From a bacterium (lineage in GTDB: Bacteria > Myxococcota_A > UBA9160 > UBA4427), in assembly GCA_024742285.1 (NCBI GenBank), contig JANSYR010000025.1, positions 1-55,087 of the forward strand: DNA of 55,087 nt, given 5' to 3'. Each line of letters starts with the position of its first letter. The first letter of the stretch is position 1. The notes under the pieces were generated by a model, which had not been told where the DNA came from, did not search any database, and saw only the letters and a list, made by a program, of their open reading frames with translations. Both the position numbers and the translations under genes were made by a program. Positions 1 through 55,087 of this stretch are shown here, piece by piece.

Positions 1-216
1 CTGAAGGATCGGTCGGAGAACCGGAAGAGAGGGACGCCGGCGCAGGCGCTTGGGATCACGGAGCGGGCGCTCGACCTTGGGGACGTGCTGTGTGAGCGAC
101 AGTTCGCGGGGCGGATCCCGTCGATACGAGGGTGGCTAGCGAAGTGCTACTTCGGCCGGATCCGGACGCGGGCGATCGAGAACAACGTCCAGCATCGGGC
201 GAGGTTCGCGATCTAG
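1..216 (+). CDS. Transposase-like protein, C-terminal fragment (5' end outside window)
   Basis: An open frame runs from the first base to a TAG at 214-216, giving 71 residues. It contains a TPAQALGIT segment and a basic end with RIRTRAIENN. I recall similar TPA-x-ALG plus basic-tail endings in transposase-like proteins from Deltaproteobacteria, but I cannot name the family. No DDE catalytic residue can be assigned in this short piece. The best support comes from position: it is followed by a candidate terminal inverted repeat and pairs with the N-terminal transposase fragment at 54923-55087. It could also be an unrelated short hypothetical gene end. Confidence 0.4.
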   Translation: MKDRSENRKRGTPAQALGITERALDLGDVLCERQFAGRIPSIRGWLAKCYFGRIRTRAIENNVQHRARFAI

Positions 217-291
217 GGAAATCGGCTGGCAGACGTCGTCTTCCGGGCGGTTGCGGTTGGAAGAGGCGCAATTCCAGTTCCACGTCTCGTC
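1..291 (+). mobile_element. Right (3') end of an insertion sequence
   Basis: This stretch holds the last 71 codons of a transposase-like gene and then about 75 bases leading to a candidate terminal inverted repeat. The repeat, read on the minus strand from 291, begins GACGAGACGTGGAA. It matches 18 of 27 positions with the sequence that begins GATGAGACGTGGAC at 54880, which lies just upstream of the transposase start at the other end of the window. The pairing of a 3' gene end plus right repeat here with a left repeat plus 5' gene end there is what two copies of one IS family in the same orientation would give. The outer boundary could be a few bases beyond 291. The IS family is not identified. 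Confidence 0.5.
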
Positions 292-377
292 GACTGAGGC
301 AGGTCGGGTCCCGAGCCTCCTCCGGGCGTTACAATGGCCTTCCTCGCGGTGAATCCACGCCGCGCCCGGGAGGTCCC

Positions 378-1370
378 ATGAGCCAGACGACGATCGCGAC
401 CGCGAGCGGCGAGACGACGACCGACCAGCTCGGTCGAACGCTGATGCACGAACACCTCGTGATCGGCTATCCCGGCTGGGAATCGCACACGAAGGTGAAG
501 AGCCCGTCGCCCGAAGACGAGCTCGCGATCTGTGTCGACAAGATCCAGCAGATCCAGGACCTCGGATATTCGTCGATGCTCGACCCGTGTCCGTCGGATC
601 TCGGTCGCGACGTGGAGCTCGCCGCGAAGGTGGCCCAGCAGACGGGCTTCCAGATCGTCCTCGCGACCGGCCTCTACAAGCAGGAAGAGGGCGGCGTTCC
701 GTACTGGCATTTCCGTTCGAACTTCGGCGACGTGACCGAGGTGATGGCCGAGCAGTTCGTCCACGAGCTGACCGAAGGCATCGGCGAGACCGGGATCAAG
801 GCCGGCATCATCAAGGTCGCGAGCGGCCCGGGGAAGATCACGGACTACGAGAAGCAGGTCCTGGTCGCTGCCGCGAAGGCGTCGGTCGAGACCGGCGCGC
901 CGATCAACACGCATACCGATCAGGGCACCGTCGGCGACGAGCAGCAACGGATCCTGACGGAGAACGGCGTCCCCGCCCACCGCATCATCATCGGGCACTC
1001 GTGCGGGACCGACGATCACGACTACCACATGAAAATCGCCCGGGGCGGTTCCTATCTCGGCTTCGACCGCTTCGGGCTCGACATCGTCTTCCCCGACGCG
1101 AAGCGGGTCGCTTCGCTGGCCGCGATGATCGACGCGGGCGCAGGGGATCGCTGCGTCGTGTCCCACGACTCGGTCTGGTGTTGGAAGGGACAGCCCTTCC
1201 CGCCGGGCATGCTCGAGAGCGTCCCGGACGCCTTCGACCCGACCCATTTCGACCGCAAGATCGTCCCCCAGCTGAGGGAACGCGGGGTCACCGACGAGCA
1301 GATCGATCGCCTCGTCGTCGAGAATCCGCGCCGCTTCTTCGAGGGGGGAAAGCTGGACTCCCTCGCCTGA
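378..1370 (+). CDS. Phosphotriesterase family metal-dependent hydrolase
   Basis: This 330-residue protein belongs to the amidohydrolase-fold phosphotriesterase family of binuclear zinc hydrolases, which act on organophosphate triesters, lactones or related esters. The expected metal ligands are all visible in order: H24-x-H26 near the N terminus (MHEH), the lysine that is carboxylated in this family (K146 in IIKV), H179 (NTHTD), H207 (GHSCG) and D264 (SHDS). Length matches the family. The ATG at 378 was chosen over upstream in-frame codons because GGGAGG sits six bases ahead of it and homology starts there. There is no signal peptide, so it should be cytoplasmic. The alcohol dehydrogenase gene 165 bases downstream on the same strand may be co-transcribed. 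The substrate is unknown; lactone or ester hydrolysis in catabolism is more likely than true phosphotriester hydrolysis. Confidence 0.88.
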   Translation: MSQTTIATASGETTTDQLGRTLMHEHLVIGYPGWESHTKVKSPSPEDELAICVDKIQQIQDLGYSSMLDPCPSDLGRDVELAAKVAQQTGFQIVLATGLYKQEEGGVPYWHFRSNFGDVTEVMAEQFVHELTEGIGETGIKAGIIKVASGPGKITDYEKQVLVAAAKASVETGAPINTHTDQGTVGDEQQRILTENGVPAHRIIIGHSCGTDDHDYHMKIARGGSYLGFDRFGLDIVFPDAKRVASLAAMIDAGAGDRCVVSHDSVWCWKGQPFPPGMLESVPDAFDPTHFDRKIVPQLRERGVTDEQIDRLVVENPRRFFEGGKLDSLA

Positions 1371-1534
1371 GCCCCCTCGCGCGGGCGCCGGCGTCGCCCG
1401 CACGCAGCGCTATCGTACGCGTCGCATTCCCCACCCGTCCCGGGGAATCACCCGGTCCGTCCGTGTGCGTGACGCGTGACCGGAAGACGACACCGTCAGC
1501 CAACACCGGAACACAGCAACGAAAAGGAGCCGCC

Positions 1535-2608
1535 ATGAAGGCTGCCATCATGATGGAGAACAACGCGGACCTCGTGATCCGCGACGACGTCACGCTCGGT
1601 GACGTCGGACCCAAGGACGTTCGCGTGAAGATCGGTTCGAGCGGCGTCTGCCACTCGGACCTGTCCGCGGTCAACGGCACGATCCCGATGCCGCCGCCGT
1701 CGGTCCTCGGTCACGAGGGCGCCGGCGTCGTCGAGGAAGTCGGTGAGGGCGTGACCAGCCTCGCGGTCGGCGACCACGTGATCCTGTCGTTCGTTCCGGC
1801 CTGCTCCCACTGCAACCCCTGCCTGCGCCAGCAGTCCTACCTCTGCCAGCAGGCGGGACCGCAGGCGATGAGCCAGAACTTCCGCATGGACGGGAATCCG
1901 ATCGGCGGCATGACCGGCCTCGGAACCTTCGCGGAAGAGTTGATCATCGGAGAGGCCGCCTGCGTCAAGATCGACAACGACGTCCCGCTGGACGTCGCGG
2001 CCCTGATCGGCTGCGGCGTCACGACCGGCGTCGGCGCCTCGATCAACACGGCGCAGATCACGCCGGGCTCGTCGGTCGTCGTCTTCGGTTGCGGCGGTGT
2101 GGGCATCTCCGCCATCCAGGGCGCGCGGATCGCCGGCGCCGCGGAGATCCTGGCCGTCGACATGATGGAAGGGAAGCTCGAGCAGGCGAAGCATTTCGGC
2201 GCGACCTCGGTCACGACGCCGGACGGCTTCGACGACGCCAAGATGAAGCTCACGGGCGGCGAGGGCTTCGACTTCGCCCTCGAGTGCATCGGCAACCCGA
2301 ACACGATCCGCGCGACCTACGACGCGGCCCGCAATGGCGGTACGGCGGTCATCGTCGGCGTCGGTCGCATGGAGCAGATGGTGCAGTTCTCGGCCTTCGA
2401 GCTCTTCTACGCGAACAAGACGCTCAAGGGCTCGATGTACGGCTCGGCCAACGTCCGGACCTTCATGCCAGAGCTGCTCTCGCTCTGGACGAACGGCAAG
2501 CTCGATCTCGAGAGCATGATCTCCCGACGCATCAAGCTCGACGAGGTGAACGACGCCTTCCGCGCGATGGAAGCGGGAGAGGTGATCCGGAGCGTCATCG
2601 ACTTTTGA
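1535..2608 (+). CDS. Zinc-dependent alcohol dehydrogenase, class III-like
   Basis: This is a 357-residue medium-chain dehydrogenase/reductase that oxidises an alcohol to an aldehyde or ketone with NAD(P). Catalytic zinc ligands are visible as C39 (GVCHSD), H60-E61 (GHEGAG) and C160 (IGCGVTTG). The structural zinc lobe is complete, with C90, C93, C96 and C104. The Rossmann motif is FGCGGVG. The ATG has a clear AAAGGAG ribosome site. The GCGVTTG and GVCHSDLS signatures resemble the benzyl/aryl alcohol and thiol-adduct dehydrogenase branch, but the substrate cannot be fixed. A paralogue with the same organisation lies at 17871-18956. Its position after the phosphotriesterase-like gene suggests hydrolysis followed by alcohol oxidation, which is inference. 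Confidence 0.93.
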   Translation: MKAAIMMENNADLVIRDDVTLGDVGPKDVRVKIGSSGVCHSDLSAVNGTIPMPPPSVLGHEGAGVVEEVGEGVTSLAVGDHVILSFVPACSHCNPCLRQQSYLCQQAGPQAMSQNFRMDGNPIGGMTGLGTFAEELIIGEAACVKIDNDVPLDVAALIGCGVTTGVGASINTAQITPGSSVVVFGCGGVGISAIQGARIAGAAEILAVDMMEGKLEQAKHFGATSVTTPDGFDDAKMKLTGGEGFDFALECIGNPNTIRATYDAARNGGTAVIVGVGRMEQMVQFSAFELFYANKTLKGSMYGSANVRTFMPELLSLWTNGKLDLESMISRRIKLDEVNDAFRAMEAGEVIRSVIDF

Positions 2609-2743
2609 CCGTTTGGGAGTGACGTCGTCGGGCAGCCTGGGGCTGCCGGTCGACTCGCTGCTCACCGTTCGTTCTTGAAGGCCCCGCTCGCCAGCTGGTG
2701 AGTGGGGTCTCCTTCGTTCAGGGCCCGGCGTCGCGGTCGCGAA

Positions 2744-3703
2744 TCAGTTCAGGGCTTCGCGTTGTCTCGGGGAGAGGAGGGGAGTGGGGTCCTGTTTTTT
2801 CCAGGCGGCGTGGTTGAGGCGGAGGCGTTCGGCGGGGGTGGCTTCGAGGGCGGCGAGGGCCGGGAAGCGCTTCAGGTGGAAGAGCTGGTCGCGGTCGCTC
2901 GCGTCGCGGGCGATGCCGGGTGCCCGCCGGGCGGTTCCGGGGTAGATCGCCTTCGCGATCGCGAGCTGCGCGTCGTCGTGGGCGAAGACGCCGTCGGCGC
3001 AGCCGTTCCGGAAGGCCTTTCGGAGGAGCTGCGCGTAGCTCACGCGGGTCGGGTCGAAGCGGACCTCGACGACTTCGCGGCCGCCGAGATGGCCGGCGCG
3101 ACTCGAGAGCAGGCCGTCGATCCCGCCGAGGCAGGCTTCGCCGACCCAATAGCAGGCCATCGAGAGGGTGGCGCGCTCGATGCGCGCGGGGGCGAGCTCG
3201 TCGCGCAAGGAAGCGACGTAGCGGGGAACGGCCCGCCCAGACGCTTCGAGCGCGTCGATCATGCGTGTCGCCACGGCTTCGTCGGTCCAGACGCGATCGC
3301 GGCGGGGAAGGAGGTCGTTTCCCCGAGCGTCGACGAAGCGCACGACCGGGTTGTTCCAGGCGGGCTCCCCGAAGCGGCGGAGCACCTCGCGATCGTGTCC
3401 GCCCACGTTGTTCAGGATCGCGAGCGGAACGAACTCGTCTTCGATCGCCTCGACGAGGCGCGGGTGCGAGAGCACTTCGCCGCCGAAGTTCACGCAGGTC
3501 GCACAGCCCGGGACCTCCTGGAAGAGGAGGAAGACAGGCTTGCCGGAGTCGGCGCTCGATCGGGCGGCTTCGTCGTAGTTTCGGAGCCAGGCGACCTCTC
3601 CGAGCTCTGCCGGCGTTGCGGACCGCTCGGCGTCGACGCGGGTCGCGACGAAGAGCAGTCCGGCGATCACGAGCGCGAATCCGATTCCGATGCGATCGAG
3701 CAA
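2744..3703 (-). CDS. Exported thioredoxin-fold protein (VPGC motif) fused to a shortened MsrA-like domain
   Basis: This 319-residue protein starts with a hydrophobic signal or anchor segment (about residues 5-22, possible cleavage after VDA), so it should act outside the cytoplasm. Residues about 35-155 form a thioredoxin-like domain with the redox motif V64-P-G-C-A-T-C70. The first Cys codon is TGT; in the related VPGUxT proteins, as I recall them, this position is selenocysteine. Residues about 178-235 resemble the start of peptide-methionine sulfoxide reductase A: ATLSMACYW (MsrA has GCFW), a GHLGG segment and EVVEVRFDP. The middle MsrA segment that carries further substrate residues is missing. 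The start is TTG at 3703, chosen because GGAGG lies seven bases upstream. A role in repair of oxidised exported proteins is plausible. Confidence 0.72.
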   Translation of the reverse strand: MLDRIGIGFALVIAGLLFVATRVDAERSATPAELGEVAWLRNYDEAARSSADSGKPVFLLFQEVPGCATCVNFGGEVLSHPRLVEAIEDEFVPLAILNNVGGHDREVLRRFGEPAWNNPVVRFVDARGNDLLPRRDRVWTDEAVATRMIDALEASGRAVPRYVASLRDELAPARIERATLSMACYWVGEACLGGIDGLLSSRAGHLGGREVVEVRFDPTRVSYAQLLRKAFRNGCADGVFAHDDAQLAIAKAIYPGTARRAPGIARDASDRDQLFHLKRFPALAALEATPAERLRLNHAAWKKQDPTPLLSPRQREALN

Positions 3704-3907
3704 AGCGTGTCCTCCAGGGCGGCAGGCAGGTCACCCCCTACTACGCCATCACCCCGAATCGGTTTCGCTCTCTTCGAAAGAGGAGTTGTACGAAGAACGA
3801 AGGGCCCGCAGCGCCCCACCCCTGGCACAACGAAGCGCGGCACCACACCGCGTCCAGGTTTTCACCCGACCCGCAGCGCTCCCCATCCGGCGCTCCGCCT
3901 CCCCGAC

Positions 3908-6166
3908 TCAGCCCCGCCCAGGCGGTAGAAAGTCGATGAAGATCGGGGAGCTCCACGCCTGCGGCTCGTGCTCGCCAAGGCACAGGTCCTCGGCGCCGCC
4001 GTCGCACAGATCCACGCTCGTGCATCGGCCCTCGGCGTCGCGCTCGCAGCGGAGATTGTCGCCGTTGACGGCCGGGGCGGGCGCCTCGTGGGCGCGGACG
4101 TAGTAGACCGTATCGCGGCCGAAACGGGCGTACTCGGGATCGGTGAAGGTGACCGCGCAGCCCGCCGGGTCGCCGTCGCACGCGAAGCTCCGCCAGGGGT
4201 CCTCGATCAGCGCGTCCACCGGCTCGTCGGGCGCGTTCTGCGGGCGGATCCGGATCACGTCGATCCGGGTGATCGGACGTCGCTCGGCGCCCGGGTTGTA
4301 GCACTCGCCCCGGCAGACGTTCTCGAGACGATCGGCGCCCAGGGCGTTCGCTGCGTAGTCGGGGCAGCCCGGGACCTGCTCGAAGGACCCGACCGCGCGC
4401 GCCTGGAAGATCGGGCTCTCGTTCATCGAGGTCTCGCCGCCCATCGGGACCGGCCGGCCGCGCGAGTTGGGCGCGTTCAGCAGATCGAACCAGAGCAGCA
4501 TGCGCGGACCGCTCGTGCCGTAGACCTCGCGGCGCTGGAACGCCTCCCAGATCGCATCGCGGTCGCGTCCCTTCGCGTGAGTCGCGACGAGGCCGCCGGT
4601 CTGGAAGAAGGAGGCCTGGCGCTCCATCTCCATGAGCGCGAAACCGACGAGGTCCGTGTTCTCGCGGTCGAACTCGCGGGGCTCGGAGGAGGGCGCTTCT
4701 GCCGGCGGCGCGAGGACCGAGGCCATGACGCCCTCCGCGTTGGCGAGGGCGTTGCGCGATTCGGTGAAGCCGACACGAAGGGACTCCTTGTAGCCCGTGC
4801 CGGGACGAGCGAAGTGATTGTCGCTCGAGGCCATGAATCCGAAGCGGAAGCGCCGCGGGTCGTTCGGGTCGTCGTCGAAGTTGCCGAGGGCCGTGATGTA
4901 CTGGGCCGAGCCCTTGTTGCGGTAGTTGAAGGCCGGCTGCGCACAGTCGGGGCACTGCCCGGCGTCGAGCCACTCTTCCGGCTCGGCGCCCTGGATCGCG
5001 AGGTGGCCCTGCGGGCCGGCCTCGGCGGACCACGCGCGTGCCTTCGCGGCGCGCTCGGCGCACGCGTCGGCGGCGCTGCCTTCGGCGAGGCAGCGCTCCT
5101 CGATGATCTCGCCGGCCCGCCAGCACGTCGGCGTGTAGCCGTTTCGCGGCTCCGGGCAGATCGCCGTACCGTCCTCGGCGAAGAGCATGTCGTCGAAGTC
5201 GCTCCACTCCTCGCTGTTGCCGTGGCCCGAGTAGACCTCGATCAGAATCTGGCGGTCCTCGTCGTGCATCGGCCCTTCGAGCTGCTTCGCCCAGTCCGAG
5301 CCCGGCGGCGTATAGAAGCCCCAGGTCGTCCCGTGCGGGATCACCATCGAGTCGAAGCCCCAGTCGTCCAGCTTCTCGAAGAGCAGGTCCGGTGTCTCGA
5401 CCATCTCGACGCAGTCTTCGGGCAGGCGGCGGACGGGCACGCCGAGGGGGCAGACCTCGAGCGGGTCGCGCTCCATGAAGAAGCTCGCGAGATCGTGGAG
5501 GCGTTCATCGCCCATGCCGTGGAGGAAGGCCCCGGCGACCGCGCCGCCGAAGGGGTTCGCGTCCGTCATCATGGCGCGTGTGCCGACCGAACCGATCGGC
5601 CGGGTGGGGATCTCGTCGTCGGCGAGTCCGCGGACCACGACGTTCTTGTGGCCGTAGTGGGTCTCGGGGGTCTGACCGACCTGGGTCCACTCCCAGCCGA
5701 GGAAGGCGACGGTGTCCGGGTTGGCGGGATCGCCGGCGACGTCGTTGCAGGCGCGGATCGTGTCGATCGTCTCCCCCCAGTGGGTCGGCGAGATGCTCTC
5801 GGCGTGGTCGTTGATCGACCAGAAGTCGAGGGCCGAGCAGAAGCGCGCGAAGTCACAGGCGTCCGCCGGCGGGTGGGCCCCTTCACCGCCCTGGAGCGGC
5901 AGGCTCATCATGAACGCGTCGAAGGAGAAGGTCGTGTGGACGTGGAGATCGCCGAAGAGGATCTGTTTCGGGCGAGAGACGAGCATCTCGTCGGCGGCGG
6001 ACACGACGGCGGCAGTGGTCGCCGCGACGGCGTCGGCGGGGCGAGCCTGATCCGTCACCTGACCGGGGACTTCGTGCTCGCCCAGGCCGCCTTCGCCGAC
6101 GTAGTCGAACCAGAAGAAGAGCACTGCGAGCAGGGCGACGACGACGAGGACGAGAATGCGCGACAT
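3908..6166 (-). CDS. DUF3604 family protein, PHP-like, membrane-anchored or exported
   Basis: This is a 752-residue protein with an N-terminal hydrophobic segment (residues about 4-20) followed by a DUF3604 body. The family is related to PHP-type metal-dependent phosphoesterases. The body opens with FGDLHVHTTFSFDA, whose H-x-H pattern is the first PHP metal site, and later shows SINDHAE and ASSDNHF, further His/Asp motifs typical of the fold. The sequence is rich in acidic residues and contains many cysteines in the last third, as expected for an extracytoplasmic protein. The ATG at 6166 has GGAGG nine bases upstream. The family's true reaction is not established. Members are common in marine and environmental bacteria next to oxidative catabolic genes. 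Confidence 0.85.
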   Translation of the reverse strand: MSRILVLVVVALLAVLFFWFDYVGEGGLGEHEVPGQVTDQARPADAVAATTAAVVSAADEMLVSRPKQILFGDLHVHTTFSFDAFMMSLPLQGGEGAHPPADACDFARFCSALDFWSINDHAESISPTHWGETIDTIRACNDVAGDPANPDTVAFLGWEWTQVGQTPETHYGHKNVVVRGLADDEIPTRPIGSVGTRAMMTDANPFGGAVAGAFLHGMGDERLHDLASFFMERDPLEVCPLGVPVRRLPEDCVEMVETPDLLFEKLDDWGFDSMVIPHGTTWGFYTPPGSDWAKQLEGPMHDEDRQILIEVYSGHGNSEEWSDFDDMLFAEDGTAICPEPRNGYTPTCWRAGEIIEERCLAEGSAADACAERAAKARAWSAEAGPQGHLAIQGAEPEEWLDAGQCPDCAQPAFNYRNKGSAQYITALGNFDDDPNDPRRFRFGFMASSDNHFARPGTGYKESLRVGFTESRNALANAEGVMASVLAPPAEAPSSEPREFDRENTDLVGFALMEMERQASFFQTGGLVATHAKGRDRDAIWEAFQRREVYGTSGPRMLLWFDLLNAPNSRGRPVPMGGETSMNESPIFQARAVGSFEQVPGCPDYAANALGADRLENVCRGECYNPGAERRPITRIDVIRIRPQNAPDEPVDALIEDPWRSFACDGDPAGCAVTFTDPEYARFGRDTVYYVRAHEAPAPAVNGDNLRCERDAEGRCTSVDLCDGGAEDLCLGEHEPQAWSSPIFIDFLPPGRG

Positions 6167-6535
6167 GGAAACCCTCCAGCCCGGGCTTCGCCGCGGGCGA
6201 AGGGCGACGGTATCATACGGCCGTCTCCGATCCGGACACGCGCGCGCGAAGTGTTCGCCTCTGCTTCGAGCGTGCACGTGCTCGCGATCGGATCGCAGCT
6301 GGCCCACCGTGGGATGGGGACGGAGACCGGGAACACGGCCGTGCGCTCCGCGCTCGGCTCGGCCGTACTCGAGGAACCCAACGCGAGACGACGGGCACCC
6401 CTCCTCGTGGACCCGTGCGGTGCCATGAGACGCCAGATCGTGTTGCCCGCGAGCAAGGGCCGATTCGCGATCGGGTCTGCCTGCGAGGCCGGCAGTGGTC
6501 TCACGACACCCAGCCAACCCAAGGGGGTTCTTCGC
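6167..6535. other. Divergent intergenic region between DUF3604 and PEP-CTERM genes
   Basis: This 369-base stretch separates two divergently transcribed genes and should contain both promoters. I see no convincing gene and no RNA fold. Short frames that cross it are out-of-frame extensions of neighbours. The only clear signals are the ribosome sites at its edges: GGAGG on the minus strand for the DUF3604 gene and AAGGGGG on the plus strand for the PEP-CTERM gene. Confidence 0.5.
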
Positions 6536-7276
6536 ATGCTCGGCCCGGATCGAGTTCTTCGCTCTCTGATCGCTCTTCTCCTCCTTGCTGGGGCTGCCTC
6601 GGCCCAGGAGGTGCTGGTCGACCAGCCCCTCACGAGCGATCCCGGCGCACGGGGAGGTCTGGTGAGCGTCTCTGCAACCGGTGGCGCCTCCGGGCAGCAG
6701 ATCGCTGCGGGATTCTCCGTACCCGACGGATCGCAAGCGGTCGCGATCGAGTGGTGGGGCGCGCACGATTCGCCGGCCACCGATCCCACCGCCGTCACGC
6801 TCGAACTTCGGCTCTTCGCGGACGATCTCGGTCTTCCCGAGACTGCGGCGACGGAGGTGGTTTCCCTGGACTTCGAGGCGACGCCCACGGGCTTCGCAAC
6901 GGGGAACGGAGACGCGATCTACGCCTACTCGGCCGCGATCGACCCGCCGCTTCTCCTCTTCGGGGGGGATCAGTGGTTGTCGATCGTGCAGGTGTCCCCG
7001 ACACCCGGTGATTGGCTCTGGGTCTCCGCGGACGAACTTCCGGTCTTGATCGCGGACCGCTTCGGCACCGACGCCGATCCGTGGACCCCGGGGCTCTCGT
7101 TCCGTGGCAACCGCGCGATCCGCGTCCTGCCGGAACCGGCGACGGCGGCTCTCCTCGCAGTCGGATCGCTGGCTCTGCTGGCGGCGGGCGCTCGGCGGGC
7201 GGGTCACCCGGCCACGAGCTCTCGGTACTCGTCTCGAAGCAGCCGACGGAGCCGGACTAGCGCGTCCGGTCGGTGA
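6536..7276 (+). CDS. PEP-CTERM sorting-domain exported protein
   Basis: This 246-residue protein has a Sec signal peptide (MLGPDR..., hydrophobic core 8-18, likely cleavage after A-S-A at about 23) and a C-terminal PEP-CTERM signal: P199-E-P201, a hydrophobic helix about 202-219 and R220-R221. Proteins of this kind are exported, processed by an exosortase and delivered to the envelope or extracellular matrix. The middle is a beta-rich domain with no cysteine and no recognisable catalytic motif. Unusually, about 25 Ser/Arg-rich residues follow the RR pair, and the frame ends inside the 3' end of the convergent GST gene (20-base overlap). Typical members stop right after the basic cluster, so a loss of the original stop codon is possible. 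No exosortase gene is in the window. Confidence 0.78.
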   Translation: MLGPDRVLRSLIALLLLAGAASAQEVLVDQPLTSDPGARGGLVSVSATGGASGQQIAAGFSVPDGSQAVAIEWWGAHDSPATDPTAVTLELRLFADDLGLPETAATEVVSLDFEATPTGFATGNGDAIYAYSAAIDPPLLLFGGDQWLSIVQVSPTPGDWLWVSADELPVLIADRFGTDADPWTPGLSFRGNRAIRVLPEPATAALLAVGSLALLAAGARRAGHPATSSRYSSRSSRRSRTSASGR

Positions 7277-8102
7277 GCGTCGTTCCCGTGAGCTTCCGGT
7301 AGAAGCCGTAGATCGGGAGCGCGAGTCGCAGGGGCAAGGGATCTCGCGTCTCTTCGGCGAAGGCCGGGCGCGCCGCGAGACGCGCGAACCACTCGGCGAG
7401 CCGGGGGTGACGCCCGAGCGGATAGCCCGACTTCGAGACGCGCAGGACCGTGATGAACCAGGAGAGATCGATCACCGAGGGCGACTCGCCGCCGAGAAAT
7501 CGCCCGGTCGCGAGGCGGGCGTCCAGGTCGTCGAAGACCTCGCGGTGGCGATCGACGGAGGCCTGGGCAACCTCGTCGGGGATCCCCTGGCGCGCGTAGT
7601 CCCGCCACCACGCGACCTCCTTCGCGCGTTTCGGATCCTGTCGGCCTTCCCGCTCCCAGCGCTCGAGCGTCTTCTCGGGCTTCCTGGCGAGGACGTGGGG
7701 CATGAGGAATCCCATCGTGAGGTTCCGCAGATCCATGTGCATGGCGTCCTCCCGCGCGAGCTCCGCGTTCACGTCCGCGAGGGCGGCCGGGTCCTTCGGG
7801 AAGAAGGGCGGGGCGCTCGACGGCAGCGCGTCGAGGTGGGCGAGAATGTCGTTGCTCTCGACGTGGACCTCGCCGTCGTGCACGAGGACGGGGACGACGC
7901 CGCGCGCATTGATCCCGAGGAACCACGCGCTCACGTGTTCGTTGCGCGGCAGGTCGATCGGGTGGGACGTCCACTCGAGGCCCTTCTCCCGGAGCAGGAT
8001 CCGGACCTTCTGGGAGCAGGTCGAGCTCTGGAAGTGGAGGAGGTGGAGTCCCTGCCAGGACTTCACCTCCTCGGTCGTGATCTGCTCGGGAGGGACGCGC
8101 AT
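7257..8102 (-). CDS. Glutathione S-transferase family protein
   Basis: This is a 281-residue GST-fold protein. The N-terminal thioredoxin-like half carries SSTCSQKVRILLREKG (the active-site Ser/Cys region) and the cis-proline segment GVVPVLVHDG, followed by ESNDIL, which binds the glutathione gamma-glutamyl end in the family. The C-terminal half is helical, with the typical GESPSVIDLSW motif. It is longer than usual GSTs (about 200-220), with extra residues between the domains. The ATG at 8102 is chosen because CCGGAG lies upstream at good spacing; an in-frame ATG at 8150 lies inside the operator region and is less likely. Expected role: glutathione conjugation, ether cleavage or isomerisation of an electrophilic metabolite in the cytoplasm. 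Confidence 0.85.
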   Translation of the reverse strand: MRVPPEQITTEEVKSWQGLHLLHFQSSTCSQKVRILLREKGLEWTSHPIDLPRNEHVSAWFLGINARGVVPVLVHDGEVHVESNDILAHLDALPSSAPPFFPKDPAALADVNAELAREDAMHMDLRNLTMGFLMPHVLARKPEKTLERWEREGRQDPKRAKEVAWWRDYARQGIPDEVAQASVDRHREVFDDLDARLATGRFLGGESPSVIDLSWFITVLRVSKSGYPLGRHPRLAEWFARLAARPAFAEETRDPLPLRLALPIYGFYRKLTGTTLTDRTR

Positions 8103-8140
8103 GATCGGACTCCGGGGCCGAGCGAGCGGGGCGAAGCCGC

Positions 8141-8160
8141 TCCTGTTCAATCGAACAGGA
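8141..8160. promoter_or_regulatory. Perfect inverted repeat, candidate operator of the GST gene
   Basis: TCCTGTTC-AATC-GAACAGGA is a perfect palindrome with 8-base arms and a 4-base centre. It lies at the expected transcription start of the GST gene, just downstream of a candidate -10 box. This position fits a repressor site. The matching regulator is not obvious, since no regulator gene is adjacent. Confidence 0.5.
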
Positions 8161-8163
8161 GAG

Positions 8164-8191
8164 ATTATGCGGTCGTATAAGCGAGGCGCAA
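8164..8191 (-). promoter_or_regulatory. Candidate sigma70 promoter for the GST gene
   Basis: Read on the minus strand, TTGCGC (8191-8186) is followed after 16 bases by CATAAT (8169-8164). The start would fall near 8157, inside the palindrome 8141-8160. Confidence 0.45.
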
Positions 8192-8228
8192 GGACGGTCG
8201 GAGAATCGTCGGAGCTGCGAGTCTCCGC

Positions 8229-8256
8229 TTGATTGGCTGCGCTGCGTGCATAGATG
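8229..8256 (+). promoter_or_regulatory. Candidate promoter for tmRNA
   Basis: TTGATT at 8229-8234 is followed after 16 bases by TAGATG at 8251-8256. A 6-base-arm hairpin (GGCGCA-GTCC-TGCGCC, 8271-8286) lies between this promoter and the mature tmRNA 5' end. It could be part of the processed leader. Confidence 0.35.
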
Positions 8257-8295
8257 TACCTTCACGATTCGGCGCAGTCCTGCGCCGGCCCCGGT

Positions 8296-8662
8296 GGGGG
8301 CGATCTGGCTTCGACGGGTGGTCGAGGCCGGGCGTTGCGTGTCGAGGTCGTAGCCACCTCGTTAAACAGCTGCAGTCTGGTAGCTCATAACTGCCGATGA
8401 CAACTACGCTCTCGCTGCCTAACTAACCCTTAGGAACTAGCGACTACCGTCCGTGATGCCTACTAGCGGGTCGCGGTAGCGATATGCAGGCTGGTCCCCG
8501 AGCGCTGCTCGGCCGTATCCGGGGACGAGAACCACGTCGAGCTAGGGATCGGTTGGCCCGTCTCCACGCCGGCCGAACCCCGAAGCCAAGGGGAGACTAC
8601 GCACGTAGACGCGTCCGGAAGACGCCATGCGGACGCGGGTTCGATTCCCGCCGCCTCCACCA
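8296..8662 (+). ncRNA. ssrA: tmRNA (transfer-messenger RNA)
   Basis: This RNA rescues stalled ribosomes with SmpB and tags the unfinished protein for proteolysis. The 5' end GGGGGCG pairs with CGCCTCC just before the encoded ACCA at the 3' end to form the acceptor stem. The TGGCTTCGACGGG block after the 5' strand is the conserved tmRNA 5' element, and GGGTTCGATTCCC is the T-arm. The tag reading frame at 8393-8419 gives ADDNYALAA followed by TAA at 8420-8422, the usual hydrophobic end. The resume alanine GCC is inferred from this frame. Length of 367 is normal for the one-piece form. The 3' end is the insertion site of the downstream island (see the repeat at 13368-13396). Confidence 0.97.
8634..8662 (+). 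repeat. Attachment-site-like direct repeat, left copy (tmRNA 3' end)
   Basis: The last 29 bases of ssrA, covering the T-arm, 3' acceptor strand and CCA, are repeated without a mismatch at 13368-13396. The match breaks directly after CCA (C here, T there) and before 8634. This is the classic attL/attR signature of an element that integrated at the 3' end of a tRNA-like gene and restored it. Confidence 0.85.
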
Positions 8663-9196
8663 CTAAGCCTTCCCAGCAGATCCCATAGAGTCCCGCGACG
8701 CCGGATATCCAAGAGCCACCGGAGGTCGTAACGATCGTTCCTGAGAGTGGTGAATCTGTTGCCTTGGATTCGGCTGCCGGCCGGGCGCTCGATGAATCGG
8801 CTCAAGGGTCCGAGGCTCGCTCCCGCGACCTGTCACCCGCCAAGAGCGAGGCGAGGTGTACGGAGGGCGCGGCTTGGCGATCCAAAAGCACGGGACCGAT
8901 TCGGTTTCTCGCGTTGGGGGGTATAGATAGGGGTACTCCCGAAGATCGGCTTTCGGAATCTCAAGAGGATTCGGACAGTTGGCCCGACATGAACGTTCCC
9001 GCCGCCGAATTCGAACGTTCCAGCAAATCTTGGGGCTCGGCAGCCGTCGCCGGCCCGTTCGCACCTCCGTATCGGTCCGAAGTCTGACACGCCGTTGGCG
9101 ATTTCGAGGCCTTGGAGCTGAAGCCGCGCATCGAGCCTTCTTCGGGACGAAACGCAGCGGGACGATGATGGCGACTCGTTCCTGAGGCCGAGAAGC
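8663..9196. other. Island left flank, no gene recognised
   Basis: These 534 bases lie between tmRNA and the stop codon of the betaine carrier. Frames on both strands give low-complexity, non-conserved translations, and no integrase remnant is visible. A block at about 9002-9094 is a diverged copy of 13451-13556 beyond the right repeat (listed separately). The transcription terminator of the betaine operon should lie near 9150-9196, but no strong hairpin plus T-run stands out. Confidence 0.5.
9002..9094. repeat. Diverged copy of sequence found beyond the right att repeat
   Basis: CCGCCGAATTCGA at 9002-9014 recurs at 13451-13463, and CGCACCTCCG at 9060-9069 recurs at 13509-13518, with exactly the same 58-base offset. 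TGACACGCCG follows in both copies, at slightly different distance. The bases between these blocks are only partly alike. The left copy is 340 bases past the tmRNA end and the right copy about 55 bases past the right repeat. Confidence 0.45.
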
Positions 9197-10693
<1,497 letters not shown>

Positions 10694-10701
10694 GTCGGAG
10701 C

Positions 10702-11547
10702 TCAGCCGCTCTTCCGGAAGTGGAAGATGCCCCACGTCAGGTGTCCGCGGTCGGCCCCGTTCACCCAGTGCCCCAACCCCTCGAGCATCCGGGTCACGTA
10801 CTCGTCGCCGCAGCGCTCGATCATCTCGTCACGCCGCGCTCCGAGCACCTGCCGTACCCGGTCATAGTGGTTGCGCAGCTGGCTCGTCATTTCGCCGAAC
10901 TCGACTTCCGCGAAGCCCAGACCGGCCAGATTCTTTCGGTAGAAGGCGGGTGAAGCCAGGGAGTCGAGGTGAATGCGGTCGAGCACCGGCTGCAGTACAT
11001 CGGGTGGACAGTCGTCCGTCTGCATCGGGTCCGTGAAGACGAAGTGGCCGCCCGGCTTGAGGACACGCGCGACTTCGGCGAGGACTCGCTCACGGGCCCC
11101 GCTGTGGAGGATCGCGTCCTGTGACCACACGACGTCATATCGGGCATCCGACCCCGGGATCGACTCGAAGTTCGCGTGCACCACGTGAACGAGGTCGGAC
11201 AGCCCGGCCTTGGCCGTGATGATGCGGTTGCGCTCGTTCTGGACGTCGCTCAGGTTCAGACAGTCGACCTGGCAGCCGAACTTCGTCGCCACGTACCGCC
11301 CGGCGCCGCCGTAGCCTGCGCCGAGATCGAGCACGCGATGCGCTGGATTCAAGAAGTCGACGCGTCCCGCCACGGTCTCGACCGTGCGCGCACTCGCCGT
11401 GGCGACGTCCTCGTCGGGATGCTGATAGACGCCGATGTGGATGTCTTCGCCGCCCCAGATCTCTGCGTAGAACGAGTCGGCTTGGTCGCTGTCGTAGTAG
11501 GCCTCGGTCGTGGCGGTGACTGAGGCGGCGCCGGCTTCGTCAGGCAT
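10702..11547 (-). CDS. Sarcosine/dimethylglycine N-methyltransferase
   Basis: This 281-residue SAM-dependent methyltransferase is recognisable as the SDMT enzyme, which carries sarcosine and dimethylglycine to glycine betaine. The SAM-binding motif VLDLGAGYGGAGRY is followed by CQVDCLNLSDVQNERN and WSQDAILHS, which are strongly conserved in SDMT. The opening EAYYDSDQADSFYAEIWGGEDIHIG-type stretch also matches the family. Its start ATG overlaps the end of the GSMT gene by 8 bases (ATGCCTGA), so the two are translationally coupled. Cytoplasmic; each methylation uses one SAM. The pathway is typical of halophilic and halotolerant bacteria. Confidence 0.93.
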   Translation of the reverse strand: MPDEAGAASVTATTEAYYDSDQADSFYAEIWGGEDIHIGVYQHPDEDVATASARTVETVAGRVDFLNPAHRVLDLGAGYGGAGRYVATKFGCQVDCLNLSDVQNERNRIITAKAGLSDLVHVVHANFESIPGSDARYDVVWSQDAILHSGARERVLAEVARVLKPGGHFVFTDPMQTDDCPPDVLQPVLDRIHLDSLASPAFYRKNLAGLGFAEVEFGEMTSQLRNHYDRVRQVLGARRDEMIERCGDEYVTRMLEGLGHWVNGADRGHLTWGIFHFRKSG

Positions 11548-12394
11548 CGGGATGATCCATGTGTTTCTCAGCGACGTGGACGAAGAAGTCGGGGTCAGCT
11601 TCCTGGTACGTCTCCTGGAAATCGCCGTAGGTCTTGACGGATGCGAAGCCTGCTTCGCGGATCAGCTTCCGCGTGTAGTTCTTGCGAAGCGGGAACATGT
11701 TGAGTCGGAACTCGGAGCCGTCCGGAAACGAATAGAGGAACCGGGCGAGGCCCTCGTCGACGTGCTCGGGTTCGGCACTGACGTCGTCTCCGCAGTAGTA
11801 GTACCTGTGCTTCGACGAGAAGCCGTGATCCAGGATCGAGTCGTAGTTGCGCTGATCGAGGATCAGGATGCCGTCGTGCTTCAGCGCGGCATAGAACTCG
11901 GCGAGGGCGCGTCGGCGGTCTTGCTCGTCGAAGAGATGGGTGAACGAGTTGCCGAGGCAGATGATCGCGTCGAATTTTCCGTGCACCTCGCGATTCAGCC
12001 ACCGCCAATCGGCGTGAATCGTCTTGAGAATCAGGTGTCGGTCGGTCGCGTTCTGGAACGCCTTCGAGAGCATCGCGGCGTTGCCGTCGACGCTCGTCAC
12101 CTCGAATCCCGCATCCGCGAGCTGGATCGAGTGGAAGCCCGTTCCCGTCGCGACGTCGAGCACCTTCGTCTTTCCGCGCGCCTTGAGCTGCTCGATGAAG
12201 AACCGGCCCTCGCTCTCGGCGCGGGATCCCCAGTCGATCAGCTCGTCCCATTTCTCGACGAAGGTCTGGACGTACTCGGCCTGGTAGTGGTCGGTTTCGC
12301 GAATGGCCGTGGGCGCGTCACCGAAGTCCTGGCTGATCGCGCGCAGTGATCGTTCGGCCTGCTCGCGGAGGATCTCGGTCGGGTTCGACGACAT
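11540..12394 (-). CDS. Glycine/sarcosine N-methyltransferase
   Basis: This 284-residue SAM-dependent methyltransferase is the first enzyme of glycine betaine synthesis from glycine and produces sarcosine and dimethylglycine. Family hallmarks are YVQTFVEKWDELIDW near residue 40, the SAM motif VLDVATGTGFHSIQL, CLGNSFTHLF and LDQRNYDSILD. The ATG at 12394 was chosen because family homology begins here and AGAGGGG lies upstream. Frames extending to 12760 cross the promoter region and are not coding. It is the first gene of a three-gene operon with SDMT and the BCCT carrier, and is likely induced by high salinity through the MarR protein encoded just upstream. Confidence 0.94.
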   Translation of the reverse strand: MSSNPTEILREQAERSLRAISQDFGDAPTAIRETDHYQAEYVQTFVEKWDELIDWGSRAESEGRFFIEQLKARGKTKVLDVATGTGFHSIQLADAGFEVTSVDGNAAMLSKAFQNATDRHLILKTIHADWRWLNREVHGKFDAIICLGNSFTHLFDEQDRRRALAEFYAALKHDGILILDQRNYDSILDHGFSSKHRYYYCGDDVSAEPEHVDEGLARFLYSFPDGSEFRLNMFPLRKNYTRKLIREAGFASVKTYGDFQETYQEADPDFFVHVAEKHMDHPDA

Positions 12395-12467
12395 GGGCCC
12401 CTCTTCTGGCGAAGACTTCGGGACCGAGCGCCGGCCCGCGAAGGACCCGCACAGTAGGCGCCAAACC

Positions 12468-12490
12468 CATTCGATGCAATGTATTGAATG
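12468..12490. promoter_or_regulatory. 23-base imperfect palindrome in the betaine operon promoter region
   Basis: CATTCGATGCAA-TG-TATTGAATG has matching outer arms (CATTC/GAATG) and several paired inner positions. It lies 74 bases upstream of the GSMT start. On the minus strand it contains TACATT, a possible -10 box, so a bound repressor would block transcription. EctR/CosR-type MarR proteins are known to bind imperfect palindromes over the -10 region. Confidence 0.45.
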
Positions 12491-12570
12491 AGTGAGGGCT
12501 ATGGAATTGAGAGCCGGAAAAGCGTCTCTAGAGTCGCAATTTCGCGTTTGGACGGGTATTTCGTTGAGAG

Positions 12571-12593
12571 CACAATGAATAGAATCAATTGTG
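12571..12593. promoter_or_regulatory. Second 23-base palindrome (CACAAT-N11-ATTGTG)
   Basis: Perfect 6-base arms CACAAT and ATTGTG are separated by 11 bases, ten bases after the MarR stop codon and about 180 bases upstream of GSMT. It could be a second operator. Its sequence differs from the site at 12468-12490, so the two may bind different proteins. Confidence 0.4.
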
Positions 12594-12603
12594 TTCGCCG
12601 CAA

Positions 12604-13134
12604 TCAATCCCCTCGGGGTTCGATGCCGCCCGGCGTGGGCGACTCCTCGGCGGGCTGTGCAACGGGGCCCGTCTCGAGGATCGGGGCGGCATCGAGGTGC
12701 TCGGCATCCATCATCGACGCGATGCGTTCGAGCGCGGACAGCATCCAGTGCCGCTCCCAATCTTCGAGCCGCGCCAACTCCGCGCGGAAATCTTCCTGCA
12801 GGAGCGACGGCGCCTCGTCCAGAACGTCGAGCCCCTCCTGCGTGACCTCGATGCCCACGCTCCGTCGATCGCCTTCCGATCGCTTCCGGGCGACCAGGCC
12901 GCGACGTTCCAGGCGAGTGACGATCCCCGACACCGTGGGCTGGCTCAGGTGCACGGCGCGGGCGAGCGCGCTGATCGACGGCTGTCCGACGCGCTCGGCC
13001 TCGCGAAGGGTCGCGAGCTGCGGGCCGGTCAGCTTGTGACGGTCCTGTAGGCGCCGCGATTGCAGATCGATCGCGCGGATGATGCGCCGGATCGACGCGA
13101 CGATCTGGTCTTCGATTTCGTTGGGTGTGCTCAC
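12604..13134 (-). CDS. MarR family regulator, CosR/EctR-like
   Basis: This is a 176-residue winged-helix regulator. SIRRIIRAIDLQSRRL near residue 15, LTGPQLATLRE and the recognition region LSQPTVSGIVTRLERRGLV resemble the CosR (Vibrio) and EctR (methylotroph) branch of MarR proteins, which repress compatible-solute genes at low salinity. The GTG at 13134 is chosen because GGAGAAGG precedes it at good spacing; an in-frame ATG at 13164 would put that ribosome site inside the gene. Same strand as the betaine operon, separated by 209 bases that hold two palindromes. Target assignment is inferred from family resemblance and context. Confidence 0.87.
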   Translation of the reverse strand: MSTPNEIEDQIVASIRRIIRAIDLQSRRLQDRHKLTGPQLATLREAERVGQPSISALARAVHLSQPTVSGIVTRLERRGLVARKRSEGDRRSVGIEVTQEGLDVLDEAPSLLQEDFRAELARLEDWERHWMLSALERIASMMDAEHLDAAPILETGPVAQPAEESPTPGGIEPRGD

Positions 13135-13367
13135 TGCCTTCTCCAGATCACCGAATACCGACATCGATAGAGCGTATGCAATCGACGTACGATGTCGCGT
13201 CGCGCGGGGTTCTCCGTCGCGGAGAGACGACCTCCGCTATGTCGACGGGGCCCGAGCGGCCTCGGTCCGCGTGTGATCGCCGGGGCCCCGCGCCGCCGCC
13301 GCGCCGCCCTCGCACTTCCATCCGAAGTCCAAAGTATCCGATTTTTCGTCGCTTTCTTCGATTGGCG

Positions 13368-13396
13368 CGCGGGTTCGATTCCCGCCGCCTCCACCA
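13368..13396 (+). repeat. Attachment-site-like direct repeat, right copy
   Basis: These 29 bases are identical to 8634-8662, the end of ssrA with its T-arm, acceptor strand and CCA. There is no tmRNA or tRNA body upstream, so this is a fragment left by integration and not a gene. It marks the right border of the betaine island. Confidence 0.85.
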
Positions 13397-13450
13397 TTCT
13401 GCAATGGAATGACGCTTCTGCGGGCCACCTGGCGATCCGTTCGATTTCCA

Positions 13451-13556
13451 CCGCCGAATTCGAGAACCCTCACGAACTCCTGGCGTTGGCCGCGTGGGAG
13501 ATCGCGCTCGCACCTCCGGGCCAGGCTCCTCGCGCGAACGGAGGGATGACACGCCG
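13451..13556. repeat. Second copy of diverged block outside the island
   Basis: This block pairs with 9002-9094 (shared CCGCCGAATTCGA, CGCACCTCCG and TGACACGCCG, the first two with identical spacing). Its place just outside the right repeat suggests it is the original sequence downstream of ssrA, and that the island carries a related copy at its left edge. Confidence 0.45.
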
Positions 13557-13748
13557 GAAGCAATGAGTCCCGGGCGCCGCCCTCGGTTCGGATCGGGGCG
13601 CCGTCTCGACGCGCTCGTCGCGGACCCAGGGTTCCTGTAATCTCGCCTTCGGCGCCCTGGTCTCCAATCGCATCGTCCGCGATCGGTCGTCCCGCACGCC
13701 TCACTCGGCGAGAGATCGAGTGGGCGATTCACCCGAGAGGAGACCGTC

Positions 13749-14345
13749 ATGAAGCACTATTTCAATCCGATCAGTCGCGGTGCGACCACTGCTTGGATGC
13801 TCGCCGAGCTCGACGTCGAGCACGAAGCCATCGTGGTCGATCTGCAAGCGAGCGAACGAGAAAGGCTCGAGTACCGCTCCGTCAACCCGATGGGAAAGGT
13901 TCCCGCGCTCGTCGACGGCGACGTCGTCGTCACCGAGGCGGCGGCGATCTGTGCCTACCTGGCCGACCGATTCCCCGACCGTGGCCTCGCACCCGATCCG
14001 CTCTCGAGTGAACGCGGTGCGTACTACCGATACCTCTTCGTTCCGGGAAACACGCTCGAGCCCGCGTTCTCGCTCGCTGCGCTCGGCATCGAGCACCCGG
14101 CGCCGCAAAGTGCCGGTTGGGGTGACGTGGCGCGGGCACTCGCCACGATCGAATCGATGACCCCCGAATCGGGATGGGCGCTTGGCGCTCCGTTCACCGC
14201 AGCCGACGTCGTGTTCGGAGGCACGCTCGACTCGCTCGTGATGCTGGCCGGGCTCGAAGCGTCTCCACGCGTTCGCGCCTATCTGGAGCGGCTCAGGAGT
14301 CGACCGGCCTACCAGGCGACGCATGCGGCTTTCGCTTCTGGCTGA
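13749..14345 (+). CDS. Glutathione S-transferase
   Basis: This 198-residue protein has the usual GST length and layout. The N-terminal thioredoxin-like domain (MKHYFNPISRGATTAWMLAE...) includes the cis-proline segment GKVPALVDGD followed by VVTEAAAICAYLADRFP. The helical C-terminal domain has the N-capping-type motif FTAADVVFGG. GAGGAG precedes the ATG by eight bases. Cytoplasmic; expected to conjugate glutathione to electrophiles. It is the first gene outside the island. A second GST lies at 7257-8102 and a MAPEG protein at 46431-46832, so glutathione-linked detoxification recurs in this region. Confidence 0.9.
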   Translation: MKHYFNPISRGATTAWMLAELDVEHEAIVVDLQASERERLEYRSVNPMGKVPALVDGDVVVTEAAAICAYLADRFPDRGLAPDPLSSERGAYYRYLFVPGNTLEPAFSLAALGIEHPAPQSAGWGDVARALATIESMTPESGWALGAPFTAADVVFGGTLDSLVMLAGLEASPRVRAYLERLRSRPAYQATHAAFASG

Positions 14346-14596
14346 GACCGGCTGCAGACGAGCCGGCTCTCGGGCCGCGATCCGGACTCGGCGTTCTCGA
14401 TGCGCCGCCCTCGGATTCGCTCGGTTCTCGCTCTCGGGCATTCCGTCCGAGTGTGCGACGCAACGGCGAATCCGAGGGGAGTGAGTTCTCGGTTCAGCCA
14501 ATCGCTCGTAGCGTGGTCTCCGTCTCCGCCGGCTCCGGAACCAGGGGATTCGGCGCGATGCGCGCCTGCTTCCGGCGCGCGGATCGAAAGCACCCT

Positions 14597-15676
14597 CTAG
14601 GCGGCCTGCTGCGCGGGTCCCGGAGCCTCGGGTGGATAGATGCGCGGGGCCCCCGGATCGTAGGCCTGGGTCAGCAACCCGATGAACTCCCGATCCCGCA
14701 GTGGATCGGACGGCTCTTCCACTTCGAATCCCCGACCGCGCAGATCTTCGATCAACATGCCGATGACCCTGTCGTGGGTCAGGTCGTCCGTGTGGTCGAG
14801 GACCTTGTTCAGTTCCTCCCGGTCCTGAAAGACCTCGGCAGTCCAGTGCACCAGGAAACGCGTCTCTTCTGCAGCGACGTGTTGGATCGGCTGGCCATTC
14901 GTCGTGATTCGCCAGCCCGTCGGGTCATCGGGGTCGGCCTCGAACAGCGAGTCGAAGGCCAGGCCCGCGGGCCTCCGTCTCTCCTTCGGTCCGTTCGCCT
15001 CGCCGCGGTGGTACATCTGTTCGTTCTGGACGACCGCGCCCACGTTCCACATCGGAGCGGGGATCCGACTCGGAGGGTTGCTGATGCCGTCCGGCCAGTA
15101 GGTGAATCCGCCGCCGACGGAGCCGTGATAGTTCCAGGTGATGACCTGCGCCTTCTTCATCAGCCAGGCGTTGAACAGGCCCGACTTGCTCATCGTGTTC
15201 ATCAGCCAGATGGGCGAGTTCTTCATGTCGATGCCGCGGTACTGCGTCGCGTCGAGGTGGGCCGGGTCGTAGCTCTCGCAGGGGCCGTTGATGTTGAACA
15301 GGACGTGCTCTGGCTTTGCGAAGTCCGCCTTCCAGTACGCTCGCGCATGGTCCAGGAAGGTCGAGTTCAGAAAGCAATCCTCGATCTCGTCCGGATAGAG
15401 ACACACGCCGTTGGTCGCGAGGTATCCCCGGAAGTTCGCGGTCAGGAACATGTCGTAGTCGACGTCTGCTCCTTCTTCGACCTCGACGCCGCTCAGCGTC
15501 GCGACGACTTCCTCCGGCGAATCGAAGTGCTGTGCGAGAATCAGCTGCCACGGGCCGTTGTCGCGAACGACTTTGAACATGCGGTCGAGCTGATCGTCCG
15601 AGTAGACGTTCTCCAGGAGACGAGGCGGCGAAACCGGTCGAATCTCGGTTGCGATCGGTGCGGTGGTCTTGTTCAT
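14597..15676 (-). CDS. Conserved-looking protein of unknown function, possible non-haem iron fold
   Basis: I do not recognise this 359-residue protein with confidence. It has no signal peptide. The centre carries AHLDATQYRG (an H-x-D pattern) and about 50 residues later NYHGSVGGGFTYWPDG. This spacing of beta-strand-rich segments is reminiscent of double-stranded beta-helix dioxygenases, but a distal His and a 2-oxoglutarate arginine cannot be assigned safely. It is the last gene of a four-gene unit with SDR, VOC and TetR genes. GGAG precedes the ATG at 15676. A catabolic or tailoring role is suggested only by its neighbours. Confidence 0.6.
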   Translation of the reverse strand: MNKTTAPIATEIRPVSPPRLLENVYSDDQLDRMFKVVRDNGPWQLILAQHFDSPEEVVATLSGVEVEEGADVDYDMFLTANFRGYLATNGVCLYPDEIEDCFLNSTFLDHARAYWKADFAKPEHVLFNINGPCESYDPAHLDATQYRGIDMKNSPIWLMNTMSKSGLFNAWLMKKAQVITWNYHGSVGGGFTYWPDGISNPPSRIPAPMWNVGAVVQNEQMYHRGEANGPKERRRPAGLAFDSLFEADPDDPTGWRITTNGQPIQHVAAEETRFLVHWTAEVFQDREELNKVLDHTDDLTHDRVIGMLIEDLRGRGFEVEEPSDPLRDREFIGLLTQAYDPGAPRIYPPEAPGPAQQAA

Positions 15677-15698
15677 GAGGACTCCAGGTCGAGGGCGG

Positions 15699-16400
15699 CT
15701 AGCTCTCGCGTAGCGCCACGGCAGAAATCGCCCGCCGGACGGCGAAGGAGAAGAACCGATCTCCGTCGATCGATTCGAGGTCGGGGGAGACGGCCCTGAA
15801 CCGCGCCGCGGCCGTGTCATGGAGCTGATCCATCGAGGCGCGGGCGTTCGCCAGCTGGTCCGCGACGGGAAGGGCGGCCTCCTGGAGAACGAGGCCCGTG
15901 GTCGTCTCCAGGAGCCATAGATAGGTGAACGCGAGCGAGTCGCCGGCGAGTCCGGCCCGCTCCAGGATCTCGAGCAGGACCGAGGATGCGTTCAGCCACG
16001 CCGGCGAAGTGCGGCCAGTCCGTCCGATGAGCGTGAGCACGGCGGGCACTCGCAAGAGCTGAGCGCGTAGCGCGTGCATCCAATCCTCGAGTTGCTGCTC
16101 CCAGGGCGCATCGAGATCGAGTTCCGCGTCGACGTCGGCGAGCACGGCCGCGACGACGGAGTCCAGCAGATCGTCGAGATTCTCGAAGTGTCGATAGAGC
16201 GCAGCGGGGGATGCGCCGACCTCGGCTGCGACCCGAGCGATCGTGACGGTCTCTCCGGGTTCCCGGTCGATCAAGCCCAGGACGGATTCGACGACGCTTT
16301 CGCGCGAGAGTCGCGGCGGACGTCCCCTTCGACGCGCGGGGACTGCTTCGACGTCGGTCCGTGTGTCCCGCGCCTTCTTCCTGCGCGCCGCAGCACTCAT
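15699..16400 (-). CDS. TetR family regulator
   Basis: This 233-residue regulator has an N-terminal HTH with VTIARVAAEVGASPAALYRHFENLDDLLDSV, the textbook TetR pattern, after a basic 30-residue leader. The C-terminal ligand domain is divergent, as usual. Its ATG overlaps the VOC stop codon (ATGA), so it is co-transcribed with the SDR and VOC genes it probably controls. The palindrome at 17621-17635, just upstream of the first gene of the unit, is the best operator candidate. Confidence 0.88.
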   Translation of the reverse strand: MSAAARRKKARDTRTDVEAVPARRRGRPPRLSRESVVESVLGLIDREPGETVTIARVAAEVGASPAALYRHFENLDDLLDSVVAAVLADVDAELDLDAPWEQQLEDWMHALRAQLLRVPAVLTLIGRTGRTSPAWLNASSVLLEILERAGLAGDSLAFTYLWLLETTTGLVLQEAALPVADQLANARASMDQLHDTAAARFRAVSPDLESIDGDRFFSFAVRRAISAVALRES

Positions 16401-16813
16401 CCCGTGACCTCGACGAGCTCGCAGAGGTGGCCTTCGGGGTCACGAGCGAATGCCACGCGAATCCCGTGCGACGGCATCGCCTTGATCGGGCCGAGGAGCT
16501 TCCCGCCGGCCTTCGTGACCCGATCCGCCAGGGCAGCCAGGTCGGGCGTGGTGAACCCGAGGATGACTTCGTCGCGCGGAGTCGAGGCGGGCTCGCGTTG
16601 CTCGAAGGTCAAGAGGCTGACCGCACCGAAGGGATCACCAGGTTGCGCGACGAGCGCGACCTCCTCGATGGGCTCGCCTCCGACGCCGTCGTCGAAGCGC
16701 TCACGGGTCCCGGGGTGGAGCCCGAAGACCGAGCAGTAGTAGTCACACATCACGTCGAGGTCATCGACGACGAGCTTCGTGAACGTGTAGGTCGCGGTCG
16801 GTTCTGCAGACAT
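16397..16813 (-). CDS. VOC/glyoxalase superfamily protein
   Basis: This 138-residue protein is a single vicinal-oxygen-chelate module pair: FTKLVVDDLDVMCDYYCSVFGL at the start and GIRVAFARDPEGHLCELVEVTG at the end. The DPEGHLCEL segment supplies the Glu metal ligand typical of the fold. Members act as glyoxalases, isomerases, epimerases or resistance proteins on small ligands. It lies between an SDR and a TetR gene, 16 bases after the SDR stop and overlapping the TetR start by 4 bases. Confidence 0.85.
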   Translation of the reverse strand: MSAEPTATYTFTKLVVDDLDVMCDYYCSVFGLHPGTRERFDDGVGGEPIEEVALVAQPGDPFGAVSLLTFEQREPASTPRDEVILGFTTPDLAALADRVTKAGGKLLGPIKAMPSHGIRVAFARDPEGHLCELVEVTG

Positions 16814-16829
16814 CGGAGACCCTCGCTGC

Positions 16830-17600
16830 TCAGCGCGGCACCATCCCGCCGTCCGCGAAGACGACGTGACCGGTGATGAAGCTTCCGGCGTCGGAGGTCA
16901 GCATCAGCGCCGGGCCGATCATCTCGTCCGGGTGGGCCATTCGATCCATGAGCTGGATCCTGGTCATCTCGGCCTGCGCCTCGGGCGGGTTCTTGCGCAC
17001 CATGTCCGTGTCGACCGTGCCCGGTGAGAGCGCGTTCACGCGGATGCCGCGGGGCGCGAACTCGGCGGCTGCAGAGCGCGTCGCCGCCATCAGTCCCGCC
17101 TTCCCGATGCCGTAGAGCGACACCGTCGACGAGAACAGGAACGCTGCGCCGCTGAGCACGTTCAGCACCGCCGCGTGCTCGCTCTTCTGCAGGTGCGGCA
17201 GCGCTTCCTGGGTCAGGAAGACCGGACCTCTCAAGTTCACGTCGAGTGACTTCGACCAGGCCTCCGGCGTGTACTCACCCATCGGCTGAGCCAGCGCGTT
17301 CGCGGCGTTGTTCACGACCACGTCCACGCCTCCGAAGGCATCGACGGTCTTCTCGACGAGCCCGCGAAGGTCGTCCAGGTCATCCATGCGCGCGGGGATG
17401 CCGATCGCTTCGGCGCCCATGGCCCGGAGGTGCTCTTCGGTCTCCTTGCAGGCGTCGGGCTTGCGACTGGCTGCAACGACACGGGCGCCCGCGGCCGCGT
17501 ACCCCTCGGCGAGCGCTCGGCCGATGCCGCGGGTCCCGCCCGTCACGATCACGACGCGACCCGTCATGTCGAAGAGGGATTGCAGCTTTTCGCGGTCCAT
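16830..17600 (-). CDS. Short-chain dehydrogenase/reductase
   Basis: This is a 256-residue classical SDR that uses NAD(P)(H) to interconvert an alcohol and a ketone. Cofactor motif TGGTRGIG, the NNAAN structural motif, catalytic Y-G-I-G-K in SLYGIGKAG and the SPGTVDTDM segment are all in place; FADGGMVPR ends the protein as usual. It is first in the unit SDR-VOC-TetR-unknown. GGAG lies about ten bases upstream of the ATG. The operator-like palindrome 17621-17635 lies directly ahead. Confidence 0.93.
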   Translation of the reverse strand: MDREKLQSLFDMTGRVVIVTGGTRGIGRALAEGYAAAGARVVAASRKPDACKETEEHLRAMGAEAIGIPARMDDLDDLRGLVEKTVDAFGGVDVVVNNAANALAQPMGEYTPEAWSKSLDVNLRGPVFLTQEALPHLQKSEHAAVLNVLSGAAFLFSSTVSLYGIGKAGLMAATRSAAAEFAPRGIRVNALSPGTVDTDMVRKNPPEAQAEMTRIQLMDRMAHPDEMIGPALMLTSDAGSFITGHVVFADGGMVPR

Positions 17601-17620
17601 GGGAGCGAGTCTCCAAATTA

Positions 17621-17635
17621 GTGAACGTATTTCAC
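17621..17635. promoter_or_regulatory. Palindrome GTGAA-N5-TTCAC upstream of SDR operon
   Basis: GTGAA and TTCAC form perfect 5-base arms around CGTAT, 20 bases before the SDR start codon and inside the short AT-rich part of the divergent region shared with the alcohol dehydrogenase gene at 17871. This suits a TetR dimer site that could act on both directions. Confidence 0.45.
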
Positions 17636-17870
17636 AATATCACCGATCAGAGCCGGGCCGCAACCCTGGCCGCGTCCGTCGGGCGCGCGCGGACGCGAGA
17701 TCGGTCACCCGCGGTCCGCCGGCGTTCAGGCAAGATGTCCCGGGGCAGAGCGCACGGATCTGGAGTCGGCGGCCGGAGGGCCGGTAGACTCGGCGAGGCG
17801 CGAGCCTCGACGCCGGATCCGCGGCGTCTCGCCAGCCCATCCGGCCGTCGAGCCGCAGAAAGAGGAAAAG

Positions 17871-18956
17871 ATGAAAGCCGCCGTCACCCGTGAAGTCGGA
17901 CAGATCGCGCTCGAGGAGCTCGAGATCCTGCCGCCGTCGGCGGGCGAGCTGGCGATCCGGGTCGAAGCGACGGGGGTCTGCCACACGGACCTGAGCGCGC
18001 TCGAGGGGAAGTCGCCGATCCCGCGGCCGATGGTCCTGGGGCACGAAGGCGCGGGCGTCGTGACGGCGGTGGGGCAGGGCGTCGAGGGATTCGAGATCGG
18101 CGACAAGGTCGTCTGCTCGATCATCGCGCCCTGCGGCACCTGCTGGCAGTGCCTGCGCGGCGACGCGCCGATGTGCGAGCGCATCGTCTTCTACACGGGG
18201 AAGATGCAGGACGACACGACGCGACTCCGTCGGGGCGAAGAGGAGGTGTACAGCCTCTCGTATCAAGCGTCCTTCGCGGAGTCCGCCGTCGTGCCGGCCG
18301 CCTGCGCGGTTCGCGTTCCCCGGGAAGCGCCTCTCGAGAAGATCTGTGGCCTCGCGTGTGGCGTGAGCACCGGTCTCGGCGCCGCGATCGTGCGTGCCGA
18401 AGTGGAATCAGGCAGCTCGGTCGTCGTGATCGGCGCGGGCGGTGTCGGGCTCTCGGCGCTGATGGGGGCGCGCCTGCGCGGCGCATCGCGGTTGATCGCG
18501 GTCGACGTTCTTCCGTCGAAGCTCGTGAAGGCGCAGGAACTCGGTCTCGCGACAGACGTGATCGATGCGAGCGGGGAGGACGTTCCGGCGGCCGTTCGAC
18601 GGATCACCGGCGGTCGAGGGGCCGACTACTCCTTCGATGCGGTCGGCGCGCCCGGCGCCCTTCGGCAGGCCATCGAGTCGATCCGGCCCGGGGGCAAGAC
18701 CGTCGCGATCGGCCTCGTCGGCGCCGAGCACTTCGAGATTCCGACGCCGCAGATCATGCGACACAAATGGGTGACGGGGACGTTCGGCGGTTCGATCCAT
18801 CCCCAGCGGCACATCCCCGAGTTCGTCGACCTCTACCTGCGCGGGCAGCTCGATCTCGACGCCCTCATGGACACGACCTACGCCCTCGACGAGATCGAAT
18901 CGGCCTTCTCGGATCTCCACGCCGGACGCGTGACGCGCGGAGTCATCCGCTTCTAG
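17871..18956 (+). CDS. Zinc-dependent alcohol dehydrogenase
   Basis: This 361-residue medium-chain dehydrogenase has the same organisation as the one at 1535-2608. Catalytic zinc motif GVCHTDLS, GHEGAGVV, structural zinc cysteines in CGTCWQCLRGDAPMC, and cofactor motif GAGGVGLSA are intact; LACGVSTGLGA carries the third catalytic Cys. The upstream AAAGAGGAAAAG is a good ribosome site. It is transcribed away from the SDR unit and may share its control region. The fold and metal sites are certain; the alcohol substrate is not known. Confidence 0.93.
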   Translation: MKAAVTREVGQIALEELEILPPSAGELAIRVEATGVCHTDLSALEGKSPIPRPMVLGHEGAGVVTAVGQGVEGFEIGDKVVCSIIAPCGTCWQCLRGDAPMCERIVFYTGKMQDDTTRLRRGEEEVYSLSYQASFAESAVVPAACAVRVPREAPLEKICGLACGVSTGLGAAIVRAEVESGSSVVVIGAGGVGLSALMGARLRGASRLIAVDVLPSKLVKAQELGLATDVIDASGEDVPAAVRRITGGRGADYSFDAVGAPGALRQAIESIRPGGKTVAIGLVGAEHFEIPTPQIMRHKWVTGTFGGSIHPQRHIPEFVDLYLRGQLDLDALMDTTYALDEIESAFSDLHAGRVTRGVIRF

Positions 18957-19053
18957 CAGGGCGTCGCAGCGCCACGATTCGCCGTCGCCGCTCTGGACGG
19001 GACGTCCGTCGTCCCGTGCCAGGATCCGGAGCAGCGACCGCTCGCCGCGTCCC

Positions 19054-20346
19054 CTACCAGGGATGCACGCGAACCGGCAGCGTCTTGTAGCCCTTCACGA
19101 AGCAGGAGCGGACACGCTGGGGCTCGCCGACGACCTCGATCGTGCGGAAGCGCTTCAGGATCTCCTCCCAGAGCACGCGCACCTGCATCTCGGCGATCCG
19201 GCTGCCCATGCAGAAGTGGGGGCCCCAGCCGAACGAGAGGTGCTTCTTCGATTCCTTGCGGTCGATCAGGAACTCGTTCGCGCGCTCGATCGCGGTCTCG
19301 TCCCGGTTCGCGGAGACGTACCACATGACGACCTTCTCGCCTTCCTTGATCTGCTTTCCACCCAGGACCGTGTCGCGGGTCGCGGTTCGCCGCATGTGCG
19401 CGAGCGGCGTCTGCCAGCGGATCACTTCGTCGACGAAGCTGGGAATCAGGGACGGGTCGTTGCGGAGCTTCTCGTACTGCTCCGGATTCTCGTTGAGCGC
19501 GAGGACGCCGCCCGAGATCGTGTTCCGCGTCGTGTCGTTGCCGCCCACGATCAGGAGCATGAGCGTCCCGATGTAGGTGATGGGGTCGACGGCCGGATCG
19601 ATGTCGCTCGTGGCGTCCGCGTTCGCGAGGGCGCTCACGAAATCGAGGGTGTCGGACTCCTTGCCCTTCCGCTCGTTCCACAGCCGGGTGAAGGCCTGGA
19701 GACACTCGAGCATCGCGTTCTCGCGATCCTGCGTCGTCAGATTCTGGTCGGCGAGCTCCTCGTCGGTGATCGTGGCCATGTCCGACCAGTAGGTGAGCTT
19801 GCGCCGCGTCTCCCAGTCGAAGTCGAACATCGTGGCGAGCATCGCCGTCGTCAGCTCGATCGAGACCTTGTCGACCCAGTCGAAGGTCTCGCCGACCGGC
19901 AGCGAGTCGAGGATCGCGATCGCCCGTTCGCGCACGATCGGCTCGAGGGCCTTGATGTTGCGGGGCGAGGAGACCGGCTGGGCGACCTTGCGGTGGGCGG
20001 CGTGACGCTCGCCGTCCATCGTGATGAAGCCCGCGTTCTGGGTGACCGAGTCCTCGGGAATGTCGGCGATCACGATGTTGGGCTCGGAGGAGAAGGTCTC
20101 CGGGTCTTTCTCGACCGTCACGATGTCGTCGAATTTCGTGACGGACCAGTACGCGCCGAACTCGCTCTCGGCGCAGTAGTGGACCGGGGATTCGTTGCGC
20201 AGGCGTTCGAAGTAGCCCCAGTGGGAATCGGTGGTCCACAGCTCGTTGTCGCTCACGTCGATCTTCTCGAGCGGGATCGAGTACGGATCGGCGCCGGCCT
20301 GACCCTTGGCGGGGAACATCGTCTCGAGGTCGGTGGCTTCGCTCAT
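19054..20346 (-). CDS. Cytochrome P450
   Basis: This is a 430-residue soluble bacterial P450 (class I type), which hydroxylates a hydrophobic substrate using O2 and electrons from a ferredoxin system. The I-helix oxygen-activation motif is GGNDTTRN, the K-helix ExxR is EVIRWQ, and the haem-binding loop FGWGPHFCMGSR provides the thiolate C379. The N-terminal region with LRNESPVHYC and GAYWSVTKFDDI resembles the P450 group that acts on sterol side chains, fatty acids or terpenes, but I cannot assign a subfamily. No ferredoxin or reductase gene is adjacent. It is followed upstream by a TetR gene on the same strand. Confidence 0.95.
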   Translation of the reverse strand: MSEATDLETMFPAKGQAGADPYSIPLEKIDVSDNELWTTDSHWGYFERLRNESPVHYCAESEFGAYWSVTKFDDIVTVEKDPETFSSEPNIVIADIPEDSVTQNAGFITMDGERHAAHRKVAQPVSSPRNIKALEPIVRERAIAILDSLPVGETFDWVDKVSIELTTAMLATMFDFDWETRRKLTYWSDMATITDEELADQNLTTQDRENAMLECLQAFTRLWNERKGKESDTLDFVSALANADATSDIDPAVDPITYIGTLMLLIVGGNDTTRNTISGGVLALNENPEQYEKLRNDPSLIPSFVDEVIRWQTPLAHMRRTATRDTVLGGKQIKEGEKVVMWYVSANRDETAIERANEFLIDRKESKKHLSFGWGPHFCMGSRIAEMQVRVLWEEILKRFRTIEVVGEPQRVRSCFVKGYKTLPVRVHPW

Positions 20347-20394
20347 GTCGTTCCTTTCGGTTCGTTTCGGCGGCGCGCGATTCGCACGCGCGGG

Positions 20395-21033
20395 CTATAC
20401 GGGCTGGGGCTCGTGCAGGCCGAGCAGCCGACTCGCCATCGCGACCGCGTCGCGTTCGAGTCGGTGGGCCGCGTCGTCTGCGCTCGGCGCGTCGGGATGC
20501 TCTTCGATCATCGTGGGGATGGCGGCGACGGTGTAGAGGATCGCGCCCGCCAGCGAGGTGAAGAAGAGGTAGGGCTCGGCGTGGACGGGACGGATCTCGC
20601 CGGAGCGCGTCCCTTCTTCGAAGAGCGCGATGATGCGGTCGAGGATCAGTCCCGTTCGTTCCGCGAGCTCCTGGTCTTCGGAGGTCGCTTCACGAAGCGC
20701 GATCATCGCGATCGTCGGTCGCGCCGCGATCTTGCGCGCCGCCGCGCGAACCAGCGCGACGAGTCGTTCGCGGGGCGGCGCCGGCGTGTCGATCGCCGCC
20801 TCGATCGCGCCGACGAGGTCCGCGGTCAGGGTCTCGAGGACGGCGCGGTAGAGCTCCCGCTTGTCGGGGTAGTGGTAGAGGATCGCCGAGCCGACCATCC
20901 CGATGTCGTCCGCCACGTCGTCGAGCCGCGTCTTGTCGAATCCGCTCGCAGCGAAGCGCAGCTCGGCCGCCGACAGGATCTGGCGGCGGGTGCGCTCGGC
21001 CTTGGAGAGGCGGGGTTCGGGGTCGGTCGACAC
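20395..21033 (-). CDS. TetR family regulator
   Basis: This 212-residue regulator has the HTH sequence TRLDDVADDIGMVGSAILYHYPDKRELYRAV at residues about 35-65. The C-terminal domain has ALREATSEDQELAE and hydrophobic helices for ligand binding. It precedes the P450 gene by 48 bases on the same strand, so both may be in one transcript. A palindrome at 21050-21071, 17 bases upstream of its start, may be the operator and suggests autoregulation. Confidence 0.88.
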   Translation of the reverse strand: MSTDPEPRLSKAERTRRQILSAAELRFAASGFDKTRLDDVADDIGMVGSAILYHYPDKRELYRAVLETLTADLVGAIEAAIDTPAPPRERLVALVRAAARKIAARPTIAMIALREATSEDQELAERTGLILDRIIALFEEGTRSGEIRPVHAEPYLFFTSLAGAILYTVAAIPTMIEEHPDAPSADDAAHRLERDAVAMASRLLGLHEPQPV

Positions 21034-21049
21034 GGGGGCCCTCGCAGCG

Positions 21050-21071
21050 TTTTTGAGTTGTTACCCAAAAA
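21050..21071. promoter_or_regulatory. AT-rich palindrome upstream of TetR/P450 genes
   Basis: TTTTTG and CAAAAA arms flank a 10-base centre (GAGTTGTTACCC region), one of the few AT-rich patches in this stretch. It lies directly upstream of the TetR start and within the gap before the Rieske gene end. Operator and promoter element is the likely role. Confidence 0.4.
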
Positions 21072-21208
21072 TGAGCAGCGAGTCAAAAAACGGGTCGCGA
21101 GGTCGCCCTGATCGGCAGGCGCGGATTCCGGGCGTGCGGACAGAGCGCGCACGTGTCCCGCGGGGCGCGACGCGAGCGAGGGGCGGACCGGTGCCTGCCC
21201 GCGCCGAT

Positions 21209-22327
21209 CTACGGCGTCGCCAGGGCCTCGCGGAGATTGCGATGGAAGTGGATGAGCGCGCTCTCGAAGTGGCCGAAGGTGAAGTGCTCGTTCGCGCCGC
21301 TCTCCATGGTCCGCTGGATGCTCTCGGCGAGGGCGCGGTCTTCCGGGGCGCCGGTCTGGGTCACGAAGCGGGCGTCGCGCCTGGCCGTCTCGATGGCGGC
21401 CGGATCTCCGGCCGTATGCGCCAGCGAGTAGGCGAGGCTCCGCGTTCGACCGGGGGAGACGGGTTCGAGGATGACCAGGATCGTATGGTGGGAGAGGACG
21501 GTGACCAGCGCATTCGGGAAGAGGTGGTAGACCTGGGTCACGCGGCCTTCGAGACGCCGCTCGTCGGCAGGCACGTCGGCCAGCTTCTCGATCCGCCGGA
21601 AGGGGAAGGTCACGCGGCTGTTTCGCCCGACGTGCTCGATCACGTTCAGGTTGTCGTAGCCGTAGGGGTAGAACGTCTCCGGATGGCCGAAACGGATGTG
21701 GTAGCCCTCGAGGGCGCCTTCGAGTGACACCTTCCAGTTCACTTCGGCCACGTTGTCGTGCGCGTCGATCAGGTCGTCGTCGTCGGAGAGCAGCTCGGGC
21801 AACCCTTCGCCGGCCCGGTACCCGCTCGCGTTGCCGTTCTGGGTGACGAAGACGATCCCCGAATGCTCCTCGGCGACGACGGGAATCAGGCCGTGCGTGC
21901 TCTTGTCGAGGTCGGGAAAACCGTGCTCGTGCTGGACGCGCAGGAGCTCTCCGTCGAGTCCGTAGGTCCAGCCGTGGAAGGGACAGACGAAAGTGTTCGC
22001 GCAGCCCGTTCCACTCGCCACCTCCGCGCCGCGATGGCGGCAGGCGTTGCGGAAGGCGCGGACCTGCCCGTCCTTTCCACGAACGGCGAGAATCGGCACG
22101 CCGGCGGCCTGGCGGGCGACGTAGTCGCCTGGATTCCGGAGCGCGGCGGACGGGCAGAAGGGGACGGGGATCCGGCGCAGCAGCTCGACCTCCTGACGAA
22201 GGCGGGCCTCGCTCCGGTAGTTCTCGACCGGCTCGTGCCAGACCTCGTCGCCCTCGTCGGTCGTGCCGGCGCGCACGTGCGAGAGGACCCGCTCGGTCAC
22301 GGCGTTGTCGTCCATGAATGCCTGCAT
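21209..22327 (-). CDS. Rieske non-haem iron oxygenase, alpha subunit
   Basis: This 372-residue ring-hydroxylating or demethylating oxygenase has the Rieske [2Fe-2S] ligands C96-R-H98 and C115-P-F-H118 and the mononuclear iron histidines H210 and H215 in EGALEGYHIRFGH. A 2-His facial triad completed by a downstream Asp is expected, but I cannot pin that residue. Members oxidise aromatic rings, choline-like amines or sterol nuclei with electrons from a separate reductase. No beta subunit or reductase is adjacent, which suits the single-component alpha3 type. Starts at 22327 and 22315 (both ATG, in frame) are possible. Confidence 0.9.
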   Translation of the reverse strand: MQAFMDDNAVTERVLSHVRAGTTDEGDEVWHEPVENYRSEARLRQEVELLRRIPVPFCPSAALRNPGDYVARQAAGVPILAVRGKDGQVRAFRNACRHRGAEVASGTGCANTFVCPFHGWTYGLDGELLRVQHEHGFPDLDKSTHGLIPVVAEEHSGIVFVTQNGNASGYRAGEGLPELLSDDDDLIDAHDNVAEVNWKVSLEGALEGYHIRFGHPETFYPYGYDNLNVIEHVGRNSRVTFPFRRIEKLADVPADERRLEGRVTQVYHLFPNALVTVLSHHTILVILEPVSPGRTRSLAYSLAHTAGDPAAIETARRDARFVTQTGAPEDRALAESIQRTMESGANEHFTFGHFESALIHFHRNLREALATP

Positions 22328-22479
22328 GACGCTCGTCCCGATCCTTCCCGTCCCGATTCCCCGGGGCGCCCGATCACGCTAGATCCCGCCGCCTTCCCGT
22401 GTCAACCAGACGGGAGATCGCTCCGGACGACACTTCGATGCGACGACGGCCACGGGGCTCTGTAGACTCTCCGGTCACG

Positions 22480-23283
22480 ATGCAGCTGCAGGCTCTCGAT
22501 CACGTCCATTTCGTCGTTCCGGATCTCCAGCGGGCGAAGGAGATCTACGGGCCCTTCCTGCGCGGCGAGTTCGTGCCCGACTACGGCGGGCCCGAGATGA
22601 ACGCCTGGGGCGGTTGGAACTCGAGCGGCGGCGACTTCATCCAGCCGATCGAGCTCGAGAAGTCGGTCTTCGGCGGACCGCCCATGCCGCGACACGGGCT
22701 CCTCGCCGTGTCGTACCGGGTCGCCGACATCGACGACGGGATCGAGGAGGCCCAGTCGGCCGGGCTCGTCGTGCGAAGCCGGGTGGGCAGCGAGGACATC
22801 GGGCTCGGGAAGAACGTCGTGCAGGCGCAGCTCGAGCCGGAGCCGGTCTCGAAGCTTCCCTTCGAGCTCGTCGAACATCAGCTCCCCGGCGAATACGTGC
22901 CGCTGACGGAGACCGCCGTCCACCACATCGAGCTCGGGGTGTCGGATCTCGAGGCGGCGGCGGAGGCGCTCACGCCGATCCTCGGCGACGAATTCGAGCC
23001 CGAGCGCCACGACCTCGAGCGGGGGCTGCGTTCGCGGCTCCACCGCCGTCTCGGTCTTCGTCTGACGGTCCCGCGCGACGCGAACGATGCGCTGCTGCCA
23101 GCGGTCTGGCAGCCCGGTCTGTCCACGATCGGTTTCCATTGCCGCGCCCTGCCGGATGCCGTCGAGGTCGCGCGCCGCGCCGGTCTGAAGGTTCTCCGCG
23201 AGGTCGAGACCCACGCCGGGCGCGAGGTCGATTTCGAATCCTGGGCCGGCGTGACGCTCCGATTGGTCGAGCAGCCGGGTTGA
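22480..23283 (+). CDS. VOC-fold protein, two-module
   Basis: This 267-residue protein opens with LDHVHFVVPDLQRAKEIYGPFL, a clear vicinal-oxygen-chelate module, and a second module begins at VHHIELGVSDLEAAAEAL. Final segment EVDFESWAGVTLRLVEQPG gives a candidate metal Glu. Two-module architecture matches extradiol-like or epimerase-like VOC proteins, but the metal ligands are not clear enough for a reaction. The ATG at 22480 begins where homology begins; frames extending upstream are not convincing. Divergent from the Rieske gene and 43 bases ahead of the PQQ-type dehydrogenase. Confidence 0.78.
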   Translation: MQLQALDHVHFVVPDLQRAKEIYGPFLRGEFVPDYGGPEMNAWGGWNSSGGDFIQPIELEKSVFGGPPMPRHGLLAVSYRVADIDDGIEEAQSAGLVVRSRVGSEDIGLGKNVVQAQLEPEPVSKLPFELVEHQLPGEYVPLTETAVHHIELGVSDLEAAAEALTPILGDEFEPERHDLERGLRSRLHRRLGLRLTVPRDANDALLPAVWQPGLSTIGFHCRALPDAVEVARRAGLKVLREVETHAGREVDFESWAGVTLRLVEQPG

Positions 23284-23326
23284 TCGGGAGTGTGCGCGGA
23301 CGGACCGGTCCGCGCATACTCGGTTC

Positions 23327-25192
23327 ATGATCCGAAGTCTGCTGCGCGCCCCGATCGTCCTTCCCTTCCTCCTCCTCGTCGGCCTCGCCTGCGCCGACTC
23401 GACCCGCGACGCGATCGAAGCGCCTCCCGATCCGTCGGGTGCGCAGGTCTTCGCTGACAACTGCGCCGTGTGTCACACGCTGCCGCTCATGGCCTATCAG
23501 TTCCCCCAGATGAGGGGGCGGCCGCCGGGCTTCGTCTACGACGCCCTGACGACGGGGCCGATGCGTCGGATCGGTCGGAACCTCGACGAGGCGAGCCGTC
23601 GCGCCGCGGCGGAGTTCTTCACGGGCGTGGACTTCGGGACCCCCGAGAGCGAACGCGACTACGTCGTCTCGCCGGCGTGCGAGGGCGACCGGCTCGCCTT
23701 CGACTGGAGCGACCGGGCCCATCCGAACTGGGGCGGGAGTCTGCGCAACCATCGGAACGTCGCGTCGGGCGAAGGCTACTCCCGCGCGGAGGTCGAAGCG
23801 CTCGCCGTCCAATGGGTGGTCGCGTTTCCGGAGGCGACGCAGCTGCGATCCCACCCGACCGCGGGCGGCGGGGCGCTCTTCGTCGGCAGCCACAACGGAT
23901 CCGTCTACGCCCTCGATCAGGAGACGGGCTGTACGCGCTGGCACTTCAAGGCCGGGGCGGAGGTGCGCAGCGCGATCACGCTCACGCAGAAGCCCGGTGC
24001 GACGGGGTCGGACGACATGCTCGCGGTCTTCGCGGACCGCGCCGCCAACACCTATGCCGTCGACGCCGAGACGGGATCGCTCGTCTGGAAGACCTCCGTC
24101 GACCCGCATCCCTCGGCGGCGGTCACGGGCTCCGTGAGTGCTTTCGATGGGCACGAAGAGGCGCCCATCTCGTCGAACGAGGACGTCGGTCCGCTCGACA
24201 AGACCTATCCCTGCTGCACGCACTCGGGGGCCGTCGTCGCCGTCGACGCGGGGACGGGCGAGATCCTCTGGCGGACCGCGACGGTCGAAGAGGCGCCGCG
24301 GGTCACGGGGCATACCGATGCGGGCACGGAGATCCGCGGTCCGTCGGGCGCGAGCGTCTGGAACACGCCGACAGTCTCGCGCCGCCACGGCCTGCTCTTC
24401 GTCGGTTCGGGCAACAATCACAGCCGGCCGGCGTCGCCCAGAAGCGACTCGATCCTGGCGATGGACGTCGAGACCGGGCGGGTCGTCTGGAGTCACCAGG
24501 CCCAGACCGGCGACGCCTGGAATGCCGCCTGCCTCTGGAGCGTCTCGGATCAGGTCGGCTGCCCGACGCCCGTCGGACCCGACGTCGACTTCGGTGCGAC
24601 CACGATGCTCGTCGAGCGGGGCGGCCGGGAGGTGTTGGTCGCGGGAGCGAAGTCCGGCGTGCTGCACGCCTTCGACGCCGAGACCGGCTCGCTGGTGTGG
24701 CGGCGGCGCATCTCGCAGGGCGGGGCGGAAGACGGGATCCGCTACGGCATGGCGACGCGCGACGGCGTGCTCTACGTCCCCAGCACCGACGCCCGCGACG
24801 ATCCGTCTCACGGCGCGACCGCGCGGCCCGGGCTCTACGCGGTCACGCTCGACGAAGCGAAGCCGATCTGGACGGTGGATCGCGAGACGCTCTGTGCGGG
24901 ATCGGGGGGCTGCGACGATGCGATCGGGGCGCCTCCGCTCGCGATGGACGAGGTGCTCTTCGTCGGCGCGGTCGACGGCGTGCTCTATGCCCTCGACCGC
25001 GAGACCGGCGCCGTTCTCTGGCGGATGGAGACCGCGCGCGAGTTCGAGACGCTGCGTGGGACGACGACACGGGGCGGTGCGCTCTACGGAACGGTCGGGC
25101 CGATGTACGCCAACGGACGTCTCTTCGTGAGCTCGGGCTACGGCCAGGCCGAGCGGCCCGGCAATGCGCTGATCGCGCTCGCGCCGGAGTAG
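23327..25192 (+). CDS. Exported PQQ-type dehydrogenase with N-terminal c-type haem domain
   Basis: This 621-residue protein has a signal peptide (hydrophobic residues 9-20; cleavage near GLACA). A small haem domain follows with C46-A-V-C49-H50, and then an eight-bladed propeller with repeats such as GSVYALDQETGCTRW, NTYAVDAETGSLVW, VVAVDAGTGEILW and GVLYALDRETGAVLW. N-terminal cytochrome plus PQQ propeller is the layout of polyvinyl-alcohol-dehydrogenase-like quinohaemoproteins, which oxidise alcohols in the periplasm and pass electrons to the respiratory chain. A disulphide-type CC pair (YPCCTHS) is present. It lies in a plus-strand run with VOC, LLM and unknown genes. Confidence 0.87.
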   Translation: MIRSLLRAPIVLPFLLLVGLACADSTRDAIEAPPDPSGAQVFADNCAVCHTLPLMAYQFPQMRGRPPGFVYDALTTGPMRRIGRNLDEASRRAAAEFFTGVDFGTPESERDYVVSPACEGDRLAFDWSDRAHPNWGGSLRNHRNVASGEGYSRAEVEALAVQWVVAFPEATQLRSHPTAGGGALFVGSHNGSVYALDQETGCTRWHFKAGAEVRSAITLTQKPGATGSDDMLAVFADRAANTYAVDAETGSLVWKTSVDPHPSAAVTGSVSAFDGHEEAPISSNEDVGPLDKTYPCCTHSGAVVAVDAGTGEILWRTATVEEAPRVTGHTDAGTEIRGPSGASVWNTPTVSRRHGLLFVGSGNNHSRPASPRSDSILAMDVETGRVVWSHQAQTGDAWNAACLWSVSDQVGCPTPVGPDVDFGATTMLVERGGREVLVAGAKSGVLHAFDAETGSLVWRRRISQGGAEDGIRYGMATRDGVLYVPSTDARDDPSHGATARPGLYAVTLDEAKPIWTVDRETLCAGSGGCDDAIGAPPLAMDEVLFVGAVDGVLYALDRETGAVLWRMETAREFETLRGTTTRGGALYGTVGPMYANGRLFVSSGYGQAERPGNALIALAPE

Positions 25193-25240
25193 GCGCGATG
25201 GCGAACGCTCCGGGACCGGCGCGGCAGACGGAGAGATGAC

Positions 25241-26122
25241 GTGAAGATTGGAATGACGCTGCCGGTGACGGAGCCGGGATGGTCGCGGGAGATCCTGCTC
25301 GAGTGGGCGAAGCGGATCGACGCCGGGCCCTACAGCAGTCTCGCCCTCGGCGAACGGATCTGTTTTCCGAACCCCGAGCTGATGACGACGCTCGGGGCGT
25401 GCGCGGTCCTCACGGAGCGCGTGGATCTCGTCACGACGGTGCTGATCCTCTCGGCCCACGACCCGGTCCTCACGGCGAAGCAGCTGGCCACCGTCGACAT
25501 GATGTCCGGGGGCCGACTGAAGGTCGGTGTCGGGACCGGCGGGCGGGACGAGGACTACCGCGCGATCGGCGTCTCGAGCGACCAGAAGCGGATTCACGTG
25601 CTCGAGGAGCACGTCGAGATCCTGCGACGGGTCTGGCGAGGGGAGAAGGTGGTGGAGGACACGCTCCGTCCCGTCGAACCCTTCCCGGTCCAGGCCGGCG
25701 GACCCCGATTGCTGTCGGGGGCGATGGGGCCGAAGGCGATGGCGAGTGCCGCACGCTGGGCGGACGGGCTGAGCGGTATGACGATCATGGCCGACCCGCG
25801 CGACGTCGAGGCGAGCTTCGAGATGGCTCGAAAGGCGTGGCGCGATGCCGGCCGAACGGAGCCCCCCGAGCTCAACACGGCGCTCTGGTTCGCGATCGGC
25901 GACGGCGCCGACGAGCAGGCGGCCACGCACCTCGCGCGCTACTTCAACTGGGTCGATCCGGCGGCGCGCGAGGCGATGGTGGCTTCCGCGGGGTTCCGAG
26001 GCTCGGCGCAGGATTTTCGCGACCTCGTATCCGCCATCGCCGACACGGGGGCGAACGAGCTCCTGTTGATCCCGACGTCGATCGACCCGGACGAAGTCGA
26101 CCGCGTGGCCGATCTGATCTGA
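25241..26122 (+). CDS. LLM class flavin-dependent oxidoreductase
   Basis: This 293-residue luciferase-like monooxygenase family protein uses reduced FMN or F420. Family features are MKIGMTLPVTEPG at the start, the TTVLILSAHDPVLTAKQLATVDMMSGGRLKVGVGTGG block, which forms the central TIM-barrel strands, and the ELLLIPTSIDPDEVDRVADLI end. It begins with GTG at 25241 after a GGAGAG site. Which flavin it uses is not decidable from sequence. Co-directional with the PQQ dehydrogenase 48 bases upstream and an unknown gene 41 bases downstream, so probably one operon. Confidence 0.9.
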   Translation: MKIGMTLPVTEPGWSREILLEWAKRIDAGPYSSLALGERICFPNPELMTTLGACAVLTERVDLVTTVLILSAHDPVLTAKQLATVDMMSGGRLKVGVGTGGRDEDYRAIGVSSDQKRIHVLEEHVEILRRVWRGEKVVEDTLRPVEPFPVQAGGPRLLSGAMGPKAMASAARWADGLSGMTIMADPRDVEASFEMARKAWRDAGRTEPPELNTALWFAIGDGADEQAATHLARYFNWVDPAAREAMVASAGFRGSAQDFRDLVSAIADTGANELLLIPTSIDPDEVDRVADLI

Positions 26123-26163
26123 ACCGCCGCTACGGCCGACGAACGAGAAAAGAGAGAATCGAG

Positions 26164-27255
26164 ATGCCGATCGCCCTCGACGAGTTTCCGATCCATCAGG
26201 GTCCGGAGTCGATGAAGCACTTCCTGACGAGCGATCGCAACGTGTACGATCGCTGCATCATGCACGCCCTCGACCGCACCGGGGAGGTCCAGGTCGCCGC
26301 GGGCCTCGGCGTCTATCCCGGCGTGGGGGTCATCGACTGCTACGTGGCGATTCGTGAGGGGCGAAGACTCACGTCGCTCCGGACTTCGGGGTCGCTCTCC
26401 GACGACCGGATGACGCAGCGGGTCGGACCGATGGTGATCGACGTGGAGAAGGCCCTCGAGACCGTGTCGTTCCGATGCGACGACGCGGGGAACGGCATCG
26501 AGGTCGATCTGACCTGGCAGGCGGCCGTGCCCGCGACGGACGAGCCGCGTCACATCATGCGCCAGGGCGAGACGACGATCCTCGACGCGTTCCGCTTCGT
26601 TCAGCAGGCCGACGTCACGGGCCGGGTGCGCGTGGACGACCGGACGACGACGGCCATGGACTGGGTCGGCGCGCGCGACCGCTCCTGGGGCGTGCGTCCC
26701 GTCGGTGACGCGACGAGCCCGCAACGACCCTTCGGTGATCACGCGATGTGGTGGTGCTGGATTCCGCTTCGCTTCGACGATTTCTCACTCATGTTCGTGC
26801 TCGAGGAGCAGCCGGACGGCTACCGCACGATCAACCACGCCATCCGGGTTCGTCCTGACGGCCGCGTCGATCAGCTCGGTTGGCCCGAGGTCGACATCGA
26901 ATACGCGCCGGGAACCCGCTATCCGGTTCGCGCACGCCTCGCGCTGAAGGAGCGGGGCGGGAAGGCGCTCGAGCTCGACATCGAGCCCCTCGGCCCGATG
27001 CCCCTCAGCGTGGGGCTCGGGTACGGGCCGGACGACGATGGATGGAACCACGGCCGATGGATGGGCGAGAAGTGGCTCGAACGCGTCGACCACGATCTGG
27101 ATGCCGAGGCGACGAAGCAGCGGGTCGCCTGGAGCATGATCGACCATGCCGCGCGTGCCACGCTGGAGGGCCAGGCCGGCTACGGGATCTTCGAACACCT
27201 CTGCATCGGTCGTCACGACCCCTCCGGCTTTCCCGACCTGATGACGATGGCCTAG
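26164..27255 (+). CDS. Uncharacterised protein, possible lipocalin-like beta fold
   Basis: This 363-residue soluble protein has no signal peptide and no recognisable catalytic motif. It is rich in beta-strand-like segments with Trp and Asp (GARDRSWGVRPVGD, WWCWIPLRFDDF, GYGIFEHLCIGRH). The RDRSWGVRP and FEH motifs recall a large uncharacterised family with a CrtC/AttH-like lipocalin fold that is common next to steroid and terpene catabolic genes. That link is from memory and weak. The ATG follows AGAGAATCGAG. It is last in the plus-strand run VOC, PQQ, LLM, unknown. Confidence 0.65.
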   Translation: MPIALDEFPIHQGPESMKHFLTSDRNVYDRCIMHALDRTGEVQVAAGLGVYPGVGVIDCYVAIREGRRLTSLRTSGSLSDDRMTQRVGPMVIDVEKALETVSFRCDDAGNGIEVDLTWQAAVPATDEPRHIMRQGETTILDAFRFVQQADVTGRVRVDDRTTTAMDWVGARDRSWGVRPVGDATSPQRPFGDHAMWWCWIPLRFDDFSLMFVLEEQPDGYRTINHAIRVRPDGRVDQLGWPEVDIEYAPGTRYPVRARLALKERGGKALELDIEPLGPMPLSVGLGYGPDDDGWNHGRWMGEKWLERVDHDLDAEATKQRVAWSMIDHAARATLEGQAGYGIFEHLCIGRHDPSGFPDLMTMA

Positions 27256-27268
27256 CGGAGCCGGCGCC

Positions 27269-28312
27269 CTAGGGTTCCGTGATTCCGATCCGGATCTCCG
27301 TCGAGTCCGCGGGCAGGTCGAACGTGTGGAGGTCGCGGACGAGGATCGTGTCGTCCGAGAGGCCCCGCCGGAAGATCCGCTCGCCGATTCCCTCCGGCGG
27401 CGCCGGAACGAGATGGTAGAGCGCGAGCTGACGGACGCCGGCCTCCGTCGCCGCCTCTTCGAGGGTGAGCGAATCGGCGTGATAGTCGATCACGTCGGTC
27501 ATGATCCGGGGCAGGACCGGAACGCCGACCTCGGTGGTCGCCTCGATCATGGCGTCGAGCATGTGCCGGGCGAGGGCGTCGTGAAGGACGAGATCGGCAT
27601 CCTTCGCCGCAGCGAACAGACGCTCGCTCGCGTTGGTGTCGCCGCTGATCACGACGGACCGTCCGCGGTAGTCGACGCGATAGCCCACGGCGGGCTCGAT
27701 CGGCGGATGCTCCACGGGAAAGCTCGTGACGGTCAGCAGATCGTCCTGGAAGACGACGTCGCCCGGGGTGAAGGTCTTCGCGGTCATCGGCCCCGCCGAA
27801 GCGGGAAGCAGTTCCGAGCCGTGGTGCTCGACGCGGTAGGAACGATCGAGGCGATAGGCGGCGTTGAACCCGTCGACGATCTCGTCGACCCCCTCGGCGC
27901 CGAAGATCGGAAGGCTCTCGCGGCGGCCCTGCACCCAACTGACCAGGTTGACGTCCGGGATCGCGGAGATGTGGTCGGAATGGAAGTGGGTGAGGAAGAT
28001 GCCGTCGAGTCGGAACATGGGGAGTCGGGCCTGGGCCATGCGCAGCGGGGACCGCGCCCCGGTGTCGAAGAGCAGGAAGTGCTCCGCGGTCAGGACGGCG
28101 ATGCAGGCCTGGGCGCGTTCGGGGAGATTGCCCAGCGGAGAAGCGCTTCCGCAGACGACGACGCGCAGGCCGTCGATCGGCTCCGGCTTCGCCGAAAAGT
28201 TCGCGCGGATCGCACGTCCGAAGAGCGTGTCCTCGATCGACGAGCAGCCGACGAGACCGAGGGTGGAGAGCAGGAGGGCGATCAGGGTCGCTCCGAGGGT
28301 GGATCTTCGCAT
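27269..28312 (-). CDS. Metallo-beta-lactamase-fold lipoprotein hydrolase
   Basis: This 347-residue protein has a lipoprotein signal (L-V-G-C23) and an MBL domain with H109-F-H111-S-D113-H114 and later SGDTNASERL (the second metal-site Asp), LVLHDAL and YHLVPAPP (last His). It is of the arylsulfatase/RNase-Z-like MBL branch, with a two-zinc site that hydrolyses esters, phosphodiesters or lactones. It should be anchored in the envelope facing the periplasm. AGGAAG precedes the ATG. It is 26 bases downstream of a TetR gene, on the same strand, and likely co-transcribed with it. Substrate unknown. Confidence 0.85.
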   Translation of the reverse strand: MRRSTLGATLIALLLSTLGLVGCSSIEDTLFGRAIRANFSAKPEPIDGLRVVVCGSASPLGNLPERAQACIAVLTAEHFLLFDTGARSPLRMAQARLPMFRLDGIFLTHFHSDHISAIPDVNLVSWVQGRRESLPIFGAEGVDEIVDGFNAAYRLDRSYRVEHHGSELLPASAGPMTAKTFTPGDVVFQDDLLTVTSFPVEHPPIEPAVGYRVDYRGRSVVISGDTNASERLFAAAKDADLVLHDALARHMLDAMIEATTEVGVPVLPRIMTDVIDYHADSLTLEEAATEAGVRQLALYHLVPAPPEGIGERIFRRGLSDDTILVRDLHTFDLPADSTEIRIGITEP

Positions 28313-28338
28313 GGTCGTTCTTCCTGTGTGATGGGACT

Positions 28339-28965
28339 TCAGACGTCGAGAAGCCGGTGGACCGTCGCCGTCAGGGTTCGCGTCGCCGCGGCGACCGAGA
28401 GTCTCTCGTGGCGGCGGAGCTCCTCCCAGGCGGCGAAGGAGAGCAGGGTGCGGAGCGCCGCGATCCGATCGCGCCGATCCGGCTCGGAAAGCGTCGCGAG
28501 CTCTTCTTCGAAGGCCCGCCGGAGGTTGCGACGGATCTCCGAGCGCAGCCACGCGTAGCGTTCCTGGATCGTGTCCGAGAAGGGCTCGCGGAGCATCGCC
28601 GCCCGTCGGACGGGGGCCGTCAGCTCGAAGCCTCGTGTCACCCGCGCGACGAGCGACTCGACGCGCTTCTCGCGGGACCCTTCGAGGGTGAGCGGAGGCA
28701 GTTGCCCCATCACGCGTTCGTACTGGAGCTCGGCCGCCTGCTCGATCAGGGCTTCCATGTTGTCGAAATGCCGGAAGACGGCCCGCGTCGAGACGCCGGC
28801 ACGTTCGGCGACCTCGCTCGCGCCGGGCCGGAGGAGCCCGTCCTCGAAACAGTCGAGCATCGCCTCGGCGACTGCGACGCGCGTCCGCTGCGATCGCGCA
28901 TGTCTTCCATCGGCTGTCGGCAACTCGGAAACCTGTATCGGCAACTCGGAAACCTGTATTGTCAC
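28339..28965 (-). CDS. TetR family regulator with duplicated N-terminal heptapeptide
   Basis: This 208-residue regulator has the HTH SEVAERAGVSTRAVFRHFDNMEALIEQ. The only in-frame start ahead of the HTH that keeps the whole N terminus is GTG at 28965, giving VTIQVSELPIQVSELPTADG. The repeated QVSELP(I/T) comes from a perfect 21-base tandem duplication (28918-28959). No ribosome site precedes this GTG, so leaderless translation or a start at an internal TTG is possible. The perfect palindrome 28957-28979 overlaps the start codon, which suggests strict autorepression. The divergent sulfatase gene is the likely co-target. Confidence 0.82.
   Translation of the reverse strand: MTIQVSELPIQVSELPTADGRHARSQRTRVAVAEAMLDCFEDGLLRPGASEVAERAGVSTRAVFRHFDNMEALIEQAAELQYERVMGQLPPLTLEGSREKRVESLVARVTRGFELTAPVRRAAMLREPFSDTIQERYAWLRSEIRRNLRRAFEEELATLSEPDRRDRIAALRTLLSFAAWEELRRHERLSVAAATRTLTATVHRLLDV
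28918..28959. repeat. Perfect 21-base tandem duplication in TetR gene 5' end
   Basis: The unit CGGCAACTCGGAAACCTGTAT occurs twice back to back with no mismatch. It is in frame and adds seven residues to the regulator's N terminus. Its right edge overlaps the palindrome at 28957-28979 by three bases. Perfect identity implies a recent event. Confidence 0.9.
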
Positions 28966-28979
28966 GCCAGGTGACAATA
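28957..28979. promoter_or_regulatory. Perfect 9-base-arm palindrome, candidate TetR operator
   Basis: TATTGTCAC-GCCAG-GTGACAATA is a perfect inverted repeat in the 78-base gap between the divergent TetR and sulfatase genes. Arm length and spacing suit a TetR dimer. It covers the proposed GTG start of the regulator. Confidence 0.6.
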
Positions 28980-29043
28980 CCAGCTCGAGTCGAAGCCGCA
29001 ACGCGGTTCGGCCCGTTTCGAGTACGGCGTGGGAGGTGCGGCG

Positions 29044-30705
29044 ATGAGCGGGATCGTTCGATGGGGCGTGGGGATCGGCCTCGCTCTGCTGGTCGTCGGA
29101 TCGCTCGCGTACGTGAACCGGATGGAGATCGTCCTCGGTCTCATTCGGTTCACGACGGACCGGGGCGACGCGGTCGAGCCGACCCGGGACGTCGTGTGGT
29201 CGACGGGGCAGGATCCGGAGGGAAGGGCCTCGGCGGAGCGGCCTCCGAACGTCGTCCTGATCCTGGCCGACGATCTCGGATGGAACGATCTCACCTTCGG
29301 CGGCGGGGGCGTCGCGGGGGGGACGGTGCCGACACCGAACATCGACTCGATCGCCGCGGAAGGCGCGAACTTCACGAACGGCTACGCGGCCAACGGGACC
29401 TGCGCGCCCTCGCGCGCGGCGCTCATGAGCGGGCGCTACGGAACGCGCTTCGGCTTCGAATTCACGCCGACGCCGCCGGGCATGATGCAGATCGTTCCGC
29501 GGCTCGTCGGACCGGGTGCGCGCCTCCGGCCCACGATCCTCTACGACGATGCGGCGTCCGTTCCGTACGAGGAGATGGGGATGCCCGCGTCGGAGATCTC
29601 CCTCGCCGAGCTGCTGGCGGAGCAGGGGTACCACACGGCCCACATCGGGAAATGGCACCTCGGCCGGGCGAACGGGATGGCTCCCCACGATCAGGGCTTC
29701 GCCGAGAGTCTGCTCATGGCGAGCGGTCTCTACCTGCCCGAAGACGATCCCGGCGTCGTCAACTCGAAGCAGGACTTCGATCCGATCGACCGCTTCCTGT
29801 GGGCGCGGATGAGCTACGCCGCGTCGTTCAACGGAAGCCCCTACTTCGAGCCCGAGGGCTACCTGACCGACTACTACACGGAGCAGGCGGTCGAGGTCAT
29901 CGAGGCCAACAAGGATCGCCCGTTCTTCCTCTATCTGGCCCACTGGGCGCCGCATACGCCGCTACAGGCTTCGAAGGCGGACTACGAAGCCCTGGCGCAC
30001 ATCGAGAATCATCGGTTGCGGGTCTACGCCGCGATGATCCGTGCGCTCGACCGGGGGGTCGGCCAGGTGCTCGACGCCCTCGAGCGGAACGGTCTCGAGG
30101 AGAACACCCTCGTCCTCTTCACCTCGGACAATGGCGGCGCCAACTACATCGGCCTGCCGGAAGTGAACCGCCCCTTCCGCGGCTGGAAGATCACGCTCTT
30201 CGAAGGAGGGATCCACGTGCCCTTCTTCGCGAAGTGGCCCGCGCGGATCGAAGCGGGAAGCGAGCTGGCGGATCCCGTTCACCACTTCGACATGTACTCG
30301 ACCGCGGCGGCGGCGGCAGGGGCGCCCCTCCCGACGGATCGCAAGGTCGATGGCGTCGACCTCCTGCCCTTCGTGACGGGCGAGGCGGACGGCGTTCCCC
30401 ATCGCTCGCTCTTCTGGCGGAGCGGCTCGTCCCAGAGCGCACTGGTCGACGGCTGGAAGCTCAACGTGAGTGATCCCCCGGGTCGGACCTGGCTCTTCGA
30501 CATGAGCGTGGACCCGACCGAGCAGCGAGACCTGTCCCTTGCGCGCCCCGACAAGCTCGCCGAGCTCCAGGCGGCGCTCGCGGCGCACAACGCCGAGCAG
30601 GCGCCGCCGACCTGGTCGGCACAGATCTCGACCGCGGTCACGCTCGACAAGGACCTCACGGTCCCCGAGGCATCCGACGACGAGTACATCTACTGGTCGA
30701 ACTAG
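29044..30705 (+). CDS. Sulfatase (type I), membrane-anchored or exported
   Basis: This 553-residue alkaline-phosphatase-superfamily sulfatase has an N-terminal hydrophobic segment (residues 5-22) and metal-binding VVLILADDLGWND. The formylglycine signature C120-A-P-S-R is followed by AALMSGRYGTR, then HIGKWHLG and FTSDNGG, all standard. It hydrolyses sulfate esters, probably of aryl or sugar sulfates, in the periplasm or at the cell surface. The Cys type needs a formylglycine-generating enzyme encoded elsewhere. The ATG follows GGAGG. It is divergent from a TetR gene with a perfect palindrome between them, so induction by a sulfated or desulfated ligand is likely. Confidence 0.93.
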   Translation: MSGIVRWGVGIGLALLVVGSLAYVNRMEIVLGLIRFTTDRGDAVEPTRDVVWSTGQDPEGRASAERPPNVVLILADDLGWNDLTFGGGGVAGGTVPTPNIDSIAAEGANFTNGYAANGTCAPSRAALMSGRYGTRFGFEFTPTPPGMMQIVPRLVGPGARLRPTILYDDAASVPYEEMGMPASEISLAELLAEQGYHTAHIGKWHLGRANGMAPHDQGFAESLLMASGLYLPEDDPGVVNSKQDFDPIDRFLWARMSYAASFNGSPYFEPEGYLTDYYTEQAVEVIEANKDRPFFLYLAHWAPHTPLQASKADYEALAHIENHRLRVYAAMIRALDRGVGQVLDALERNGLEENTLVLFTSDNGGANYIGLPEVNRPFRGWKITLFEGGIHVPFFAKWPARIEAGSELADPVHHFDMYSTAAAAAGAPLPTDRKVDGVDLLPFVTGEADGVPHRSLFWRSGSSQSALVDGWKLNVSDPPGRTWLFDMSVDPTEQRDLSLARPDKLAELQAALAAHNAEQAPPTWSAQISTAVTLDKDLTVPEASDDEYIYWSN

Positions 30706-30747
30706 CGAGGGACGTCGCCCGGGAGCGGGTCGAAGAGCCGCGTTCGA

Positions 30748-31440
30748 TCAGTCGTACGTGATCGAGTCGACCCCGATCACGTACTTCGAATTTCGGCTGA
30801 GCCGGATCGGGATGCCCTGGGCATACCGGTTCGCGAGCTTCCGGTCCGAACGGTCGAACTTGATCTCGACGACGAGGGTGTCGGGAAGGTTGGCGGGGTG
30901 CTTCAGGTTCGGCTTCGCGCAGTGGCGTTGGTCGTAGACCCGTTGGTTCCAGTCGACAGTCAGCCGGACCCGCCCGTCGCGCGAGACGAAATAGCGACGC
31001 TCGTACCGATTGACCAGGACAGGCTGCGGGTTCGCGTCGAGCCAGATCCGTGCCGGGTCCGACAGCTGCGCGCGCAGAGAGCACCGGAACTCCGACCACG
31101 AGACGCCGACCAACGGCGTAGCTCCGACGGGAAACGAGAGCTTCCAGCCGACGCTGCTTCGGCGGCGTTTGACCTCGAGCGTTCCCTTGTCGGGGTCGTC
31201 CGTGTCGCCGTACCAGCGGTAGCGCACCTTCGAGCGAGCACTCGCCCCGGAGATGTTCTCCTGGTAGGCGTAGAGATCGAAGGTGTCGAAGTAGACGTTG
31301 TTGACCTGGCGCATCGGAAAGGGCTCGTGGAAGCCCGCCTTGTTCGCGCGGACCCATCCGAGCAGTCGGGGTAGCTCCGTCGCACGAGCGACGAACTTGA
31401 CCTCGTAGCGGAGCTCGTCGGGCACGGCAGGCGCACTCAT
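30748..31440 (-). CDS. VTC-domain polyphosphate polymerase
   Basis: This 230-residue protein is a stand-alone VTC domain, the tunnel-fold catalytic core that makes polyphosphate from ATP in the eukaryotic VTC complex. Characteristic E-x-K strands are present: YEVKFVA near the start, TLEVKRRR in the middle and VVEIKFDRSD near the end. The basic tunnel motifs SKVRYRWYGD, VLVNRYERRYF and VRLTVDWNQRVYD are also present. It has no signal or membrane segment. Its ATG overlaps the CotH stop codon (ATGA), so the two are translationally coupled. DUF4956-CotH-VTC is a known recurrent bacterial gene set; its exact product and location are not settled. Confidence 0.88.
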   Translation of the reverse strand: MSAPAVPDELRYEVKFVARATELPRLLGWVRANKAGFHEPFPMRQVNNVYFDTFDLYAYQENISGASARSKVRYRWYGDTDDPDKGTLEVKRRRSSVGWKLSFPVGATPLVGVSWSEFRCSLRAQLSDPARIWLDANPQPVLVNRYERRYFVSRDGRVRLTVDWNQRVYDQRHCAKPNLKHPANLPDTLVVEIKFDRSDRKLANRYAQGIPIRLSRNSKYVIGVDSITYD

Positions 31441-34145
31441 TTCTTCATGTACCCCTGCTTGTAGAGCTCGTCGATGTCCGCATCCTCCGGCTCGAGCTCG
31501 GTGCCGTTGAGCACGACCCGGCTCCCGAGCTGGGCGAGCCCGTCTCGGCCGACGTCTCGAAGCTCGATCCCGTCTGCCACGATCCGGGAGGGGCCATACT
31601 CCGGCTTTTTGACGTAGGCCATGATCGCGACGTGTCGGATCCGCTCGAACTGGGAGTCGGAGATCTCCGTTTCGGACGCGTCCTTGCTGGCGAGGGCCGT
31701 GCCGGCATCGTCGACGTAGGCGCCGGAGATCTTCGCTCGGCTGCCTTCGCCGATGGACAGCGCCTTGTCGTGGACCCGGCTGAGGGTCGGGCCCTCGACC
31801 GTGATGTCGGAGCCGCTCACGTCGATGCCGTCGCCGCCGATCGTCTCGTACGATCCGCCGACGACGCGACCGGTCACGAAGTCTCCGTCGAAGGCGTCCG
31901 ACGGCGTGTTCACGAAGGCGGTGTCGATCAGCTCGAACTCGGAACGCACGAGGTTGAGGGCATCCTCGCTCTGGTTCGATTCGAATCGACAACTCTCGAT
32001 CCGGACGGGCGCGTCGTGGAGCGTGACGCCGCCGGTCAGCTTCCAGCCGTTCCGGTCGATGCCGTTCGTGTTGAGGACGACCACGTGCTCCCAGTGGTGG
32101 GGCGCGTCGGAATGGAGCGAAGCCAGGCCGCCCCACAGCGAATCGTCGTCGAAGCTCCGGAGGACGATCGGTGATTCGGCGCTGCCGCGGAAGGTCAGGG
32201 GGCCGTTGGCGACCAGGACCTGCTTCTCGTCGAAACGCAGGGTCGTCCCCGGGCCGATCGCGAGCCCGATGCCATCGGGGAGGATCACGCTGCCGTCGAC
32301 CCGCCAGTCGCCGGGAGCGACGCGCAATTCGTCGGGTGCGTCGGTTCGCTCGAGGAAGGGGTGTCGAGCCAGCGTGTCTTCCAGAGCCGGGGGCTCCAGG
32401 GGATGACGATCGAGTGACGGGAAGTAGGCCGTAGCCTCGAGCGGGTGATGGTGGCGCTGCCCCTCGACGCGGTACCGGCCTTCGACCGGCCGCATCGTCT
32501 CGACTTCCCAGTCGCTCTCCGCCTCGGCCTCTGCCTTGACGAGCGCGGGCTCGAAGCGGACCCGGACGGGGGAGGGGGGCTCTTCCAGGGGCGTGGGCGG
32601 CAGCGTGATGGGGAGCGCGTCCGGCTCCGTCAGGATCAGGGGATCCCGCTCCAGGTCGCCCTTGGCGGGGTGGAAGAGCGCGTCCACGACGACGGGCACG
32701 GACAGGACGTTCACGAACTCGAGGTAGTGGCCCGCTTCGTCCTGCTGCAGGTACGTGCGGACGGCGTCGGGATAGCGCGCTTGCGGCTGGACCATCTCCG
32801 GTCGGAAGAGGTCGAGGTTCTCTTCGGTGACGTCCGCGAGGATCGCCGCGCGCCTTTCGACGCGCTTCATCTTCAGGCCGGTGCGCATCGGGAACTCCCG
32901 ATTGAGGATCGCGAGCATCGGGGCTTCGATCTCCTCGACGCGTTCGGTCGTGACGCCGTCGCGGGTCTCGCCCGCGATGCGCGCCAGATTCCGGACGAAG
33001 GCCCCGCGCATGACCGGGTCTCGCAGCAGGCGCTCGGGAAAGGACTCCGCCAGCGTGCTCATGCCCGTTCCGGTGTAGATCGCCTGCATGTTGACGTCGA
33101 AGGCGATCGGCTCGAGGCGAAGCGTGATGGGGTTCAGGAAGAACCGCATGTTGTGCCAGCGAAGCGCGTGTCGGATGCTCCAGACCTCCGAGACCGCCAT
33201 GAAGCGGGTCATCTGCTCGACGTCGAAGACTTCCGAGGCTGGCAGCCGGTCTTCGAGGAAGCTTCGCATGAGACCGGTGGCGATCTCGAGCTGGGTGGTC
33301 AGGTCTCTCGACTTCCGGATCGTCGAGCTTCCGAAGGGCTTGATCGGCGCGACGTAGAAGTTCTCGAAGGGGCCGTGGATGCCGTTTCGCATCTGGTTCG
33401 CGAAGAACGCGTCCTCGTTGAACCGGATGATCACGCCCTCCTTCCGCTTCTGGGATTCGAGGATCTCCTTGGAGAAGCTCTCCTCGACCGCCATCAAGCC
33501 GATGTCGTCGCCGTTGATGGACACGTCGACGAACGAGTAGCGCGGGGCGAGAACGCCTTCGCGGCGGTAGTGGTCGAGGACGACGGGCTCCGCCTGGAAA
33601 GCCCGGGTGCGGGGCGCCTGGATCGAGAAGCGGCGCATCCCGAAGATCTGGTCCTTCTTCCTCGTGTGGATGCGCATCGACCACTTCTCGCCTTCGAGGT
33701 GGTCGGTGTAGTCGCCCTTCAGCCGGAGCTTCACGCGGACCTCGCGCTCCCCGATCCGGATCGTCGCGGGCACGAAGTCGTCACCGCTCGACTGCAGAAG
33801 GCCCTGGGCCAACGCCTGGTCGCGCTTCTCGTGGAGCTTGTGGAGATGCTTGTATTTGATGTCGATGTGGAGGCGCGGCACCTCTTCGCCCGACAGCACG
33901 GCGCGAGCCCATCGAACCGGAGCGCCCGTGACGGCGCTGATCGCGTCGTTCGCGGAGGTGGTGCCCGTCAGGTTCTGGATCGACGGGCGGAGGAAGTCGA
34001 GGAACGCGACACCGCCCAGGAAGGAGAGCGCGGTCCACGCGACGAGGGCAACCACGGCCCCGAAGACCAGGAGGCGGCGGCGAGACCGTCCCTCGCCGGG
34101 AGAGGGCGTGGAAGAGGCGACCTGCTTTCCGGTTCTGAACTTCAT
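31437..34145 (-). CDS. CotH-type kinase with C-terminal right-handed beta-helix
   Basis: This 902-residue protein begins with a basic stretch and one transmembrane anchor (residues about 25-48). The CotH kinase domain covers roughly residues 85-420: VKLRLKGDYTDHLEG, WSMRIHTRKK, ALRWHNMRFFLNP and PIAFDVNMQ carry the conserved basic, His-Asn and Asp positions. CotH proteins are atypical kinases that phosphorylate secreted proteins. From about residue 600 the sequence turns into short beta repeats (GLAIGPGTTLRF, SEDALNLVRSEFE, DALSIGEGSRAKISG), a parallel beta-helix that often binds glycans. The extra beta-helix suggests recognition of a surface polymer. It sits between DUF4956 and VTC genes. 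Confidence 0.87.
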   Translation of the reverse strand: MKFRTGKQVASSTPSPGEGRSRRRLLVFGAVVALVAWTALSFLGGVAFLDFLRPSIQNLTGTTSANDAISAVTGAPVRWARAVLSGEEVPRLHIDIKYKHLHKLHEKRDQALAQGLLQSSGDDFVPATIRIGEREVRVKLRLKGDYTDHLEGEKWSMRIHTRKKDQIFGMRRFSIQAPRTRAFQAEPVVLDHYRREGVLAPRYSFVDVSINGDDIGLMAVEESFSKEILESQKRKEGVIIRFNEDAFFANQMRNGIHGPFENFYVAPIKPFGSSTIRKSRDLTTQLEIATGLMRSFLEDRLPASEVFDVEQMTRFMAVSEVWSIRHALRWHNMRFFLNPITLRLEPIAFDVNMQAIYTGTGMSTLAESFPERLLRDPVMRGAFVRNLARIAGETRDGVTTERVEEIEAPMLAILNREFPMRTGLKMKRVERRAAILADVTEENLDLFRPEMVQPQARYPDAVRTYLQQDEAGHYLEFVNVLSVPVVVDALFHPAKGDLERDPLILTEPDALPITLPPTPLEEPPSPVRVRFEPALVKAEAEAESDWEVETMRPVEGRYRVEGQRHHHPLEATAYFPSLDRHPLEPPALEDTLARHPFLERTDAPDELRVAPGDWRVDGSVILPDGIGLAIGPGTTLRFDEKQVLVANGPLTFRGSAESPIVLRSFDDDSLWGGLASLHSDAPHHWEHVVVLNTNGIDRNGWKLTGGVTLHDAPVRIESCRFESNQSEDALNLVRSEFELIDTAFVNTPSDAFDGDFVTGRVVGGSYETIGGDGIDVSGSDITVEGPTLSRVHDKALSIGEGSRAKISGAYVDDAGTALASKDASETEISDSQFERIRHVAIMAYVKKPEYGPSRIVADGIELRDVGRDGLAQLGSRVVLNGTELEPEDADIDELYKQGYMKK

Positions 34146-34182
34146 GGAGGGCCGGCGTTCCTTGCGTCGCCACGTTCGAGCC

Positions 34183-34235
34183 CGCCGAGCGCTCGCAGGC
34201 GAGTGCTTCTCTCGCCGAGCGCCCGCAGGCGAATG
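34183..34235. repeat. Two-unit GC-rich repeat between DUF4956 and CotH genes
   Basis: CGCCGAGCGCTCGCAGGCGAGTG (34183-34205) recurs as a near-copy at 34213-34235, 30 bases on, with two mismatches. The first unit contains the small inverted repeat CTCGC-AG-GCGAG. It sits in the 91-base gap inside an operon and might be a REP-like or mRNA-processing element. GAGCGCTCGC also occurs twice in the tail of the pyrophosphatase gene at 40642-40692. Confidence 0.6.
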
Positions 34236-34236
34236 A

Positions 34237-34920
34237 TCAGACGCTTGGGAGCTGGTTCTGGTCGATGAAGGTGACGCCGATTCCCGGGAAGGAGGAACGG
34301 AGATCCTCGACGAGCGCCGAGATCTGCTCGGGGGTCGCGACGTCGAGGAAGAAGGTCACTTCCATCGTGTCGTCGTTGGCGTCCAGGCGTCGGAGATCGC
34401 CGTTCTCCGAGTGACGCGCGACGACCTCGCCGAGCGCGTCCATCGGTCGCTCGCTGCCCTCGGCCGGGCTGAAGTTGACCGAGAGATAGAGGTTGCGCTG
34501 GGTCTCTCCCTCGCGCGACCAACGCTGGATGCCGACGATCAAGAGAATGAAGGAGACGGCGAGGACCGTCGGGATGATCTGATCGGCGCCGAGGCCGAGG
34601 CCCGTGGCGATCGCGATGAAGAGGTAGGCGAGCTCCTCGGGCTCCTTGATCGGGGTCCGGAAGCGGACGATCGACAGGGCGCCGACGAGGCCGAGAGAGA
34701 GCGCGAGGGAGGACTTTACGACGGTGATGATGAGGACGGTCGTGAGGACCAGCAGCGGAAAGACCTGCGCGAACTCGGTGCGGTTCGAGAGCGTCGAGCC
34801 GAACCGCTCGAAATGCCAGCGCAACACGAACGCCAGTACGACGCCGACGACCAGGCTGATCAGGAGCGACGAGATCGACAAGGGCGCGGCTTGAGCCAGG
34901 CCCAGTCCCAAACTGTCCAT
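34237..34920 (-). CDS. DUF4956 family membrane protein
   Basis: This 227-residue protein has four hydrophobic segments in its first 130 residues (LLISLVVGVVLAFVL, VFPLLVLTTVLIITVV, a reentrant-like ALSLGLVGALSIVRFRTPIKEPEEL and IIPTVLAVSFILLIVGI) followed by a soluble ferredoxin-like tail (about 145-227). The GALSIVRFRTPIKEP motif is the conserved core of DUF4956. The family is genetically linked to VTC and CotH proteins, as here. It may be the membrane partner that couples polyphosphate synthesis to the envelope, which is inference from conserved neighbourhood. First gene of the operon. Confidence 0.87.
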   Translation of the reverse strand: MDSLGLGLAQAAPLSISSLLISLVVGVVLAFVLRWHFERFGSTLSNRTEFAQVFPLLVLTTVLIITVVKSSLALSLGLVGALSIVRFRTPIKEPEELAYLFIAIATGLGLGADQIIPTVLAVSFILLIVGIQRWSREGETQRNLYLSVNFSPAEGSERPMDALGEVVARHSENGDLRRLDANDDTMEVTFFLDVATPEQISALVEDLRSSFPGIGVTFIDQNQLPSV

Positions 34921-34996
34921 GGACGCTGTTTCCTCCGGGGAGTCGCGCTCGGTTCATTTGCCGGTCGCGTGCGCTTCTCTGGCACTTTTCGGTGAA

Positions 34997-35025
34997 ATCG
35001 TATTTGGCTGAACCCGAATGTTCAA
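34997..35025 (-). promoter_or_regulatory. Candidate promoter of the DUF4956-CotH-VTC operon
   Basis: On the minus strand TTGAAC (35025-35020) is followed after 17 bases by TACGAT (35002-34997). The palindrome TGAAC-N6-GTTCA at 35009-35024 overlaps it and could be a regulator site. Confidence 0.4.
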
Positions 35026-35114
35026 TCGGTGGGGCCCGTAGATCCGAGACGTTGCTGACGTTCTCGGATGAGTGCCGTTGAGCGGGCCGATTCGAAACGG
35101 GCTCCGACAATTTC

Positions 35115-35143
35115 TTGTGCCGAGCCGGGATTCGCGAGATAGT
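35115..35143 (+). promoter_or_regulatory. Candidate promoter of the GDPD genes
   Basis: TTGTGC (35115-35120) is followed after 17 bases by GATAGT (35138-35143). This would leave a leader of about 140 bases before the chosen start at 35289. Confidence 0.35.
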
Positions 35144-35288
35144 GGTAAAAACCCTTCGTGCGAGTCTCGGTCGCTCATGAGCCGAGGGGGAGTGAAGGCC
35201 CCAGTTGATTAGCAGGTTCTCGGTCCTCATTCGCTTCCGGCCTCACCGCACGTCTCTCAATCGGACTTTCCAAGGCTTGCAACAGATC

Positions 35289-37028
35289 ATGAAACCCGCT
35301 CGGGAAGACAAGCTCTCGGTCACTGCGTCGATCGGGTTCCGGCTCGCACTGATCGTCGGGCTGACACTGTTCATCGCCCAGACCGTCGAAGCCCAGTCCT
35401 ATCCCCATCCCTGGATCGTCGGACACCGCGGCGGACGGGTCCTTCGGCCCGAGAACACGCTGCTCACCTACGAAGAGAGCCTGGAGAACGACGTGACCGG
35501 CGTCGAGATCGACGTCTGGCTGAGTTCCGACGGCTTCCCTGTCTGTCATCACGACGAGACCCTCGACCGTACGACCAACGGGACCGGGCCGATCACAGAT
35601 CAGACGCTGGCCCAGCTTCTGACGCTCGATGCGGGGTTCTGGTTCGGCAGCGGTCAATACACGGGGACGCCGATGCCGCGTTTCGAGGAGGCGCTGGATG
35701 TCGTCGACGGGTCGGGCAAGCTGTTTCTCGACATCAAGGACGTTTCCTACGTGCCCACCGTCGTTGACTACCTCGAGGCCGACGAGTTTCCTGCGGACGA
35801 CGTCTGGGTATGGAACCGCTTCGGGACGGGGCCGCCGTTCAAGGCGCTGATGCCCGGTGCCCACGTCCTTACCGTGACGACGCCTCTGCTCGAACGAGAA
35901 GCGCGAATCCATCAGCGAGCCCTCCTCGGAGAGGACGGGGTCGCTGTGACGTATACCCGGCTGGACAAGGCGTACGTCGATCTGGCTCACAGCTACGGCA
36001 TGCTGGTGCTCTCCAATACGGTCGTTTCGCCTCGATGGCAGGAACAGATCGACATGGGGGTCGACATCATCGTCGCGAGCCACCCCACTCTTTTCGCGAG
36101 CCAGTACCTCCCGCAGCCCGATCCGCAGTGTGCGGACGGCGTCGACAACGATGGAGACGGCTTGTTCGACTATCCGGACGACCCGAGTTGTTGGGGACCC
36201 GAAGACGACGCCGAGCTCGCCGCTTGTAGCGACGGCGTCGACAACGATGGTGACGGCCTCGTCGACTATCCCGACGATCCCGGCTGCTACGCGCCGTTCT
36301 ATCCGATCGAAGATCCGCAGTGCAGCGACGGTGTCGACAACAACCGCGACGGGAGCATCGATTTCCCGGACGATCTGGGCTGCTTTGCCGCGTACGACCA
36401 GGGTGAGCTCCCGGCGTGTTCCGACGGCAGGGACAACGATGGCGACGGGCTGGTCGACTATCCGGACGACACGGGATGTTCGACTGCGTCTGCCGTCACG
36501 GAGCGTCCGGAATGCCAGGACGGGCTCGACGACGATGGCGACGGCCTGATCGACTACCCGAGTGATCCCGGTTGTGACAGCGCAAGTGATATTTCCGAGG
36601 AGTCGGGGATCCAGCCTTCCTGCAACGATGCGATCGACAACGACGGGGACGGCTTCATCGACTTCCCCGACGATCCCGAGTGTCTCGGGTACAACGACGA
36701 CTCCGAAGTCGCCGAATGCAGCGACGGACTCGACAACGACTTCGATGGACTCTCCGACCTCCTGGACCCGGACTGTCTCTCTGGCGCGGATCTGACCGAG
36801 CGCGTCGAGTGCGCGAACGGGCTCGACGACGATGGAGATGGCTGGATCGATACCGAAGACTTCGGCTGCTCGGACGCTTCCGACGCCACCGAGGCCGGGC
36901 AATCGGCCGCCGTGCCCGCGTTCGGCCCATTCGGACTGGCTGCGCTCGTAGTCGCGCTGGCGACGGCAGCGGGTAGTCTGGCGAGATCGCGACGCGGCGA
37001 TTCGATCGCGCTCGACGAACGGGGTTGA
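35289..37028 (+). CDS. Exported glycerophosphodiester phosphodiesterase with eight DNDGDG repeats
   Basis: This 579-residue protein has a signal peptide (hydrophobic core about 17-30, cleavage after VEA). A GDPD domain follows with HRGG...RPENT, EIDVWLSSDG and CHHDETLDRTT, the metal and catalytic residues of the family, which releases glycerol 3-phosphate and an alcohol from phosphodiesters. Residues about 280-530 are eight Cys-bracketed units of the form C-x-DGVDNDGDGLVDYPDDPG-C. These resemble calcium-binding DxDxDG loops. The end VPAFGPFGLAALVVALATA...RSRR is a short motif, helix and basic tail like a C-terminal sorting signal. The ATG at 35289 was chosen for its good signal peptide; a TTG at 35205 is also open. 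A second GDPD gene follows directly. Confidence 0.87.
   Translation: MKPAREDKLSVTASIGFRLALIVGLTLFIAQTVEAQSYPHPWIVGHRGGRVLRPENTLLTYEESLENDVTGVEIDVWLSSDGFPVCHHDETLDRTTNGTGPITDQTLAQLLTLDAGFWFGSGQYTGTPMPRFEEALDVVDGSGKLFLDIKDVSYVPTVVDYLEADEFPADDVWVWNRFGTGPPFKALMPGAHVLTVTTPLLEREARIHQRALLGEDGVAVTYTRLDKAYVDLAHSYGMLVLSNTVVSPRWQEQIDMGVDIIVASHPTLFASQYLPQPDPQCADGVDNDGDGLFDYPDDPSCWGPEDDAELAACSDGVDNDGDGLVDYPDDPGCYAPFYPIEDPQCSDGVDNNRDGSIDFPDDLGCFAAYDQGELPACSDGRDNDGDGLVDYPDDTGCSTASAVTERPECQDGLDDDGDGLIDYPSDPGCDSASDISEESGIQPSCNDAIDNDGDGFIDFPDDPECLGYNDDSEVAECSDGLDNDFDGLSDLLDPDCLSGADLTERVECANGLDDDGDGWIDTEDFGCSDASDATEAGQSAAVPAFGPFGLAALVVALATAAGSLARSRRGDSIALDERG
36125..36869 (+). repeat. Tandem coding repeats of Cys-DGxDNDGDG-Cys units
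   Basis: Eight units of about 90 bases encode the cysteine-bracketed acidic modules of the first GDPD. Units 1, 2 and 4 are closest to one another (DGxDNDGDGLxDYPDD), while 3, 7 and 8 are more diverged (DNNRDG, DNDFDG, DDDGDGWID). The array ends just before the sorting-type C terminus. This is a protein-domain array and not a CRISPR. Confidence 0.85.
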
Positions 37029-37036
37029 TCGACCGG

Positions 37037-38296
37037 ATGCCGCACGGTCAGACTCGTACAAGAGCGCCTTCGTCGATCCTGGCGCACCTCCGATTCGCAG
37101 AGCCTCCTCCCAGCCGGTTGAGCTCGTTCGCGTTTCTGGTGCTGTTTCTGCTCTATCTCTCCGTTCCCGCCTACGGAGAGGGCGTGATCGGCGTCGCGCA
37201 TCGGGGCGGTCGGATGCTGGGGCCGGAGAACACGCTCGAGGTCTTCCAGCTCTCGATGAATCTCGGCGTGACCCCGTGGCTGGAGACCGACTCCTGGGAG
37301 AGCAGCGACGGTGTTCTGATGCTCCACCACGACCGGGATCTCTGTCGTACTACGGACATCGAGACATGGCCGGGATACGACTGCGTGGTGGAGGAGAACA
37401 ATCCACTGGGACGTTTTCCGCGGGTCGCGGACTTCACGGCGGCGGAACTCAAGACGCTTGACGCCGGCTCGTGGTTCTCCCCGGCGTTCGCCGGCGCCGA
37501 GATGCCCACGCTCGAGGAAGCGCTCACCCTGGTCGACGGGACGGGCACCCATCTCGTTGTCGAGGTAAAGACGGTCGGTCAGGCGGTGATCATCGAGGAG
37601 ATCCTCGACCGGACGGGCATGTCGTTCGACAACCTGATCATCTGGGCGCGGGCGCCTTTCGCCTACCAGGAATTCCACACTCATCTGCCCGGGATTCGCC
37701 AGATCACCGGCATCTTCGACCTCGGGTCGGTCACTCATGCTCTGCTCGCGCAGCGCGCGGCCGCTGGCGACTATGGAATCGCCTTCCACGCCGTCGGTCT
37801 GACGAGGAACATGGTCGAGCGCGTTCAGTCCTACGGGCTGATCACGTACTCGGTTCCGACGCCGACCGGCCAGGACACCTGGGAGCAGCAGGTGCCGTTG
37901 GGGGTCAATGCACTTCACGTCGGCAACGAACTCGCCTGGGCGGATTACCTGGCGACGAGGCCTTGCATCGATCGGCTGGACAACGACGGGGACGGATTCG
38001 CGGACGCCGACGGAATCGATCTGGATTTCGACGGCGTTCCCGAGATCCCCGCCGACGCAGGGTGCCTGCGTCGCCTCTTCGAGACCGAGGTCTCCGACTG
38101 CCAGGACGGCGTCGACAACGACGGCGATAGCCTCATCGACCTCGACGACCCTGGGTGTACCGGTCCGAACTCGCCGACCGAGTACTCGATCGAGGCGCAG
38201 GTCCCTTCCTTTTCGAGCGGCGGACTCCTCCTGCTGTGCCTCGCGGTCGTGAGCGTGGGGGCGTTCTTCAGTCGAAGGGGCTTTTCCGGCGCCTGA
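37037..38296 (+). CDS. Second exported glycerophosphodiester phosphodiesterase
   Basis: This 419-residue paralogue of the preceding gene has a hydrophobic export segment (about residues 30-45), GVAHRGGRMLGPENT, LETDSWESSDG and LHHDRDLCRTT, so the GDPD active site is intact. Only two acidic Cys-bracketed modules remain at the C terminus (CIDRLDNDGDGFADADG and CQDGVDNDGDSLIDLDDPGC), followed by VPSFSSGG, a hydrophobic helix and FFSRRG, a sorting-type end. A TTG at 37025 overlapping the previous stop (TTGA) is an alternative start. The ATG at 37037 lacks a good ribosome site, so coupling to the upstream gene is likely. Confidence 0.85.
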   Translation: MPHGQTRTRAPSSILAHLRFAEPPPSRLSSFAFLVLFLLYLSVPAYGEGVIGVAHRGGRMLGPENTLEVFQLSMNLGVTPWLETDSWESSDGVLMLHHDRDLCRTTDIETWPGYDCVVEENNPLGRFPRVADFTAAELKTLDAGSWFSPAFAGAEMPTLEEALTLVDGTGTHLVVEVKTVGQAVIIEEILDRTGMSFDNLIIWARAPFAYQEFHTHLPGIRQITGIFDLGSVTHALLAQRAAAGDYGIAFHAVGLTRNMVERVQSYGLITYSVPTPTGQDTWEQQVPLGVNALHVGNELAWADYLATRPCIDRLDNDGDGFADADGIDLDFDGVPEIPADAGCLRRLFETEVSDCQDGVDNDGDSLIDLDDPGCTGPNSPTEYSIEAQVPSFSSGGLLLLCLAVVSVGAFFSRRGFSGA

Positions 38297-38310
38297 AATC
38301 ACGCCCTGCC

Positions 38311-39654
38311 TCACCCCGAACGCCTGCGAATCCACCTCCAACCCGCAGTGACCGCCGTCGGATCGACGTGCATCCGGCGGACGACGAACGACAGCATCAG
38401 GAGATGCTGGATGCCGAGCGAGGTCCCCGTCGCGATCGCCGCGCCCATCGATCCGTAGCGCGGGATCAGGAACCAGTTGAGGACCAGGTTGAGGGCCGCG
38501 GTCCCGCCGTTGAAGAGAGCGGCCAGGTTCTGCTGGCTCGTCATGGTCATGAGGGCCGCGACGCATCCGCAGAGCGCGCTGACGGTCTGTCCGACGACCA
38601 GCCAGACGAGGGCCGAATGGCCTTGCCGGAACTCGGGACCGAAGATCGCGAGGGCGTACTCGCCGAGGAGGATGAATGCGATCGCGGCGGGCAGCGTGAG
38701 TGCCGTGATCAGCAGGCCGGAGGTGCCGGCGATCCGCTCGAGCGCGGGCGGATCATCGCTGCCGTACGACTCGGCGATCATGGGCGCAGCGATCGCGGCG
38801 ACGGCCTGGAGCGGGAGGAGCAGGATGACGGCGAAGCGGCTCGCGGCCGCGTAGAGCGCGACTTCCTCCGGCCCCTGCAGCCACCCGAGCATGATGATGT
38901 CCGCTCGATTGTGGATCAGGCTCATGCTGCCCATCATCAAGAGTGCGAGCGAGACCGAGGTCCATTCCCGGGATCCGGCGAAGTCGGGGGCCTCGGTTCG
39001 TGCGCGCGTCGGGAGGAATCGCCGCTCCCACACGCGTGACAGGGCGAGCGCCGTGACGGCACCGCAGACCATCGCCAGCATCGCCCCCTCGGTCGATCCG
39101 GCGACGCCGAGGGCGGCCGCTCCGAGCAGGAGGACGATCGTCGTGCCGGGTCTGATCACGCCGTCGACGGCGATCGCGAGCCCTGGACGCTTGAGGCCCC
39201 GGAGTACTCCGTCCTGGAGCGAGGCGAGGGAGAGCAGGGGGATCAGCAGGAGCGAGAGGAAGAAGGCCTCGTCTGCACCGTCCCCGGTTCGCGAGGCGAC
39301 CGTACCGGCCACCAAGGCGAAGACCACCGACGTCAGGAGGACGCGCGTCCGGGCCTGGCGAAGCAGGCCTCGAAGTCGGCCGAAGGCCTCGCGGCGTACG
39401 TAGTCCGCCGTGAATCGGACGATCGAGTTCGTGTATCCGAGTCGAGCGATGAACGAGAGGACCGTGGCCCACGAGAAGGCGTAGGTGTAGGTCCCGTACG
39501 CCTCCAGGCTGAGCGTTCTCGCGAGCACGAGGTGCAGGGCGAATCCGATCAGGACCGCGCCGATCCGGAACGTGAACGAGGCGCCCGCGCCGCGCGCGAG
39601 CTGTGCCCGGAGACCGCCTCCCTTCAGGACTCGATCGAACAAAGAGCCGGCCAT
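38311..39654 (-). CDS. Polysaccharide flippase, MOP superfamily
   Basis: This 447-residue membrane protein has about twelve to fourteen hydrophobic segments. GAGASFTFRIGAVLIGFALHLVLARTLSLEAYGTYTY at the start and the later SFIARLGYTNSIVRF and RADIIMLGWLQGPEEVALYAAASRF blocks are typical of Wzx-like polysaccharide transporters in the multidrug/oligosaccharidyl-lipid/polysaccharide superfamily. It would flip a lipid-linked glycan across the inner membrane. No glycosyltransferase is adjacent. It is convergent with the second GDPD gene and divergent from the pyrophosphatase gene. It might supply the surface glycan that the beta-helix CotH protein or the repeat-bearing GDPDs bind, which is speculation. 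Confidence 0.88.
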   Translation of the reverse strand: MAGSLFDRVLKGGGLRAQLARGAGASFTFRIGAVLIGFALHLVLARTLSLEAYGTYTYAFSWATVLSFIARLGYTNSIVRFTADYVRREAFGRLRGLLRQARTRVLLTSVVFALVAGTVASRTGDGADEAFFLSLLLIPLLSLASLQDGVLRGLKRPGLAIAVDGVIRPGTTIVLLLGAAALGVAGSTEGAMLAMVCGAVTALALSRVWERRFLPTRARTEAPDFAGSREWTSVSLALLMMGSMSLIHNRADIIMLGWLQGPEEVALYAAASRFAVILLLPLQAVAAIAAPMIAESYGSDDPPALERIAGTSGLLITALTLPAAIAFILLGEYALAIFGPEFRQGHSALVWLVVGQTVSALCGCVAALMTMTSQQNLAALFNGGTAALNLVLNWFLIPRYGSMGAAIATGTSLGIQHLLMLSFVVRRMHVDPTAVTAGWRWIRRRSG

Positions 39655-40017
39655 CTCATCCCATGCTCGTAGGGGCAGGTTGCAGGATGCAGTGGGGCTT
39701 CGCTCTCTGGACCAGGCGCGGAATCATGGGCGGAGCCGATTTGCCTCGAGGCTTGACGGATGCGACGCATCCCCGGAGCGGGAAAGTACCGAATCCGCTC
39801 GATGGGGCCTCGCTCGACTCGCGCGCGACACCGGCGACGCACGCTTCGGACGAGGATCGTGATAGATTCCGGGCGCGCCGGGCGTCGATCGAACGCGACG
39901 GCGAAGGGGGAGCCTGCGCCGTTGAACCGTTCAGAACCGCTTCCGATTCGCGCAAGAATCGCTTCCATCCGGACCGGACGCTCAGGAGAGGGTCGACCGG
40001 ACGCCGAGCGAAGGCGG
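39655..40017. other. Divergent intergenic region between flippase and pyrophosphatase genes
   Basis: These 363 bases contain no supported gene. The main feature is a 15-base palindrome GGATGCG-A-CGCATCC at 39758-39772, directly after TTGACG, which could be a -35 box with an operator beside it. A frame running from 39760 into the pyrophosphatase gene is open, but its translation is Arg-rich and unlike a protein. Confidence 0.45.
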
Positions 40018-40695
40018 GTGCGGCTCGGGCATTCCCTGCTCTTTCTGGCGGCTGCGCTCCTCTGCGCCTGTCAGCTCCCGGCTGGCACAGACCGCCCGAG
40101 CTTCGTCGACGGTTATCCCGCCTTCCCGGACGCCGATCCGACCTTGGCGCTCTTCCATTTCGTCGTCGAGATTCCCGCCGGCACGAACGACAAGTGGGAG
40201 GTCGACAAGCAGACCGGCGGCCTGCATTGGGAAGAGAAGGATGGGCGCCCCCGCGTCGTCCAGTACCTCGCCTATCCCGGCAACTACGGGATGATCCCGA
40301 GCACGACCCTGCCGGAGGCGATCGGAGGCGATGGCGATCCGCTCGACGTGCTCCTCCTCGGGCCGGCCCTCGAACGCGGAAGCGTGGTCGTCGCGCGCCC
40401 GATCGGCGTTCTCCGCCTCCTCGACGGCGGAGAACGGGACGACAAGATCCTCGCGGTTCGGGAGGACGGCCCGCTCTCGGACGTGCGGGACCTCGCGACG
40501 CTCGACGCGAAGTACGCGGGCGCGCGAACCATCGTCGAGACCTGGTTCACGAACTACAAGGGTCCGGGCAAGATGGTTTCCGACGGATTCGGAGATGCGG
40601 AAGAAGCGCTGGCCGTCATTCGTGAAGCGAGCCGCCATTTCCTTGAGCGCTCGCGGCGCCTCCTGGAGCGCTCGCCGCGCCCCCTGGAGCGGTAG
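40018..40695 (+). CDS. Family I inorganic pyrophosphatase, predicted lipoprotein
   Basis: This 225-residue protein has the soluble family I pyrophosphatase core: NDKWEVDKQTG, QYLAYPGNYGMIPSTT and the signature GDGDPLDVLLLG with its three metal-binding Asp residues. It hydrolyses PPi to two phosphates. Unlike ordinary cytoplasmic members, it starts with a lipoprotein signal (RLGHSLLFLAAALLCAC, lipobox L-C-A-C18), so it is probably anchored outside the cytoplasm. The GTG at 40018 is chosen because AAGG precedes it and the signal peptide begins there. The C terminus has a tandem repeat (LERSRRLLERSPRPLER) from a 21-base DNA duplication. Near the polyphosphate and GDPD genes, a role in extracytoplasmic phosphate release fits. 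Confidence 0.83.
   Translation: MRLGHSLLFLAAALLCACQLPAGTDRPSFVDGYPAFPDADPTLALFHFVVEIPAGTNDKWEVDKQTGGLHWEEKDGRPRVVQYLAYPGNYGMIPSTTLPEAIGGDGDPLDVLLLGPALERGSVVVARPIGVLRLLDGGERDDKILAVREDGPLSDVRDLATLDAKYAGARTIVETWFTNYKGPGKMVSDGFGDAEEALAVIREASRHFLERSRRLLERSPRPLER
40642..40692 (+). repeat. 21-base tandem repeat at the pyrophosphatase 3' end
   Basis: Two full units and a partial third (CTTGAGCGCTCGC..., CTGGAGCGCTCGC..., CTGGAGCGG) encode LERSRRL, LERSPRP and LER, and then the stop. The units differ at a few positions. The shared core GAGCGCTCGC is also in the intergenic repeat at 34183-34235. Confidence 0.8.
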
Positions 40696-40722
40696 CGGCG
40701 CCGCACGGCGGCGGGCGGGGCG

Positions 40723-41742
40723 TCAGGGGGCGGCCTTGCGGGCGGCTCGGAAGCGGGCGAAGAGCAGGCTCGCGAGATTGCGAACGGCCTTTCCGTTCCA
40801 CCGCGCCACGACGAAGGCCGGTCGCGGTGGCGGCCCCCAGTACTCCTCGAGGTGCTCGAACTCGCTGTCCGTCGCGACACTGCTGGTGTTGACGAGGTCG
40901 GTATCGGTCCAGTGCTCGTGGATCACGCCCCACGGATTCGCCCAGTAGTCGTAGATCTGTCCGCCGTAGCGATGGCGGCCGACGCCCCAGATGGGCTTGC
41001 GCCGCTCGGCCTTCAGGTGCTGGTGCCCCGCCATGAGGTCGTCGAAGTTGCCGACCTCGAAGGCGATGTGCTGCACGCGCACGCCTTCGTCGAGGGCGTA
41101 CTGGAATCCGACGGCGTGGTGGTCCACGTACTCTTCGCCCCGGTCGACGTGGGCGAAGCGCATCTGGGTGCTGCCGTCGGGCAGGTGGACTTCGTCCGAC
41201 TTTCGGAGGCCGAAGTGCGCCTCGTACCAGTCGTGGAGTCCGGCAGGATCGGGGCTCTCGAGGACGAGGTGGCCGATCCGGCGGACGTGGGAGGCGCCGG
41301 GGCGAATGCCGGGGAGGGGGCCCTGACGTCGGCGTTCGCCGTTCATGTTGTACTCGTGCGCCGGCGCCGCCGGGATCGGCTCGAGGGTGGCCTGGCCGTG
41401 CACGATCTCGATCCGCTGGCCGTTCGGGTCCGTCAGGCGGACGACGTGGCCGCCGGCGGGCTCGTCCAGCTTCTCGATCGCCGAGGCGCCGTTCACGCGG
41501 GCGATCGACTCGAGGTCCGCCTCGCTGTCGACTTCGAACGCGATCGCGAGGACGTCCGAGGGGCCTTCGGTCAGGACATAACAGTGGCTCTCCGCGTCGG
41601 TTCCGCGAAGGTAGGTCGCGCGATCGGTTCGAGCGGCGATCTGAAGCCCGAAATCGAGCAGGAACGCCTCGGCCTCGGGCCGGTCCGGCGCGGCCACGCG
41701 GACGTAGGCGAGTCGCTTCACCTTGACGAGCGGTTCGGTCAC
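40723..41742 (-). CDS. Extradiol ring-cleavage dioxygenase, type I VOC
   Basis: This 339-residue, two-module protein has the iron ligands of type I extradiol dioxygenases in the second module: H158 (RIGHLVLES), H225 (VQHIAFEV) and E276 (GVIHEHWTD). The active-site region with DHHAVGFQY and YDYWANPWG also fits. These enzymes open catechols next to the hydroxyl groups with Fe(II) and O2. The first module is non-catalytic, as usual. Its start GTG overlaps the stop of the FAD hydroxylase gene (GTGA), with GGAGG upstream. Hydroxylation followed by ring cleavage is the natural reading. The aromatic substrate is unknown. Confidence 0.9.
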   Translation of the reverse strand: MTEPLVKVKRLAYVRVAAPDRPEAEAFLLDFGLQIAARTDRATYLRGTDAESHCYVLTEGPSDVLAIAFEVDSEADLESIARVNGASAIEKLDEPAGGHVVRLTDPNGQRIEIVHGQATLEPIPAAPAHEYNMNGERRRQGPLPGIRPGASHVRRIGHLVLESPDPAGLHDWYEAHFGLRKSDEVHLPDGSTQMRFAHVDRGEEYVDHHAVGFQYALDEGVRVQHIAFEVGNFDDLMAGHQHLKAERRKPIWGVGRHRYGGQIYDYWANPWGVIHEHWTDTDLVNTSSVATDSEFEHLEEYWGPPPRPAFVVARWNGKAVRNLASLLFARFRAARKAAP

Positions 41743-43424
41743 GAGACACCTCCGAGGATCTGATCGACTGCCGAGCGCAGGTCGTCCGCCGGCCTGTCTG
41801 GGAGCGACGAGGCGCGCCAGCCGACGTGTTGGTCCGGGCGAACGAGCAGCGCGCCGCCGCGTTCCATTCCGCAGGTCGCGGCCCAGGCGGCGTCTTCCGG
41901 CTGGGCATCGACGCCGATCCTGACGTGGACGATTCCGGGGCGACCGGCGTCCGCGATCGCGTCCGCCCAGCGCTCGTGCGCATCGAAGCTGACGAGCGTC
42001 ATCGTCCCGTAGTCGACGAGGTCGAGGGTCGAGCGCCGCGCTCCGTCGACGTCGAGCCAGCCGTGGGGCAGCCGCGCGCCCGGGTGCGCCGTGGGGACGT
42101 ATTCGCGCGGCGACTCGAGGGGCGGGGGGCTGCCTTCGGGCACGAGCGCGCCGGTCTCGTAGACGTAGCCGAGCTGGAGCCCCAGCATGTCGAAGTGCTC
42201 GGCCTGGGCCTCGCAGGCCGCCACGACCCGGTCTCGCTTCTGCGGGTCGGAGAGGCTCGACGCCATGCGAGCCGTGGTGGGTTCCGTGTCGGTCCCGAGC
42301 GCCTGCGGAATCAGGACCATCTTGAGCGCGTTCTTGAGGCTCTGGTTCGTGTTCTCCCGCGCGACCGCCAGGCGTTCCTCGGCGTAGGTGTCGAGGAGGT
42401 CCGCCGAGGCGCGTCCCTCCTCGACGCTACAGAGCTTCCAGACGAGGTTGTGGGCGTCCTGGAAGCCGCTGTTCAGGCCGAGGCCGCCGGTCGGCGGGAA
42501 GCGATGGGCGGCATCCCCCGCCAGGAAGATGCGATCGCGTCGCATCCCGTCGGCGACCTGGGAGCTCATGTGCCACGTGCCCTTGTGAAGGAGCTCGAGG
42601 GGCACGTCCCCGCCGATCGCACGATGGACCAGGGCCTTGCAGCGCGCGTCGTCGTAGTCCGCTTCGCTCTCGCTGTCCGGGTCGAAATCGTGCATGTAGA
42701 CCCACTCGCGATCGATGTCGTGGGCGATGAAGGCCCCGCCGGCTTCGGGATCCATCACGAAGTGCAGGACGCCCGGACGATCGCGGACCCGTTCGCGGAG
42801 GTCGGCCCCTACGTGGATCATCAGGAAGCTCTGGATGCGCTGCGGCCCCTGCATCTCGATTCCCAGGGCCTGGCGGACGCGGCTCCCGGCGCCGTCCGCG
42901 CCGATCACGTAGCGGCTCCGGACCTCGACGGTCTCGTCGGTGGAGAGGTTGCGCACGACGGACGTCACGCCGTCCGCGTCCTGGAGGCTGCTCTCCCACT
43001 GCCAGCCGTAGCGGAGATCGATCTCCGGTCGCTTCCCCACCTCGTCCGCGAGGACCGGCTCGAATCGGTGCTGCGAGAGATTGCGAAGGGGCGTCGGCGT
43101 GAAGCGGAGGCATTCGTCGCCCTGTCTCTCGAAAGGCAGCGAGCCGATCAGCTCTCCGGCCAGCCGGGTCACGAAGCGGACGTGGCCGGCGTCCTCGGGC
43201 TTCTTGCAGGCCGCGTCGATCGCGGCCATGTCGAGTCCGGCCTGGCGACAAATCTCGAAAGTGCGCGCGTTCACGACGTGGGCGGCGGGCGCGGTCTGGG
43301 GACCGTCGCGGCGTTCGAGGACGAGGCTCGGTTGGCCTCGCTTCGCGAGCAGGAGGGCGCCGATCATGCCAACCGGGCCGGCACCGACGATCAGGAAGGG
43401 AACGTCCAGGGTGGCTTCGGGCAT
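41739..43424 (-). CDS. FAD-dependent aromatic hydroxylase (phenol hydroxylase/MhpA type)
   Basis: This 561-residue class A flavoprotein monooxygenase adds a hydroxyl group to a phenolic ring using NAD(P)H and O2. FAD motifs are G14-A-G-P-V-G19, the GADGAGSRVR fingerprint and AGDAAHRFPPTGGLGLNSGFQDAHNL. The C-terminal 170 residues form the thioredoxin-like domain of this group. The start ATG at 43424 has only a weak AGAGAAG site. It is coupled to the extradiol dioxygenase, so the pair would convert a phenol to a catechol and then cleave it. A divergent TetR gene with overlapping promoters lies about 300 bases upstream. Confidence 0.92.
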   Translation of the reverse strand: MPEATLDVPFLIVGAGPVGMIGALLLAKRGQPSLVLERRDGPQTAPAAHVVNARTFEICRQAGLDMAAIDAACKKPEDAGHVRFVTRLAGELIGSLPFERQGDECLRFTPTPLRNLSQHRFEPVLADEVGKRPEIDLRYGWQWESSLQDADGVTSVVRNLSTDETVEVRSRYVIGADGAGSRVRQALGIEMQGPQRIQSFLMIHVGADLRERVRDRPGVLHFVMDPEAGGAFIAHDIDREWVYMHDFDPDSESEADYDDARCKALVHRAIGGDVPLELLHKGTWHMSSQVADGMRRDRIFLAGDAAHRFPPTGGLGLNSGFQDAHNLVWKLCSVEEGRASADLLDTYAEERLAVARENTNQSLKNALKMVLIPQALGTDTEPTTARMASSLSDPQKRDRVVAACEAQAEHFDMLGLQLGYVYETGALVPEGSPPPLESPREYVPTAHPGARLPHGWLDVDGARRSTLDLVDYGTMTLVSFDAHERWADAIADAGRPGIVHVRIGVDAQPEDAAWAATCGMERGGALLVRPDQHVGWRASSLPDRPADDLRSAVDQILGGVS

Positions 43425-43656
43425 GGCGTTCTTCTCTCTCTGCTCAGCGCAGGCCGGCGGGCTTCGCGTGGACCTCGGCCCGACCGCGCTGGCGAGCCGT
43501 GTCGATCCGTTCGGGGAGGAGGCCGTGGATCTTGCGTTCGTTTTCGCGACGTCCTTCGAGATTGCCTTGCCGACCGAGGTCAGCCCGGATCGCTTCGGCC
43601 CTCTCCTTCGAGGCGACCGGGGGCGCTTCGTGGGCTCGTCCCAGCGGTCGACGGGC

Positions 43657-43685
43657 ATTGAATCCAAAAATGATGAATTTGTCAA
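43657..43685 (-). promoter_or_regulatory. Candidate promoter of the FAD hydroxylase-extradiol operon
   Basis: On the minus strand a consensus TTGACA (43685-43680) is followed after 17 bases by TTCAAT (43662-43657). The resulting leader before the hydroxylase would be about 220 bases. The -35 box overlaps that of the divergent TetR promoter. Confidence 0.55.
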
Positions 43686-43707
43686 TATTGGGAAAGATGG
43701 CAATTCT
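43679..43707 (+). promoter_or_regulatory. Candidate promoter of the TetR gene
   Basis: TTGTCA (43679-43684) is followed after 17 bases by AATTCT (43702-43707). The -35 boxes of this and the opposite promoter share the bases TGTCA, so only one polymerase could occupy the site at a time. The surrounding 50 bases are markedly AT-rich for this window. Confidence 0.4.
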
Positions 43708-43721
43708 GCTAGCGTGGCGTC

Positions 43722-44354
43722 ATGCCGGAGACGCCGATGCCCGCCCGTACGCGGGGCTACAAGAAGAAGGAACGGACGCGACGCCAGCTGGTCGAAGCCG
43801 GCGTGCGCGCGCTCGCCGCGAAGGGCGAGGGGCTGACCGTGAGCGACGTCGTCGCGGAGGCCGAGGTCTCGAACGGCACCTTCTACAACTACTTCCCCGA
43901 CCGCGAGGTGTTCATCGACGCGGTCACCGAGCACTCGGCGCTCTCTCTGGCGGCGGACGCCGCGAAGCAGCCGATCGAGGATCCCGCCGAGCGCTTCGCT
44001 CTCGCCACGATGGGCATGCTGCGCCGCGCGCGGAGGGACGAGACCTGGGCGCGCGTGATGCTGCGTCTGGTGAGTCGTCCGGGGTCGGGGCTCGATCTGA
44101 GTCGCTATCTGAGCGAGGACCTGAACGAGGGGTACGCGCAGGGGCGGTTTTCGGTCGGCGCGGAGGATGCGGCGCTCGATCAGGTCGCGGGGCTCGTCGT
44201 GATGACGATGCGGCGCTTCGTCGACGGCCGGGCGCGAGAGGGCGCGGAGCGCGAGGCGGTGGAGCGAGGGCTCGTGGCCCTCGGCGTGGACGCGGCCGAA
44301 GCCGCAGGACTCGCGCTCCGGGCGGAGGTCTCCGAGGGCAACGGCGTCGAGTAG
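43722..44354 (+). CDS. TetR family regulator
   Basis: This 210-residue regulator has HTH LTVSDVVAEAEVSNGTFYNYFPDREVFIDAV. The C-terminal domain is rich in Arg and Ala, with VMTMRRFVDGRAREG. It diverges from the hydroxylase-extradiol operon, with promoters that overlap head to head, so it is the obvious repressor of that operon and of itself. An aromatic substrate or ring-cleavage intermediate may be the inducer. Confidence 0.88.
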   Translation: MPETPMPARTRGYKKKERTRRQLVEAGVRALAAKGEGLTVSDVVAEAEVSNGTFYNYFPDREVFIDAVTEHSALSLAADAAKQPIEDPAERFALATMGMLRRARRDETWARVMLRLVSRPGSGLDLSRYLSEDLNEGYAQGRFSVGAEDAALDQVAGLVVMTMRRFVDGRAREGAEREAVERGLVALGVDAAEAAGLALRAEVSEGNGVE

Positions 44355-44375
44355 CGCGCGGTTCGGGCCCGCGTC

Positions 44376-45542
44376 CTAGATCGGTTCCTCGGCGAGCTTG
44401 CGGAGCGCCTGCTCGACCGGGTTCACGGGCATCCGCCGGACGAGCGCGTTGCGGAGGCCCCGTAGCAGCGGGTTCGCGATCATCCCGATCTTGCCTATCC
44501 GCTGAGAGCGGGAACGCACCCAACGCACGCGGCGCGCACGCCGCCCCGCGAATTTCCCGAGCCGCTCGGAGATCGGCGCCTCCCCGGCCCTCGTCAACTC
44601 TTCCACGAGGACGGCCGAGTCCTCGAGCGCCATGGCAGCCCCCTGGCCCATGTTGGGCGGCATGGCATGGGCTGCGTCGCCGACGAGGACGGTTCGGCCG
44701 CGATACCGGTCGCAGGGGGCCAGGTACTCGAGATCGTCATGGATCAGCTGGTCGGGCGTCTGGAGGGAAGAGAGGATCTCCGGAACCTGTCCCCCGAAGA
44801 CGCCGAAGGTTTCTCGAAAGCGTTCCAGTCGCCCTTCGAGCGGGTCCGGCTGGCCGTAGGGCGCGTGGACGACGGCGAAGCAGTACAGGTGATCGCTCCC
44901 GATCGGAACGATTCCGAACTCCATGCCCGGCCCCCACATGATGTCCTGAGTGATCGAGCGCGTGGGAATCGGAACGGCCATTCGCCAGCAGGTATGACCG
45001 GTGTAGCGGATGTCGACGGGACCGATCGAATGCTGGCGCACGGCGGACCGGATGCCGTCGGCACCGATCACCAGGTCGACCTCTCGCGTGCGTCCATCGG
45101 TCAGGGTCACCTCGATCCCGTCCGGCCGTTCGGTCATCGCGTCGATCGTCGTTCCGAACGAGATCGGAACGTCCTTCGCGGCGCCGAGGAGCGCTTCGTG
45201 GAGCGCCACGCGATGGATCGCGACGGTGGGGCCGTGATCGGCGGCGATGCTCCGGAAATCACCCGTGCTGAGCGGCTCGCCCCGTTCGTTCGTGATCGCA
45301 CCGGCACCGAGGACGTGGCCCGCGGCTTCGACCTCCTCCGCGATCTCGAGCCTCCGGAGCACGGCCATGGCGTTCACGCTCATGACGATCCCTGCGCCGG
45401 TGGGCGCCCAGTCGTCGCGCCGTTCGAGCACTTCGCACTCGATGCCCGAACGGTGGAGGCCTGCGGCGGTGGCGAGTCCTGCGATTCCCCCGCCTACGAT
45501 CAACGCTCGGCGGACGGACTTCGGTTCGGGGGGCTTGGGCAT
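44376..45542 (-). CDS. FAD-dependent monooxygenase (salicylate/hydroxybenzoate hydroxylase-like)
   Basis: This 388-residue single-domain class A flavoprotein has FAD motifs GGGIAGLATAAGL near residue 17, LVIGADGIRSAVR in the middle and LVGDAAHAMPPNMGQGAAMALEDSAVL near 295-320. GQGAAMALEDS places it with the UbiH/zeaxanthin-epoxidase/salicylate-hydroxylase branch, distinct from the longer hydroxylase at 41739. AAGGAG precedes the ATG. A TetR gene lies 35 bases upstream on the same strand. The substrate is unknown; it may be aromatic, polyketide or isoprenoid. Confidence 0.92.
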   Translation of the reverse strand: MPKPPEPKSVRRALIVGGGIAGLATAAGLHRSGIECEVLERRDDWAPTGAGIVMSVNAMAVLRRLEIAEEVEAAGHVLGAGAITNERGEPLSTGDFRSIAADHGPTVAIHRVALHEALLGAAKDVPISFGTTIDAMTERPDGIEVTLTDGRTREVDLVIGADGIRSAVRQHSIGPVDIRYTGHTCWRMAVPIPTRSITQDIMWGPGMEFGIVPIGSDHLYCFAVVHAPYGQPDPLEGRLERFRETFGVFGGQVPEILSSLQTPDQLIHDDLEYLAPCDRYRGRTVLVGDAAHAMPPNMGQGAAMALEDSAVLVEELTRAGEAPISERLGKFAGRRARRVRWVRSRSQRIGKIGMIANPLLRGLRNALVRRMPVNPVEQALRKLAEEPI

Positions 45543-45577
45543 GAGCGGCTCCTTGGGGTGGCTCGGGGAAGAGAGAG

Positions 45578-46243
45578 TCAGGTCGATCGGTTCGGCAGGT
45601 TCATCGCCGCCAGCGCGATCCGTTCGAGACGGGCGATCCGCTCCGCCGGCCGAATGCGTCGCTCGCCGAGCAGGGCGGCGCCGTAGAAGAGCTCCTGATC
45701 GAGGATCGCCATGACGGCCAGCAGGGCGGACTCGATCGCTCGAGCCCTGCGTGCTCGGCTCGAGCCCTTCGCGTCCAGCGCGGAGGCGAGCGCGTCGCCG
45801 GTGTCGCGAACGAGTTGTTGCCCTCGTTGGGCGAAGACGCGATCCGTCAGGGATTCGATCAGGACGGCGCGAAGCAGGCCCGCGTGGACGGCCTGGAGTC
45901 GGACAGCGCTCCCGACGAGCAGCTTCGCGAACGGTCCGGGCGGTAGCTTGGCGCCATCGAGACGTTCGACGGCGTCGGCGACACCCTCGCGCGCACTGTC
46001 GTGCATGCGCGCGTGCAAGGCGTGAAGGAGCTCGTGCTTGCTCTCGAAGCGCGCGTAGAACGAGCCGGCCGAGGATCCTGCCTCGGCGACGATGTCCTTG
46101 ACGGTGACGTCCACGAAGGCCCGCTCGTCGAGGAGTCGCGTGCAGGCGTCGAAGAGCGATTCGAGGGTGCGGCGGCTTCGCGCCTGCTTCGGCGCACGGG
46201 CCTTCCCCGGCCCCCCGGTCTTGTTCTGCGTCGTGCGCGGCAT
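45578..46243 (-). CDS. TetR family regulator
   Basis: This 221-residue regulator has a basic leader, then the HTH VTVKDIVAEAGSSAGSFYARFESKHELLHAL. It is upstream of, and probably co-transcribed with, the FAD monooxygenase. An imperfect palindrome (AGAAC-N10-GTTCT, 46249-46268) sits five bases ahead of its start and may mediate autorepression and control of the divergent MAPEG gene. Confidence 0.88.
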   Translation of the reverse strand: MPRTTQNKTGGPGKARAPKQARSRRTLESLFDACTRLLDERAFVDVTVKDIVAEAGSSAGSFYARFESKHELLHALHARMHDSAREGVADAVERLDGAKLPPGPFAKLLVGSAVRLQAVHAGLLRAVLIESLTDRVFAQRGQQLVRDTGDALASALDAKGSSRARRARAIESALLAVMAILDQELFYGAALLGERRIRPAERIARLERIALAAMNLPNRST

Positions 46244-46248
46244 GAATT

Positions 46249-46268
46249 AGAACTAGAATAATCGTTCT
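46249..46268. promoter_or_regulatory. Palindrome AGAAC-N10-GTTCT upstream of TetR gene
   Basis: Perfect 5-base arms surround an AT-rich centre in the 187-base gap between the divergent TetR and MAPEG genes. The nearly adjacent start codon suggests repression of the TetR-monooxygenase transcript. Confidence 0.4.
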
Positions 46269-46430
46269 GTTTATGTCGGCGCAAGGGCTGCGCGTGATTT
46301 CGTCTCTCTCCCTGCCGCGCAGGAGGGGATCCCCGCGCCGCGGTGATCCCGCCACCGTTTCCTGGCGGGGGGATTCGACTAAGATCGTGACGGCTCATCG
46401 GTCGCGATCGACCCGACGAAAGGGCATGCC

Positions 46431-46832
46431 ATGAACAGCCTCGTGAACAGCGTCACGATCACCCCTCTCTACGCCGCGCTCCTCGGCCTCGTCCTGCTCG
46501 TGCTGAGCGGACGCGTGATCGCCTCGGTTCGCGCGAAGGGCGTCGGAATCGGCGACGGCGGCGACGCGGACAATCTCGTCATCATCCGCAGCCAAGCGAA
46601 CTTCGTCGAATACGTACCGATGATCCTCTTGCTGATCGCCTTCGCCGAAGCCGGGGGAGCTTCGGATGCGTGGATCCACGGCCTCGGCGGCACGCTGCTC
46701 GTCGGCCGAATCCTCCACCCCTTCGGCATGTCGCCGAGCCCGGACCCGAAGCCGGCCCGCTTCATCGGGACGGTGTCGACGCTTCTGGTGCTGCTGACCG
46801 TGTCGATCCTGCTGCTGATGCAGCAGATGTAG
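46431..46832 (+). CDS. MAPEG family membrane protein
   Basis: This 133-residue protein has four hydrophobic segments (residues about 10-27, 58-75, 80-95 and 110-130). The loop RSQANFVEYVPMILLLIAFAE is the conserved MAPEG signature (N-x-x-E-x-x-P). The family comprises membrane glutathione transferases and related proteins that act on eicosanoid-like or lipid-derived electrophiles. AAAGGGC precedes the ATG by a short distance. With the two soluble GSTs in the window it points to lipophilic detoxification. Confidence 0.88.
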   Translation: MNSLVNSVTITPLYAALLGLVLLVLSGRVIASVRAKGVGIGDGGDADNLVIIRSQANFVEYVPMILLLIAFAEAGGASDAWIHGLGGTLLVGRILHPFGMSPSPDPKPARFIGTVSTLLVLLTVSILLLMQQM

Positions 46833-46849
46833 GAAGCGCGCGCGGTCGG

Positions 46850-47770
46850 TCAGAGCATCGACCGGTATCGCCCGGGCGGCATGCCGATACAGCGCTTGAA
46901 CTCGCGGCCGAAGTGGGCCTGGTCCGCGTACCCCGAAGCGAAGCCGATCTGTGCGAGGGAGGCCTCCGTCTCCGCCAGCATTCGTGCGGCGTGGCGACCG
47001 CGAAGCTCGCGAACGAGCGTGCCTGCGTTCGTTCCGGCGGCTTCGAGGCGGCGCTGCAGGGTGCGCGCGCTCATACCGCAGCGGCTGGCGAGATCGGCGA
47101 CGGTCCAGGCGCGTGCGGGGTCGCGCGTGAACTCGACGCGCAGGCGGGCCTCGAGGGCTTCGGGATCCGTCGGCGGTTCGTCGGCCGTCGGTGGGACCGG
47201 CCGCTCGAGGCGATCCCACTCGAGCCACCAGGTCGCGCTGTCGGTCGTGTCGGAGAGCCTTGCCAGGCAGGGCTCGTCGCCCGAAACGAAGGGAACGCCG
47301 TCCCCGAATCGTGCGCGCACTCCGCGCCCGCCGGCTGCTCGGATCAGGGCGAGGACGATCCCGGCGATCAGCAGGTCGTCGACGGGCGCTGGCGCCTCGC
47401 CCTGGGTCGCGGCGTGGCGAGCGCCGAACCCATGCTCCGAGGCGTCGAGGGTCTCGGTCCGGTGTCGGGAGTGGAAGAACCGTTCGAGGCGCTGCCAGCG
47501 GAGAAGCGCGTCGGCGGGATCGGTCGCGCGGCGAAGCACGGTGACCGATGGGTCGGAGCGCGCGCGCATCAGTTTCTCGCCGAGGGAGAGGATCAGGTGC
47601 GGACCGCCGTGACCGAGCGCCGCATCCAGGAGCGCGCGCTTCGCGGTGTGGGGCGCCCGGGACTCGCCCCGGACGGCCGTCGCGAATTCGAGCGCGATCC
47701 CCATCCGCTCGAGTACGCGTCGGACGCCGTTGTAGAGGGCGGCGCTCGTCTCGTCGGGAGCGCCGCTCAA
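46850..47770 (-). CDS. AraC family regulator
   Basis: This 306-residue protein has an N-terminal sensor domain of the AraC-binding-2 kind with no cofactor motif. The C-terminal double HTH (about residues 220-306) has WTVADLASRCGMSARTLQRRLEAAG and IGFASGYADQAHFGREFKRCIGMPPGRYR. The TTG at 47770 is chosen because it overlaps the stop of the upstream molybdenum subunit gene (TTGA) with GAGG correctly placed. It is thus the last gene of a three-gene unit with the molybdenum hydroxylase it probably activates. It is convergent with the MAPEG gene, with only 17 bases between. Confidence 0.88.
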   Translation of the reverse strand: MSGAPDETSAALYNGVRRVLERMGIALEFATAVRGESRAPHTAKRALLDAALGHGGPHLILSLGEKLMRARSDPSVTVLRRATDPADALLRWQRLERFFHSRHRTETLDASEHGFGARHAATQGEAPAPVDDLLIAGIVLALIRAAGGRGVRARFGDGVPFVSGDEPCLARLSDTTDSATWWLEWDRLERPVPPTADEPPTDPEALEARLRVEFTRDPARAWTVADLASRCGMSARTLQRRLEAAGTNAGTLVRELRGRHAARMLAETEASLAQIGFASGYADQAHFGREFKRCIGMPPGRYRSML

Positions 47771-49938
47771 CGGAACCTCGCGAGGAGCGCTTCGGGTCGG
47801 ACGGGCAGCCGGGTGGCCGGCTGGCCGACGAGCCCGGCGAGGGCGTTGCTGATGGCGGCCGCGCCCACGATCGCGGTCTCGCCGGCACCGGTCGGGATTG
47901 TCGCGTCCGCGGAGACGAGTTCGATCTCGATTTCCGGCACGTCGCCCACGGTAGGGACGCGATACGGGCCGGGTGCATCCGCGTCGATCCGCCCGCCCGC
48001 GACGCCGAGTCGTTCGCTCAGGACCATTCCGAGCCCCCAGATCAAGTTGCCCTCGATCTGTGCACGGACCTGGTCGGGATTCACGACGAGCCCGCAATCG
48101 TGCGCGCAGACGAGGCGCCGTACGCGAGGCGTGCCCGTGGTCTCGCCGAGTTCGACGTCGGCGACGACGGCGGCGTAGCTCATCTCCTTGTAGATCCCGC
48201 AGGCGAGGCCGCGACCGCGTCGCTCGTCGCCCTCGGTCCAACCCGCGAGCTCGGCGGCGCGGGAGAGGACTCGGCGCAGTCGTTCGTCGTCGATGTGCGC
48301 GAGGCGAAAGGCGAGGGGGTCCTGCCCAGTCGCCCGCGCCGTTTCGTCCACGGCGCTCTCGACCGCGAAGTGGTTCGGCGCGGCGCCTAGTCCGCGCCAC
48401 GGTCCGGTGTCGACGGGGATGCGAACGTCCGAGAACTCGACGCGCGTTCGGTTCGCCGCGTAGGGCGGGTCCGCGCCGCGCGCGACGCCAAAGTCGCCGA
48501 TCAGGCTGGTCGCCTTCTGGAGCCACGCCGGCATCGCGGCCGACGTGAAGATCACGTGCCCCGACTTGAAACGGTGGTGCCAGTCCGTGATTCGTCCATC
48601 GTCGCCGACGCGAACACGGAGACGGTGCGTCGAAGGAGGTCGGTGATAGCCTCGTTGGAAACAGTCGGAGCGCGTCCAGGTGACGTTGACCGGGCGCCCG
48701 ACTGCGCGCGAGAGGAGGGCCGCCTCGACGGCTGGCCAGTAGAGGCTTCCCGAACCGAAGCCACCTCCGAGACGCTGGCTGTGGACCACCACGTTCTCGG
48801 TCGGGAGGCCCAGATGCTTGCGAACGGCGTCGCGCACGAAGAAGGCATCCTGGGTCCCCGTCCAGATCTCGGCGCGATCGTCCTGCACCTCGGCGACCGC
48901 GCATTTGGGCTCCATGCAGAGGTGGGCCGCCATCGGGACGTCGACGCGGAGGTCGACGGACCAGCCCCTGTCGGTCTCGACCCGATCGCCCCGGATCTCG
49001 TGCTCGAGCGCGTGCTCGTTCGCGTCGATGTCCATGGCCGCGTCGATCGCCCCCTGGTCGACCTCGCCGTCGACCTCCCAGCGACAGGCGAGGGAGACGA
49101 GCCCGCGTTCGAGTGCCATAGGCGTCTCGGCGACGACGCCGACGCTTCCCAGGAACTCGACGACCGAGACGACGCCCGATTCGCCCTCGGCGGCTCGTGC
49201 CTCGAATCCGCTCAGCCGGGCACCGAGTTTCGCGGGTTGGGCGAACCGGCCGTAGAGCATGCCCTTTCGTCGGACGTCCCCGGCGAAGAGCGCGCCGCCG
49301 GTCACGATCTCCCGAATCCGGTCTGTCGCGTGGGGCTGGCCGACGTGGCGGCGCCCCTCCGGCGCGAAGCTACGAAGGGAGAGGCCCTTCGATTCGATCC
49401 CTTCGAGCAGGATGGGCTCACCGGCGGCGAGCGTTGCCCAGTCGAGGCGCTTCCCGCCGGCGGCCATGCCGTCGTCCGAGTGCGTGACGTCCGCGGCCGA
49501 CACGTCGAGCTGCGTCGCGGCGCGATCCACGAGGGCTTCGCGCAGGTTCGCCGCTGCGATGGCGAGGGGACGCGCGTAGTCGAGGATCGATTGGCTACCA
49601 ACGGTCGAGCCCACCGGTTCGATCCGATCGGTGCGCAGCAGCGAGAGGAGGACGCGTTCTGGCGCGATCCCGATCTCCTCGGCCACGATCGCGCGAAGGC
49701 TGGCGCTGATTCCCTGTCCGATCTCCTGTCGAGGCGAGACCAGACGAAAGTGGCCCTGCGCGTCGAGTTGGAGCCACGCGTGGCCCGCGCCCGCGTCCGG
49801 TGCGCCGGAGGTCGGGAGCGGCGGCAGGAGGCGGGAACAACCCGGGAATGCGATGAGCGCCGTGATCCCCGTCGCCGACCAGCCGAGCGCGCGAAGGACG
49901 TCGCGCCGGCGTACGCGCGTCGCCCCCGCAGCGCTCAC
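47767..49938 (-). CDS. Molybdenum hydroxylase large subunit (xanthine dehydrogenase family), Tat-exported
   Basis: This 723-residue molybdopterin-binding subunit has a twin-arginine signal ([13 protein letters not shown]) at its N terminus, so it is exported folded with its cofactor. Family features are the tandem Mo-domain motifs [39 protein letters not shown] and the catalytic Glu in [11 protein letters not shown]. With only a small [2Fe-2S] subunit and no FAD subunit, it resembles isoquinoline 1-oxidoreductase-like (IorB) enzymes that hydroxylate N-heterocycles or oxidise aldehydes and pass electrons to a cytochrome. The GTG start overlaps the upstream stop (GTGA). PGCSRLL after the Tat helix is Cys-containing and could also be a lipobox-type site. 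Confidence 0.9.
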
Positions 49939-50396
49939 GATTGCGCCTCGGCCGCGCGACGGATCGCCTTGCGGATCCGTGCGTAGGTCCCGCAGCGGCA
50001 CAGGTTTCCGGACATGGCTCGCTCGATCCGTTCGTCGTCAGGCGCAGGCTCCGATTCGAGGAGCGCGGCGGCGCTCATGATCTGTCCGGCCTGGCAGTAG
50101 CCGCATTGGGGCACCGATTCGTCGATCCACGCCTGCTGGACGGGATGGAGCGTTCCGTCCGGGTCGGCGAGTCCCTCGATCGTCCGGACACGCCGCCCTT
50201 CGAGCGACGAAACGGGCAGCAGGCAGCTTCGTTGTGGCGCGTCGTCGACGTGGACCGTGCAGGCGCCGCAGGCCCCCACGCCGCACCCGAACCGCGTACC
50301 GATCAGGCCGAGGCCGTCGCGCAGCCACCAGAGCAGCCGTGCCTCTCGCCAGGCCTCCGGAATCTCGATCGATTTCCCGTTGATCTCGAGCTTCAC
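49935..50396 (-). CDS. Molybdenum hydroxylase [2Fe-2S] small subunit
   Basis: This 153-residue ferredoxin-like subunit carries two [2Fe-2S] clusters: the plant-type cluster in [22 protein letters not shown], and the second in [11 protein letters not shown] plus [16 protein letters not shown]. It passes electrons from the Mo centre of its partner. The GTG start follows GGGAGGG. It overlaps the large subunit by 4 bases, so the two are coupled; it should be exported with the large subunit by piggy-back on the Tat signal, having none of its own. Confidence 0.93.
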
Positions 50397-50541
50397 TGCG
50401 GCCCTCCCGGCCGGCCGAGGGCGTGCGACCTTCCGGAGGAGAGTGTGCTGTATCTCGACCCGTCGCGATTGAATATTCGCGCCAACCGAGCCGGGCCGAG
50501 AGGCGGAGCATTCTGGTCGGCTCGGAGACGGAGCGGGTCGC

Positions 50542-52044
50542 CTAGTCGGAGGCCAGCATCTTCCGCCCGATGCGCTCCGCGACCATCACGCAGCCCAGGT
50601 AGGTGTTGCCGGCCGGAATGATCGGCATGACCGAGGCGTCGGCGACGCGGAGGTTCGCGATCCCGCGCACGCGACCCTCCGCGTCGAGGACCGGGCCCAT
50701 CGGGCAGGTGCCGACCATGTGGCCGTAGCTGATCGTGTTCCGTTCGAGGGCGGCCTGTCCGGCGTCGGGGTCCGCGAGGTCGTGGGGCATGAGCGGCTCG
50801 GCGCCCAGGGTGCGGAAGGCTTCGGAGCGCTCCCAGTCGGCGACGCGATCGAGCGCGTGCCGGAGGATCCGGGGCGCGTGGTCCGGCAGAGGCGGCGCGA
50901 CGACGACCGGGGTGCCGTCGGGCGTGATCCCCAACCGCACGCTCCCACGACCGCTCGAACAGAGCAGGAAGACGGCGAGCACGAACATCGTCTTCTCGAC
51001 CTCGGCGTCGAGGGGCTGTCGCGCGGGATCGTGGAGCGAGATCGGCATCAGGTGATGGTCGACGCGCGCGCCGTCCGACGCGCCGACGTAGACGATCTGT
51101 GCGGGACCGGCGATCCCGCCGCGCGGACCGGGGTGGGTGTAGGGGATGCCGGGACCGAGGTGGTCCGCCATCGTCGATCCGACCGGGAGATCGGCGTGGA
51201 CGGCGAGGCCGTATTCGCCGAGGTGTTCCTTCGGACCGACCCCGGATCGAAGCAGCATCGCCGCCGTCCAGATCGCGCCTGCGGTCACGACGACTTGGTC
51301 CGCCTCGATCTCCTCACCGCTCGCGAGGACGACGCCGCGCGCGGCGCCGCCGGCGATCTCGATCCGTGCGACCTCGGCCCGTGTCCAGATCTCGAGGTTC
51401 GGGCGCGCGCGGACCTCGTCGTCCAGGAAAGCCAGACTGGTGCTCACGCGCCGCGTGTTCTCGTCGATCGTGACGGGGAAGACCCCGACCCCCGGAAGCG
51501 TTCGTGGGTCGTTGATGTCGGCGCTCGCCGGTTGACCGCACTCGACCATCGCCTCGCGGAATGCCAGCTGGCTCCGGCTCATCTCGTCCGGGCGCCAACG
51601 ACGGACGGGGAGGGGGCCGGTCGAGCCGTGGATCGGGGCGTCCCCGAAGTCGAGGTCCCGTTCGACGGCCGCGAACGTGCTCTCGACGTCCTTCCAGCCC
51701 CAGCCTTCGAGCCCGGCCTTCGCCCAGTCGTCGTAGTCGGCGGGCTGACCGCGCAGGGTCGCGAGCCCGTTCACCGCCGACGTGCCGCCGAGGATGCGGC
51801 CCTGGATCATGGGGACCGGCCCCGTGTCGCTCGTCATGGGCTGGACGATCAGGTGCTCGCCGACCCCCGGCCAGCGGTCCGGCGCGAGGGCGGGGTCGAG
51901 CATCCCCTCGTCATATTCGGCGTGGTCGGGGCCGGCTTCGAGGAGGGTCACGGCGAAGCGCGGGTCTTCGCTGAGACGGGCAGCGAGGACGGCGCCCGAG
52001 GTCCCGCCGCCCACGATGAGAATGCGTCTCGCCTTCGGGTCCAC
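50542..52044 (-). CDS. GMC family FAD-dependent oxidoreductase
   Basis: This 500-residue glucose-methanol-choline oxidoreductase has [17 protein letters not shown] as the ADP-binding motif at the start, [27 protein letters not shown] as PROSITE-like signature 1, and the C-terminal [10 protein letters not shown] plus [11 protein letters not shown] that carry the catalytic His and Asn region. It oxidises a primary or secondary alcohol, sugar or choline-like substrate with FAD. Lacks a signal peptide, so cytoplasmic. The GTG at 52044 follows GGGGGAAG. Given the betaine island, a choline oxidase role was considered; nothing in the sequence supports it specifically. Confidence 0.92.
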
Positions 52045-52364
52045 GTCGCTTCCCCCGTGTCGCGCGCCGCATGCCCGATCGACCGCACACTTCCGGGTCG
52101 ACCGAGCGCGACCGCCGCACGCGCGACTCGCACGGTCGCCCAGATCGATGGGCTGCGCGAGGGACGAGAGTCAGCGGACTTCGAGCTCGAAAGCGCGCGC
52201 GGGGCGGACTCGGGAGGCCGCGCGCCTCAGCGCGCGATCAACGCGTCGACGCTGTCGTTGAAGCGCGCGAGCGCGCCCTCCATGCCGGCGGTTCGCCAGC
52301 CTCTACGCCGATCGCGAGGAAATCGAGACCGCGTCCGCGCGATCCGGACGCGTGGGGCCACGCC
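52045..52364. other. Intergenic region, possible degraded gene end
   Basis: These 320 bases between GMC and DAPG-hydrolase-like genes hold no confident gene. On the minus strand a short in-frame stretch ending at about 52229 reads MEGALARFNDSVDALIAR before a stop, which looks like a helical C terminus of some enzyme with no recognisable upstream part. It may be a decayed remnant or chance. Confidence 0.3.
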
Positions 52365-53015
52365 TCAGGTTCCCGTCTCGCTCGCATGGAGCGCCGGCAG
52401 GAAGCCCGCGAGCGTCGTCATCTCTTCGAAACAGTGCGCCTCGAGCGCCTGCGCCGCCGCACGGGGGACCAGCCGTTCTCGTGCGAAGCGCGTACTGGCG
52501 AGCTTCTGCGCGAGTCCGCCCAGCAGGTCGGTCTCCACGATCCCCATCCAGAAGTGGCTGCGGAGCTGGCATCCCCATTCCGTGTCGTAGGCGGCGTGGA
52601 CCATGCGCGCGATCGTGACGTCCCGCCGATCGAGGGGGCTCACCTTCGCGCAGACGAAGAGGCGGCCGGCCGTCTTCGCCTCGGGGCCCATGTTCTCGGT
52701 CGGGTCGACGAAGGTGATCGCCAGCTCGTTCATCTTGCCCCCGATGGTTTCGTGGACGAGATGAGAGGCGCCGATGTGGGTCCCGGGCGACTTGTTCGCC
52801 CAGTCCATCCAGACGTGGTCGCGGGGGTGCCAGCGTTTGTAGTGCTCGGTCGTCTGCATGTAGGTCCCGAACCACCAGGCGATCATCTCGGCGCGGACGC
52901 CCGGCATGCGGGTCAGTGCGGCGACGTGATAGACGCCGTCGTCCTGCCGCTCCACGCCGCTCTCGAAGGGGAGTGCGTCGGGGGTGTGGAGCAGCATGCG
53001 ATCGGTGTAGTGCAT
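52365..53015 (-). CDS. DAPG hydrolase (PhlG) family protein
   Basis: This 216-residue protein resembles the PhlG-type hydrolases that cleave a C-C bond of acetylphloroglucinols and related phenolic ketones with zinc. Matching features are VRAEMIAWWFGTYMQTTEHYKRWHPRDHVWMDW, followed by the HLVHETIGG segment: the His and Glu residues there are the metal ligands in this family. It has no signal peptide. PhlG proper is longer, so function here may differ. It is divergent from the enoyl-CoA hydratase gene, which might process the acid product of such a C-C cleavage. Confidence 0.72.
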   Translation of the reverse strand: MHYTDRMLLHTPDALPFESGVERQDDGVYHVAALTRMPGVRAEMIAWWFGTYMQTTEHYKRWHPRDHVWMDWANKSPGTHIGASHLVHETIGGKMNELAITFVDPTENMGPEAKTAGRLFVCAKVSPLDRRDVTIARMVHAAYDTEWGCQLRSHFWMGIVETDLLGGLAQKLASTRFARERLVPRAAAQALEAHCFEEMTTLAGFLPALHASETGT

Positions 53016-53141
53016 GGGGGACCTTCGCGGGCGAGTGGTAGACCGTACCGGGGGCGTCGATTAGGGTCTAGCCATGCACGCTGACCGCCGATTCCGATCG
53101 CTCGTCGCCCTCGAAGACTTCGCCTCGCCGGCGATCGCCCG

Positions 53142-53864
53142 ATGATGGCCCTCGGCGAGCGGGACGGCGTCGCCACGCTGACCCTCGACGACGGTCGCGC
53201 GAACGCGATCGGCCGCGCGTTCCTGGCCGAGCTGAACGAGAAGCTGGACGAGATCGAGCGCTCGGCCGCCCACGCGCTGGTCGTCTTCGGCCGCCCGGGG
53301 ATCTACTCGGCCGGGCTCGACCTGAAGGAGCTTCCGGAGCTCCCTCCGGACGAGCTGAGCCGAACGGCCGGTGCGTTCGTCGAGGCGATGCGCAGGCTCT
53401 TCCTCTTTCCGAAGCCGATCATCGCCGCGGCGGACGGCCACGCGATCGCCGGCGGGATGATGATCTACCTCTCGGCCGACGTCCGCGTCGCCGTCGACCG
53501 CGACGACGTGCGCATGGGCCTCAACGAAGCGGTCACGGGGATCCCGATCACGGCGGGGACCGCCGCGCTCTGCACGACGTCCATCCCGCCTCAACACCAC
53601 AACGAGTTGATCCTGCACGGCCGACTCGTGAGCCCCCGCGAGACCTTCGACCGGGGAATCACCGACGAGCTGGTGTCGGACGCCGCCGATCTCGAGCGCG
53701 CGTCGCTCGCTCGGGCGGAGGCGCTCGCGGACGTGGATCCCGAGGCCTATCGCCTGAACAAGCGCATACTCCGTGAGCCCGCATGGGAGGCCGCCGTCGC
53801 CAGGAGCGCCCTGCTGAGGGCCGACGCGTCGACCCGCAACCCGTTCGAGTCGATCCGGCGCTGA
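53142..53864 (+). CDS. Enoyl-CoA hydratase/isomerase family protein
   Basis: This 240-residue crotonase-fold protein has GVATLTLDDGRANAIG at the start, YSAGLDLKEL (the CoA-binding and oxyanion-hole segment), DGHAIAGGMMIYLSADVRVA for the second oxyanion-hole glycines and GLNEAVTGIPI with a candidate catalytic Glu. It acts on acyl-CoA thioesters in beta-oxidation-like pathways. It is a short member. A 23-codon frame (53074-53145) directly ahead ends inside its ATGATG start (ATGA overlap) and may be a leader peptide or chance. No strong ribosome site is seen. Confidence 0.9.
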   Translation: MMALGERDGVATLTLDDGRANAIGRAFLAELNEKLDEIERSAAHALVVFGRPGIYSAGLDLKELPELPPDELSRTAGAFVEAMRRLFLFPKPIIAAADGHAIAGGMMIYLSADVRVAVDRDDVRMGLNEAVTGIPITAGTAALCTTSIPPQHHNELILHGRLVSPRETFDRGITDELVSDAADLERASLARAEALADVDPEAYRLNKRILREPAWEAAVARSALLRADASTRNPFESIRR

Positions 53865-53967
53865 GTCGCGAAAGGGCTCCTTCGGCGAACTCCACGTCCC
53901 GTCGGTGGTCTCCCGCGGCGCTATGATGCCGCCCGGCCGTCGCCGAGGCGTCGGACGAGGAGACCCC

Positions 53968-54849
53968 GTGGCGAGCACGATCCTGACCAAGGAAGAGCTG
54001 CAGTCCTATTGGCTCGATGGCTACGTCCTGAAGCGCGGGCTGATCGACGCCGACAAGGTCCAGACCCTGCGCGACCGCTTCCAGGCCGTGACCCACGGGT
54101 CGATTCCGCCGGCCAAGGGCATGCTCGTGATGCGCGACGTGCTCGTCGCCAAGGGCAAGGTCCAGGCGGCGACGCCGGAAGAGGAGATCGCGAAGATCCA
54201 GGACTTCGCGGAGGACCCTGTCTTCTTCGGCTACGCGAAGGACGACCGGATCCTCGATGTCGTCGAGCAGATCATCGGCCCCGACATCCAGACCCTGCAC
54301 ACGATGCTGATCAACAAGCCGCCGAACGTCGACGGTCGCCACCCGCTCCATCAGGACCTCGTCTACTTCGGGTTCCGGCCGGCGGACAAGATCGTGGCGG
54401 CGCAGACGGCCCTCGAGCCGATGACCCGGGAGAACGGGTGCCTCTCCGTCGTCCCCGGCTCCCACGATCGCGGACTGATCGACCACGAGACGATGCCGTG
54501 GGAAGGCGCGAACGCCGGCTACTGGGGCGCCAAGGGCGTGGGGGCCCATCCCGACCGCGTGCACGTCGAGCTCGAGCCGGGCGACACGCTCTTCTTCCAT
54601 CCGGTCCTCCTCCATGGATCGGGCCGCAATCGGAGCAACGGATTCCGTCGCGCGATCTCGGGGCACTACGTGTCGGCGGAGTGCGTGCGGACCTGGGCGA
54701 CGCCCGACGAGGACAAGCGGCAGTTCACACTCGTGCGAGGCCGCGCCCACGACCATGCGCCGCCGCCGAAGGACGTGATCCCCCCGGCGATTCCCGTCGA
54801 TCGCGATACGTACCAGGCGCTGCGCCAGCGCGAGTCCCGACGCGGCTAG
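53968..54849 (+). CDS. Phytanoyl-CoA dioxygenase (PhyH) family protein
   Basis: This 293-residue 2-oxoglutarate/Fe(II) dioxygenase has iron ligands H128-Q-D130 (HPLHQDLVYF) and H216 (LLHGSGRNRS), with a following Arg (SNGFRRAISGHYV) to bind 2-oxoglutarate. PhyH proteins hydroxylate branched acyl-CoAs and many small molecules. The GTG at 53968 is chosen because GAGGAG precedes it; an ATG further upstream in the frame reads through non-homologous sequence. It follows the crotonase gene on the same strand by about 100 bases. Confidence 0.92.
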   Translation: MASTILTKEELQSYWLDGYVLKRGLIDADKVQTLRDRFQAVTHGSIPPAKGMLVMRDVLVAKGKVQAATPEEEIAKIQDFAEDPVFFGYAKDDRILDVVEQIIGPDIQTLHTMLINKPPNVDGRHPLHQDLVYFGFRPADKIVAAQTALEPMTRENGCLSVVPGSHDRGLIDHETMPWEGANAGYWGAKGVGAHPDRVHVELEPGDTLFFHPVLLHGSGRNRSNGFRRAISGHYVSAECVRTWATPDEDKRQFTLVRGRAHDHAPPPKDVIPPAIPVDRDTYQALRQRESRRG

Positions 54850-54879
54850 CGTCGCGGGGTCGTCGGCCGATGCGCATCG

Positions 54880-55087
54880 GATGAGACGTGGACCGTAGTC
54901 TGCACCCGGCACGCATCGTGCGATGTCGGTCTGCATGTCGTCTACGCCCTTCCTGCGCCGCCCACCCCACTGCCCCAACCCCGACTGTGATTTCCATGCA
55001 AATCCAGCCGGTTGGCGATTTCAGAAGAAGGGCTTCTACGAACGAGAGGCACGGCCGCGCCGGATCCAGCGGTACCGCTGTACGCAC
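54880..55087 (+). mobile_element. Left (5') end of an insertion sequence (runs off the window)
   Basis: GATGAGACGTGGAC at 54880 begins a candidate terminal inverted repeat that matches 18 of 27 positions with the repeat ending at 291 on the opposite strand. A transposase-like start codon follows about 45 bases further on. It is the counterpart of the element at 1-291, in the same orientation. Confidence 0.5.
54923..55087 (+). CDS. Transposase-like protein, N-terminal fragment (3' end outside window)
   Basis: Fifty-five codons remain open to the last base. The translation has a zinc-ribbon-like start HCPNPDCDFHAN, then FQKKGFYEREARPRRIQRYRCTH, i.e. a Cys-rich, basic N terminus with another Cys at the very end. 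Such a C-x4-C ... C layout is common at the start of IS-encoded transposases with an N-terminal zinc finger. ATG at 54923 or 54935 could be the start; neither has a ribosome site. With the C-terminal fragment at 1-216 it suggests one multi-copy IS family. Confidence 0.55.
   Translation, partial: MSVCMSSTPFLRRPPHCPNPDCDFHANPAGWRFQKKGFYEREARPRRIQRYRCTH

Follow-up and report, generated by a model that had tools for sequence, protein, structure and literature searches.

Methionine sulfoxide reductases of the MsrA type act through a nucleophile that attacks the sulfoxide and is left as a sulfenic acid, which then needs to be resolved. The roles of Cys51, Glu94, Tyr82 and Tyr134 in MsrA have been described (PMC6210582), and two variations of the resolving step are of particular relevance here. 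The MsrA of Clostridium oremlandii (CoMsrA) has no resolving cysteine and is recycled by glutaredoxin, not by thioredoxin; the title of a reference cited in the same work mentions the “tandem use of selenocysteine” (PMC4479559). In Neisseria PilB, an N-terminal thioredoxin domain recycles the MsrA/B of its own chain and is itself reduced by nDsbD (PMC6210582). A further point of reference is the NCBIfam family NF041383, named “VPGUxxT family thioredoxin-like (seleno)protein, type 2”, a selenoprotein “OS_HP5” to which no function is assigned in the entry. A review from 2026 likewise describes this family as “hypothetical protein OS_HP5” with the motif VPGU and one selenocysteine (Sec), and traces it back to work on a worm symbiont published in 2007 (PMC13188914).

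The window, that is the whole stretch of 55,087 nucleotides analysed here, carries on its minus strand a gene of 319 codons (2744..3703, -) that was initially annotated as an exported fusion of a thioredoxin domain and a truncated MsrA-like domain. The gene starts with TTG, preceded by a ribosome-binding site GGAGG 7 nt upstream (3711..3715, -), and its base composition is coding-like, with a GC content of 0.74/0.49/0.86 at the first, second and third codon positions. Pfam Thioredoxin_7 matches residues 38-126 with 44.2 bits, and Pfam PMSR/MsrA (PF01625) matches in pieces with 25.8 bits against a gathering score of 23.7. The fusion is real as an open reading frame. Since PMSR was also matched by 57 of 60 relatives, the resemblance to MsrA is not due to chance. 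In contrast, the MsrA equivalog-domain model TIGR00401 gave 18.6 bits for this protein, well under its cut-off of 108. NF041383 covers the protein from end to end (344.1 bits against a cut-off of 275, profile positions 1-286 of 287), including its VPG[C/U] motif, found as VPGC at residues 64-67. The fusion is thus a member of a catalogued family and is not new as an entity. It is the Cys form of this family: Sec is optional in NF041383 and most of the members found here carry Cys. The related type 1 family (NF041382) has the VPG[CU] thioredoxin domain in common with the protein (140 bits over residues 12-159), but this score lies far under its cut-off of 350 and the MsrA-like half is unmatched; in 141 genomes of the window's phylum the type 1 profile was silent, as was its control. 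The gene next to the fusion gene (3908-6166, -) encodes a DUF3604 protein of 752 aa whose N-terminus carries a hydrophobic segment, and tblastn found no homologue of it beside the relatives of the fusion gene. Clustering of the neighbouring ORFs likewise yielded no recurrent partner gene, a weak test, because the ORF caller used is a simple one that selects antisense frames where the DNA is GC-rich.

The first 26 residues form a hydrophobic segment (3626..3703, -), predicted by AlphaFold2 as a helix of residues 6-25 with low pLDDT, which may serve as an export signal or as a membrane anchor. In a simple scan, a hydrophobic N-terminus, a lipobox, or both were found in 104 of 112 relatives. Export of the protein, as initially proposed, therefore appears likely from the sequence, and the prevalence of such N-termini would place the reaction of most members outside the cytoplasm.

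The thioredoxin domain comprises residues 36-159 (3227..3598, -), and its closest folds are 3f9u, DsbH and the C-terminal domain of DsbD. Its redox motif VPGCATC holds Cys67, the codon of which is TGT (3503..3505, -) as initially read, and Cys70, the second cysteine of CxTC (3494..3496, -). The suggestion that the VPGC position is Sec in related proteins is supported: among 112 relatives, 29 have TGA in place of the codon for Cys67. A sub-branch of the family (e.g., L050, L057, L058, L072 and L075) shows VPG[C/U]xGC together with NYQ/NFQ in place of xTC and NNP (positions 69 and 118-119). T69-N118 is among the strongest covarying pairs (z 8.2), and the sub-branch represents an active-site variant of the thioredoxin domain.

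The MsrA-like half was examined in an AlphaFold2 model of the protein built with 60 relatives (pLDDT 93, pTM 0.85). Residues 173-319 superpose on CoMsrA (4u66) with a Z-score of 16.9 over 145 residues of the 204-residue MsrA (rmsd 2.5), and on other MsrAs with Z-scores of 12-13. The catalytic fold comprises residues 173-274 (2882..3187, -), and the C-terminal helical tail with a conserved LSPRQ motif, residues 275-319 (2747..2881, -), is aligned in the superposition to the CoMsrA helical domain. Modelling of a relative with two in-frame TGA codons (L102) led to the same fold (pLDDT 95.7, Z 16.1). According to these models, the MsrA-like half adopts a genuine MsrA fold of the seleno-MsrA type, including its special helical domain; the absence of such a fold around Cys184, named at the outset as the outcome that would refute the initial reading, was not seen. 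The initial statement that the middle of MsrA is lacking holds insofar as the two active-site loops L1 and L2 are missing, but the fold as such is not cut. We therefore rejected the term “truncated MsrA” in favour of a loop deletion.

The remaining motifs named initially were also found, with Cys184 in ACYW and with GHLGG and EVVEVRFDP at residues 204-218. Cys184 (codon TGC, 3152..3154, -) occupies the position of the MsrA nucleophile and is followed by the aromatic-Trp pair Tyr185-Trp186, kept as FW/YW in the family. Glu210 (3074..3076, -) corresponds to Glu94/Glu55, the general acid of MsrA, and is conserved in 111 of the 112 members. An inactive pseudo-MsrA was rejected on account of the (near) invariance of the nucleophile and the Glu and of the Sec found at position 184. 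The tyrosines that bind the sulfoxide (Tyr82/Tyr134 in E. coli, Tyr47/Tyr90 in CoMsrA) have no equivalents in the sequence alignments of the whole family: the L1 segment bearing Tyr82 is missing, and the column of Tyr134 is Ile in the window protein and variable elsewhere. Two of the three residues of the sulfoxide-binding part of MsrA are thus unconserved, and judged from the alignments the domain is an MsrA fold whose canonical sulfoxide-binding side has apparently been removed in part.

This combination bears on what the enzyme may act upon. It could act as a genuine periplasmic methionine-S-sulfoxide reductase in the repair of exported proteins, as a compact analogue of PilB. The MsrA fold with its nucleophile, FW/YW pair and general acid, the precedent of PilB and the predicted export are all in line with this, and the invariant Glu favours a sulfoxide as substrate. 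However, the Tyr82/Tyr134 equivalents were lost with the L1 and L2 loops throughout the family, and the missing tyrosines argue against ordinary methionine sulfoxide, so that we regard protein repair as a credible function that falls clearly short of being probable. Alternatively, the domain may now serve a different substrate, for example a small sulfoxide, peroxide, sulfenate or seleno-compound, with the loop loss either opening the pocket or allowing the thioredoxin domain to cap it anew. The family-wide loss of loops and tyrosines while nucleophile and Glu stay is what would be expected from such a shift, and the organism already has a separate canonical MsrA (G000:C3:54644-55102). On the other hand, there is no positive sign of any such substrate and no conserved neighbour gene that hints at a pathway; we give this reading the same guarded credence as protein repair.

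A species-level genome collection yielded 515 matched stretches with coding sequences for relatives of the fusion protein, and the 80 kept of these include Saprospiraceae, Planctomycetota, Myxococcota, Ignavibacteriales, Dadabacteria and Verrucomicrobia. The distribution is patchy: the family occurs in 17 of the 379 genomes from the window's phylum and in 38 of the 392 from the phylum to which G379, a Phycisphaerae bacterium, belongs. In a set of 112 distinct members, the sole sites that always hold Cys or Sec are 67 and 184 (112/112). In 11 members from the window's phylum and Dadabacteria (L008, L009, L012-L018, L060 and L079), these are the only two cysteines within residues 33-314, and the second Cys of the CxxC motif is replaced by Val or Ala. 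Cys70 is accordingly present in 101 of 112 members. Cys235 (2999..3001, -) depends on it, occurring in 86 of the 101 members with Cys70 and in none of the 11 without, as seen in the family alignment; by mutual information, C70-C235 ranks seventh among the inter-domain pairs, which is suggestive only, given 112 sequences. Cys191 (3131..3133, -) is restricted to the Myxococcota/Binatota clade in which the window itself falls, plus a single further member, as judged from alignment and tree.

The two invariant positions are also those at which Sec occurs. The states at 67/184 are C/C in 83, U/C in 13, U/U in 16 and C/U in none of the 112 members, an association with a Fisher value of 7e-12 that is uncorrected for kinship. 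The U/U state stands for 16 different genes of Planctomycetota type with two in-frame TGA codons, located exactly at positions 67 and 184 (L069 at 6109 and 6457; L096 at 6109 and 6460; L102, L104, L105, L113, L116, L118-L121, L126-L129 and L131). The second UGA is followed by a conserved, SECIS-like hairpin, the apical AGUU or GGUU loop of which begins 19 nt after this codon. On 15 sequences, 92% of the cells of this hairpin pair and four of its seven pairs are changed on both sides, which is above nearly all shuffles, while slid registers fail. At both sites, the sequence behind a UGA gives lower folding z-scores than the sequence behind a Cys codon (p 5e-5 and 2e-6, from mononucleotide shuffles and uncorrected for kinship). 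The first 10 UGA-form genomes tested, two of them with the double-UGA form, all gave matches to tRNA-Sec, as did 13 of another 14 with the double-UGA form, giving 15 of 16 double-UGA genomes in total; the genome without a tRNA-Sec match is G565. These relatives are, from their sequences, apparent double selenoproteins with Sec at both active residues.

It could be objected that the second UGA is a real stop or a sequencing error and the reading as double selenoproteins false, as the genomes concerned are almost all uncultured or unnamed and G565 is without a tRNA-Sec match. Against this, the UGA lies in 16 different sequences each time exactly at the catalytic position, the frame beyond it is open and conserved, the hairpin covaries and tRNA-Sec accompanies all genomes but one, which makes a stop or error highly improbable. 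In the best tree, the double-UGA sequences form a main clade, with L069 and L096 apart from it. Sec184 requires about four changes on this topology; the supported branches, however, force only one origin, and the nesting of Sec184 inside Sec67 is therefore not independent statistical evidence. Two single-UGA sequences (L111 and L114) lie within or beside the main double-UGA clade, which suggests an exchange of Sec and Cys at position 184. The host of the window has SelB (above cut-off; G000:C1:774923-776035) and tRNA-Sec (C13:63482-63576), yet the fusion gene carries Cys at both sites.

The pattern at position 184 also weighs on a simpler reading, according to which the protein is a plain thiol-disulfide reductase or isomerase whose MsrA-like domain only docks clients, with Cys184 as a structural or accessory thiol. 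The likeness of the thioredoxin domain to DsbD-gamma and DsbH would fit, and NCBIfam names only the thioredoxin part. However, Cys184 is universal, stands at the position of the MsrA nucleophile and is accompanied by the conserved Glu210, and the 16 relatives with Sec184 point the same way, because the use of Sec is expensive and characteristic of residues in redox catalysis. We consider such a function unlikely.

Instead, we propose that the protein is probably an exported, self-contained oxidoreductase in which Cys/Sec184 attacks the substrate and Cys/Sec67 reduces residue 184 in cis, a proposal drawn from sequence patterns, the models and the analogy to known enzymes. Cys184, or Sec in some members, would be activated by Glu210 as in MsrA, packed against Tyr/Phe185-Trp186, and would attack a substrate with oxidised sulfur, for which a sulfoxide is the most likely candidate. 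The resulting sulfenic (or selenenic) residue 184 would be resolved by Cys67/Sec67 of the fused thioredoxin domain, a step for which we infer both the 67-184 bridge and its direction. The disulfide may then be passed to Cys70 and outward via Cys235 where present, and the enzyme recharged by a presumed external reductant, a membrane reductase of the DsbD/CcdA type; the host has two DsbD_TM genes. The unconserved sulfoxide-binding tyrosines and the separate canonical MsrA of the host weigh against this proposal. The apparent Sec at exactly the two cysteines in some planctomycete relatives suggests that the two domains act as one self-reducing enzyme. The initial idea that a cysteine of the thioredoxin domain serves Cys184 gains indirect support from the universality of positions 67 and 184, the 11 members with only these cysteines and the paired use of UGA. 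In a more tentative form, to which we give somewhat less than an even chance, the family would have built a two-chalcogen centre from a thioredoxin domain and a loop-deleted MsrA, with both residues being Sec in some Planctomycetota, a possible Se-Se or Se-S bridge between the domains, and a substrate other than protein methionine sulfoxide. A single chain would then show the tandem use of selenium that C. oremlandii distributes over separate proteins.

Compared with the catalogued NF041383, of which the window gene is a Cys form, the entry names the thioredoxin part only and mentions neither the MsrA fold nor a second Sec. The apparent double-Sec branch, the MsrA fold type and the two-Cys minimal members are the new content, with an earlier description of the second Sec being possible. 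The analysis offers a testable function for a family that is widespread but has so far been entered under no other names than “thioredoxin-like” or “hypothetical protein OS_HP5”, and the two-Cys members would provide a minimal system for trapping the 67-184 step. With CoMsrA, a 1-Cys type, the family shares the Sec/Cys nucleophile and the essential Glu. However, CoMsrA stands alone as a protein, depends on glutaredoxin for its recycling in trans and still has Tyr47, Gln89 and Tyr90, whereas in the window family the loops are gone and the thioredoxin domain is fused in cis. With PilB (Trx-MsrA-MsrB), it shares an architecture in which a thioredoxin-like domain and MsrA are joined in one periplasmic chain; PilB differs in having canonical MsrA and MsrB with their oxyanion tyrosines, whereas the MsrA of the window family is loop-deleted and no MsrB domain was detected in the window protein. 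By analogy, the family would combine a CoMsrA-type domain without a universal resolving Cys with a PilB-like fused thioredoxin domain and, if both chalcogens react together, represent a covalent one-chain version of the seleno-MsrA/seleno-glutaredoxin pair.
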